From contig JAOAQY010000096.1 of NCBI GenBank assembly GCA_025210965.1, positions 1 to 41,888 on the forward strand: a stretch of 41,888 nucleotides of DNA. Direction: 5' to 3'. The notes under the pieces were generated by a model. That model was not told where the DNA came from. It saw only the letters and a list, made by a program, of their open reading frames with translations, and searched no databases. The position numbers and the translations under genes were made by a program. Source of the DNA: Tissierellales bacterium. GTDB lineage: Bacteria > Bacillota > Clostridia > Tissierellales > JAOAQY01. Within the stretch, counting starts at the first letter, position 1; every line of letters starts with the position of its first letter. Below, piece after piece: positions 1 to 41,888 of this stretch.

Positions 1-1611
1 ATCCTTTGAAAATTTGCTTAAGTCTCTATAATTTGCACTTAAATACAATTCTTTATTTCTTAAACTATTTTTGCTTTTCGAAAATAATTCATCACTAACA
101 ATTTCTCTGTTACTATCTAATTCTGGTCTTTTATGATAAATTTCTTCTAATTTTTCAACTAATTTTCTTCTGCATGAATTAATTTCCTTAACCTGTAGGA
201 ATAATCCCTCTTGTATATCTGCGTTTACTTCATTAAATTCAAAATAAGTATCTTTTAACTTGCTCAAAGATTGCATTATCTTTTCTTCACTTAGACCAAT
301 TTTCTGAGCTTTTTGACTTGGTACATCCCCCTCGGCACTAACCCAAATTTCATTTTCTTCTTCAAAAGCTCTTAACTTTAAAGTATCTCCCTCCTTAAGT
401 TCTATCCATAATCTAACTTTGTGAGGTATTCTTTTTTCCTTTGACCACATCTGTGCTTTATCTATTAGTTTCTTTTGACTCGTCCTATAAGCTGTGAATC
501 CTGCCAAATTTTCTTTAAAATAAAGCTCATAGCAATTTGACTTTAGTTCTTTTATTTCATCTATTATCATTCCATAACTTTTGTTTTCAAATCTAAATTC
601 TATTCCATCGCCTGATTCTAATCCTCTAGACGATTCTATAATCCAATTATTTTTATTTTTTGAAGCTCTCACTCTTCCAAGTTCTATGCCTCTATTATTT
701 GGTTTGTCTTCCGAAAAATAGTCAGCTCCCCTATCATTAAATGCTAGACCTTCTGTAAATCCTCTATTGAAAATTTGCATAAGCTCTTCTATCATTTTAT
801 CTGATGAATCTCTTTCTGTCTCTTCCAATTTTGTTTTATAATGATTTACTACCGTCGCCACATATTCAGGCCTTTTCATCCTACCTTCTATTTTGAGAGA
901 ATGTACTCCAGCTTCTAAAAGTTCTGATACTTTATCTATAGTACAAAGGTCTTTAGGACTTAGATAATATTTTGTTTTTCCTATAGTATTTTCACTATCT
1001 ACATTTACTATTTCATATGGAAGCCTGCATGGCTGAGCACATCGTCCCCTATTTCCACTTCTTCCACCTAACATACTGCTCATCAAGCACTGTCCTGAAT
1101 ATGATTGACAAAGCGCTCCATGTACAAATACCTCTAACTCTGGTCCCACTTTAGATGCCTTTAAAATCTCGCTGATTTTAACTTCTCTTGCCAACACCAC
1201 TCTAGAAAATCCCATTTTCTGGCAAACAGCAACCCCACTCGCATTGTGTATACTCATCTGAGTACTCGCATGAATCTCGAATTCAGGGCAATACTTCCTC
1301 AATATATAGTATAGACCTAAATCTTGAATTATAAGCGCATCTACACCAGCTTCGTACAAATCTTTTATGTATTCTAGTGTTTCTTTTAGCTCCTCATCTT
1401 TCAATAAGGTATTCATAGTTATATAAATTTTTACGCATCTCAAATGTGCATATTTAACTAATTCTCTAATTTCATCTATCTCAAAATTTGAAGCATAATG
1501 CCTCGCATTAAACAATTTTCCACCCATGTATATAGCATCTGCTCCAGCTGATATCGCTGCAAAAAAAGATTCTCTACTTCCTACTGGCGCTAATATCTCA
1601 TATTTTTTCAT
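1..1611 (-). CDS. Peptidase U32 family protein, C-terminus cut by window edge
   Basis: This gene runs off the left edge with 537 codons visible and no stop. The protein opens MKKYEILAPVGS, has the U32 core motif with the cysteines of CLMSSMLGGRSGNRGRCAQPCR spread over about residues 172-193, and continues into a C-terminal extension of the DUF3656 type. U32 proteins are annotated as collagenase-like peptidases. Several relatives are now known as RNA hydroxylation or related radical/iron enzymes (for example RlhA and TrhP), so proteolysis should not be assumed. The start at 1611 has GGAGG six bases upstream. It lies downstream of zapA, an arrangement common in Clostridia. A terminator-like hairpin sits in the 58-base gap, so transcription may depend on readthrough. 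Confidence 0.88.
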   Translation of the reverse strand, partial: MKKYEILAPVGSRESFFAAISAGADAIYMGGKLFNARHYASNFEIDEIRELVKYAHLRCVKIYITMNTLLKDEELKETLEYIKDLYEAGVDALIIQDLGLYYILRKYCPEFEIHASTQMSIHNASGVAVCQKMGFSRVVLAREVKISEILKASKVGPELEVFVHGALCQSYSGQCLMSSMLGGRSGNRGRCAQPCRLPYEIVNVDSENTIGKTKYYLSPKDLCTIDKVSELLEAGVHSLKIEGRMKRPEYVATVVNHYKTKLEETERDSSDKMIEELMQIFNRGFTEGLAFNDRGADYFSEDKPNNRGIELGRVRASKNKNNWIIESSRGLESGDGIEFRFENKSYGMIIDEIKELKSNCYELYFKENLAGFTAYRTSQKKLIDKAQMWSKEKRIPHKVRLWIELKEGDTLKLRAFEEENEIWVSAEGDVPSQKAQKIGLSEEKIMQSLSKLKDTYFEFNEVNADIQEGLFLQVKEINSCRRKLVEKLEEIYHKRPELDSNREIVSDELFSKSKNSLRNKELYLSANYRDLSKFSKD

Positions 1612-1639
1612 ATACTTCCTCCAACATTAAAATCTATTG

Positions 1640-1679
1640 CACTCAAAACAAAAGAGTAGGCGATAAACTCTACTCTTTC
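1640..1679 (-). terminator. Terminator-like hairpin at the end of zapA
   Basis: Reading on the minus strand, AAAGAGTAG pairs with CTACTCTTT across a ten-base loop and is followed by TTTTGTTTTG. The zapA stop codon is inside the stem. The interrupted T-run suggests partial termination before the U32 gene. Confidence 0.6.
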
Positions 1680-2197
1680 ATTCTACTAACTAATTCTGTT
1701 AATTCCTTTTTGACTTGAAGATATTTATGTTCTACCTCAAAAATCTTTTCCTGAGCAATTTTCAATTCTTCTTCAATTTTTGCTTTTTTGTTGTCATGTG
1801 TTTTCATCTCATTTATTTGTACTTCCATAGTCTTCTTCTGCTCAGCTATAGTCAATTCTAGCTTGTGTTTATCTTCTATTAATTGTTTCTGTTTTTCTTT
1901 TAATTTTTCAAAAACATCCTCATGTCTATCTACTTCTTCCCAGCGTTTTTTAAAATCGTCTAGTTCTTTCTCAAGTTTATGATTTTCACGTCTCTCTTTA
2001 TTCAAATCATCAGCTAATGTAAACGCAGCTAAAACTGCAGCCATACTGTCGCTAAGCTTTGAATTATTTTTCATAATCTCTGAAACTAGCTCATCAATAT
2101 GCTTGCCTATTCCCTGAATATAGCTTTCCGGTTCTTCTCCTACGATTGTATAATCTCTTCCGTTTATTTTGACGATTACTTTATGGCGTTCACTCAT
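1670..2197 (-). CDS. zapA: Cell division protein ZapA with a long coiled-coil tail
   Basis: ZapA is a cytoplasmic FtsZ-ring stabiliser that crosslinks FtsZ filaments. Residues 1 to about 65 match the ZapA N-terminal domain (KVIVKINGRDYTIVGEE, then IDELVSEIMKNN and the SMAAVLAAFTLADDL helix). The remaining 110 residues are almost wholly charged heptad coiled coil rich in Lys, Glu and Gln. The total of 175 aa is well above the roughly 85-110 aa of typical ZapA proteins. The start ATG at 2197 follows AAAAAAGGAGCGATTTT. The gene has its own promoter (2229-2257) behind the pheT terminator, and pheST upstream and U32 downstream match a common clostridial order. The family call is firm; a function for the tail is not known to me. 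Confidence 0.85.
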   Translation of the reverse strand: MSERHKVIVKINGRDYTIVGEEPESYIQGIGKHIDELVSEIMKNNSKLSDSMAAVLAAFTLADDLNKERRENHKLEKELDDFKKRWEEVDRHEDVFEKLKEKQKQLIEDKHKLELTIAEQKKTMEVQINEMKTHDNKKAKIEEELKIAQEKIFEVEHKYLQVKKELTELVSRMKE

Positions 2198-2228
2198 AAA
2201 ATCGCTCCTTTTTTCTCATTATATAACC

Positions 2229-2257
2229 ATTATATCTATATTGTAGCAATTATTCAA
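2229..2257 (-). promoter_or_regulatory. Sigma-A promoter for zapA
   Basis: The -35 TTGAAT (2252-2257) and -10 TATAAT (2229-2234) are separated by 17 bases, and the zapA start is about 30 bases downstream. Confidence 0.7.
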
Positions 2258-2343
2258 TAGAACAATTGTATAATAGCTAGTGTTACATGCCCCCACTAAA
2301 CCTATATAAATAAAGGAGCGTGTTTTCTCGAAATAATTTTGAT

Positions 2344-2380
2344 AAAAAAACTGCTAGAACTTAAATAGTCTAGCAGTTTA
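2344..2380 (-). terminator. Rho-independent terminator of pheST
   Basis: AACTGCTAGA pairs perfectly with TCTAGCAGTT around a ten-base loop, followed by TTTTTATC on the minus strand. It lies just after the pheT stop and closes the Phe T-box operon. Confidence 0.85.
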
Positions 2381-2400
2381 ATTTGCATATAGTATAATTG

Positions 2401-4803
2401 TTATTTTCTAAGTGTAGCTGAAAGCTTTTCTTCTAGTGCTGTCAGTATTCCATCGTGTGTTTCTTTTATATCATCATCTTGTAATGTTTTTTCATAAGAA
2501 CGATAATGTATTGAATAAGCTACACTCTTTTTGTCAGCATCAATTTGCTCACCAGTATATATATCAAATAGTGAAACATTCTCAACTAATTGACCACCTA
2601 CGCCTTTTATTACCTTCTCTATTTCTCCTACTGGTAAATCTCTCTCAACTACAAGAGCTATATCTCTAGTAATTGCTGGATATTTAGGAAGTGCTTTATA
2701 CGTTCTAGTCAGTGTAGTAAGTGATACTAATAATTCTACATTAATTTCTGCAACATAAACTCTTTCTTTGATACCATAGTTTTCTAATACCTTAGGATGA
2801 ACTTCTCCAAGTGTTCCTAATAACTGATTGTTTCTAGTTAAATTAGCTGTTCTACCTGGGTGGAATGCAGTATTTAATTTTTCAGCAGAATACTCGCATC
2901 CATCTATACCCAATCTCACTAATATTTTTTCCACCATGTCTTTCATTTTAAAGAAATCTACATCATTTCCATAAAGTCCAAAACATAAAGATTTTATTTC
3001 ATGAGGAAGTGTAAGCAATTCTTCATTAGTAGGTATAAAACTATTTCCAAGCTCATAAGCCCACGCTTTATCTACACCATGTTTATAGTTTTTAGATAAT
3101 ACTTCAAGCATGTTAGGCATAAGAGTCGTTCTCATCACACTGAAGTCTTCTCCAAGTGGGTTTAGAATTTTTACTACTTTTCTCTTTATGCTATCTTCAG
3201 GCAATTCTATTTTGTCATATGCTTTCGGACTTATAAATGAATATGTTGTTATCTCATTTAATCCCTGACCATGAAGTACTTCTTTTATTAAGTCTTCTAT
3301 TTTTCTTGAATCTGATTTCTCACCCTTAGTAAGTGGGCCTAAGAAAGGTTTAGGCTCGATTCCATCAAATCCATTAATTCTACCGATTTCTTCAATCAAA
3401 TCTGCTTCAATCTTGATATCATTTCTATAAGTAGGTATAGTTGAAACGATAACTCCATCTTGAATTCTAGATTCAATTTGAAGGTAATTTAGTATTTCTA
3501 CCATATCATCTACCGCAATAGTTGTTCCTAAAAGTTTTTCAACTCGCTCAGGTCTAACACTTACTTCCCAAGCAGTTCTCTTAACTGGATAAGTGTCAAT
3601 TTGACCCTTTACAATCGTTCCTGCTCCAATTTCTTCTATCAACTGACATGCTCTATCACAAGCCTTGTCAACCATTCCTGGATCTAAATCTTTTTCGAAC
3701 TTAGCAGATGCATCAGTTCTCATTCCAAGTGCTTTTGCCGTAAGACGAATGTTTCTTCCATTGAAATTAGCAGCTTCTAAGAATATAGTTTTTGTATCGT
3801 CTGACACTTCACTATTTCCGCCACCCATAACTCCAGCAATAGCAACTTCATTTTCTGCATCGCAAATCATTAGCATATCGTTTGTAAGTTTTCTCTCTTC
3901 ATCGTCTAATGTAGTAAATACTTGACCATCTTGAGCTCTTTTTACGATTATCTGTTTTCCCGCAAGTTTATCATAATCAAATGCATGAAGCGGCTGACCC
4001 ATTTCCATCATTACATAATTTGTTACATCAACTATATTGTTTATAGGTCTAATTCCAACATCCATAAGTCTTTTTTGCATCCAGTATGGGGATGCTTCAA
4101 TTTTTACATCTTTTATAACTCTACCATAATATCTATTGCAAAGATTCTCGTCTTTGATTTCAATAGAGTCCATATAGTCTTTTATATCATCGACTTCGTT
4201 TTCAATTTTTATCTCTGGTAATTTCACTGGAGTTCTAAATGTTGCTGCAGTCTCTCTTGCCATACCAATTATACTTAAGCAATCTGGACGGTTAGGTGTT
4301 ATCTCAATATCTAAGACTTCTCCTCTAAGCTCTAGTGCTTCCTTGACGTCCATCCCTGGAGTCAATCCTTCATGTAATATCCAGATACCATCTTTACTTC
4401 CCTTTGGAGTTACTGAATCATCTATTCCAAGTTCTTGTGTAGAACACATCATTCCATTAGATGGTACACCTCTTAATTTACCTTTTTTGATTTTAACTCC
4501 ACCTGGTAATCTAGCTCCTACCAATGAAATTGGAACGTAATCTCCAACACTTATATTGTTAGCTCCTGTTACTATCTGTAGAAGTTCTTCTTCCCCTACA
4601 TCTACCTGTGTCACAACTAATTTGTCTGCATCAGGATGTTTTTCTATACTCTGAATGTGGCCTATTACCACCTTTGTAAATTCTTTTTCTAAAGGAATAA
4701 TAGCATCGACATGAGAACCAGTTAAAGTCAATCTGTCTGATATTTCCTTTGTTTCATTTTCTATTTGAACATATTCTTTAAGCCATTGAATTGGTAATAA
4801 CAT
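2401..4803 (-). CDS. pheT: Phenylalanine--tRNA ligase beta subunit
   Basis: This is the beta chain of the alpha2-beta2 enzyme that charges tRNA-Phe; it binds tRNA and edits mischarged Tyr-tRNA. The 800 residues match the usual length. Visible domains in order are the N-terminal MLLPIQWLKEYV segment, the EMAP-like tRNA-binding domain at about residues 40-150 (HPDADKLVVTQVDVG), the B3/B4 editing region around 200-390, B5 at about 405-475, the catalytic-like core, and a C-terminal anticodon-binding FDX-ACB domain from about 705 (ALPKYPAITRDIALVVE). The start ATG at 4803 follows an AGAGGGAGGAAGAAT ribosome binding site, 15 bases after pheS. The two genes are co-transcribed from the Phe T-box leader. 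Confidence 0.97.
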   Translation of the reverse strand: MLLPIQWLKEYVQIENETKEISDRLTLTGSHVDAIIPLEKEFTKVVIGHIQSIEKHPDADKLVVTQVDVGEEELLQIVTGANNISVGDYVPISLVGARLPGGVKIKKGKLRGVPSNGMMCSTQELGIDDSVTPKGSKDGIWILHEGLTPGMDVKEALELRGEVLDIEITPNRPDCLSIIGMARETAATFRTPVKLPEIKIENEVDDIKDYMDSIEIKDENLCNRYYGRVIKDVKIEASPYWMQKRLMDVGIRPINNIVDVTNYVMMEMGQPLHAFDYDKLAGKQIIVKRAQDGQVFTTLDDEERKLTNDMLMICDAENEVAIAGVMGGGNSEVSDDTKTIFLEAANFNGRNIRLTAKALGMRTDASAKFEKDLDPGMVDKACDRACQLIEEIGAGTIVKGQIDTYPVKRTAWEVSVRPERVEKLLGTTIAVDDMVEILNYLQIESRIQDGVIVSTIPTYRNDIKIEADLIEEIGRINGFDGIEPKPFLGPLTKGEKSDSRKIEDLIKEVLHGQGLNEITTYSFISPKAYDKIELPEDSIKRKVVKILNPLGEDFSVMRTTLMPNMLEVLSKNYKHGVDKAWAYELGNSFIPTNEELLTLPHEIKSLCFGLYGNDVDFFKMKDMVEKILVRLGIDGCEYSAEKLNTAFHPGRTANLTRNNQLLGTLGEVHPKVLENYGIKERVYVAEINVELLVSLTTLTRTYKALPKYPAITRDIALVVERDLPVGEIEKVIKGVGGQLVENVSLFDIYTGEQIDADKKSVAYSIHYRSYEKTLQDDDIKETHDGILTALEEKLSATLRK

Positions 4804-4818
4804 ATTCTTCCTCCCTCT

Positions 4819-5841
4819 CTAGAATTGATTTAAAAATCTCATATCGTTATCGAATAATAATCGAATATCTTTTATGCCATGCTTAACCATTGTAATTCTA
4901 TCGATTCCACAGCCGAATGCAAATCCAGTGTATTTTTCTGGGTCAATTCCACAATTTCTAAGCACTTCTGGGTGTACCATTCCGCAACCTAGAAGTTCCA
5001 TACTCCATCCTGTACCGTGACACTCCGAGCATCCATCTCCTTTACATGCCTGACAAACAACGTCAACTTCTGCACTAGGCTCTGTAAATGGGAAGTAATG
5101 AGGTCTAAATCTAGTCGGAAGTTCTTCTCCAAATAGTTCCTTTATAAATCTATCTATCGTATCTTTTAGATTTGCCATTGTAATACCTTCCCCAACAACA
5201 AGACATTCCATTTGATGGAACATAGGAGAGTGAGTATCATCAACATCATCGAATCTAAATGTTCTACCCGCTGATACTATTTTAATTGGTGGTTGCATCT
5301 GACGCATAGCTCTGATTTGTACTGGAGATGTTTGAGTTCTAAGTAGTATATTGTCCCCTATATAGAATGTATCAGTCATATCTCTAGATGGATGGTTCTC
5401 TGGAGCGTTTAATGCGTCAAAGTTATTTGCGACAGTCTCGACTTCTGGGCCGTCAACTACATCAAATCCCATATTTCTAAATATATTTTCAAGTTCTTCT
5501 ATCGTTTGAACTAGAGGATGTCTATGTCCTGTCATTGTAGCTTTAGCTGGCATAGTAACGTCTATTTTTTCTTTTTCTAATTTAGCTGTTAATGCCTTTT
5601 CTTTCATATTTACTTTTAAATCTTCTATTTTGTTTTCTATAGCAGATCTAACTTGGTTTGCCATTTCTCCAATAACTGGGCGCTCTTCTTTTGAAAGGTC
5701 TTTCATACCCTTTAGTATCTGTGTAAGCTCACCTTTTTTACCTAAATATTGGACTCTTAGATTATCTAGATTACCTAAATCTGCTACTTGATCCAATGCT
5801 TCTAATGCCTTTGCCTGTATTTGATTTAATTTTTCCTTCAT
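4819..5841 (-). CDS. pheS: Phenylalanine--tRNA ligase alpha subunit
   Basis: This is the catalytic subunit of Phe-tRNA synthetase. The 340-residue protein has an N-terminal coiled-coil arm (about 1-85) that contacts tRNA. The class II core follows, with motif 2 at about residues 193-217 (GRTFRFDDVDDTHSPMFHQM) and motif 3 near 305-322 (GFAFGCGIDRITMVKHG). A cysteine-rich CQACKGDGCSECHGTGW insert near 265-281 is common in bacterial PheS. The start ATG at 5841 follows AAGGGAAAGGAGTGGCTTTGT. It is the first gene after the Phe T-box terminator. Confidence 0.97.
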   Translation of the reverse strand: MKEKLNQIQAKALEALDQVADLGNLDNLRVQYLGKKGELTQILKGMKDLSKEERPVIGEMANQVRSAIENKIEDLKVNMKEKALTAKLEKEKIDVTMPAKATMTGHRHPLVQTIEELENIFRNMGFDVVDGPEVETVANNFDALNAPENHPSRDMTDTFYIGDNILLRTQTSPVQIRAMRQMQPPIKIVSAGRTFRFDDVDDTHSPMFHQMECLVVGEGITMANLKDTIDRFIKELFGEELPTRFRPHYFPFTEPSAEVDVVCQACKGDGCSECHGTGWSMELLGCGMVHPEVLRNCGIDPEKYTGFAFGCGIDRITMVKHGIKDIRLLFDNDMRFLNQF

Positions 5842-5930
5842 ACAAAGCCACTCCTTTCCCTTACTTAAAATCTAGCCTTTACAGCTGATTGAATTTAAAA
5901 TTGATTGTGAACACCATAAATAATTGCAAT

Positions 5931-6206
5931 AAAAAAACTCCGTCTCCAAAAAGGGACGAAGTTATTCCGCGGTACCACCCTGATTCACTCTTACGAGGCT
6001 CTCAAATTGTTAACGAACCGTAGTCCGGCAAAACCCTAATACTATTTCAGGTCTGCAGTTCAAGAGTGAACTTCAGCAATAGTTATACTTAAGAACTCTT
6101 ACAGCCTTGAAGTTCTCTCTCTTTAAGTTCACTATACCTACTCTCTCTATCTATACTTTTACTTTAGTCTATAAACTATTTAATTTTAGTGATTCTTTCA
6201 ATTTAG
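5931..6206 (-). promoter_or_regulatory. T-box leader of pheST (phenylalanine)
   Basis: The T-box core AGGGTGGTACCGCGG is at 5967-5981, followed by a terminator whose 3' arm and T-run are at 5931-5948 (CTTCGTCCC ttttt GGAGACGGAG). A Stem I apical motif GGCTGTAAGAG is visible upstream. The context GAAG-TTC-A places the Phe codon UUC at 6068-6070 as the likely specifier, the same context seen in the valine leader here. Uncharged tRNA-Phe should stabilise the antiterminator and allow pheST expression. I did not fold the whole leader. Confidence 0.92.
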
Positions 6207-6211
6207 GACTA

Positions 6212-6240
6212 ATTATATCATCCTTTTTCTAGTTTGGCAA
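6212..6240 (-). promoter_or_regulatory. Promoter of the pheST T-box leader
   Basis: TTGCCA (6235-6240) and TATAAT (6212-6217) are 17 bases apart. The -35 hexamer is made of the Leu-Pro codons at the very end of the upstream methyltransferase gene. Confidence 0.85.
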
Positions 6241-7038
6241 GTATACTTTAGTCTGAATTTCATGCAGTATTATACCTGTAGCAATCGCTGCATTAAGGGA
6301 TTCTGCTGCCCCTAGCATTTTTATTTTTAATAGTTTATCTGATAAATTAAATAATTCATCATCAACTCCATTAGCTTCATTTCCTATAATCAATATATTT
6401 TTAGAATCAAATTCGGTTTCATGCAAGTACTCTGATGCTTCCAAATTTGTTGCAAAAACTCTATATCCTGATTTTTTTATATTTTCCAAATCTACAAATA
6501 TATCTTCTGATTTAAACAAAGGCATTCTAAGTATAGAGCCCATAGTAGATCTTACAACTTTTGGATTGAATGGATCTGCACTTCCTATTCTAAATATTAT
6601 CCCATCTACTTTCAATGCTTCTGCCGTTCTTATTATCGTCCCGATATTTCCAGGATCCTGAACCCTATCAAGTAATAGCAATGTTGATTTTTCTCTATCT
6701 AGTTTCATAAAATCATCTAAACATGACCATTTTTGATTCAATACAGCTAGAATTCCTTGGGTTTGCTCAGTGTCAGAAATCTCCTTAAATAGAGGTTTTG
6801 GAAGCTCAAATCTAATTATTTTGTTATCCTCAAGTTTCTCAAGTAGTGCTCTCTCTTCGCTTTTCATTCCAAAACCAGTTTGATAAAACACCTTTATTAT
6901 ATCATCTGGGTTTCTAAGCGCTTCTTCTACTAATTTTATTCCCTCAATATAATACGAATTGGCTTTTTTTCTTCCACGACTAGTTTTGAGTGCTAATGCT
7001 TCTTTATATTGTTTATTTTGCTTACTTTCAATCAACAT
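6229..7038 (-). CDS. TrmH/SpoU-family RNA 2'-O-ribose methyltransferase
   Basis: This SPOUT enzyme uses SAM to methylate a ribose 2'-OH in rRNA or tRNA. An N-terminal L30e-like substrate-binding domain covers about residues 1-105. The SpoU core follows with motif 1 (DPGNIGTIIRTAEAL, about 127-141), motif 2 (ILIIGNEANGVD, about 216-227) and motif 3 (MLGAAESLNAAIATGI, about 241-256). At 269 aa it resembles the B. subtilis YsgA/RlmB-like group often found next to pheS in Firmicutes. Its ATG overlaps the ktrA stop as TAATG, so the two are translationally coupled. The exact RNA target cannot be read from the sequence. Confidence 0.9.
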   Translation of the reverse strand: MLIESKQNKQYKEALALKTSRGRKKANSYYIEGIKLVEEALRNPDDIIKVFYQTGFGMKSEERALLEKLEDNKIIRFELPKPLFKEISDTEQTQGILAVLNQKWSCLDDFMKLDREKSTLLLLDRVQDPGNIGTIIRTAEALKVDGIIFRIGSADPFNPKVVRSTMGSILRMPLFKSEDIFVDLENIKKSGYRVFATNLEASEYLHETEFDSKNILIIGNEANGVDDELFNLSDKLLKIKMLGAAESLNAAIATGIILHEIQTKVYLPN

Positions 7039-7688
7039 TAATCATTTTTCTCCAATTTTTGTAAATCCTTATTATTACCTATAACAATTAATATATCATC
7101 TGCCTTAATTTTTTCGTCAGCATATGGAGATATATTCAGCTCCTCGCCTTGCTTTATTGCTATGACATTTATACCATGACTAACTGGCAATTTAAGCTCT
7201 CTAAGTGTCTTATCTCTCCACTCCTCTGGAACGACAATTTCCACTATACTATAGTCTGGAGCAAATTCTATATAGTCTAATATATTTGATGAAACTAAGT
7301 TGTGTGCAACCCTAGCTCCCATATCTCGCTCTGGAAATACAACTTTATCAGCACCGATTTTTTGAAGAACTTTTGCATGAACCTCATTTTGTGCTTTTGC
7401 TATAACTAACTTTACACCCAATTCTTTAGCTATAAGTGTAGCCATTATAGATGCCTGCATATTAGAACCAATTGTTATAACTGCAACATCAAAATTGCTT
7501 ATTCCAAGTGTTCTAAGAGTATTTTCATCTAAGGCATCTGCTTGAACTGCATGAGTAACGCTACTCGCTAAATCTTGAATTCTCTCTTCACTACTATCTA
7601 TAGCCATGACATCATACCCTAATCCATAAAGTGTCTGTGCCAAACTCGTACCAAATCTTCCACATCCTACTACGACAAATTGTCTCAT
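7038..7688 (-). CDS. ktrA: Ktr potassium uptake regulatory subunit (RCK/TrkA-N)
   Basis: This cytoplasmic gating subunit forms an octameric ring under the KtrB channel. Residues 1-125 form a Rossmann RCK-N domain with the nucleotide-binding VVGCGRFGTSL at 6-16 and an acidic strand end (MAIDSS, about 28-33). Residues of about 135-216 are an RCK-C domain. The 216-aa length matches KtrA, which has one RCK unit, rather than the duplicated TrkA. In the family, ATP activates and ADP inhibits. The start ATG at 7688 follows GGAGGAAGACAG, and it lies 11 bases after ktrB. The KtrAB pairing makes the call secure. Confidence 0.93.
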   Translation of the reverse strand: MRQFVVVGCGRFGTSLAQTLYGLGYDVMAIDSSEERIQDLASSVTHAVQADALDENTLRTLGISNFDVAVITIGSNMQASIMATLIAKELGVKLVIAKAQNEVHAKVLQKIGADKVVFPERDMGARVAHNLVSSNILDYIEFAPDYSIVEIVVPEEWRDKTLRELKLPVSHGINVIAIKQGEELNISPYADEKIKADDILIVIGNNKDLQKLEKND

Positions 7689-7699
7689 CTGTCTTCCTC

Positions 7700-9070
7700 C
7701 TAACCTACTATAATGCGTTCTTCTGGATATCTAAACTGTCCTTTGTTTTTCTTTTGTCTCTGAGCAAATGCAAATGCCATAGTTAGTGGTCCTAATCTTC
7801 CAACAAACATAGTCAATGTAATTATAAGTCTTCCGACTACAGTGAGATTAGGTGTAAGCCCTCTACTGAGTCCTACAGTCGCAAATGCAGATACAGATTC
7901 AAAAAATATATCTAAAAAACTAGCTGATTCTGTAATTGAAAGTGCCATAGTAACAACACTTACAATTCCCATAGCTATACCAACTACCGTCATTGATCTA
8001 AGTACTATCTCACTAGGTAATCTTTTCTTAAATGCTTCTATATCCGTTTTACCACGAACAACAGATATCATAGCATAAATTAGAGCTCCAACGGTCGTTG
8101 TTTTTATTCCACCCGCTGTTGACCCTGGTGATCCACCTATAAACATAAGTACTATTATAATAAATGCCGATGCATTTGTTATTCCAGCCATATCTATACT
8201 ATTAAAACCAGCAGTTCTAGGTGCCATTGATTGGAAAAATGCGGCAAAAAGCTTTTCACCAAAATTCAATGAACCAAATGTAGCTGTATTATTGTATTCA
8301 AATATAAAAATCAATACGAATCCCAAAAGAAGCAATGCTCCCGTTATAACCAATACCATTTTTGTATGTAATGAGAACTTTCTTCTTGCGCCTTTGTGAA
8401 GTATTCTATCCGTAACATTAATATAAACCGAATAGCCAAGGCCACCAAATATTACAAGTAAACTCATAACTATATTTACTATCGGGTCTCCTACGAATTC
8501 AACCATACTGCTTCCAGTCAAATCAAATCCAGCATTACAAAATGCTGAAATAGAATGAAAAACAGCATACCAGATTCCCTTTACAGGGTCATTGTAATGA
8601 GGTACAAAAGTAAATGCTAATCCAATAGCTCCCATAAGCTCCACAAAAAAAGTTGATAATATAACATACTTTGTAAGTTTAACAAGTCCTTGCATCGTAA
8701 ATTGGTTTAATTCTTCTTGCATTATAAGTCTTTCTTTTAAAGTAATTCTTCTTCCCAATAATAATGCAACTAATGTCGCCATAGTCATAAATCCTAAGCC
8801 ACCAATTTGTATAAGTACAAGTAAGACAAACTTGCCAAATAATGTCCAATGCGCAGCTGTATTTACAACTGAGAGCCCAGTAACACATACCGCTGATGCG
8901 GATGTAAACAAAGCATCAATAAATCCTATACTTTTACCGTCCATAGATGCTATAGGCAAGTTTAAAAGTGTTGCTCCAATCATAATCAAAATAGCAAAAC
9001 CTAAAACCAACACCTGTGCAGGTTCTAATTTTAATTGCTCTATACTCGATTTAATGTCGATTTTAAACAT
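7700..9070 (-). CDS. ktrB: Ktr/Trk potassium uptake membrane subunit
   Basis: This is an integral membrane K+ translocator of the TrkH/KtrB superfamily, coupled to Na+ in characterised KtrB proteins. The 456 residues carry about eight to ten hydrophobic segments with four pore-loop repeats, visible as glycine-containing filters such as TGLSV (about 61-65), CNAGFDL (about 174-180) and TVGLSRG (about 395-401). The run PRTAGFNS at about 281-288 is the third. The ATG at 9070 is directly abutted by AGGGG, giving almost no Shine-Dalgarno spacing; I found no better in-frame start, so translation may be weak. It leads an operon with ktrA and the methyltransferase. Confidence 0.93.
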   Translation of the reverse strand: MFKIDIKSSIEQLKLEPAQVLVLGFAILIMIGATLLNLPIASMDGKSIGFIDALFTSASAVCVTGLSVVNTAAHWTLFGKFVLLVLIQIGGLGFMTMATLVALLLGRRITLKERLIMQEELNQFTMQGLVKLTKYVILSTFFVELMGAIGLAFTFVPHYNDPVKGIWYAVFHSISAFCNAGFDLTGSSMVEFVGDPIVNIVMSLLVIFGGLGYSVYINVTDRILHKGARRKFSLHTKMVLVITGALLLLGFVLIFIFEYNNTATFGSLNFGEKLFAAFFQSMAPRTAGFNSIDMAGITNASAFIIIVLMFIGGSPGSTAGGIKTTTVGALIYAMISVVRGKTDIEAFKKRLPSEIVLRSMTVVGIAMGIVSVVTMALSITESASFLDIFFESVSAFATVGLSRGLTPNLTVVGRLIITLTMFVGRLGPLTMAFAFAQRQKKNKGQFRYPEERIIVG

Positions 9071-9146
9071 CCCCTTACTTCAAAATCATCTATTATCTAT
9101 AGTGATTTTTCACGTCAATTTTTAGCAATTCTCAATTCATTTTTTC

Positions 9147-9174
9147 ATTATATCACTTTTTCATAAGTTTTCAA
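9147..9174 (-). promoter_or_regulatory. Promoter of ktrB-ktrA-trmH
   Basis: TTGAAA (9169-9174) and TATAAT (9147-9152) have 16-base spacing, about 75 bases before the ktrB start. The untranslated leader has no riboswitch that I recognise. Confidence 0.65.
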
Positions 9175-9199
9175 AGTTTGACAAAATATCTTCTAAATA

Positions 9200-9222
9200 A
9201 AAAAGGGCCTAGGCCCTTTAAA
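9200..9222 (-). terminator. Terminator of infC-rpmI-rplT
   Basis: The palindrome AAAGGGCCTAGGCCCTTT lies just after the rplT stop and is followed on the minus strand by TTTATTTAG. It is compact and nearly loopless. Confidence 0.8.
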
Positions 9223-9229
9223 ATTCCAA

Positions 9230-9583
9230 TTATAATTGGTTTTTAGCTAATTCAACTAATGCGCTGAAGCCTTGTGGATCATAGATTGCCATTTCAGACA
9301 ATACTTTTCTGTTGATCTCAACGTTAGCTTTTTTCAAACCGTTGATGAATCTGCTGTAGCTTAAACCATTGATTCTAGCTGCTGCATTGATTCTAGCGAT
9401 CCATAATTTTCTAAAATCTCTTTTCTTTAACTTACGTCCTGTGTAAGCATATTTTAACGATTTCATAACTGCTTGGTTAGCTGGTTTGAAGTTTTTGCTC
9501 TTCGCGCCATAGTAACCTTTAGCAAGTTTTAAGATCTTTTTATGTTTTTTCTTTGCGTTTAATGCCTTTTTAACTCTTGCCAT
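9230..9583 (-). CDS. rplT: 50S ribosomal protein L20
   Basis: L20 is an early-assembly protein of the large subunit that binds 23S rRNA and, in this operon, acts as the repressor of its own mRNA. The 117-residue sequence is the canonical length: a basic N-terminal extension ([19 protein letters not shown]) followed by the globular domain with [16 protein letters not shown] (about 56-71) and [29 protein letters not shown] site precedes the ATG. It is the last gene of infC-rpmI-rplT. Confidence 0.98.
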
Positions 9584-9613
9584 CTGAACTCAGCCTCCTC
9601 TTTAAAATTCTCT

Positions 9614-9814
9614 CTAGTATGGTAATAATTGAGCTATTCTCTTCATATCGCTATCGCTAACAATCTTAGCTTTTCTAAGATTTCTTTTTCTCTTAGGTGA
9701 TTTTTTAGTCAAAATGTGACTTGTATAGTTACTTCTTCTTTTTAATTTACCTGTACCAGTCTTTTTGAATCTTTTTGCTGCACCTCTATGAGTCTTCATT
9801 TTATTCTTAGCCAT
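9614..9814 (-). CDS. rpmI: 50S ribosomal protein L35
   Basis: A small, very basic 66-residue large-subunit protein. [20 protein letters not shown] and the [17 protein letters not shown] segment are diagnostic of L35. It sits between infC and rplT, with GAGGAGGACTTATTC before its ATG. Confidence 0.98.
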
Positions 9815-9833
9815 GAATAAGTCCTCCTCTCAA

Positions 9834-10343
9834 TTATGATTTCTTTGGTGTTAACACCATAGTCATATTTCTGCCTTCAAGTTTTGCTTTCTTCTCAACA
9901 TCGCTGATTTCCGAAACCCTCTCGGCAAATTTATTTAAAACATCAAAGCCAATATCAGTATGACCCATCTCGCGTCCTCTAAATCTAACGGTCACTTTTA
10001 CCTTATCACCTTTAGATAAGAATTTGCTCGCGTTGTTGGCCTTGACCTCGATATCATGATTATCAGTTCTTGGTGTCATACGGATCTCTTTTACATTTAC
10101 TGTTTTTTGCTTTTTCTTAGCTTCTTTTTCTTTCTTCGCTAAATCGTATTTGTACTTTCCGTAATCTAAAATCTTGCATACCGGTGGTTTAGCATTTGGT
10201 GATACCTTAACCAAATCCAATTTCTTTTCATTGGCAAGTCTCTGAGCTTCCTTTCCAGGTACTACTCCTAACTGATTGCCCTCGTCGTCAATTAATCTTA
10301 CTTCTCTGTCTCTAATTTGTTCATTAATTTGAAGTTCCTTAAT
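9834..10343 (-). CDS. infC: Translation initiation factor IF-3, AUU start
   Basis: IF-3 binds the 30S subunit, prevents premature 70S assembly and proofreads start codons. The sequence LQINEQIRDREVRLIDDEGNQ, the Lys-rich linker around residue 75-90 and the C-terminal KVTVRFRGREMGH domain are diagnostic. I place the start at ATT (10341-10343): AGGAGG ends eight bases upstream, which is ideal spacing. The in-frame GTG at 10352 overlaps that same GGAGG and so cannot use it. AUU initiation is known for infC in other bacteria and makes IF-3 repress its own translation, because IF-3 discriminates against non-canonical starts. The resulting length is 169 aa. Confidence 0.93.
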   Translation of the reverse strand: MKELQINEQIRDREVRLIDDEGNQLGVVPGKEAQRLANEKKLDLVKVSPNAKPPVCKILDYGKYKYDLAKKEKEAKKKQKTVNVKEIRMTPRTDNHDIEVKANNASKFLSKGDKVKVTVRFRGREMGHTDIGFDVLNKFAERVSEISDVEKKAKLEGRNMTMVLTPKKS

Positions 10344-10385
10344 AAAAAACACCTCCTATTAGTCCTAGCTAATGGTAACTTGTAT

Positions 10386-10515
10386 ATAAAAAGCGGATAG
10401 CTAAAACTGCACAGCCATCCGCCAAAAGTCTAATCAAATCTTCGTTCAAACTTTAATATTAACCTCATTAGCCTTGCCATAAGGTGAGAAGCGGATAACT
10501 TCTACTTGCTTTACT
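10386..10515 (-). promoter_or_regulatory. L20-type ribosomal protein leader with attenuator
   Basis: On the minus strand, GCGGATGGCT (10413-10422) can pair with AGCTATCCGC (10393-10402) to form a ten-pair terminator followed by TTTTTATA. An earlier near-copy of the second arm, AGTTATCCGC (10491-10500), can pair with the same GCGGATGGCT to form an alternative antiterminator. The text between, CTTCTCACCTTATGGCAAGGCT, shown here as two short blocks CTTCTCACC and GGCAAGGCT, resembles the L20 leader of Firmicutes. Excess L20 would favour termination. Confidence 0.85.
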
Positions 10516-10520
10516 TGATA

Positions 10521-10549
10521 AGTATACTCTACTCAATTCTATTTGTCAA
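10521..10549 (-). promoter_or_regulatory. Promoter of infC-rpmI-rplT
   Basis: A consensus TTGACA (10544-10549) and TATACT (10521-10526) with 17-base spacing. It overlaps the last codons of the upstream phosphatase gene. Confidence 0.88.
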
Positions 10550-11159
10550 GCTCTTTTTTATAATGTGATGTATCTCCATACAATCTCACATCGTAATCAT
10601 CCAAACTTTTAAAATCTACAATGCTCAGACTTGTTGGTTTCACAAAGTTTTCCCACAATGTTTCAATCCCCAATTTCATAAAATAGTTCATCAAAACTTT
10701 CACTACTATTCCATGAGCTACGATCAAAATATTGCCTTCTTTTTCTTCACCAATTTTTTTGATAGTGGCAAGAACTCTTTCCTCTACTGATTCAAATGTT
10801 TCTCCATCTATCGGTTTATACAGTTCTGGTTGATTCCAAAAATTATGAGATTCCTCAGGGAATTTCTCATCTATTTCATCTATTCTCCAGCCTTCCCAAA
10901 TTCCAAAATTACATTCTCTCAAATCATCTATAGTTTGAATTTCTATCTTCCTATCAGCCCTTAGTATTTCAGCTGTAGTTTGTGCTCTTTCAAGCGGACT
11001 TGCATATATTGCATCAAACTCAACATCTATAAGTGCCGTACTAAGCCACATAGCTTGCTGTAAACCTAGCTTTGTAAGTGCAGAATTCTTACTACCTTGC
11101 AATCTGCGCTCTTCATTCCACTGCGTTTGCCCATGACGTGTAATATAAAGTTTTGCCAT
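10539..11159 (-). CDS. Histidine phosphatase family protein (phosphoglycerate mutase-like)
   Basis: This is a cytosolic member of the branch-1 histidine phosphatase superfamily. The catalytic RHG is at residues 8-10 (YITRHGQTQWNEERRLQG), and the second active-site His is in LIVAHGIVVKVL at about residue 148. A conserved RAQTTAEIL segment lies near 59-67. At 206 aa it is the size of cofactor-independent GpmB, CobC or PhoE-like phosphatases; I cannot tell which substrate it uses, and no cobalamin genes are nearby. It follows thrS by 59 bases and may be cotranscribed. The start ATG at 11159 has GAGGAGGAGTAGTTT upstream. Confidence 0.85.
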   Translation of the reverse strand: MAKLYITRHGQTQWNEERRLQGSKNSALTKLGLQQAMWLSTALIDVEFDAIYASPLERAQTTAEILRADRKIEIQTIDDLRECNFGIWEGWRIDEIDEKFPEESHNFWNQPELYKPIDGETFESVEERVLATIKKIGEEKEGNILIVAHGIVVKVLMNYFMKLGIETLWENFVKPTSLSIVDFKSLDDYDVRLYGDTSHYKKELDK

Positions 11160-11218
11160 AAACTACTCCTCCTCATATAGCATCAAGGATCAAGGGGCTA
11201 TTCGCCCCTTTTCTATTT

Positions 11219-13138
11219 CTAAAGTGAATTTTGTTTTTCTCTAATTTCTTTACTAATTTTTTCTACAAACTCATCTAAAGTCGAGCTTCCTAAGTCACCC
11301 TTATCTCTAGATCTAACTGCAACAGCATTAGCTTCTGCTTCTTTCTCGCCAATAACTAACATATATGGAACTTTTTCTAATTGAGCTTCTCTTATTTTAT
11401 AACCTATTTTTTCTGCTCTATCGTCTAATTCTACTCTTATGCCTAAATCAAATAATTTATCCTTAATCTCTTTAGCGTATCCTATGAATTTATCAGAAAT
11501 AGGTAAAATTTTCGCTTGAACTGGAGCTAACCATGTTGGGAACTTACCAGCATAGTGCTCAATTAATATACCCATAAATCTTTCAATACTACCAAATGCA
11601 ACACGGTGAATCATAATAGGTCTATGTTTTTCACCATCTTTACCGATATAAGTTAAATCAAATCTTTGTGGCAATTGCATATCTAATTGAATTGTTCCGC
11701 ATTGCCATGTTCTTCCAATAGCATCTTCTAAGTGGAAATCTATCTTAGGACCATAGAATGCTCCATCACCTTCGTTAACTACGAAGTCAACACCAAGTTC
11801 CTCTAGCGCTCCTCTTAATCCATCCTCTGCTAATTCCCAATCTTCATCTGATCCCAATGATTTCTCTGGACGAGTTGAAAGTTCTAAATGATACTTAAAT
11901 CCAAATGTCTTGTAAACTTCATCAATAAGCTGTGCAACACCTTTGATTTCATCTTTGATTTGTTCTGGAAGCATGAATATATGAGCATCATCTTGAGTAA
12001 AGGCTCTTACTCTCATAAGTCCATGTAGTGCTCCAGAAAATTCATGTCTGTGAACTCTACCAAGCTCTCCAACTCTCATAGGGAAATCTCTATATGAGTG
12101 CATCTCTGTCTTGTATGCAAGCATTCCACCTGGACAGTTCATTGGTTTGATCGCAAAATCCTCTTCATCAATTTGAACAGTATACATGTTCTCTTTGTAG
12201 TGATACCAGTGACCTGATGTCTCCCAAAGTTTTCTATTCAATATGATTGGAGTTTCTATTTCAACGTATCCCGCTTTTCTATGAACCTGTCTCCAGTATG
12301 CTAATAATTCGTTTTTAAGATCCATTCCTCTTGGTAAGAATATAGGGAAACCTGGGCCTTCTTCTGGTAATGAGAATATACCAAGTGCTGGTCCTAATTT
12401 TCTATGATCTCTCTTCTTAGCTTCTTCTATTCTCTCTAAGTAAGCTTCTAATTCTTTGTTTTTCTCAAAAGAGATACCGTAAATTCTTTGAAGCATTTTA
12501 TTTTTTTCGTCGCCTCTCCAGTATGCTCCTGCTATACTAGTAAGTTTAATAGCCTTAACTTTCTTTGTAGAAGACAAGTGAGGACCTGCACATAGGTCTG
12601 TAAAATCTCCCTGTCTGTAGAAAGATATTATAGAATCTTCTGGTAAATCAGTTATAAGTTCTACCTTGTAATCTTCTCCTTGATCTGCTACAAATTTAAG
12701 AGCTTCTTCTCTTGACAATTCAAATCTCTCAATTTCTATGTTTTCTTTTGCAATTTTTTTCATTTCTTTTTCTATTTTCTCTAAATCTTCTTGAACAAAT
12801 CTATGCTCAACATCGATATCATAGTAAAATCCATCTTTTATTGCAGGTCCTATAGCCAATTTTGCATCTGGATATAGTCTTTTAATAGCCTGAGCCAACA
12901 TATGTGCACTTGTATGCCAGAAAAAATGTTTTCCATCTGCACAATCTGCTTTAAGCAGCTCAATTTCACCATCTTCTTCTAATTTGGATTTCAAATCAAC
13001 AAGCTGTCCATTGAATTTAGCTCCAACAACAACTCTAGCAAGCCCTTCGCTTATTCCACGAGCAAAATCCAATACGCTCGTTTCTTTTTCTACCTCTTTA
13101 ATTGATCCATCAGGTAATTTAATATTAATCATTGCCAT
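11219..13138 (-). CDS. thrS: Threonine--tRNA ligase
   Basis: This class II synthetase charges tRNA-Thr and edits Ser-tRNA-Thr. From the start I favour it is 639 aa: a TGS domain (about 1-62), an N2 editing domain with the HTSAHML metal site near 70-76, the catalytic core with motif 2 (MRVGELGRVHRHE, about 350-362) and NCPGG near 333, and a C-terminal anticodon-binding domain from about 535. The ATG at 13138 is eight bases after GGAGG; an in-frame upstream ATG at 13180 lacks such a site and would add 14 poorly conserved residues. Expression is under the Thr T-box immediately upstream. Confidence 0.96.
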   Translation of the reverse strand: MAMINIKLPDGSIKEVEKETSVLDFARGISEGLARVVVGAKFNGQLVDLKSKLEEDGEIELLKADCADGKHFFWHTSAHMLAQAIKRLYPDAKLAIGPAIKDGFYYDIDVEHRFVQEDLEKIEKEMKKIAKENIEIERFELSREEALKFVADQGEDYKVELITDLPEDSIISFYRQGDFTDLCAGPHLSSTKKVKAIKLTSIAGAYWRGDEKNKMLQRIYGISFEKNKELEAYLERIEEAKKRDHRKLGPALGIFSLPEEGPGFPIFLPRGMDLKNELLAYWRQVHRKAGYVEIETPIILNRKLWETSGHWYHYKENMYTVQIDEEDFAIKPMNCPGGMLAYKTEMHSYRDFPMRVGELGRVHRHEFSGALHGLMRVRAFTQDDAHIFMLPEQIKDEIKGVAQLIDEVYKTFGFKYHLELSTRPEKSLGSDEDWELAEDGLRGALEELGVDFVVNEGDGAFYGPKIDFHLEDAIGRTWQCGTIQLDMQLPQRFDLTYIGKDGEKHRPIMIHRVAFGSIERFMGILIEHYAGKFPTWLAPVQAKILPISDKFIGYAKEIKDKLFDLGIRVELDDRAEKIGYKIREAQLEKVPYMLVIGEKEAEANAVAVRSRDKGDLGSSTLDEFVEKISKEIREKQNSL

Positions 13139-13216
13139 TTGCTCTTCCTCCTTTATTTCATCATATATTATCTTTTGCAAGCTCTGTATTCATCAATTCC
13201 ACACTTTTTTTACAAA

Positions 13217-13468
13217 TAAAAAAACTCTACATCCTGCTAGGGACGAGAGTTATCGCGCGGTACCACCCTACTTAAGAAAAACATTGTCTTTCTTCAGCTC
13301 ACGATTATAACGTAATCAACGGACATTCTTACACCTTATATAATCAAGGCTTTCGAACTCAGCTCAGGGTTAGTATTCAACCAAACAGTACTTAGAATGA
13401 TTCCAGCCTAGTCATTCCTCTCTAGAAGCCTTTTTTAGTTTACTCGTCCCTTCACAGCTTTTATCTTT
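13217..13468 (-). promoter_or_regulatory. T-box leader of thrS (threonine)
   Basis: The core AGGGTGGTACCGC is at 13257-13269 and is followed by a terminator (ACTCTCGTCC / GGATGTAGAGT) with seven T residues ending near 13217. A Stem I apical motif (GGCTGGAATC) is visible. The Thr codon ACC at 13368-13370 lies 3' of Stem I in the position expected for the specifier, though its flank (ACTA-ACC-C) departs from the GAA-N context seen in the other leaders here. Confidence 0.9.
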
Positions 13469-13474
13469 TGTTTT

Positions 13475-13503
13475 ATTATATTTAGTTATATTTTTTTTGT
13501 CAA
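13475..13503 (-). promoter_or_regulatory. Promoter of the thrS T-box leader
   Basis: Perfect TTGACA (13498-13503) and TATAAT (13475-13480) hexamers with 17-base spacing. Confidence 0.9.
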
Positions 13504-13507
13504 GTCT

Positions 13508-13590
13508 AAAATGTTTTTAATAATAAATATTCTCGTCAACAAAATATTTATAATAATAAATATTCTCGGTAGCAAAATATTTCTAATAAT
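13508..13590. repeat. 33-bp tandem repeat, about 2.5 copies
   Basis: Two full 33-base units (13508-13540 and 13541-13573) share TAATAATAAATATTCTCG and differ at a few positions. A third, partial unit starts AAAATATTT at 13574 and runs into the last codons of rsmE. The repeat fills the space between the rsmE stop and the thrS promoter. It is very AT-rich, so slippage is a sufficient explanation. Confidence 0.75.
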
Positions 13591-14299
13591 ATAATCTACC
13601 TATGGCGACTTTTATAGCAGTCTCCACCCTAAGTATTCTATTCCCCAAATTAACGGCCTTAAACCCTATCTTTTCTAGACAATCTATTTCATAATCTGTA
13701 AAACCACCTTCTGGACCTATGGCTATAGTAATTGCTTTTTCTTCAAAATCACTTAAGCTGTTTTTATTATCGATCCTCGGATGAGCTACTATCGCCTCAG
13801 TACCTTCAATGATACTAGGCAATTCATCTTCTACAAATGGTTTGAAATACTTGTGAATACTTACTTTAGGCAGTATAGTATCACAACCCTGTTCTAACCC
13901 TAATAACATCTGTTCCTTAAGTTTTTCATCACTTAGCCAAGGTGTAGACCAATAGCTTTTCTCAACTTTCCAGGTTTTTATCAGATGTATTTCCCCTATT
14001 CCAAGCGTAGTGCAATCTTCTATAAGCCTTTTCATTGCTTTAGGTCTAGGCATAGCTAGTATAAGTTTTATTGGCAATTTATTCGGCGGTTCTCGGTTCA
14101 ACTCGACCTCTATATCGGCAGACTCTTCATCCATTCTAACGAGTATTCCCTCTCCTATTTTCCCATTTAGTTCGCCTACTCTGATAGAATCTCCTAATTC
14201 CACCTTGTGCACTTCTAACATATGCTTATATTGTCTACCCTCTACTCTAATCGTTGTATCATTTATCCAATTTTTTTTATCTATAACTAATAAGTTCAT
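13583..14299 (-). CDS. rsmE: 16S rRNA m3U1498 methyltransferase
   Basis: RsmE is a SAM-dependent SPOUT methyltransferase that makes N3-methyluridine at position 1498 of 16S rRNA, in the decoding region. The 238-residue protein has an N-terminal PUA-like RNA-binding domain (about 1-72) and a trefoil-knot catalytic domain with the family motifs AIGPEGGFTDYEID (about 194-207) and LGNRILRVETA (about 218-228). The ATG at 14299 is one base beyond the TGA stop of the DUF6873 gene, so translation is probably coupled. PrmA, often the upstream neighbour in Firmicutes, is absent and a DUF6873 gene takes its place. Confidence 0.95.
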   Translation of the reverse strand: MNLLVIDKKNWINDTTIRVEGRQYKHMLEVHKVELGDSIRVGELNGKIGEGILVRMDEESADIEVELNREPPNKLPIKLILAMPRPKAMKRLIEDCTTLGIGEIHLIKTWKVEKSYWSTPWLSDEKLKEQMLLGLEQGCDTILPKVSIHKYFKPFVEDELPSIIEGTEAIVAHPRIDNKNSLSDFEEKAITIAIGPEGGFTDYEIDCLEKIGFKAVNLGNRILRVETAIKVAIGRLYY

Positions 14300-14300
14300 A

Positions 14301-15008
14301 TCATTCTCCCATAATCAATATAGTTCCGTAATCCACTATAATATCATCACTAAGTTCTATTAATTCTATTCCCTTAGCTTCAATCCATTCTCTTACACTC
14401 TTTTCAAAATCATGATACTCAAGTGAACCAGTAATGTAAAGTTTGTCACTTCCTTGGCTACTAGAGCCTCCTATAAATCCATGATCATATCCATTTAGTA
14501 TTATACTATTTGGATTTATTTCCAAATAGTCAATCTTTTCTTTTCTAAGCACATTGCCAACTCCAACATCTCCACAAATACAGCTACCATCTGGGATTAT
14601 TGCCATGGAACACTTGCCGTAACCCTGATTGATATTTACAAGTTCTATATTATTTTTACATAACTCTCGTTTTATTATTTCATCAGTAAAGTTAGCTCTG
14701 TGAAATGCTTTATTCCTCATGACAGCACAATTATAGGCTATATCTAAAGGATATTTATGTTCTAATTTTGATTTACCACAGATAAGATTCAAATCATATT
14801 TTTCCAATTTATTGATATAATGATTAAAAAGTTCTGGGCAAATAACTATTGTATGCTTATCAATTCTACACATCTGCATATCTGGATGATATGCAACTGG
14901 TTTTGCTAATTTTGAATGTTCTATAGTTTTTTCTACTGCAAAACCACACGCTTTTAAGTTAGCAATCATACTATCTGGCATTCTTCCGTCTACGATAGCT
15001 AATTCCAT
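14301..15008 (-). CDS. DUF6873 family protein, probable GME/pentein fold
   Basis: No characterised function is known to me. The 235-aa soluble protein resembles the DUF6873 family, which is assigned to the guanidino-group-modifying (pentein) fold of arginine deiminases and amidinotransferases. Candidate active-site features are a Cys/Gly-rich PDGSCICGDVGVGN stretch near 155-168 and a His in NGYDHGFIGGSSSQGSDK near 186-203. The ATG at 15008 has GGAG eight bases upstream; a GTG at 15017 would abut the same GGAG. The gene lies between tRNA-Phe with its terminator and rsmE. The fold assignment comes from memory of the family and needs a profile search. Confidence 0.6.
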   Translation of the reverse strand: MELAIVDGRMPDSMIANLKACGFAVEKTIEHSKLAKPVAYHPDMQMCRIDKHTIVICPELFNHYINKLEKYDLNLICGKSKLEHKYPLDIAYNCAVMRNKAFHRANFTDEIIKRELCKNNIELVNINQGYGKCSMAIIPDGSCICGDVGVGNVLRKEKIDYLEINPNSIILNGYDHGFIGGSSSQGSDKLYITGSLEYHDFEKSVREWIEAKGIELIELSDDIIVDYGTILIMGE

Positions 15009-15040
15009 ATCAACCACTCCGAGTTCTTTTTAATATATAA

Positions 15041-15067
15041 AAAAAAGACTTCCAAGCTGGAAGTCTA
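15041..15067 (-). terminator. Terminator after tRNA-Phe
   Basis: AGACTTCC pairs with GGAAGTCT around a five-base loop, followed by TTTTTTAT on the minus strand, four bases after the CCA end of the tRNA. Confidence 0.85.
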
Positions 15068-15070
15068 ATC

Positions 15071-15146
15071 TGGTGCCCAGAGGCGGAATCGAACCACCGA
15101 CACGGGGATTTTCAGTCCCCTGCTCTACCGACTGAGCTATCTGGGC
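15071..15146 (-). tRNA. tRNA-Phe (anticodon GAA)
   Basis: The 76-base gene folds as a standard cloverleaf. The acceptor stem is GCCCAGA/TCTGGGC, the D arm is GCTCAGTCGGTAGAGC, the anticodon loop is ACTGAAAAT with anticodon GAA, and the T loop is GGTTCGATTCC. The CCA end is encoded. It is a single-gene transcript with its own promoter and terminator. Its product is the ligand expected for the pheST T-box elsewhere in the window. Confidence 0.98.
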
Positions 15147-15176
15147 AAAAGCGTCATCTCTTCTGACAACGATATT

Positions 15177-15205
15177 AGTATACCAACTTATTCCAATTGT
15201 GTCAA
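15177..15205 (-). promoter_or_regulatory. Promoter of tRNA-Phe
   Basis: Consensus TTGACA (15200-15205) and TATACT (15177-15182) with 17-base spacing, 31 bases before the mature tRNA 5' end. Confidence 0.9.
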
Positions 15206-15225
15206 GAGATTTCCGCATATTTTCT

Positions 15226-16116
15226 CTATTTTTCAGCTTTTTCTATGAGTTTTGCCAAATCAGACTCTGAAAATACATATTTTGTATTACAGAAATGGCA
15301 TGTAAGCTCTGCTCCATGATCTTTTTCAATCATATCTTTAATCTCTGCCTTACCGACACTTATAAGAGCTCGCTCTATTCGTTCTTTATCACAGTCACAA
15401 ATATAGTTAATTTCCTGTTTCTCTAAAAGTTCAATTCCCATATCTTCAAAAAGGCCCTCAAGTATTTCTTCTGGAGAATATCCCTCGTCTATAAGTGCTG
15501 ACATAGGTGTCATAACCTGTAGTTTGTGTTCAAGTAATCCTAAATCATCCTCTGAAATATTCGGAAGTACTTGTATTATCATTCCACCTGCTGCTTTTAC
15601 AGATAAATCTTTTTCAACTAGTACTCCTAAAGCTACTGCCGACGGTTGCTGCTCAGATACTACATAATAATTACTCAAATCCTCCGCTATCTCTCCACTA
15701 ATTAAATCAGCTTGACCTACGTAAGGTTCTTTAAGTCCATAATCTCTTATGACTGTAAGTTTTCCTTTACCAACAGCCCCGCCTACGTCTAACTTTCCTT
15801 GCTCATTTATCTCAACTGGAATATTAGGGTTTCCAACATACCCCTTTACATTACCATTTTTTTTGGCTACAACTGCGACTTCACCTAATGGACCGTCTCC
15901 CTTTATTATCATGGAAACTTCATCTTTTTCATTTTTTTGCATAACTCCCATTATTGCCCCAGCAGTAATACTTCTTCCAAGTGCTGCAGTAGCAACCGGT
16001 GTAAGGTTATGGGTAATTCTAGCCTTTTCCACCATTTCTGTAGTTTTTGCTATAAAAACTCTAAAACTTCTATTTTTATCTACTCCACGAATTACATAAT
16101 TTTCTATTTTACTCAT
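15226..16116 (-). CDS. hslO: Hsp33 redox-regulated chaperone
   Basis: Hsp33 is a cytosolic holdase activated by oxidation. The 296-residue sequence has the N-terminal chaperone domain (GRSITAGAIMGVM, about 48-60) and the C-terminal zinc switch: CDC at 240-242 and CHFC at 273-276, the four cysteines that bind Zn when reduced. Its ATG at 16116 has AGGA six bases upstream, and it starts eight bases after the methyltransferase gene. The presence of Hsp33 in an anaerobe suggests a need to survive oxygen or hypochlorite exposure. Confidence 0.96.
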   Translation of the reverse strand: MSKIENYVIRGVDKNRSFRVFIAKTTEMVEKARITHNLTPVATAALGRSITAGAIMGVMQKNEKDEVSMIIKGDGPLGEVAVVAKKNGNVKGYVGNPNIPVEINEQGKLDVGGAVGKGKLTVIRDYGLKEPYVGQADLISGEIAEDLSNYYVVSEQQPSAVALGVLVEKDLSVKAAGGMIIQVLPNISEDDLGLLEHKLQVMTPMSALIDEGYSPEEILEGLFEDMGIELLEKQEINYICDCDKERIERALISVGKAEIKDMIEKDHGAELTCHFCNTKYVFSESDLAKLIEKAEK

Positions 16117-16124
16117 CTCCTATC

Positions 16125-16856
16125 CTATTTTCTAACTACAAAATTTACTCTCTCTATCTTTTTAGAATCATCAAATTCCATTTCAAAAGCTTCATAGACG
16201 TCTATTTTACCAAACCCAGCTTCACTAAGTTTTTCTTTCAAATATTCTATTTCATAAGCTCTTTCAAGATGTTCCTCTTCATATCTCTCATAGAGACCTT
16301 CTTCTACTTCCATGAATATATTTAAAATAAATTTGCAAATAGGTGCTTCATAGTTATTTTCCCAAACTAAAAAGCAATCCTCTTCTTCACTTATGAACTT
16401 ATTTTTGCCTAATATATGCTCTAATTTATAGGGCGTATTTACATCGAATATAAAAATTCCATCCTCTTCAAGATGATTATAAACATTTTCAAACGTTTTT
16501 AAAAGATCTTCTTCTTCAACTATATAGTTTATACTATCACAAACAGCAATTATAGAATCAAACTTTTGCCTGTATTTAAAATCTATCATATTTTGATGTG
16601 AAAGTTTCAAATTTGGGCATCTGCCAATTTTTTCTCTTGCAAGCAAAAGCATATCTTCTGATAAATCAAATGCAGTAGTATCATAGCGCTTCTTACAAAA
16701 ATACTGTGTCAAGTTTCCCGACCCACAAGCCATCTCTAAAACTTTCTTTGGCTTTAGGTTTTCCTTCTCAAATATACTTTCTATGTAGTCAAACCATTTA
16801 TCATATGGTACTTCTTCCATCAGACGATCGTATACTTCAGCAAATTGATCGTACAT
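16125..16856 (-). CDS. Class I SAM-dependent methyltransferase
   Basis: The 243-residue protein has a Rossmann methyltransferase core with motif I VLEMACGSGNLT at about 39-50, an acidic motif II (TTAFDLSEDML, about 60-70) and motif post-I residues FDSIIAVCDSINYI near 100-113. Substrate is unknown; the nearest familiar group is the small YqeM-like or ubiE-like methyltransferases of Firmicutes. It is co-transcribed with hslO downstream. A bidirectional-looking hairpin at 16884-16905 separates it from hpt. Confidence 0.85.
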   Translation of the reverse strand: MYDQFAEVYDRLMEEVPYDKWFDYIESIFEKENLKPKKVLEMACGSGNLTQYFCKKRYDTTAFDLSEDMLLLAREKIGRCPNLKLSHQNMIDFKYRQKFDSIIAVCDSINYIVEEEDLLKTFENVYNHLEEDGIFIFDVNTPYKLEHILGKNKFISEEEDCFLVWENNYEAPICKFILNIFMEVEEGLYERYEEEHLERAYEIEYLKEKLSEAGFGKIDVYEAFEMEFDDSKKIERVNFVVRK

Positions 16857-16881
16857 CTTTACACCTCTCTTTTCAATCTAA

Positions 16882-16907
16882 AACCGAGGAGAAAAATCTC
16901 CTCGGTC
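16882..16907 (-). terminator. Terminator of hpt
   Basis: ACCGAGGAGA pairs with TCTCCTCGGT around a short T-rich loop, followed by TTTAG. It sits between the hpt stop and the methyltransferase start. Confidence 0.7.
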
Positions 16908-16927
16908 TAAAATCATTTTTTCTATTT

Positions 16928-17452
16928 TTAATCTACGAATGAAAAAATGTATGGAATATTTCTAAAATAGTCACCATAATTTAGTCCATATCCAACTATA
17001 AATAAATCAGGAATAACAAATCCTGCATAATCTGGCTCGATTTCAACAACTCTTCTCTCAGGCTTGTCTAATAATACACAAGTCTTTACAGATTTAGGGC
17101 CTTTAGACTCTAAATGCTCTTTTATAACTTTCATAGTAAGACCTGAATCCATTATGTCATCTACAATAAGTACGTGGCGATCAGTTAAATCCACATCTAA
17201 GTCATTTACTATCTTAACTTGTCCACTTGATTCTTCACCGTGACCATAGCTTGATGTCGTCATAAACTCAATTTGTGTTGGCACTTCCATCGCACGAACC
17301 AAATCTGCTGTAAATACAAAACTACCTTTCAAAAGAGAAACAACTAATATTTTTTCTCCTGCATAATCTTGGTCCAATTTTTTTCCCAATCCATCAACTA
17401 CATTTTGTATCTCTTCTGCAGAAAATACAACTTTTCTTTTCTTATTTTCCAT
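16928..17452 (-). CDS. hpt: Hypoxanthine-guanine phosphoribosyltransferase
   Basis: This purine salvage enzyme converts hypoxanthine or guanine plus PRPP to IMP or GMP. The 174-aa form I prefer starts at ATG 17452, with AAAGGGG eight bases upstream; a GTG at 17479 would add nine residues that include that same site. The PRPP-binding motif VLIVDDIMDSGLT lies at 94-106, and SLLKGSFVFTADL at about 39-51 forms the PPi loop. The C-terminal FIVGYGLNYGDYFRNIPYI is typical of bacterial HPRTs. The usual partner tilS/ftsH genes are not next to it here. Confidence 0.95.
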   Translation of the reverse strand: MENKKRKVVFSAEEIQNVVDGLGKKLDQDYAGEKILVVSLLKGSFVFTADLVRAMEVPTQIEFMTTSSYGHGEESSGQVKIVNDLDVDLTDRHVLIVDDIMDSGLTMKVIKEHLESKGPKSVKTCVLLDKPERRVVEIEPDYAGFVIPDLFIVGYGLNYGDYFRNIPYIFSFVD

Positions 17453-17521
17453 AGGAATGCCCCTTTCAAAATTCTTCACTTAATTGTCATTGTAAAACAA
17501 TCCGCGCTTTATGTCAATTAT

Positions 17522-17656
17522 CTAGGGCCTTTCTTTTAATTGTCTGCTAATTTTTTTCAATTCTACTAATATTTTATTTAGTGTGAATTGCATACTTACA
17601 AGAACAACCATCATCATGACTATTCCTATCAAGGTAAAATTAATTGGAAGCTTCAT
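17522..17656 (-). CDS. Small single-pass membrane protein (44 aa) after YibE/F
   Basis: A short reading frame begins inside the last codons of the YibE/F gene, in another frame, and encodes 44 aa. MKLPINFTLIG is followed by a hydrophobic helix (IVMMMVVLVSMQF, about 12-24) and a basic amphipathic tail ending KKISRQLKERP, so it probably has a cytoplasmic C-terminus. An AGGTG site precedes the ATG by about nine bases. Overlap with the upstream stop suggests coupled translation. I do not recognise a family; it could be an accessory subunit of the YibE/F protein. The alternative is chance, but the membrane-helix-plus-basic-tail layout and overlap favour a gene. Confidence 0.6.
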   Translation of the reverse strand: MKLPINFTLIGIVMMMVVLVSMQFTLNKILVELKKISRQLKERP

Positions 17657-18887
17657 CACTCATTTCACCTACCTCATCAGATGTTTCTTTTTTCTGTTCG
17701 GCTTTTTTATGCAAAATAATAAACGCTAGTGCAGTAACTGGTATTGAAAGTATAAGACCTATACTTCCCGCTAATGCTCTAAGTACTTCCGATACTATCA
17801 AGTCTTTATTTGAAATACTTTCCCAAGATATCTCATGAGCCATAAACAATAGCATCATATACATACTACTTCCCGTATAAGCCAATATCAATGTATTCGA
17901 CATAGTTCCCATCATATCTTTTCCAACATTCATTGCTGATTTAAATAATCTTACATATGAAATTGACGGGTCTGCATCTCTTATCTCTGTCATTGACGAC
18001 GCTATTGACATACACACATCCATAACAGCTCCAAGTGCTCCTAATATAATTCCTGCAAATAAAAGCCCTTGGAAGTTAAACTTAGTTGCCTGTGGTATAA
18101 CCATTAACATTTGAGCTTCGTCATTTCCAAGACCAGTCAAATTACCAGCAACTCCAACAATCAATGTTATAAGCCCTGCTAATAAAACTCCTCCTATTGT
18201 TCCAATTATAGCGGCTAATGATTTCTTATTAAAACCACTCACAACAAATATAGTAACTAGTGTCACTATTATGGATAATGCTATAGACAACATTATAGGA
18301 TTTTCCCCAGCTAATACTCTTGGTAGAAATATCTTAAGTATACAAAAGACAGTAAAACTAAGTGTTAAAAGAGTCTTAAAACCCTTCATTCCACCGATTC
18401 CAACGAGTACCAAAATAAAAGCGCCTATAAGGTAATAGATGTACTTATCCCTAGCTATTTCAGTTATATATCCCTTTATAAACTCACCATCTTTTGTAAT
18501 TTCAATATCAACCATTACATCTTGTCCTTCTGAGACAATTATATTGTAAAGATATGTTTCATCTACTATATTGTTAACAAGTAGTGATTGACCTTTAAAT
18601 CTTCCTCTATCTATCTCAACTTTTATATATTGAGTAGTAATTTTAGAGTTTCCCATAGCTTCTACATACTCTACATCTTCATCAACTATTTTTATGACCT
18701 TGCCCCGAGCATGCTCTATATCATAATCAACAAAATAGTCATCACCGACTTCTATTTCATCTACAAATCCATCTTGCTCTGAGTCTACTATCACACCTTC
18801 TTCAGTTGCTAATGAAGAAGGTGACATTGACAAAATCAAAACCACTGAGCAAAATAGCGCAATTATAAATCTGCTAGTTTTCATCAT
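17640..18887 (-). CDS. YibE/F family membrane protein
   Basis: The function is unknown. The 415-aa protein has a signal peptide (about 1-27), an extracytoplasmic domain of about 130 residues, then some seven or eight transmembrane segments from about residue 150 (YYLIGAFILVLVGIGG) to 400. These include the family region with GAVMDVCMSIASSMTEI near 289-305 and AYTGSSMYMMLLF near 339-351. The Lys-rich C-terminus ends in the cytoplasm. It starts with ATGATG inside the final codons of the deacetylase gene (14-base overlap), so the two are coupled. A 44-aa membrane protein follows, giving a three-gene envelope operon. Confidence 0.85.
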   Translation of the reverse strand: MMKTSRFIIALFCSVVLILSMSPSSLATEEGVIVDSEQDGFVDEIEVGDDYFVDYDIEHARGKVIKIVDEDVEYVEAMGNSKITTQYIKVEIDRGRFKGQSLLVNNIVDETYLYNIIVSEGQDVMVDIEITKDGEFIKGYITEIARDKYIYYLIGAFILVLVGIGGMKGFKTLLTLSFTVFCILKIFLPRVLAGENPIMLSIALSIIVTLVTIFVVSGFNKKSLAAIIGTIGGVLLAGLITLIVGVAGNLTGLGNDEAQMLMVIPQATKFNFQGLLFAGIILGALGAVMDVCMSIASSMTEIRDADPSISYVRLFKSAMNVGKDMMGTMSNTLILAYTGSSMYMMLLFMAHEISWESISNKDLIVSEVLRALAGSIGLILSIPVTALAFIILHKKAEQKKETSDEVGEMSDEASN

Positions 18888-20076
18888 AAACGTTTACAGC
18901 CTTTCCATTTATTTTACTTTCATCTAATTGTTCTTTTAATCTAGCTGGAATTGTTATTATATCTTTTTCTCCATCACTTATATATTTTCTAGTTGGGTGC
19001 TTTTCAAACGACTCTAACCAATCTAATATCCCAACATTGTCGACTTCTATAACTCCAGCTCTAATTCTATGAATTGTAGTTTGGTCAAATCTTTTATCAA
19101 CTGGAGAATAATACGGATCCCAGCCTACATTTAATACTGCCACATTCTCATATTCTGTTCCATCATAGCTTCCCTTAGCCAAAAACTTTTGCAACGCATC
19201 TGTCTTTGGTCTATGACCATATGGAAGTGCAAGTGTATTAACTCTATAACTTTCATCTTTAATCTCATTTTCTAATCTCTGCACCTGAACAGCTAATGCC
19301 TTTTGTATAGCTTCTGCATTTTGATATTTAGAGCTTTTAAAATCTACATGGCTCATTGTATGATTCCCGACATCGTATCCATTTTCAACAAGATAGTTTA
19401 ACTTGTACTCAACATATTCTTCCTGTCCAAATGGATTAGTTCCAAAAAGAAAGAAATCGGCAGTTCCATTAAAATCTGGATGTTCTTTATTAAACGCGTC
19501 CATGATTCCAACCGCACAATTTGGGTCTATTTCCGGTATGCCATCTTTTTCACCAATTATGTTAAAATTATTTTGATTTCCATCATCAAATGTTATAACT
19601 ATAGGTGTATAACCAGCTTCAACATCAATTTCATTATTTACATAATCACTCAATCTTATAGGTCTATAGCCTTCGTTGTATAATCTTTCTAAATCTTGTC
19701 TGAAATTGTCTGGTGTTCGAACCCATACATCTTCTTTTTCTCCAATATTGTGATACATAAGCACCATAATTTTACCCAATTCATTTGGCTTTTTGGACAA
19801 ATTTATGTTTGCTATCTTCTCTTCCGTACTCAATTCCTTCTCTATTTCAGCTGTTTCTACATTTGACTTTTCATTAGTCTCCGATGAAATTTCTTTTGAA
19901 GTTTCTTCTGCCTTTTCAGGCATTTCTTCTACGTTTTCACTGTTCTCATTTACTGCTACTTGACTTTCATTTGCCGCATTTGCATCTTTAACATTTTCAT
20001 TTCCGTTCGCACTACATCCAGTCATCATTAGAGCGCCAACCAAAACGATGCTCGCCCATGTTGCTAATTTTTTCAT
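18874..20076 (-). CDS. Polysaccharide deacetylase lipoprotein
   Basis: A lipid-anchored extracellular enzyme, probably acting on cell wall or exopolysaccharide N-acetyl groups. The signal sequence ends in the lipobox MMTGC with Cys at residue 21. A Glu/Asn/Ser-rich linker runs to about 90, and the NodB homology domain follows with VMYHNIG (about 105-111), the metal and catalytic motif ITFDDGNQNNF (about 160-170) and the His motif NHTMSHVDF (about 237-245). The long C-terminal part includes LALPYGHRP near 283. GGGAGTGGTAAT precedes the ATG. Genes for YibE/F and a small protein follow in the same operon. The substrate is inferred. Confidence 0.85.
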   Translation of the reverse strand: MKKLATWASIVLVGALMMTGCSANGNENVKDANAANESQVAVNENSENVEEMPEKAEETSKEISSETNEKSNVETAEIEKELSTEEKIANINLSKKPNELGKIMVLMYHNIGEKEDVWVRTPDNFRQDLERLYNEGYRPIRLSDYVNNEIDVEAGYTPIVITFDDGNQNNFNIIGEKDGIPEIDPNCAVGIMDAFNKEHPDFNGTADFFLFGTNPFGQEEYVEYKLNYLVENGYDVGNHTMSHVDFKSSKYQNAEAIQKALAVQVQRLENEIKDESYRVNTLALPYGHRPKTDALQKFLAKGSYDGTEYENVAVLNVGWDPYYSPVDKRFDQTTIHRIRAGVIEVDNVGILDWLESFEKHPTRKYISDGEKDIITIPARLKEQLDESKINGKAVNVYDEN

Positions 20077-20188
20077 ATTACCACTCCCATTTATATTTAC
20101 TAGATATTTTCTCTCATTACATTATATTTTAACACTTCTTGCAATACCATAAAAAAAATGTATAAATTATAATTTATAATTCTTAACT

Positions 20189-20216
20189 TTGACAAATTTT
20201 TTTTATGCAGTATAAT
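20189..20216 (+). promoter_or_regulatory. Promoter of the DUF4364 gene
   Basis: TTGACA (20189-20194) and TATAAT (20211-20216) with 16-base spacing, 72 bases before the start codon. It is one of only three plus-strand transcription units here. Confidence 0.85.
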
Positions 20217-20288
20217 TATAGGTATTAGATTGGAAATGCAAAGTAGTTTTATAGATACATATATTTCCAAGAAAGAAAGGGGTTTTAT

Positions 20289-20831
20289 ATGTTTTTCGAA
20301 GAATCTGATCAAATCGCAAGACATAAACTCACACTTCTCTATATTATTGACAAAGTAGATTTCAGAATTACAAACTCAGAAATTACTCAATTTGTTTTAG
20401 AAAGTGATTTTATGAATTATTTTTTCGTTCAACAATATCTAGGCGAAATGATTGATGCCTCTATGATTGATATAAAAATTGAAGATGGAAATGAGTATTA
20501 CGCTTTAACTCCAATAGGAAAGGAAACTCTAAGATTTTTTATCAAGAGAATTCCATCTCATATAGTAGATGACATCAACTCAAAATACGAGATAACAAAG
20601 AAAGAAAAAATTAAAGAAAAGCAGGTCATAGGCAAGTATTATCAAAAGAACGATTTTGAATTTATTGTTAATTTAAAGGTTATAGAAAACGACCTGACTT
20701 TGTTCAATTTGTCTTTAAATGTTCCATCTAAAGAGCAAGCCAAGTATATATGCAACAATTGGAAATCAAATCCAGAATATATCTACAAAGAACTTTTTAG
20801 ATTGCTTACAGAAAACAAAGATCAAATTTAA
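20289..20831 (+). CDS. DUF4364 family protein (winged-helix-like)
   Basis: A 180-aa soluble protein that I place in DUF4364, a family common in Clostridia with no assigned function. The N-terminal 85 residues look like a winged helix-turn-helix: LTLLYIIDKVDFRITNSEIT, then a second helix with YLGEMIDASMIDI and a wing EYYALTPIGKETL. This resembles PadR-type or MarR-type transcription factors, and the C-terminal half is a mixed alpha/beta domain. AAGAAAGGGGTTTTAT precedes the ATG. It has its own promoter and terminator, which argues for a stand-alone regulator; targets are unknown. Confidence 0.8.
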   Translation: MFFEESDQIARHKLTLLYIIDKVDFRITNSEITQFVLESDFMNYFFVQQYLGEMIDASMIDIKIEDGNEYYALTPIGKETLRFFIKRIPSHIVDDINSKYEITKKEKIKEKQVIGKYYQKNDFEFIVNLKVIENDLTLFNLSLNVPSKEQAKYICNNWKSNPEYIYKELFRLLTENKDQI

Positions 20832-20843
20832 TTTAAAATTGGC

Positions 20844-20886
20844 AAAGAGCACACCAAAAAATAATTCTACAGTGTGCTCTTTTTAT
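20844..20886 (+). terminator. Terminator of the DUF4364 gene, possibly bidirectional
   Basis: AGAGCACAC (20846-20854) pairs with GTGTGCTCT (20872-20880), followed by TTTTTAT. It lies between convergent genes; the minus-strand T-run is shorter. Confidence 0.85.
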
Positions 20887-20917
20887 GTTCCTATATTACC
20901 ATTTCCAAATACAATTT

Positions 20918-21277
20918 TTACTTCTCATACAACTTAGTTAGTTCTAATATAAGTTTATCCGCTTGAAACGGTTTAACTATAAACCCTTGCGCTCCTCCTT
21001 TTATAGCTTCTATAACCATAGATTCTTGCCCCATAGCAGAACATGCCAAAATCTTAGCTTTAGAATCAAATGCTCGTATATCTTTTATAGCATCTATTCC
21101 ATTCTTAACAGGCATAGTTATATCCATAGTTACCAAATCTGGTGATAGTTCCTTATACCTTTCAACTGCTTCTTTTCCATTTGAAGCCTCCCCAATAACT
21201 TCAATGCCATTTTCCTCTAATATATTTCTTATCATCATTCTCATAAATGCAGCATCATCTGCAATTAAAACTTTCAT
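20918..21277 (-). CDS. Single-domain CheY-like response regulator
   Basis: A 119-aa stand-alone receiver domain. The acidic pocket is D7-D8, the phosphoacceptor is D52 (LVTMDITMP), the switch Ser is S80 and the conserved Lys is K102 (FIVKPF). The ATG at 21277 is preceded by AGGTGG at eight bases; an upstream GTG at 21289 overlaps that site and is unlikely. There is no output domain, so it acts by protein contact. No che or fli genes are nearby, and its kinase partner is not visible in the window. Orphan CheY genes of this type are common in Clostridia. Confidence 0.9.
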   Translation of the reverse strand: MKVLIADDAAFMRMMIRNILEENGIEVIGEASNGKEAVERYKELSPDLVTMDITMPVKNGIDAIKDIRAFDSKAKILACSAMGQESMVIEAIKGGAQGFIVKPFQADKLILELTKLYEK

Positions 21278-21346
21278 CCCTTCAACCACCTTTTCTAATC
21301 TATTACTTATAGTTTACCCAATTTTATCATTTTAATTCTTTTAAAA

Positions 21347-22642
21347 CTATTTTTTTCCTATATATTTCCTTATTTCTCCAATTAAATACAGTGAACCAGA
21401 AAATACAAATAAATCATAGCCTTCTTTCTTCTTAAGAGTTGTTTCTATAGCTTCATCTAATTCTTTTATTGCTATAACACTTTTACCTCTTTCCTTTATC
21501 TTTTCTTCTAGCTCTCTAAAACCAAGTGCCCTAGGATTACAAGGTTCAGTAACTACAACTTCATCAAAATGAGGCAGTACATATTCAAGTATAACATCCA
21601 AATCTTTATCCTTTAAAACTCCAATACATAGTATTTTCTTCTTTGATTTATAATATTCACTCAAGGCTTCACTAAGCGCTCTAGCTCCATCTTCATTGTG
21701 AGCCCCATCTATCAATATAAGTGGATTTTCACTTATAATTTCAAGACGTCCATTCCACCTAGTATTTAGAAGACCCAATCGATAATGCTTTTCTTCAATA
21801 TTGACCAAACCTCTTCTATTCAAATCATCTAACATCATAACTGCTAGTGTAGAGTTGTACACCTGATGACGTCCCAGCATTTTAATTTCAAGATTTTTGT
21901 ATATCAGCTCTTCAATTTCTATATCAAAAACAGATCCCTTTTCAGTAAATTTTATATTTTTCACCTGAGAAATATCATAAGTTTTAAAAACAGCGCCTCT
22001 TTTAGCAGATATATTTTCTATAACTTTTTCAGCCTGTATTTTTTGAGGATATACATATACATGACCATTTTCTTTTATAATACCTGATTTTTCAAAAGCA
22101 ATCTCTTCAAGAGTATTTCCTAATATATGTGTGTGGTCTTTCGATATGGATGTAATCACAGATGCCATAGACTCTTCTATTACATTTGTAGCATCAAATC
22201 GCCCACCTAAGCCCACTTCAAGTACTACTATATCAACTTTTTTATCTAAAAAATGCAAAAAGCCAAGAGCAGTAACTATTTCAAATTCTGTAGGATGATT
22301 ATGACCATCTTCCACCATTTTATCTATTGCATTTTTTATTTTTAATACTCCTCTTATCAAATCATCTTCATCAATTAATATATTATCAACTCTAATTCTC
22401 TCATTAAAATATTCTAGATATGGGGATGTAAAAAGACCGACTTTATAACCTGCTTCTATCAATATCTGATTGACAAATGATGCCGTTGAACCCTTTCCAT
22501 TAGTCCCTGCTATGTGAATTATATCAAGCTTACTTTGAGGATTGCCCAATCGCTTTAATAGTTCTCTTATATTATCAAGTCCTAATTTACTTCCAAATTT
22601 ATACGAACTATGTATAAAATCTATTGCCTCTTCATAATTCAT
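21347..22642 (-). CDS. folC: Folylpolyglutamate synthase / dihydrofolate synthase
   Basis: This Mur-ligase family enzyme adds glutamate residues to folates, and in many bacteria also makes dihydrofolate from dihydropteroate. The 431-aa sequence has the ATP-binding P-loop GTNGKGST at 46-53, the family signature VLEVGLGGRFDATNV near 140-154, DHTHILG near 170-176, and a C-terminal domain with LILIDGAHNEDGARAL near 308-323. The start ATG at 22642 has GGAGGAGGGAATAC upstream. It is downstream of valS, a frequent order in Firmicutes. Between them lies a terminator and an AT-rich gap. Confidence 0.95.
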   Translation of the reverse strand: MNYEEAIDFIHSSYKFGSKLGLDNIRELLKRLGNPQSKLDIIHIAGTNGKGSTASFVNQILIEAGYKVGLFTSPYLEYFNERIRVDNILIDEDDLIRGVLKIKNAIDKMVEDGHNHPTEFEIVTALGFLHFLDKKVDIVVLEVGLGGRFDATNVIEESMASVITSISKDHTHILGNTLEEIAFEKSGIIKENGHVYVYPQKIQAEKVIENISAKRGAVFKTYDISQVKNIKFTEKGSVFDIEIEELIYKNLEIKMLGRHQVYNSTLAVMMLDDLNRRGLVNIEEKHYRLGLLNTRWNGRLEIISENPLILIDGAHNEDGARALSEALSEYYKSKKKILCIGVLKDKDLDVILEYVLPHFDEVVVTEPCNPRALGFRELEEKIKERGKSVIAIKELDEAIETTLKKKEGYDLFVFSGSLYLIGEIRKYIGKK

Positions 22643-22814
22643 GTATTCCCTCCTCCCTTCCTTTTGTCTCTAAAACACTTATAATCAAAAGCATTTCTTC
22701 TATTATATCAATTCTCCATGCAAATAAAAAGTTTTTAATTTAACTTAATTTTTTTCAGCTTAACTTTTTAACTTAACTTTGATAATAAGCTTTGATAACA
22801 AATCCCTATAACAA

Positions 22815-22845
22815 CGAAACGAGTCCTGAAAAACAGGACTCGTCT
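22815..22845 (-). terminator. Terminator of the valS operon
   Basis: ACGAGTCCTG pairs perfectly with CAGGACTCGT around a TTTTT loop, followed by TTCGTTG. The strong stem compensates for a short T-run. Confidence 0.75.
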
Positions 22846-22848
22846 ATT

Positions 22849-25503
22849 TTATGCCATTTTGGCTTTAATTTGTTCTAATCTCTCTACTACTTTATCCATC
22901 ATCTCAGCATAGTTGCGCTCTTTTTCTTTTTCTGCTTCTACAACTGCTTCTGGAGCTTTTCCAACAAAACCTTGGTTAGAAAGTTTTCCTCTAACTCTTT
23001 TAAGCTCGCCGTCTAATTTTTTCTTCTCTTTTTCAAGTCTATCTAACTCTTTTTCAAAGTCAACTAACTCATCAAGTGGCAAGAAAATTTCAACTCCAGT
23101 TACTACTGCTGACATAGCATCTTCCGGAATATCAGTTTTATCAGATTTGACTTCAACTTCTGAAGCTGATGCTAGTGTAACAAAAAATCCTGCATTTGTC
23201 TCTAAATAATTTCTTACAGATTCTTCTTCACTAACTAATATAACTTTAGCTTTTTTAGATGGAATTACGTTCATTTCAGCTCTTATATTTCTTATACTCT
23301 TTATAGCTTCCATTATAACTTCCATGTGTTGCTCTACTTCTTGATTATCCCATGACTCTTTAAATTCTGGCCAATTTGAAACAATTAAGCTTGTTTCTAC
23401 ATCTGGCATATGTTGCCAAATTTCTTCTGTGATATATGGCATAAGTGGATGTAACAATGACAATATATCCTTAAGAACTGTAACCAATGTCCATGTAGCT
23501 GTCGCTTTAGCATCTTTGTCATCACCATATAGACGAGGTTTAACCATCTCGATGTACCAGTCACAGTATTCATTCCAAGCAAAGTCGTAGATTCTTTGAG
23601 CTGCTAAACCAATCTCAAATTTATCTAAATTCTCAGTAACAGCTTTCGTAACTGTATTGATTCTAGAAAGTATCCACTTGTCTTCTAGTTGGAAATTAGC
23701 TCTAGCTTGCTCTTCTGAAATTAAATCTCCATCCAAATTCATGAGTACAAATCTAGATGCATTCCAAAGTTTGTTAGCAAAGTTTCTATTAGCCTCTACT
23801 CTTTCTTCATAGAATCTCATATCATTTCCTGGTGAATTACCTGTTACAAGTGTAAATCTAAGCGCATCAGCACCGTATTTTTCGATTACGTCAAGTGGAT
23901 CTATACCGTTTCCTAACGATTTACTCATCTTTCTTCCTTCCGAGTCTCTTACAAGACCTGTAAAGAATACATGCTCAAATGGAATTTGATCCATCTGCTC
24001 TAATGCAGAAAATACCATTCTAACTACCCAGAAGAATACAATATCATATCCTGTAACTAAAACGTTTGTAGGATAGAAGTAATCAAGTTCTGGTGTTTCA
24101 TTTGGCCAACCCAATGTTGAAAATGGCCAAAGTGCAGATGAGAACCAAGTGTCTAATGTATCTGGATCTTGTCTTAAGTTTGTACTATTACACTTCGTAC
24201 ACGTTTCTGGCTTAGTTCTATTGATTATAACTTCACCACAATCATCACAATAGTAAACAGGAAGTCTATGACCCCACCATAATTGACGAGATATACACCA
24301 ATCTCTGATATTTTCAAGCCAGTTCAAGTAAACTTTTCCCAATCTCTCTGGAACAAATTTTAATTCACCACTCTTGTATGCTTCGATAGCTGGTTTTGCT
24401 AATGGCTCCATTTTAACAAACCATTGCTTTGAAATAATAGGCTCAACTGTAGTTTTACATCTTTCACAATGTCCTACATTATGTGAGTGATCTTCAATTT
24501 CTATCAACAATCCCTCTGCTTCTAAATCAGCAACCATTGCTTTTCTAGCTTCGTATCTATCCATGCCTTCATATTTGCCACCATGCTCATTGATAGTAGC
24601 ATCGTCATTCATAACTTTTATTCTCTCTAAGTCATGACGATTTCCTACTTCGAAGTCATTAGGGTCATGTGCTGGTGTTATCTTAACACAACCTGTACCG
24701 AACTCTTTATCAACATAAGTGTCTGCTACTACAGGTATTTCTCTTCCAACTAGTGGTAATATAAGTTTTTTACCTACTAAATCTGTATATCTTTCATCAT
24801 CAGGGTGAACAGCTACTGCCGTATCTCCAAGCAATGTCTCTGGACGAGTAGTAGCTATAACTACATAGCCATCTCCATCTTTGTATGGATATTTTATATG
24901 CCAGAAATGTCCTGCTTCTTCTCTATGGTCAACCTCTGCATCAGAAATAGCAGTTTTACAATTAGGACACCAGTTAACGATTCTGTCTCCTCTGTAGATT
25001 AGCCCTTTATCATTCAATCTGATAAATACCTCTTCTACAGCTTCGCTCAATCCTTCATCTAATGTAAATCTGTCCTTAGACCAGTCACAAGAAACACCAA
25101 GTGTTCTCAATTGCTTTCTAATGTTTCCACCGTATTTTTCTGTCCAATCCCAAGCTTCTTCTAAGAAACCATCTCTGCCAAGCATTTCTTTCGATTTGCC
25201 TTCGCTCTTAATTTTTTCAACAACTTTTGCCTCTGTAGAAATACTTGCATGATCAGTTCCAGGTAACCAAAGTGCTTCATATCCTTGCATTCTCTTCCAT
25301 CTAATCAAAGCATCTTGAATAGTGTTGTTTATAGCATGTCCCATGTGAAGCTTTCCCGTTACATTTGGTGGCGGCATCATTATTGTGTAAGGTTCTTTTT
25401 CCTTATTTACGTCTGCCTTAAAATATCCACTTTCTTCCCAAAATTTGTATAGTCTGTCCTCAAAATCTTTCGGATCATATGTTTTCGAAAGTTCTTTTGC
25501 CAT
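22849..25503 (-). CDS. valS: Valine--tRNA ligase
   Basis: This class Ia synthetase charges tRNA-Val and edits Thr-tRNA-Val. The 884 residues carry the HIGH-equivalent HMGH at about 53-56 ([10 protein letters not shown]), a CP1 editing domain at about 190-340 ([18 protein letters not shown]), a zinc-binding CxxC pair near 415-440 ([14 protein letters not shown]), KMSKS in [11 protein letters not shown] near 525, and an anticodon-binding domain. The last 70 or so residues form the coiled-coil arm specific to ValRS. AAGGAGGTAGTACA precedes the ATG. It follows a 55-aa membrane protein gene, both under the valine T-box. Confidence 0.98.
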
Positions 25504-25523
25504 TGTACTACCTCCTTAAAATA

Positions 25524-25691
25524 TTAACCTTTTACTACAGCTAAATACACTCCAATCATTACGCTTACAAGACCTATACTTTTTATACGTATTCTCAAAT
25601 TCATATCCATATCTTTCTTGCTTGCATAATAATCTGAACCAAAGACTACCAAAAAGCCTACTAAAGCTAAGAGTACTCCTAAAGTTTTCAA
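25524..25691 (-). CDS. Small two-helix membrane protein (55 aa) in the valS operon
   Basis: Not a family I can name. From the TTG at 25691, nine bases after AAGGG, the protein is MKTLGVLLALVGFLVVFGSD, a charged loop with KKDMDMNLRIRIK, and a second helix SIGLVSVMIGVYLAVV, so it is a two-helix hairpin. A GTG at 25709 is the alternative start (61 aa) but has a weaker ribosome binding site. It lies between the valine T-box terminator and valS, 20 bases before the valS start, so it is transcribed only when the T-box permits. It is the only non-synthetase product directly behind a T-box here. Confidence 0.7.
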   Translation of the reverse strand: MKTLGVLLALVGFLVVFGSDYYASKKDMDMNLRIRIKSIGLVSVMIGVYLAVVKG

Positions 25692-25733
25692 AGTGTCACA
25701 TCCCTTCACTCTCTATTTGAAAGTTTTGAGCAA

Positions 25734-26008
25734 TAAAAAAAGCTTTCATCCTAACAAAAGGACGAAAGCTTTATTCCGCGGTACCACCTTTATTTCAAGC
25801 ATACGCTTGACACTCAAAATCTTAACGAGTTGCCCCGTTCAAACCTACTGCTATTTCAGTTTGAAAGCTCCAAAGCTACCTTCAACAAACATTGCCTCTA
25901 AGAATCTCTCAGCCGGTGGATTCTATTCTCTGTATTGGATATTTATTTACTCCTCTTTTTCTCAGCCTTTAATCAAGTAGGTATAGCCTACTTTCAATCA
26001 TTCAATTA
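25734..26008 (-). promoter_or_regulatory. T-box leader of valS (valine)
   Basis: The core AAGGTGGTACCGCGG is at 25776-25790. Its terminator is AAAGCTTTCGTCC / GGATGAAAGCTTT with a T-run ending near 25734. The likely specifier is GTA at 25877-25879, a valine codon in the same GAAG-NNN context as the Phe leader. The transcript begins about 26008. Confidence 0.92.
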
Positions 26009-26014
26009 TTTATC

Positions 26015-26042
26015 ATTATATCTGAATTTGCAAATTTGTCAA
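26015..26042 (-). promoter_or_regulatory. Promoter of the valS T-box leader
   Basis: TTGACA (26037-26042) and TATAAT (26015-26020) with 16-base spacing. Confidence 0.88.
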
Positions 26043-26142
26043 TAGTATTTTTCAAATCAATATATTTGCATATTTTATTGTGTGACGTTAATATAATTGT
26101 TAACGAAAGCTATTAACTAATCTACAAGTGAATTACCTGCCC

Positions 26143-26298
26143 AGTTACTAACCATCAACTACTAACTAATAACTGCTAAATGCTAATTATTAGATACTAA
26201 ATACTAATTACTAATTGCTAAGCATCAACTACTAACTGCTAGCTATCAAATGCTAAATATCAACTGCTAACTATCAAATGCTAAATATCAACTGCTAA
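26143..26298. repeat. Degenerate heptad repeat array
   Basis: About 21 consecutive 7-base units on the minus strand of the form TTAGCAG, TTGATAT, TTAGTAG or TTAGCAT. The end nearest trpS holds two exact 28-base copies (four heptads each) at 26243-26270 and 26271-26298. The array begins directly after the trpS stop and ends before the valS promoter. The rest of the gap, 26043-26142, shows no feature I recognise. Confidence 0.9.
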
Positions 26299-27297
26299 CT
26301 AAAATTTTCTAGGAACAAGACCCACTTTTTTATAAACTTTACTTAGTGTTTTATACGCTATTTTCGATGCTTTTGCCGCACCGTCTGCATATACTTCTTC
26401 CAAATACGCTTTGTCATCCATTAATTCTTTGAATTTAGTCTGTATCGGATGCAAATGAGCTACTATTGCCTCTGCTAGATCTGCTTTAAAATCACCATAA
26501 CCCTTTCCTTCATAGCGCTTCACTATATCTTCTATTTTTTCTCCAGTCATAACAGAGAATATTGTCAAAAGATTCTTTATAGCCAATTGGTCATCATTAT
26601 AAGCCACTATTCCTACAGAATCGGTAACTGCTCTTTTTACCTTTCTTCTTATAGTAGCCGCATCGTCTTTTAACAATATATAACCATTTTCATTATCTGA
26701 TGATTTACTCATTTTTTTAGTTGGATCTTGAAGACTCATTATACGAGCACCTTGCTTTGGAATAAATGGCTCTGGCATTTTAAATGTATCACTGTATCTG
26801 TGATTAAAACGCTGTGCCAATGTTCTAGTGAGCTCAACATGTTGCTTTTGGTCTTCTCCTACAGGTACTTCATCTGCTTGATAAAGTAATATATCTCCAG
26901 CCATAAGCACTGGATATGTGTAAAGACCTGCATTTAAGCCGGCTTCTCCTTTTTTTGCCTTATCTTTAAATTGTGTCATACGATTTAGCTCTCCCATTTG
27001 AGCCATAGTATCTAATATCCACGCAACTTCAGCATGCGCACTTATGTGAGATTGGATAAATATAGTAACTTTCTCTGGATCTAAGCCACAAGCCATATAT
27101 AAAGCCAATATTTCCAATGTGTTTCTTCTCAAATCTTTTGGTATCTGTTGTACTGTTATAGCATGTAAGTCTGCTATAAAATAAAAGCAATCATATGTAT
27201 CTTGAAAATCAACCCAATTTCTTATAGCTCCAACATAATTTCCAAGTGTCAATTCTCCTGATGGCTTGATGCCACTAACTATTCTTGATTTTTCCAT
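26299..27297 (-). CDS. trpS: Tryptophan--tRNA ligase
   Basis: This class Ic synthetase charges tRNA-Trp. The 332-aa sequence has the HIGH-equivalent TLGN at 17-20 (KPSGELTLGNYVGA), DLHAITV near 43-49, GEDQKQHVELTR near 145-156 and KMSKS in KKMSKSSDN near 195. The length matches bacterial TrpRS. AAAAAGGAGAGAAGAAA precedes the ATG. It is the only gene behind the Trp T-box, and its stop codon abuts the heptad repeat array; I see no conventional terminator there. Confidence 0.97.
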   Translation of the reverse strand: MEKSRIVSGIKPSGELTLGNYVGAIRNWVDFQDTYDCFYFIADLHAITVQQIPKDLRRNTLEILALYMACGLDPEKVTIFIQSHISAHAEVAWILDTMAQMGELNRMTQFKDKAKKGEAGLNAGLYTYPVLMAGDILLYQADEVPVGEDQKQHVELTRTLAQRFNHRYSDTFKMPEPFIPKQGARIMSLQDPTKKMSKSSDNENGYILLKDDAATIRRKVKRAVTDSVGIVAYNDDQLAIKNLLTIFSVMTGEKIEDIVKRYEGKGYGDFKADLAEAIVAHLHPIQTKFKELMDDKAYLEEVYADGAAKASKIAYKTLSKVYKKVGLVPRKF

Positions 27298-27334
27298 TTT
27301 CTTCTCTCCTTTTTATTGTCTAAAGCAATAAATA

Positions 27335-27594
27335 TAAAAAGCCCTCTATGCATAAAGCATAGAGGGCGACTAATCGCGGTACCACCTCTAAATGAACTCC
27401 TAAGAATTCCTCTTTCAACAACAGGCAAATGCCGATCATCTAGCTCTATAACGGGAGCAACCGTATCCCCTACTAAAATTTCAGTTCTCACTCATGAGTC
27501 CATTCCCTCGAAACTACACGACCAAATTTCCAGCACCATTGGCTCTCTATACGCTCATTTCAAGCTACTAATCTCATTCATTGCTTTAATATTT
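27335..27594 (-). promoter_or_regulatory. T-box leader of trpS (tryptophan)
   Basis: The core AGAGGTGGTACCGCG is at 27375-27389, followed by a perfect terminator GCCCTCTATG / CATAGAGGGC (27341-27367) and TTTTTATA. The specifier TGG at 27500-27502 is in the context GAA-TGG-A. This is the clearest of the four leaders. Confidence 0.93.
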
Positions 27595-27600
27595 TCTTTA

Positions 27601-27628
27601 ATTATACCACATAAAAACCCTCAGTCAA
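27601..27628 (-). promoter_or_regulatory. Promoter of the trpS T-box leader
   Basis: TTGACT (27623-27628) and TATAAT (27601-27606) with 16-base spacing, starting four bases after the AIM24 gene stop. Confidence 0.85.
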
Positions 27629-27631
27629 GTA

Positions 27632-28405
27632 CTAATCGTCGGACAACAGTCCACCTAGAATACCACCTGCAATCCCTGAAACTGTAGAGTTCCCTGTATT
27701 TGATTGTCCTTGATTGCTACCCATAGCAGCATACATTCTTTCTGCCATCTTAGAAAGCGGCATACTTTGAAGATAAACTTTACCCGGACCTGTCAATGTT
27801 GCAAGAAATAATCCCTCTTTACCAAAAAGTGCATTTTTAAATCCTCCAACAAATTCAACATCATAATTTACAGAAGATTCAAATCCAACAAGACAGCCAG
27901 TATCTATTCTAAGTCTCTCTCCATGTGCTAAATTTTTCTCTATCATAGTACCACCAGCGTGAATAAATGCCAATCCATCGCCAGTTAATTTTTGCAATAT
28001 GAATCCTTCGCCGCCAAAGAATCCTGCACCAAGTTTCTTGGTAATTGCAACCTCTATTTCGACACCATTAGCTGCACACAAAAATGAATCCTTCTGACAT
28101 AAAAACTCCCCACCAAATCTAGCTAAATCAAGCGGAATAATCTTCCCTGGATAGGGGGCTGCAAATCCAACATGGCTTTTTCCCTGGCCTTCATGTAAAA
28201 ATGTAGTTATAAAAAAGCTTTCACCAGTAAACATTCTTTTAAATCCTGAAAATAATCCACCACCAGTAGTTGTCTGCATTTTGATTCCATCTTCCATATA
28301 GGTCATGGCACCAGCTTCTGCTCTAACGCCCTCTTTAGGATCTAATTCAATCTCTACTAATTGCATATCATCTCCATAAATTTTGTAATCAATAACATCT
28401 GCCAT
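27632..28405 (-). CDS. AIM24 / TIGR00266 family protein
   Basis: A 257-aa protein of the AIM24 family, named for a yeast mitochondrial biogenesis protein; bacterial members have no settled function. It consists of repeated beta strands with many glycines, for example TTTGGGLFSGFKRMFTGESFF near 45-65 and KLGAGFFGGEGFILQKL near 123-139, followed by HAGGTMIEK near 149. The last 35 residues are low complexity with a glycine-rich GIAGGILGGLLSDD tail. It follows a DegV protein by 23 bases and is probably cotranscribed. AIM24 proteins often sit near stress or envelope genes, but nothing here fixes its role. Confidence 0.88.
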   Translation of the reverse strand: MADVIDYKIYGDDMQLVEIELDPKEGVRAEAGAMTYMEDGIKMQTTTGGGLFSGFKRMFTGESFFITTFLHEGQGKSHVGFAAPYPGKIIPLDLARFGGEFLCQKDSFLCAANGVEIEVAITKKLGAGFFGGEGFILQKLTGDGLAFIHAGGTMIEKNLAHGERLRIDTGCLVGFESSVNYDVEFVGGFKNALFGKEGLFLATLTGPGKVYLQSMPLSKMAERMYAAMGSNQGQSNTGNSTVSGIAGGILGGLLSDD

Positions 28406-28428
28406 ATATAATACCCCCTATAAATATT

Positions 28429-29256
28429 TTAGAAAGAAATAACTATACCGCCGCCACCAGTATATACTGTTGACAAACCAAGTGTATCATTTACTATTAT
28501 TTCTTTAAACTTGTATTTTTCTTCAACAGCCTCTTTAAATTTATGAGCTTTTTCCGCACTATGACTGTGACTTATACTCAGTACCCTATTTTCAAAATCT
28601 ATTCCAGTTTTTCCGATTTCATCAATAAGCGTTCTCATAGCTCTTTTATGCCCTCTTGCTTTTTTAAGCAATTTTATTTCACCCTCATCGCCCTGCATTA
28701 CGGGTTTTATATCCAAAAGACTTGCTATTTTTTCTACAACTAGGCTCATCCTTCCAGCTTTCGCCAAGTTTTCTAGAGAATCTATAACAAAAAACGTTTT
28801 CATTGTCCCAACAAATTTGTTTATCTCTTTTACAAGTTCTCCATCTCTAAGACCTGCATTATAAAGTTCCTGGGCTTTCATCACAATAGGAACTCCTCCA
28901 GCACTTGCGCTAAGTGAATCTATAATTTCTACACTAGTATCTTCGTGCTCAGCTTCATAAATCTCTTTAGCCATTATTGCACTATTGTAAGTTCCACTTA
29001 ATTTAGATGATATTGTTATTACCAAATTAGTGACACCTTCTGTAAATTTTTCTATAAAATCATTTGGTGATGGACAAGCTGTTTGCGGCGCATTTTGACT
29101 TTCTTTCATGAGCTTTAGCAAATTATCTGTATCTAAATTTTCATCATCTATATACTCATTTCCATCTATTGTGATTTTAAGTGGTACAATCTTTAAATCG
29201 TACTCTTCTCTGAATTTTTTTGTTGAATCAACTCCACTACATGTCAATAGTTTCAT
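28429..29256 (-). CDS. DegV family fatty-acid-binding protein
   Basis: DegV proteins bind a fatty acid in a deep cleft, and some (FakB) present it to fatty acid kinase FakA for phospholipid synthesis. The 275-aa protein has the N-terminal alpha/beta domain with SQNAPQTACPSPNDFIE near 72-88 and the ligand-contact region ITISSKLSGTYNSA near 99-112. The C-terminal domain ends GLSTVYTGGGGIVISF, and AKAGRMSLVVEKIASLLDI near 163-181 is characteristic. No fakA is in the window. The start is ATG at 29256 with AAAGGGGTGAAGAG upstream. Confidence 0.9.
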   Translation of the reverse strand: MKLLTCSGVDSTKKFREEYDLKIVPLKITIDGNEYIDDENLDTDNLLKLMKESQNAPQTACPSPNDFIEKFTEGVTNLVITISSKLSGTYNSAIMAKEIYEAEHEDTSVEIIDSLSASAGGVPIVMKAQELYNAGLRDGELVKEINKFVGTMKTFFVIDSLENLAKAGRMSLVVEKIASLLDIKPVMQGDEGEIKLLKKARGHKRAMRTLIDEIGKTGIDFENRVLSISHSHSAEKAHKFKEAVEEKYKFKEIIVNDTLGLSTVYTGGGGIVISF

Positions 29257-29493
29257 CTCTTCACCCCTTTCATACCCTATAAGGCAATTACAAATTGCAC
29301 TTACCTTTAATATATCATAATAAATGGTAATTTGGAAATACCGAATATGCTCTTACGCTATTTTATACCCACAAAATACGCTTTTATTATTTTGTTTCGA
29401 GAATCCCACTTATACCCTTAGTTAAGCCACTACATCCTATGAAGTCCCCTCAAAACCATCAGTTTTAATGGGTAAACATGTTGCTTTTCATGT

Positions 29494-29499
29494 TATAAT
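29494..29499 (+). promoter_or_regulatory. Extended -10 promoter of the DUF362 gene with overlapping inverted repeat
   Basis: TGTTATAAT supplies a TG-extended -10 without a good -35. AACATG (29475-29480) and CATGTT (29489-29494) form an inverted repeat ending at the -10, a possible operator. The remainder of 29257-29470 shows nothing I recognise. Confidence 0.5.
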
Positions 29500-29530
29500 A
29501 TTTTTAAATAACTATTTTAGGAGGATTTTC

Positions 29531-30664
29531 ATGAATTCAGTTAGTTTACTCAAACATTCATCATACGAAAAAAATCTAAAAGAAAAAATAAACGAATCTA
29601 TAGTGTTAGTTAATGGATATGAAGGAATATCACACGGAGATACTGTACTTATAAAGCCAAATTTTGTAACTGCAAGACCAGCTGAATCTTGTGTAAATAC
29701 CCACCCTCTTTTCATAAAAGCGTTAGCCGAACTTCTTTATGAGCGCGGCGCTAAAATTCAAATTGGAGATAGTCCTGCAGTAATGAAGGGATCTGATGTG
29801 GCAAAAAAACTTGGACTTTTGGAACTATTATCACCATACAATGCTAAATTTATAGATTTCACCGGAGCTGTAACTCCAAAATTCAGCAATAATAGCTCTC
29901 AAAATTTTCACTTCAAGCAAATAAAATTAGCAAGTGAAATATTTGAAGTTGACCATCTCATAAATGCGGCAAAATTAAAATCGCATGCTCAAATGGGTGT
30001 TACTCTTTGTACTAAAAATTTGTTTGGATGTGTTACTGGGCATAGAAAAACACAGTGGCACTATCATACCGGAAGAGATTTAGACATATTTGCCCAATTA
30101 TTAATAGAAATTGCTCTAGCTTCAAATGCTAAACTTCATCTATTAGATGGTATATGGGCTATGGCCGGAAATGGTCCAACCAATGGGTATAAAATAGAAC
30201 CAAATGTAATTCTCGCATCTAAAAATTCACTTTCATTAGATCGAGTTGTTTTGGAAATTGTAAACAAAAATCCTAATGTATTTCCTATGTTTAGAGCTGC
30301 TGAAAAAATGGGTTTGCATGATTCTATAAATTTATCAAATATAAAAATCCTAGGCTCAATGCCTGAAGAATCTAGGCTAGAATCTTTCGAAATGCCTAAA
30401 TTGAAGAATTTAAAATTCACAAATAATGCTCTGATTCAAAAGCTTATTGCAAGTTTTGTAGATCAAAAAATGACAGTTGATCATACATCTTGTATAAAAT
30501 GTAAAAAATGTATTGATCAATGTCCCGCAAAAGCAATGACTCTATCTGATAAAGTTATAATAAATCACAATATATGTATTCGCTGTTGCTGCTGTCAAGA
30601 GATATGTCCAGTAGGAGCTTTAGCCCTAAAAGATTCAACTATCGGCAAGTTATTTTCAAAATAA
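29531..30664 (+). CDS. DUF362 domain protein with two C-terminal 4Fe-4S clusters
   Basis: Probably a cytoplasmic iron-sulfur protein with an unknown reaction. The DUF362 domain (about 35-300) shows DTVLIKPNFV, a conserved HPLF near 59-62 and KLKSHAQMGVTLCTKNLFG near 155-173. The C-terminal ferredoxin module has CIKCKKCIDQCP near 320-331 and CIRCCCCQEICP near 350-361, each a CxxCxxCxxxCP motif for one 4Fe-4S cluster. The second motif has extra adjacent cysteines. The start ATG at 29531 has AGGAGGATTTTC upstream; the frame remains open for 21 codons before it, without a site. 377 aa. Confidence 0.88.
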   Translation: MNSVSLLKHSSYEKNLKEKINESIVLVNGYEGISHGDTVLIKPNFVTARPAESCVNTHPLFIKALAELLYERGAKIQIGDSPAVMKGSDVAKKLGLLELLSPYNAKFIDFTGAVTPKFSNNSSQNFHFKQIKLASEIFEVDHLINAAKLKSHAQMGVTLCTKNLFGCVTGHRKTQWHYHTGRDLDIFAQLLIEIALASNAKLHLLDGIWAMAGNGPTNGYKIEPNVILASKNSLSLDRVVLEIVNKNPNVFPMFRAAEKMGLHDSINLSNIKILGSMPEESRLESFEMPKLKNLKFTNNALIQKLIASFVDQKMTVDHTSCIKCKKCIDQCPAKAMTLSDKVIINHNICIRCCCCQEICPVGALALKDSTIGKLFSK

Positions 30665-30668
30665 ATCA

Positions 30669-30710
30669 AAAACCCGCTAAGTCTGAAAATACTTAACGGG
30701 TTTTTTTTAG
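30669..30710 (+). terminator. Terminator of the DUF362 gene
   Basis: AACCCGCTAAGT pairs with ACTTAACGGGTT with one mismatch, followed by eight T residues. It overlaps the end of the convergent topoisomerase gene. Confidence 0.85.
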
Positions 30711-32893
30711 ATAAATTGTATCTGTTTAGCTGTAGGCTCTAACGTTCTACCAGCCATGGGAATTTTTTTGCTTATATAGTCTTTATACATCTCAAGTTGC
30801 TCTTCATCTATACATTTAGTTTCGCTCAAATAGCTATTTTTCTTAAGTCTGAGTACTTGAATTCCCTTAGTGCTTTTAGTAACTTTTTCTGATATGATTT
30901 CTGTTGACACTGCTAGTAAGTTATTTTCGTCATTCTTTGGATAATGTCTCTTAAGCAATAAATATTTTGGTTTGTCTATAAAGAATATCCCTTTTAGAAC
31001 AGATTCATCTGCATAGGCCTTTATCAATTTTTTTCTATTATTCTTAGTTTGATAACTAGTTAATGGCACTTTTGCAACCTTTCCGTTTTCAAAAACGAAT
31101 AGCATATGACCTTTGTAATCATTTGTAGCCACCGCATGTACGATTTCCTCTCCTTCTTCCAACTCACCTAGATTTGGTATATAGCTTCCTAAAACACTAG
31201 CTTTATGGTCCTCTAAATCATGGATTTTGAATTTATAGAGATTATTTTTATTTGAAAACAGCAGTAGTTCATCTGTATTTTGAGCATCGAATTCACACAT
31301 TATATTGTCATCTTCTTTTAGTTTATGCTCATCATTACCTCTAAGTGATTTGTGCGAAATCTTTTTCAAGTAATTATGTTCTGTAACAAAAATTCTTACT
31401 TCATAATTTTCTATAAAGTGCTCTTCTTTATATTCTACGACCTCTTCTTCGTACAATAAATCAGTTTTCCTATCAACTGCGTAATTTTTCTTTATTCTCT
31501 TCAAATCTTTCTTTATTTCATTTTTGATTTTTTTATCGCTCTCTCTAAGTTTTGATAATTTTTCAATTTTTTCTTCTAAATCACCAATTTCCTTAGTTTT
31601 TCCAAGTATATATTCTCTATTTAAGTGTCTTAACTTAATATCTGCAACAAAATTCGCTTGTAAATCATCTATATCAAAATTACTCATTAAATTAGGAACT
31701 ACCATAGAGTCCTCTTCTGTTTCTCTTATTATCTTTATGGTCTTGTCTATATCTAACAACACTTTTTCAAGACCTTTGAGTAAATGCAATTTATCAGTCA
31801 TTTTTTCAATATCGTAACTCAATTGTCTTTTGATGCATTCTGTTCTAAATTTTACCCATTCTCTAATTATGTCTCGAACACCTAGCACTTTCGGTCTACC
31901 ATCAATGAGCAAGTTAAAATTACAAGAAAATGTATCTTCAAGAGGTGTCATCTTGTACAATTTCATCATCAATTTCTTGTAATCTACTCCACGTTTTAAG
32001 TCTATAGCAATTTTTAGTCCTTTAAGATCTGTTTCATCTCTCAAGTCTGATATTTCTTTTATTTTATTTATTTTTATTAAAGCTATAATTTTCTCTATTA
32101 TGCTCTCAACATTTGTAGTATACGGTATTTCGTATATTTCTATACAATTATTCGCTCTATCATAGTTGTATTTTGCTCGAAGTTTGACGCTTCCATTTCC
32201 ATTTTCATAGATTTTCTTCATCTCTCTTTGATTGTAAATCAAATAGCCACCAGTTGTAAAATCAGGAGCTTTGATGAGTTCTGTAATATCTGCACCTTCA
32301 TCATCTATAATAGCCGAAGTTGCGTCGCAAACCTCACCTAGATTGAAACTAGCTATATTACTGGCCATACCAACAGCTATTCCTTTATTAGCACTTACTA
32401 GTATATTAGGATACGTTGTCGGCAACAGCTCCGGTTCCTTTAGCTGCCCATCGTAATTGTCCACAAAATTTACCACATTTTTTTCTATATCTTTAAATAT
32501 TTCTTCACATATAGGCGCTAATTTTACTTCTGTGTATCTCGAAGCTGCATATGCCATATCGCGCGATGTGTGCTTTCCAAAATTCCCCTTTGAATCTATA
32601 AATGGATGAAGTAATGCATCGTGCCCTCTAGTCAATCTCACCAATGTAGCATATATCGCCTGATCTCCATGTGGATTAAGTTTCATTGTTTGACCTACAA
32701 CATTTGCTGATTTCGTTTTTTGAGCTGTAAGTAATTTCATTTTGTACATCGAATAAAGTAGTTTTCTATGTGATGGTTTAAAACCGTCTATTTCTGGGAT
32801 GGCTCTTGAAACGATAACACTCATAGCATAAGGCATATAATTCGTTTCTAGAGTCTCTGTTATATTTTGTTTAATTATATTTTTTGCACTCAC
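30707..32893 (-). CDS. Divergent type IIA topoisomerase, subunit A (GyrA/ParC-like)
   Basis: This is the DNA breakage-reunion subunit of a gyrase or topoisomerase IV-type enzyme. The 728 aa carry the winged-helix core with catalytic Tyr120 preceded by Arg119 (AASRYTEVKL). The quinolone region reads NPHGDQAIYA at 73-82, so the positions equal to E. coli GyrA Ser83 and Asp87 are Gln78 and Ala82. A coiled coil at about 435-495 carries the exit gate. I see no GyrA box (QRRGGKG), so a decatenase or relaxase is more likely than a supercoiling gyrase. The GTG start at 32893 follows GGGGAG. It lies 13 bases after subunit B. Confidence 0.88.
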   Translation of the reverse strand: MSAKNIIKQNITETLETNYMPYAMSVIVSRAIPEIDGFKPSHRKLLYSMYKMKLLTAQKTKSANVVGQTMKLNPHGDQAIYATLVRLTRGHDALLHPFIDSKGNFGKHTSRDMAYAASRYTEVKLAPICEEIFKDIEKNVVNFVDNYDGQLKEPELLPTTYPNILVSANKGIAVGMASNIASFNLGEVCDATSAIIDDEGADITELIKAPDFTTGGYLIYNQREMKKIYENGNGSVKLRAKYNYDRANNCIEIYEIPYTTNVESIIEKIIALIKINKIKEISDLRDETDLKGLKIAIDLKRGVDYKKLMMKLYKMTPLEDTFSCNFNLLIDGRPKVLGVRDIIREWVKFRTECIKRQLSYDIEKMTDKLHLLKGLEKVLLDIDKTIKIIRETEEDSMVVPNLMSNFDIDDLQANFVADIKLRHLNREYILGKTKEIGDLEEKIEKLSKLRESDKKIKNEIKKDLKRIKKNYAVDRKTDLLYEEEVVEYKEEHFIENYEVRIFVTEHNYLKKISHKSLRGNDEHKLKEDDNIMCEFDAQNTDELLLFSNKNNLYKFKIHDLEDHKASVLGSYIPNLGELEEGEEIVHAVATNDYKGHMLFVFENGKVAKVPLTSYQTKNNRKKLIKAYADESVLKGIFFIDKPKYLLLKRHYPKNDENNLLAVSTEIISEKVTKSTKGIQVLRLKKNSYLSETKCIDEEQLEMYKDYISKKIPMAGRTLEPTAKQIQFI

Positions 32894-32906
32894 TTAGACT
32901 CTCCCC

Positions 32907-34880
32907 TTAACTTATATCTAATAAATCTAAATATCTTTCTCCATGTTCTTCTATAAATCCTTTTCGTCCACTTAAATTTTCTCCAAGTAGTATATCGAAC
33001 ATTTCTTGAGTTTCTACTACTTCCTCAGGCAATACTTGTATCAGTTTTCTAGATACAGGATTCATCGTTGTCTCCCACATCATATCGGGCTCATTTTCTC
33101 CAAGTCCTTTTGATCGCTGAACTTTATATTTACCATTTAGTTTTTCCACTATCTGATTCTTTTCTCTATCGGAATATGCAAAATGTGTCTTTTTCTTTGT
33201 AGTAATCTCATAAAGTGGAGATTCTACTATATAAACTTTCCCCTCATCTATAAGACTAGGAACCAGCCTATACAGCATAGTGAGTATTAGTGTTCTGATC
33301 TGAAAGCCATCTACATCTGCATCGGTACAAATTATTATTTTGTCCCACTTAAGTGCATTTAAATCAAATGTAGACAATTCTTTATTGTGCTTACTAGTAA
33401 TTTCAACTCCACATCCCATTACTTTTAGCAAATCTATAATTATATCGCTTTTAAATATTTTGTCATAATCTGCCTTAAGGCAATTTAATATTTTTCCTCT
33501 AATAGGCATAAGTCCTTGAAACTCTGAATCTCTAGCTAATTTACAAGCACCAAGTGCTGAATCACCCTCAACTATATATAGCTCTCTCTTAGCTATGTCT
33601 TTTGTCCTACAATTGATAAACTTTTTAACTCTGTTATTCAAATCAACTTTTCCCGTAAGTTTCTTGCGAATACTTAATCTAGTCTTTTCGGCTTTCTCTC
33701 GGCTTCTCTTGTTTGCTAAAATTTGGTCTGCTATTCTATCCGCTTCTATTTTGTTTTCTATGAAATAAATTTCTAACTCATGTTTTATAAAATCTGTAAG
33801 AAACTTTTGTATAAATTTATTTGTAATAGCTTTCTTCGTTTGGTTTTCGTAGCTTGTCATAGTTGAAAATGAATTTATTACAAGTATCAAACTATCTTGA
33901 ATATCGACAAAACCTATTTTTTTCTCATTCTTAGTATATTTATTTTCTTTTTTTATATATTGATCTATAGCACTTACAAACGAACTCTTGACCGCTTTAT
34001 CAGGTGCTCCACCATATTCTAAATAGCTTGAGTTGTGATAGTATTCTAAGAGATTTACTTCGTTATTGAATGAAAATGCAATTTGCGCCTTCACCCTATA
34101 TTTAGGCTTGTCAGAACGATCCTGTCCTTCGCCTTCATTTTCAAAATACTGTGTCGATACAAAATCCTTATCATCATTTAATTCTTCAAGATAATCTTTT
34201 ATACCATTTTCATAATAGTATTCAAAACTCTCATCATTAATCTCATCATCCAATATGAATTTTAGACCTGCATTAACTATTGCCTGTCTCTTAAGTACAT
34301 CTTGAAAATATTCTAGTGGTATTTCATTTTCTGTAAATACATCCAAATCGGGTCTCCATTTTATAGTACTTCCAGAATGTATATTTTCCTTATTCTCTCT
34401 CTTTTTAAGTCCACCTACATTTTCACCTTTTTCAAAATGCAGATTGTAAATATATCCATCTCTGACCACTTCTACGTCCATATATTCAGAACTGTATTGA
34501 GTAGCGCAAGAACCTAATCCATTTAATCCTAAACTAAATTCATAATGGCTACCATCATTATTTTTGTACTTTCCTCCTGCATAAAGCTCACAAAATACCA
34601 ATTCCCAGTTATATCGCTCTTCTTTGGCATTGTAATCTACAGGTATTCCACTAGCCCAATCTTTCACAGTTATAGAGTGATCTTTATGTCTTATAATCTC
34701 TATTTTTTGTCCAAAACCTTCTCTCGCTTCGTCTATAGCATTCGATAGTATTTCAAAAAAAGAATGCTGGCAACCTTCGAGACCATCTGATCCAAATATA
34801 ACTGAAGGCCTCTTTCTTACACGGTCTGCTCCTTTAAGTGAAACAATGCTTTCATTTCCATAATTTGTTTTCCTTGCCAC
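32907..34880 (-). CDS. Divergent type IIA topoisomerase, subunit B (GyrB/ParE-like)
   Basis: This is the ATPase and Toprim subunit partnered with the downstream A subunit. From the GTG at 34880 (GAGGTGA upstream) it is 657 aa. The GHKL ATPase keeps Glu43 and Asn47 (EILSNAIDEA), Asp74, and the QTK lysine loop near 360. The usual DNGRGIP is DWASGIP (74-80), the H of GGLHGVG is Asn120 (LGLNGLG), and Asn146 replaces the arginine at E. coli GyrB 136. The Toprim EGDSALG and DADVDG motifs are intact, so cleavage chemistry should work. An upstream ATG at 34943 exists but has no ribosome binding site. It is a sister of the housekeeping gyrase that must lie elsewhere. Confidence 0.87.
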   Translation of the reverse strand: MARKTNYGNESIVSLKGADRVRKRPSVIFGSDGLEGCQHSFFEILSNAIDEAREGFGQKIEIIRHKDHSITVKDWASGIPVDYNAKEERYNWELVFCELYAGGKYKNNDGSHYEFSLGLNGLGSCATQYSSEYMDVEVVRDGYIYNLHFEKGENVGGLKKRENKENIHSGSTIKWRPDLDVFTENEIPLEYFQDVLKRQAIVNAGLKFILDDEINDESFEYYYENGIKDYLEELNDDKDFVSTQYFENEGEGQDRSDKPKYRVKAQIAFSFNNEVNLLEYYHNSSYLEYGGAPDKAVKSSFVSAIDQYIKKENKYTKNEKKIGFVDIQDSLILVINSFSTMTSYENQTKKAITNKFIQKFLTDFIKHELEIYFIENKIEADRIADQILANKRSREKAEKTRLSIRKKLTGKVDLNNRVKKFINCRTKDIAKRELYIVEGDSALGACKLARDSEFQGLMPIRGKILNCLKADYDKIFKSDIIIDLLKVMGCGVEITSKHNKELSTFDLNALKWDKIIICTDADVDGFQIRTLILTMLYRLVPSLIDEGKVYIVESPLYEITTKKKTHFAYSDREKNQIVEKLNGKYKVQRSKGLGENEPDMMWETTMNPVSRKLIQVLPEEVVETQEMFDILLGENLSGRKGFIEEHGERYLDLLDIS

Positions 34881-34913
34881 ATTAGTCACCTCTAACTTTA
34901 TTTCGTATCTCCT

Positions 34914-34943
34914 ATTATAGCAAATAATATATAAGAATATCAA
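34914..34943 (-). promoter_or_regulatory. Promoter of the topoisomerase operon
   Basis: TTGATA (34938-34943) and TATAAT (34914-34919) with 18-base spacing, 34 bases before the GTG start. Its position also argues against the upstream ATG at 34943. Confidence 0.75.
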
Positions 34944-35039
34944 ACATACATTCCGTTTATAGCGAGTTTTTATTTTTTATTATCAATCATTTATAAAGTT
35001 TTTATAAATAAAAATTCATTATTTTCGTCATTTTGGACA

Positions 35040-35085
35040 AAAAAACTACGATTATTGACTTTTTAAAAGTTTTTAATCGTAGTTA
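35040..35085 (-). terminator. Terminator of the threonine dehydrogenase gene
   Basis: AACTACGATTA (35044-35054) and TAATCGTAGTT (35074-35084) form an 11-pair stem, extended by AAAACTTTT / AAAAGTC in the loop. The minus-strand T-run follows. Confidence 0.85.
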
Positions 35086-35097
35086 TAAACAAAATAT

Positions 35098-36048
35098 TTA
35101 TTTTTCAAATTTTATTTTCAATTTAGCAAACATATCTTGAGTCATCTTATCTAAATCGTATTTAGGACTCCAGCCCCATTCATTTCTAGCTGCAGTATCA
35201 TCTATTGAATTAGGCCATGAATCAGCTATCCCTTGAAGTGTTGGATTTAAATCGTAAGTCATTTCAAATTCTGGCATATATTTCTTAATAGATTGTGCAA
35301 TTTCTTCTGGATCAAAGCTCATAGCTGTTATATTAAATGCATTTCTATGAATCAATTTGCTTCCATCTGCTTCCATAAGATTTACCACAGCATCTAATGC
35401 ATCTGGCATATACATCATATCCATAAATGTTCCTTTTTTTAGTGGACACGAGAACTTTTTATTTTTTAGCGCCTCGTAGTAAATGTGTACAGCATAATCT
35501 GTAGTTCCTCCGCCTGGAAGTGTTTCATACGATATAAGTCCTGGGAATCGAACCCCTCTAGCGTCAACTCCAAATTTTTTGTGGTAATAATCACTCAATA
35601 CTTCTCCTGCAACCTTAGTCACTCCGTATATAGTGCTAGGTCTTTGAATAGTATCTTGTGGCGTTAAATCTGCTGGAGTAAGTGGTCCAAATGCAGCTAT
35701 AGAACTAGGTGTAAATATCGAACATCCTTGTTCTTTACCAATATCCAATACATTTTTAAGTCCACCCATATTTATATTCCATGCAAGTGATGGATCCTTT
35801 TCTGCTGTTGCTGACAATAGTGCTGCTAAGTGAATAATAGTATCTGCTTTGTACTTTGAAACTAATTCAGACATTGCCTTACCATCTGTAACATCTAATG
35901 TTTCAAAAGGACCTGCTGTTGCAGCTTCACATTCCTTGAATTTTAAATCAGTGGCTATAACATTATCTTGACCATAAATATTTCTCATTTTCATTACTAG
36001 CTCTGAACCTACTTGACCTAATGCTCCAGTAACTAAGATTTTTTTCAT
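35098..36048 (-). CDS. L-threonine 3-dehydrogenase, SDR type
   Basis: This NAD-dependent enzyme oxidises L-threonine to 2-amino-3-ketobutyrate, which is then split to glycine and acetyl-CoA or lost as aminoacetone. The 316-aa extended SDR has the nucleotide motif GALGQVG at 8-14, HLAALLSATAEKDP near 74-87, the catalytic YGVTK near 136-140, and a substrate region near 175-190 (SYETLPGGGTTDYAVHIY). These match the UDP-galactose-4-epimerase-like threonine dehydrogenases, not the zinc-dependent type. GGGGGG precedes the ATG at 36048. No kbl gene is next to it. It fits an organism that ferments amino acids. Confidence 0.88.
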   Translation of the reverse strand: MKKILVTGALGQVGSELVMKMRNIYGQDNVIATDLKFKECEAATAGPFETLDVTDGKAMSELVSKYKADTIIHLAALLSATAEKDPSLAWNINMGGLKNVLDIGKEQGCSIFTPSSIAAFGPLTPADLTPQDTIQRPSTIYGVTKVAGEVLSDYYHKKFGVDARGVRFPGLISYETLPGGGTTDYAVHIYYEALKNKKFSCPLKKGTFMDMMYMPDALDAVVNLMEADGSKLIHRNAFNITAMSFDPEEIAQSIKKYMPEFEMTYDLNPTLQGIADSWPNSIDDTAARNEWGWSPKYDLDKMTQDMFAKLKIKFEK

Positions 36049-36068
36049 CAAAATCCCCCCACATATAA

Positions 36069-36108
36069 AAATATTCTGAAAGTGTTTCTTCTACACTTAC
36101 AGAATATC
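36069..36108 (-). terminator. Terminator of the glpP-HAD operon
   Basis: A 15-base stem with one mismatch (ATATTCTG...CAGAATAT, arms 36071-36085 and 36093-36107) is followed by TTTTTATATG on the minus strand. It separates the HAD gene from threonine dehydrogenase, whose own promoter I could not identify. Confidence 0.75.
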
Positions 36109-36133
36109 TCATATACATATATAAATCAAGTAG

Positions 36134-36778
36134 TTAATCTATAAATTTATTGTAATTTTTTACAATTTCCAAAGTCAATTTTTCAATCTCATCCTGCTTT
36201 TCATGCGATCCAGAGTCATATATTCCTATTACGTCCATGCCAGCACCTACACCAGCTTTTACTCCCGCCAAAGTGTCCTCGTGCACAAGACACTTGTCCG
36301 ACTTTATTTGAAGTTTTTTAGCCACACCTAAGAATATATCTGGGTAAGGCTTGCCTCTATCTACTTCACAAGAAGTCATTATAATATCAAAAAAATGCAA
36401 AACACTATTTCCTTCAAGCGTTGCTAAAGCTAACTCTCTAGAATTACTAGTTCCTACAGCAAGTTTCACTCCTTGCTTCTTAAGTTTTTCTAAATATTCT
36501 CTCGCACCTTGCTTAAGTTTAACCTTATCTCTATAAAAATGCCTAGCCATATCGTTCCATACATCTTTTATTGAATCTATTTCCTCTTTTAGTTCGAATC
36601 TTTCTTTAAAATATTGTGCTGTCTCTGTAAAACTCATTCCTTCTATTGCATCTTGTAAATCTTCTGGAACTTTAAATCCTCTTTCATCTAAAAATTCTAT
36701 ATCTATTGCATCCCACACCCACATAGAGTCAACTAATGTTCCATCTAAATCAAATATAACTGCTTCGTATTTTCTCAT
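36134..36778 (-). CDS. HAD family hydrolase (beta-phosphoglucomutase-like subgroup)
   Basis: A 214-aa cytosolic haloacid-dehalogenase phosphatase. Motif I FDLDGTLVDSMWVWD has nucleophile D10 and D12; a helical cap covers about 18-85. Motif II TSNSREL begins near 104, Lys near 140 (RGKPYPD) is motif III, and HEDTLAGVKAG near 168-178 is motif IV. The length and cap type fit the HAD-IA group, which acts on small phosphorylated metabolites such as phosphoglycolate or sugar phosphates. The substrate is unknown. It is cotranscribed with glpP upstream. Confidence 0.85.
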   Translation of the reverse strand: MRKYEAVIFDLDGTLVDSMWVWDAIDIEFLDERGFKVPEDLQDAIEGMSFTETAQYFKERFELKEEIDSIKDVWNDMARHFYRDKVKLKQGAREYLEKLKKQGVKLAVGTSNSRELALATLEGNSVLHFFDIIMTSCEVDRGKPYPDIFLGVAKKLQIKSDKCLVHEDTLAGVKAGVGAGMDVIGIYDSGSHEKQDEIEKLTLEIVKNYNKFID

Positions 36779-36805
36779 TAATTCTATACTTCCCTTCTCA
36801 ACTAT

Positions 36806-37366
36806 TTACTCATACCACAGTGTTTTTTTAGTAGTCGATATTCCTATCGCTCCAGCTTGCAAACTGTGTATAACATCTTCTTTATCCATTATTAGCCCTC
36901 CTGTTATAACGGGCTGACTTGTCTCTTTAACAATTTTTTTCGTTATCTTGTCATTTATTCCTGGTAATATTTCAATTGCATTTGCCTTGAAAGATTTCAT
37001 AGACTCAATTCCACGTTTTAGTGAAAGCGAATCTAATATAAAAAATCTCTGAATAGTAAACAATCCTAGTTCCATAGCTTTTCTAGCCAATTGGGTTTTA
37101 GTAGTTATAATGCCATCTGGTTTTATTTTTTTTGCAATATACTCTAATGCAACTGCATCTTTAGAAAAACCTTCTAGTAAATCTACATGAACAAAAACCA
37201 TTTTCTTGGCATTTTGAATTTTGCCAACTGCATCTTTTATATTAAAAATATCTCCAGTCAGTAAAAAGATCATCTCACTAGGCGATTCTATTGCTTCTTC
37301 AAGATGGTCCATATGATTAACTGCTGCAATTACTGGATTTTCATGTATTCTATCAAAAAACTCCAT
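36806..37366 (-). CDS. glpP: GlpP-type glycerol-3-phosphate-responsive antiterminator
   Basis: In B. subtilis GlpP binds leader RNA in the presence of glycerol-3-phosphate and prevents termination upstream of glpD and glpFK. The 186-aa protein matches the family: a TIM-barrel-like fold with IFLLTGDIFNI near 31-41, VFVHVDLLEGFSKD near 58-71, GIITTKTQLARKAMELG near 87-103 and ETSQPVITGGLI near 147-158. The ATG at 37366 has GGAGG seven bases upstream; an earlier in-frame ATG at 37387 overlaps that site. No glp structural genes are in this window, so its targets are elsewhere. Confidence 0.88.
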   Translation of the reverse strand: MEFFDRIHENPVIAAVNHMDHLEEAIESPSEMIFLLTGDIFNIKDAVGKIQNAKKMVFVHVDLLEGFSKDAVALEYIAKKIKPDGIITTKTQLARKAMELGLFTIQRFFILDSLSLKRGIESMKSFKANAIEILPGINDKITKKIVKETSQPVITGGLIMDKEDVIHSLQAGAIGISTTKKTLWYE

Positions 37367-37393
37367 ATCAAGACCTCCTTCTCCCATAGATAT

Positions 37394-37399
37394 ATTATA
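37394..37399 (-). promoter_or_regulatory. Extended -10 promoter of glpP-HAD
   Basis: TGTTATAAT, a TG-extended -10, lies 27 bases before the glpP start in the gap after the pyridoxamine kinase gene. The -35 is weak (TATAAA). Confidence 0.5.
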
Positions 37400-37437
37400 A
37401 CAAATATGAATGTACTTTATACAGAATCAAATATATT

Positions 37438-38313
37438 TTAAAACAGCTCATAACTATTTAACATTACAGGAAGTTTTAATGTATCTAACACTTTTTCAAC
37501 CAAGACACCCTCTCTATTTGGATAATCGTATCCATAGCTAGCTCTTATAGCCGACGTAACAAATTGAACACTTCGATCTAGTGCCATTGGAAGACTGTCT
37601 CCTTGCAATAAACTACCAACCAATACGCTAGTAAACGCATCACCCGTACCTGGATATTGCGTAGGTATATAAACGCAATCAACTCTCCAGAACCTATTGT
37701 CTTTTTTATTATATGCCACAACATATGTCTTTTTTGTTCTTTTATCATGAGGAACACTAGTTATTATAACTGTTTCTGGACCCAAATTTGACAGTTCAAT
37801 CAACCAGTTTTTCAGTTCATCATCTGATAATATTTCTTTTTCAGTTTTTTTCCCTAAAAGCAAAGCCGCTTCTGTAAAATTTGGTGTAATCACATCAGCC
37901 AATGATATAAAATCCCTCATAGCATTTACCATGTTCACATCCATAGTTGAATATAGCTCTCCATCATCCGCCATAACAGGATCTATTACAACAAGTGGTT
38001 TTTTTTCAAATGCCCTTATGTAATTCGTTATTATATCTATTTGATTTACCGATCCTAAAAAGCCCGTATATACACAGTCAAACCATAAATTTAATTCATG
38101 CCAATGATTTAAGTAACTAGTCATATGGTCTGTCAAATCTATGAAAGTATATCCTTCAAAATCTCCCGTATGAGTTGAAAGTATAGCTGTAGGAACTGAG
38201 CAAACCTGTATACCCATAGTTGATATTATGGGTATAATTGAAGACAATGCCGCTCGGCCAAACCCTGATAAATCATGTATTGCTGCTATTTTTTTTACTG
38301 GTACTTGATTCAT
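37438..38313 (-). CDS. Pyridoxamine kinase (PdxY-like)
   Basis: This ribokinase-family enzyme phosphorylates pyridoxal or pyridoxamine to make the PLP cofactor. The 291-aa protein has AIHDLSGFGRAALSSI near 11-26, STHTGDFEGY near 47-56, a central VVIDPVMADDGELY near 105-118, TPNFTEAALLLGK near 144-156, and the anion-hole PGTGDAF near 230-236 with Asp as catalytic base. The sequence is typical of clostridial pyridoxamine kinases. GAGGTATTAAA precedes the ATG. A salvage role suits an amino-acid fermenter that relies on PLP enzymes. Confidence 0.93.
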   Translation of the reverse strand: MNQVPVKKIAAIHDLSGFGRAALSSIIPIISTMGIQVCSVPTAILSTHTGDFEGYTFIDLTDHMTSYLNHWHELNLWFDCVYTGFLGSVNQIDIITNYIRAFEKKPLVVIDPVMADDGELYSTMDVNMVNAMRDFISLADVITPNFTEAALLLGKKTEKEILSDDELKNWLIELSNLGPETVIITSVPHDKRTKKTYVVAYNKKDNRFWRVDCVYIPTQYPGTGDAFTSVLVGSLLQGDSLPMALDRSVQFVTSAIRASYGYDYPNREGVLVEKVLDTLKLPVMLNSYELF

Positions 38314-38347
38314 TTTAATACCTCTTTTCCATATTTTCTATTTATTA

Positions 38348-38402
38348 CTCAAACTTTGCACTTGAATAAATATATATGGTTATTTGGGATGCGAAGTTTG
38401 AG
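38348..38402. repeat. 13-bp inverted repeat between divergent genes
   Basis: CTCAAACTTTGCA (38348-38360) and TGCGAAGTTTGAG (38390-38402) form 13 pairs with one G-T wobble around a 29-base AT-rich centre. It sits in the 147-base gap between pyridoxamine kinase and the unknown membrane protein. An operator for either promoter is possible. Confidence 0.6.
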
Positions 38403-38460
38403 TTTATTATTATTTTTTGGGGTATTATATCTATGTCTTATTAAAAAGGAGGGTTTTCGT

Positions 38461-39159
38461 ATGAATTCTGAACTCATAAAAATTCTAGATAAAAATCTTT
38501 TGATTTCAAAACAGATTCAAGAACTATCATCTAAAAAAAACAAACTGCTAAAAGTTGAATTACCATCTAAATACAGTCGTCAACCTCATTATCTAAAACT
38601 CATCCCCTATATATTATATCTTATCGTAGCTTATATTTTATTTCTAGTTTTAAAAAATTTAAATTTACCACAATTAATATTGAATTTATTAGCATCAAAA
38701 TTATCTGACACAATGCAAACTTTTTTAGAAGAAGTATTTTTATCTTCATTCTTTAACGGTGCTCTAGCTATAATTTATGTGCTAATCGTATTAGCAAATT
38801 GGGGTATCGCTCACAGATGGAGTAATAAATTTTACGATACAATTTGTAAAAAACGCATAGCTGATAGAAAATTATTTATAAAAGAGGAGTCAAAACGTCT
38901 AAATCATAAATACAGCGATGAACTAAATGAAATATCGACGTCTATAGACGACTTGTGCAAATCTTCAGATTTACACTGTCAATTCTTAGTTCCACAGAAA
39001 ATCGAAAAAATGAAAATTATTGCATCAACTCATAAAATTAATTCTATAGACGAATGCATAAATATTTTTTCAAAAAAAGAATTTGAATCAAGAATTATAC
39101 AAAAATTAGATACTATTATTGAGTTACAAAAAGAACTTATACATCATGTAGTAGAATAA
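38461..39159 (+). CDS. Hypothetical two-pass membrane protein
   Basis: I do not recognise a family. The 232-aa protein has a charged N-terminal helix likely to coil (ISKQIQELSSKKNKLL, 15-30), a first membrane helix at about 47-67, a 30-residue loop, a second helix at about 97-114, and a mostly helical, charged 118-residue C-terminal tail with two cysteines near 166 and 173. AAAAGGAGGGTTTTCGT precedes the ATG at 38461. The frame is open for another 62 codons upstream, but that part crosses the intergenic inverted repeat and overlaps pyridoxamine kinase, so it is not coding. It is a single-gene transcript with a strong terminator. Confidence 0.75.
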   Translation: MNSELIKILDKNLLISKQIQELSSKKNKLLKVELPSKYSRQPHYLKLIPYILYLIVAYILFLVLKNLNLPQLILNLLASKLSDTMQTFLEEVFLSSFFNGALAIIYVLIVLANWGIAHRWSNKFYDTICKKRIADRKLFIKEESKRLNHKYSDELNEISTSIDDLCKSSDLHCQFLVPQKIEKMKIIASTHKINSIDECINIFSKKEFESRIIQKLDTIIELQKELIHHVVE

Positions 39160-39214
39160 TAAAAAACCTTCAATATCTAACTATTAGTTTAGATATTGAA
39201 GGTTTTTTATTATT
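39155..39214. terminator. Bidirectional terminator, perfect 26-bp inverted repeat
   Basis: Perfect 26-base arms (39155-39180 and 39189-39214) flank an 8-base loop. The stem has a CCTTCAATATCTAA core and A/T tracts at both ends, so it can terminate either strand. It contains the stop codons of both convergent genes. Confidence 0.95.
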
Positions 39215-40523
39215 TTACCCATTGATATGCTGGTCTTATAATTTTTGTATCACTCATTAATTGTTCCATCCTATGTGCAGACCATCCCACTATTCTAGCA
39301 CATGCAAACAGTGGAGTGTAAAGTTCTTCTGGTATTCCAAGCCTATCATACACAAATCCTGAATAAAAATCTACATTTGCAGCTATATCAAAAGACTCTC
39401 CTTTTAATTCTCTAAATAGTTCTTTTGCTATTCGCTCCACATCCAAATAAAGATTATACTCATCAATTGAATTCTTTTCAATTGCCAGTTTTTGAGCTTC
39501 TCTTTTTAAAATTTCGGCTCTCGGATCTGTCTTAGTATAAACAGCATGTCCCATACCATATATAAGCCCCTTACCATCAAATGCCTCTTTACTAAGTATC
39601 GCCTTCAAATAACATCTTATACTTTCTTCTGAATAATCTTCACAGCTACTCTTTAAATCATCCATCATTTTTTTTACTTTTAAATTTGCTCCACCATGCT
39701 TACTTCCCTTTAAACAACCTAATGCTGCCGCCATAGCCGAATACGTATCTGTTCCACTAGATGATACTACATGAGTTGCAAATGTAGAATTGTTACCTCC
39801 ACCATGTTCTGCATGTAGTAATAAACTCAAATCTAATATTTCAGCTTCCATTTTTGTATACTTCTTATCAGCTCTTATTAGATGCAAAATAGTCTCAGCC
39901 GCTCCTTTATTTTCTGGCGGAGTATGAATCCATAAACTGTCATTATCAAAGTAATGTCTCTTAGCTTGATATCCATACGCCGCTATAGTTGGATATCTAG
40001 CCACTAATGATAAACTTTGTTTTAAAACATTCTCTAAAGATAGCTCCTCAGGATTTTCATCATGAGAATACAATACCAATGTGCTTCTCTGAAGCTTATT
40101 CATTATATCTTTACTCGGAATTTTTAATATCATATTCTCAGTATATCCATCTGGAAGCGTTCTATATTTGCTCAGCAAACTGAGAAATTCTTCAAATTCA
40201 TTTGTTTCTGGTAATCTTCCAAATAAAAGTAAAAATGTAGCTCCTTCGAATTTGCTATTTCCACAGCTTTCTAATTTATCAATCAATGTGTTTAGTTCGT
40301 ATTCCCTATAAAATAATTCTCCTTTTTTTGAAATTTTTCTTCCGTTTTCCCATACATATCCTCTTACATCACCTATTTGGGTCAATCCCACTAAAACACC
40401 TGTACCATCCGAATTTCTAAGTCCTCGCTTTATATCATATGTGTTATAATGCTCCGATGATATTTCGTGAACACTTTTTGCTATATCTGACATTTTGCTA
40501 ATAAATCCATTCACATCAATCAC
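39210..40523 (-). CDS. Citrate synthase family protein
   Basis: This enzyme condenses oxaloacetate with acetyl-CoA to give citrate (or with propionyl-CoA to 2-methylcitrate). The 437-aa protein has catalytic His motifs HAEHGGGNNST near 237-247 and GHAVYTKTDPRA near 320-331, and an Asp in AANVDFYSGF near 379-388. The family's PGYNPxxxH-like C-terminal arginine region is present as CARIVGWSAHRMEQL. The ATG lies inside the last codons of the isocitrate dehydrogenase gene (8-base overlap). It resembles the long clostridial citrate synthases; a Re-type enzyme is excluded by the fold. The product is likely used for glutamate synthesis. Confidence 0.92.
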   Translation of the reverse strand: MIDVNGFISKMSDIAKSVHEISSEHYNTYDIKRGLRNSDGTGVLVGLTQIGDVRGYVWENGRKISKKGELFYREYELNTLIDKLESCGNSKFEGATFLLLFGRLPETNEFEEFLSLLSKYRTLPDGYTENMILKIPSKDIMNKLQRSTLVLYSHDENPEELSLENVLKQSLSLVARYPTIAAYGYQAKRHYFDNDSLWIHTPPENKGAAETILHLIRADKKYTKMEAEILDLSLLLHAEHGGGNNSTFATHVVSSSGTDTYSAMAAALGCLKGSKHGGANLKVKKMMDDLKSSCEDYSEESIRCYLKAILSKEAFDGKGLIYGMGHAVYTKTDPRAEILKREAQKLAIEKNSIDEYNLYLDVERIAKELFRELKGESFDIAANVDFYSGFVYDRLGIPEELYTPLFACARIVGWSAHRMEQLMSDTKIIRPAYQWVK

Positions 40524-41487
40524 CCCTCATCATATATATTAATTCCTCTGTAAATTCCATTGTACTTGCTTCTCCACCACAATCTGGAGTTAACTTTTTA
40601 CCTTCCTTATATATTTTCTCCAAACCACATTCTATTTTTTTCGCCTCTTCTTCAAGTCCAATATGCTTTAGTAACAATACTGACGATCTAATAACAGCTG
40701 TAGGATTTGCTAGACCCTTACCCGCAATATCTGGTGCGCTACCATGAACGGCTTCAAAAAGAGTATAGTCATTTCCTCTATTCACTCCCGGAAGCATTCC
40801 AAGACCTCCAACTAATCCTGCACATAAATCAGATAATATGTCTCCATATAAATTCATTGTTACTATGACATCAAATCGCTCTGGTCTCATAACTAGTTCC
40901 ATGGCCATATGGTCAACTATTAGCGCTTCAAATTCTATACTCGGGTAATTTTCAGCAATTTTTTGACCCATTTTCAAAAAGAAACCATCACCTTTTTTTA
41001 GTATATTTGCTTTGTGAACCAATGTCACTTTTTTTCTATTGTGAAGTAATGCATACTCAAATGCTGCCTCTATAATTCTTCTAGATTTTTCTTCTGTTAC
41101 TATTTTATAAGATACTATTGTTCCATCTTCTAATACTTCTTCTCTTCCTAAATACAAACCTTCTGTATTTTCTCTAAAAATAACCATGTCTAAATTTCTA
41201 TCACTAGATCTAATTGTCTTTATCGGTCTTATATTTGCGAACAAATCATATTTTTGTCTTAAATGAACATTTATACTACGCCTACCTTCTCCTATAGGTG
41301 TTGTCGTAGGCCCCTTTATACCTAATTTAGTGTCATTTAGGCTTTCATATATTTTTTCTAAATCATCTGGATCATACTCTCTTATATCCCACTCTATATC
41401 AGATGTGACATAATCAACACATCTCATCATAGCCTTCATAATTTCTGGTCCAATTCCATCGCCTGGAATAAGCGTAACTCTATGCAT
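40516..41487 (-). CDS. Isocitrate dehydrogenase, probably NAD-dependent
   Basis: This beta-decarboxylating dehydrogenase oxidises isocitrate to 2-oxoglutarate. The 323-aa protein is of the short, NAD-type length. It shows the substrate loop [10 protein letters not shown] (Ser and Asn contacts) near 69-78, FRENTEGLY near 105-113, [11 protein letters not shown] near 194-204, [10 protein letters not shown] for the metal near 213-222, and [17 protein letters not shown] near 247-263. The Asp in that last motif favours NAD over NADP. GGAGG lies nine bases before the ATG. The start overlaps the aconitase stop by eight bases, and the stop overlaps citrate synthase, so all three are coupled. Confidence 0.92.
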
Positions 41488-41888
41488 TTTTCAGGCCCTC
41501 CTTTACCATCGAAAGTTTTCCTCCAGCTTTTAGTACCTCAAAATCTTTGCCATTACCTTCAATAAATAATTTTATTTTGTTCGTTCCGTTTACAATAAGT
41601 TCTATATATTCCGGCATCTTGCTCAAATCCATATTTTCAATTTTAAGTGCATCATTTTCATTTATTAAATCATAGTCTTCCTTTTTTTCAAATCTAAGCG
41701 GGAGTATTCCAAAGTTTATCAAATTCTGCACATGAATTCTAGCAAACGATTTTGCGATAACTGCCTTTACACCTAAATAAAGAGGAACTATAGCAGCGTG
41801 CTCTCTACTAGAACCTTGACCATAATTTTCTCCACCAACTACTATTCCTCCTCCATTTGAGTCAGCTCTTTCTTTAAAATCTCCTACA
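41480..41888 (-). CDS. Aconitate hydratase, C-terminal part (cut by window edge)
   Basis: Aconitase interconverts citrate and isocitrate with a 4Fe-4S cluster. Only the final 135 residues are visible; the reading frame continues past the right edge, so an internal GTG at 41731 is not the start. The swivel-domain motif [15 protein letters not shown] carries the substrate-binding Ser and Arg. It continues [20 protein letters not shown] and ends [19 protein letters not shown], close to the short (about 640 aa) aconitases of anaerobes. The iron-sulfur domain lies outside the window. It is the first of three coupled TCA genes. Confidence 0.93.

Follow-up and report, generated by a model that had tools for sequence, protein, structure and literature searches.

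Bacterial repeats in tandem arrays of seven-base units have been described before but are poorly explained; the cyanobacterial STRRs, which are degenerate heptads, belong to them. According to the available parts of two papers that cite a 2007 survey, many bacterial genomes have heptanucleotides as the most abundant, or an over-represented, class of their long simple repeats, and polymerase slippage has been proposed (PMC4679880, PMC4692102); for why the unit has seven bases, those parts offer only a hypothesis. The heptads of Xanthomonas and Nostoc are rarer between divergent ORFs and differ in length between species (PMC4692102), and the TAACTGA repeats of Beggiatoaceae, Cyanobacteria and Bacteroidetes are sometimes mixed with related heptamers, and two Cyanothece strains differ in repeat length mostly in steps of 7 nt (PMC4679880). 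No passage on heptanucleotides and Clostridia was found in the available part of a survey of prokaryotic DNA-structure features (PMC4060949).

The array described here is one more, AT-rich example. It lies between trpS and valS in a stretch of 41,888 nucleotides from a Tissierellales bacterium (contig JAOAQY010000096.1, the window; its genome is G000 below).

A heptad array directly behind trpS

On the minus strand of the trpS-valS gap, 22 heptads follow each other without gaps and in register (Table 1), the first of them beginning at the base directly after the trpS stop codon TAG (26301-26299). An earlier note, made from the sequence, had placed about 21 such units at 26143-26298 and described them as variants of TTAGYAN/TTGATAN on the minus strand; its count was accurate to within one unit, and the units agreed with its description. 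They share the consensus TTRRYAN, with positions 1, 2 and 6 nearly fixed (T20 C2, T22, and A20 G2), positions 3-5 varying almost only by transitions (A16 G6, G14 A7 T1, and T14 C8) and position 7 free (G10 T7 A4 C1). Compared with TTAGTA, positions 1-6 contain 25 transitions and 1 transversion, in units that are mutual copies and not independent.

Head-to-tail units of seven bases are present well beyond chance, as expected for heptanucleotide simple-sequence arrays of the LSSR/STRR kind. Self-identity of the array is 0.591 at lag 7, 0.704 at lag 14 and 0.680 at lag 28, with shuffle means of about 0.31 (z = 7.2, 9.6 and 8.4); all three values lie above all 2000 dinucleotide shuffles (maxima 0.43-0.47), while identity at lags 2, 5, 9 and 12 falls below the shuffles (z -4.0 to -5.7). 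The site, from the trpS stop codon to the valS promoter-like site, is intergenic, as is also typical for this kind. Units 1-4 and 5-8 are the two exact 28-base copies that the earlier note had seen beside trpS (lag-4 distances 0, 0, 0, 0), and TRF reported rows with periods 7, 14, 28 and 35 for the array, that of period 28 with 97 percent matches. The trpS-proximal part is also more uniform, suggesting recent growth there, as had been supposed. In a lag scan of the whole window, the trpS array was the single period-7 segment at the threshold used. Another tandem repeat, AT-rich and with a 33-base unit (2.5 copies, 88 percent matches), was seen at 13508-13591, at the edge of ORF 13583-14299.

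Both neighbouring genes are on the minus strand and each has its own T-box leader (27359-27590 for trpS, 25755-25972 for valS); the valS product carries the domains PF00133 and Val_tRNA-synt_C. The valS promoter-like site, about 100 bases beyond the array, is a perfect sigma-70-type match and the only perfect one in a scan that returned about as many sites as shuffled sequence. The TrpS C-terminus (VGLVPRKF) is at the usual place in comparison with 15 of 80 fetched homologues, so the array seems neither to have truncated nor lengthened the enzyme, and a truncated or extended TrpS was rejected on this basis. The best TrpS relatives from named genomes, among the matches listed, are a Peptoniphilus protein at 62 percent and then many Oscillospiraceae, in a collection that may leave out this genome or very near ones. 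With relatives only 62 percent identical among those matches, trpS may have been acquired from elsewhere. Both the T-boxes and these TrpS relatives fit Bacillota.

Table 1. Features around the heptad array in the window, and related arrays on other contigs of the same genome
Feature	Position	Strand	Basis
trpS, tryptophanyl-tRNA synthetase, 332 aa	26299..27297	-	PF00579, E 2.5e-76
Heptad array, 22 units TTRRYAN	26145..26298	-	in-register unit count, lag scan, TRF
28-base copy 1 (units 1-4)	26271..26298	-	unit comparison, TRF
28-base copy 2 (units 5-8), identical to copy 1	26243..26270	-	unit comparison
Two more in-register heptad-like units (26-27), past a 21-base divergent stretch	26110..26123	-	in-register unit count
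Possible imperfect RNA hairpin at distal array end, many G-U pairs, no T-run after it	26109..26152	-	fold
valS promoter-like site, TTGACA-16-TATAAT	26015..26042	-	12/12 matches
T-box leader of valS	25755..25972	-	RF00230, 129.7 bits
Three-unit array	C13:2914-2933		
Three-unit array between genes read by eye as ftsA and ftsZ	C116:3406-3425		
Three-unit array behind terminator-like hairpin of gene read by eye as glutamate dehydrogenase	C7:7603-7629		
Related array, 15-base period (7+8), starting at stop codon	C2:22716-22758		

Related arrays in the same genome

Three consecutive units gave 12 matches in G000, at four places including the window, and the reversed pattern gave none. The earlier note had proposed such a search and said that one fixed copy number across strains, with no other occurrences, would speak for simple decay; other occurrences do exist, as three-unit runs stand at three other places and a related array was found on C2. 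Dispersed related arrays, typical of the LSSR/STRR kind, are therefore present in this genome, but they are few. Matches of two units (109 versus 86 in the control) are mostly chance, and none of the 10 that were fetched proved to be part of a longer array. Outside the five arrays, 400 kb of sampled genome contained no period-7 segment at the threshold used. This genome was also the only one that the family search returned, and no second strain was found.

In each of the five inspected arrays, TTAG stands on the sense strand of the gene whose stop codon comes before the array. As it rests on five cases, this common orientation is only suggestive. Inspection showed no flanking core common to the five.

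Origin of the array

We consider it probable that the window array is a degenerate heptanucleotide simple-sequence array that grew by slippage at a tolerant site and has no dedicated function. Starting from the observed units, register, duplication, location and further copies, the following course can be proposed. Strand slippage would have lengthened, in 7-base steps, a short seed of TTRRYAN lying after the trpS stop codon, and the most recent growth would be the 28-base tandem duplication at the trpS end. Older units would have drifted, at positions 1-6 almost only by transitions, and the array would persist because its place after a stop codon, with the next promoter about 100 bases away, tolerates it, presumably as neutral sequence. 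Stop codons in all three sense frames would be a side effect.

This account is supported by the period and register of the units, the exact 28-base copies beside trpS and the greater variety of the units farther out, the excess of transitions, TTRRYAN units at other intergenic places in G000 without a visible common flank, array folds that are no better than shuffles, the lack of a terminator in the gap, the ordinary end of TrpS, and the slippage proposed in the literature. Against it stand the set polarity of heptads around the hairpin cores of two relatives (G003 and G161, see below), the single gene-relative orientation of the five G000 arrays, and the finding that viral contigs have no special period-7 excess of the array unit.

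The distribution of heptads was surveyed in several sequence sets. At least four TTRRYAN units in a row were found in 17 of 249 genomes of the order. The reversed control matched as often or more in several of them (including G161, G168, G169, G215, G223-G225 and G245), so that arrays specific to TTRRYAN are fewer; G003 had 17 four-unit matches (control 0) and G161 had 38 (control 66). Samples of 200 kb from G003 and G161, taken not at random but as stretches on contigs known to hold arrays, contained 25 and 24 segments of period 7, respectively, with 1 and 1 of period 8, 0 and 1 of periods 4-6, and 0 and 4 of period 9. Among 80 trpS loci from named genomes, fetched regardless of heptads (660 kb, many from Oscillospiraceae), period 7 occurred at 5 loci, and of these 5 segments 3 were noncoding-like. 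By comparison, period 9 was found 3 times, other periods up to 2 times each, and a Markov control gave none. In G223-G225, TTGACAA heptads run into a GGGTCTAGCTTTGGGGTC-like stretch that recurs, and two further loci look similar; this may be a third composite repeat besides the two described below.

An origin from a virus or plasmid was rejected. BLAST of the array against plasmids and phages, with the low-complexity filter on, gave no match, and viral contigs showed no special excess of TTRRYAN or of period 7 (70 stretches of six units at period 7, 52 at period 6, 30 at period 8, 90 at period 9, and 65 for the reversed pattern).

Heptads beside hairpin cores in two relatives

In G003, a perfect hairpin, GAAATCC-N2-6-GGATTTC, is dispersed in 65 copies (control 0). 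Around 19 sampled cores, 7-spaced pairs of TAG type were found on the left only (75 versus 0, with 3 cores having none there) and those of CTA type on the right only (71 versus 0), so that the flanking heptad arrays are inverted. A different core, ATGGNAG-YTTTAC-N2-6-GTAAAR, is present in 126 copies in G161 (control 0), and single copies occur in each of three other genomes. Among 41 sampled core hairpins of G161, 31 could be oriented (10 were dropped), and lag-7 identity reached at least 0.5 on the 5' side of 27 of the 31 cores and on the 3' side of 9 (p 7.5e-5). Several unrelated heptad sequences (AAAAGTT-, AACGAGT-, TGAGAAT- and TTGATAG-like) share this one core. Heptad polarity around the hairpins is thus strict in G003 and strong in G161. 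It is unexplained by simple slippage, and it is a more interesting lead than the window array.

The window array could then be the solo 5' tail of a composite of this type, the core and inverted arm of which decayed to the weak hairpin at 26152-26109. The polarity in both relatives, in G161 mainly on the 5' side, is compatible with such a tail; moreover, the array ends in TTGATGGTTAG followed by the weak hairpin, and GATGGT directly precedes the hairpin in 7 of 18 G003 cores. However, a single transition separates TTGATGG from TTGATAG, so that the match at the junction may have arisen by chance, and 11 of the 18 cores lack it. The 44-base distal segment folds at -11.6 kcal/mol (RNA z -2.31, 3/200 shuffles as good; DNA z 0.03), which is weak evidence for a segment picked after a fold had been seen. 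A perfect palindrome or hairpin core of 6-7 bp was not found by the window array, only this weak wobble hairpin, nor was the inverted arm typical of G003, as units 26-27 are oriented like the array. Neither G000 nor G003 contains the G161 core, and the five G000 arrays have no visible core in common. We therefore regard the decayed composite as unlikely.

A wider version of the same idea would make the heptad arrays of the order polar tails of small REP-like hairpin repeats, produced by hairpin-dependent, strand-polar copying in 7-base steps, with the window array as an orphan tail. This reading is drawn from the observation that each of the two genomes rich in heptad arrays, G003 and G161, has its own hairpin, that the heptad sequences of G161 vary on one hairpin, and that period, side and polarity are kept; we give it a small chance of being correct.

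REP/BIME-type extragenic palindromes go with RAYT transposases. Matches to Y1-type transposases exist in G000, G003 and G161; those of G000 at C101 and C30 have internal stop codons, the one at C139 is a single open frame of 299 residues, and G003 has an intact frame at C29. Mobilisation by a RAYT was rejected, as no REP/RAYT pairing was found: the three intact Y1 genes read by eye (one in G000 and two in G161, about 1.8 kb each) had no heptads or cores beside them.

A possible role at the 3' end of trpS

An element in the 3'-UTR that would terminate, protect or insulate the trpS transcript, or would stop translation in every frame, is less probable still. The array begins at the stop codon and, as the earlier note had pointed out, has stop codons in all frames (7, 13 and 9 in the sense frames, 4, 8 and 5 in the antisense frames). 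The note's further statement that trpS has no ordinary terminator also held: a scan of 25500-27700 returned two sites, both outside the stretch from the trpS stop codon to the valS T-box, and an intrinsic terminator, with GC in its stem and a T-run after it, was not found between 26301 and 25980. The placement of the G003 cores is in keeping with such an element as well. With an ORF on both sides (18 cores, one dropped), 14 were co-directional, 4 convergent and none divergent, and none lay inside an ORF of 100 or more codons, under a simple ORF rule by which at least one copy (C1:60958) is classed otherwise than by another rule.

Against this role, the array has no T-run and folds no better than shuffles as RNA (z -1.25, 18/200 shuffles as good), so that an RNA structure of the array was rejected and a functional reading was left without positive support; neither the array as DNA (z -0.38) nor the other strand as RNA (z 0.36) was better than shuffles. 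Some G003 copies end in CTAACTTTTTT, which suggested that heptads might serve as terminator stems; as a general feature this was likewise rejected, as only 2 of 18 G003 cores passed a strict T-run test. For a translation stop, TrpS has its own stop codon. In a first count, 10 of 13 co-directional G003 cores were behind an ORF ending in TAG, which looked like an enrichment. It was not significant in a wider ORF set (5/12 heptad-adjacent versus 44/150 other ORFs, p 0.51) or in a recount on the sampled cores (8/18 versus 41/146, p 0.18), and G161 gave 1/15 versus 28/138. The idea that the arrays supply the stop codon of a gene is thus not supported, although it may hold for G003.

Serial binding sites for a protein that recognises DNA or RNA, an idea put forward for the TAACTGA repeats of Beggiatoaceae, would fit the regular 7-base spacing and the several constrained positions, but this reading is very improbable, as a 7-base step sets neighbouring units on different helix faces, the array is located after a stop codon and about 100 bases upstream of the valS -35 rather than near a start codon, and the genome has few arrays.

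Comparison with described repeats

The relatives G003 and G161 matter more than the window array alone, which probably grew by slippage, since heptads tied to hairpins in a fixed polarity offer a way to test how the 7-base step arises. The G003 and G161 cores resemble REP/BIME elements in being short dispersed hairpins (intergenic in G003), whereas the window array has no core. Among the open-licence papers listed in the literature searches, none was, judging by title and start of abstract, about heptads joined to hairpin repeats in bacteria of this sort, and we make no claim of priority.

Among described heptads, those in the P6b stem of the Nostoc trnL intron (TDNGATT / NNTGAGT) are degenerate, like the window units, and are inserted or lost in steps of 7 or 14 bases; their stem arms are built of heptads, as in G003 (PMC4476775). 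They lie inside a group I intron stem, however, whereas the window array has no complementary arm. The TAACTGA repeats share with the window array an AT-rich heptad with stop codons and an intergenic location, but they consist of one exact heptamer and, in the main genome, mostly stand just upstream of start codons and not behind a stop codon (PMC4679880); TAACTGA occurs on neither strand of the window array, which thus does not belong to the Beggiatoaceae type.

The heptads of Xanthomonas, GGGAATC or (GGGANTN)n, and of Nostoc, GGGGA(T/C)T, are degenerate like the window array, with fixed and free positions, according to the available part of PMC4692102. They are G-rich and quadruplex-forming, whereas the window unit is AT-rich and has no G-runs, and 183-186 patterns per Xanthomonas genome compare with only about five arrays found in G000. 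Like the window array and the related arrays in G000, they are dispersed and mostly intergenic, close behind the upstream ORF (on average 28 nt in Xanthomonas), and 70-75 cases in Xanthomonas are convergent inverted pairs (PMC4692102), like the arrays around the G003 cores.
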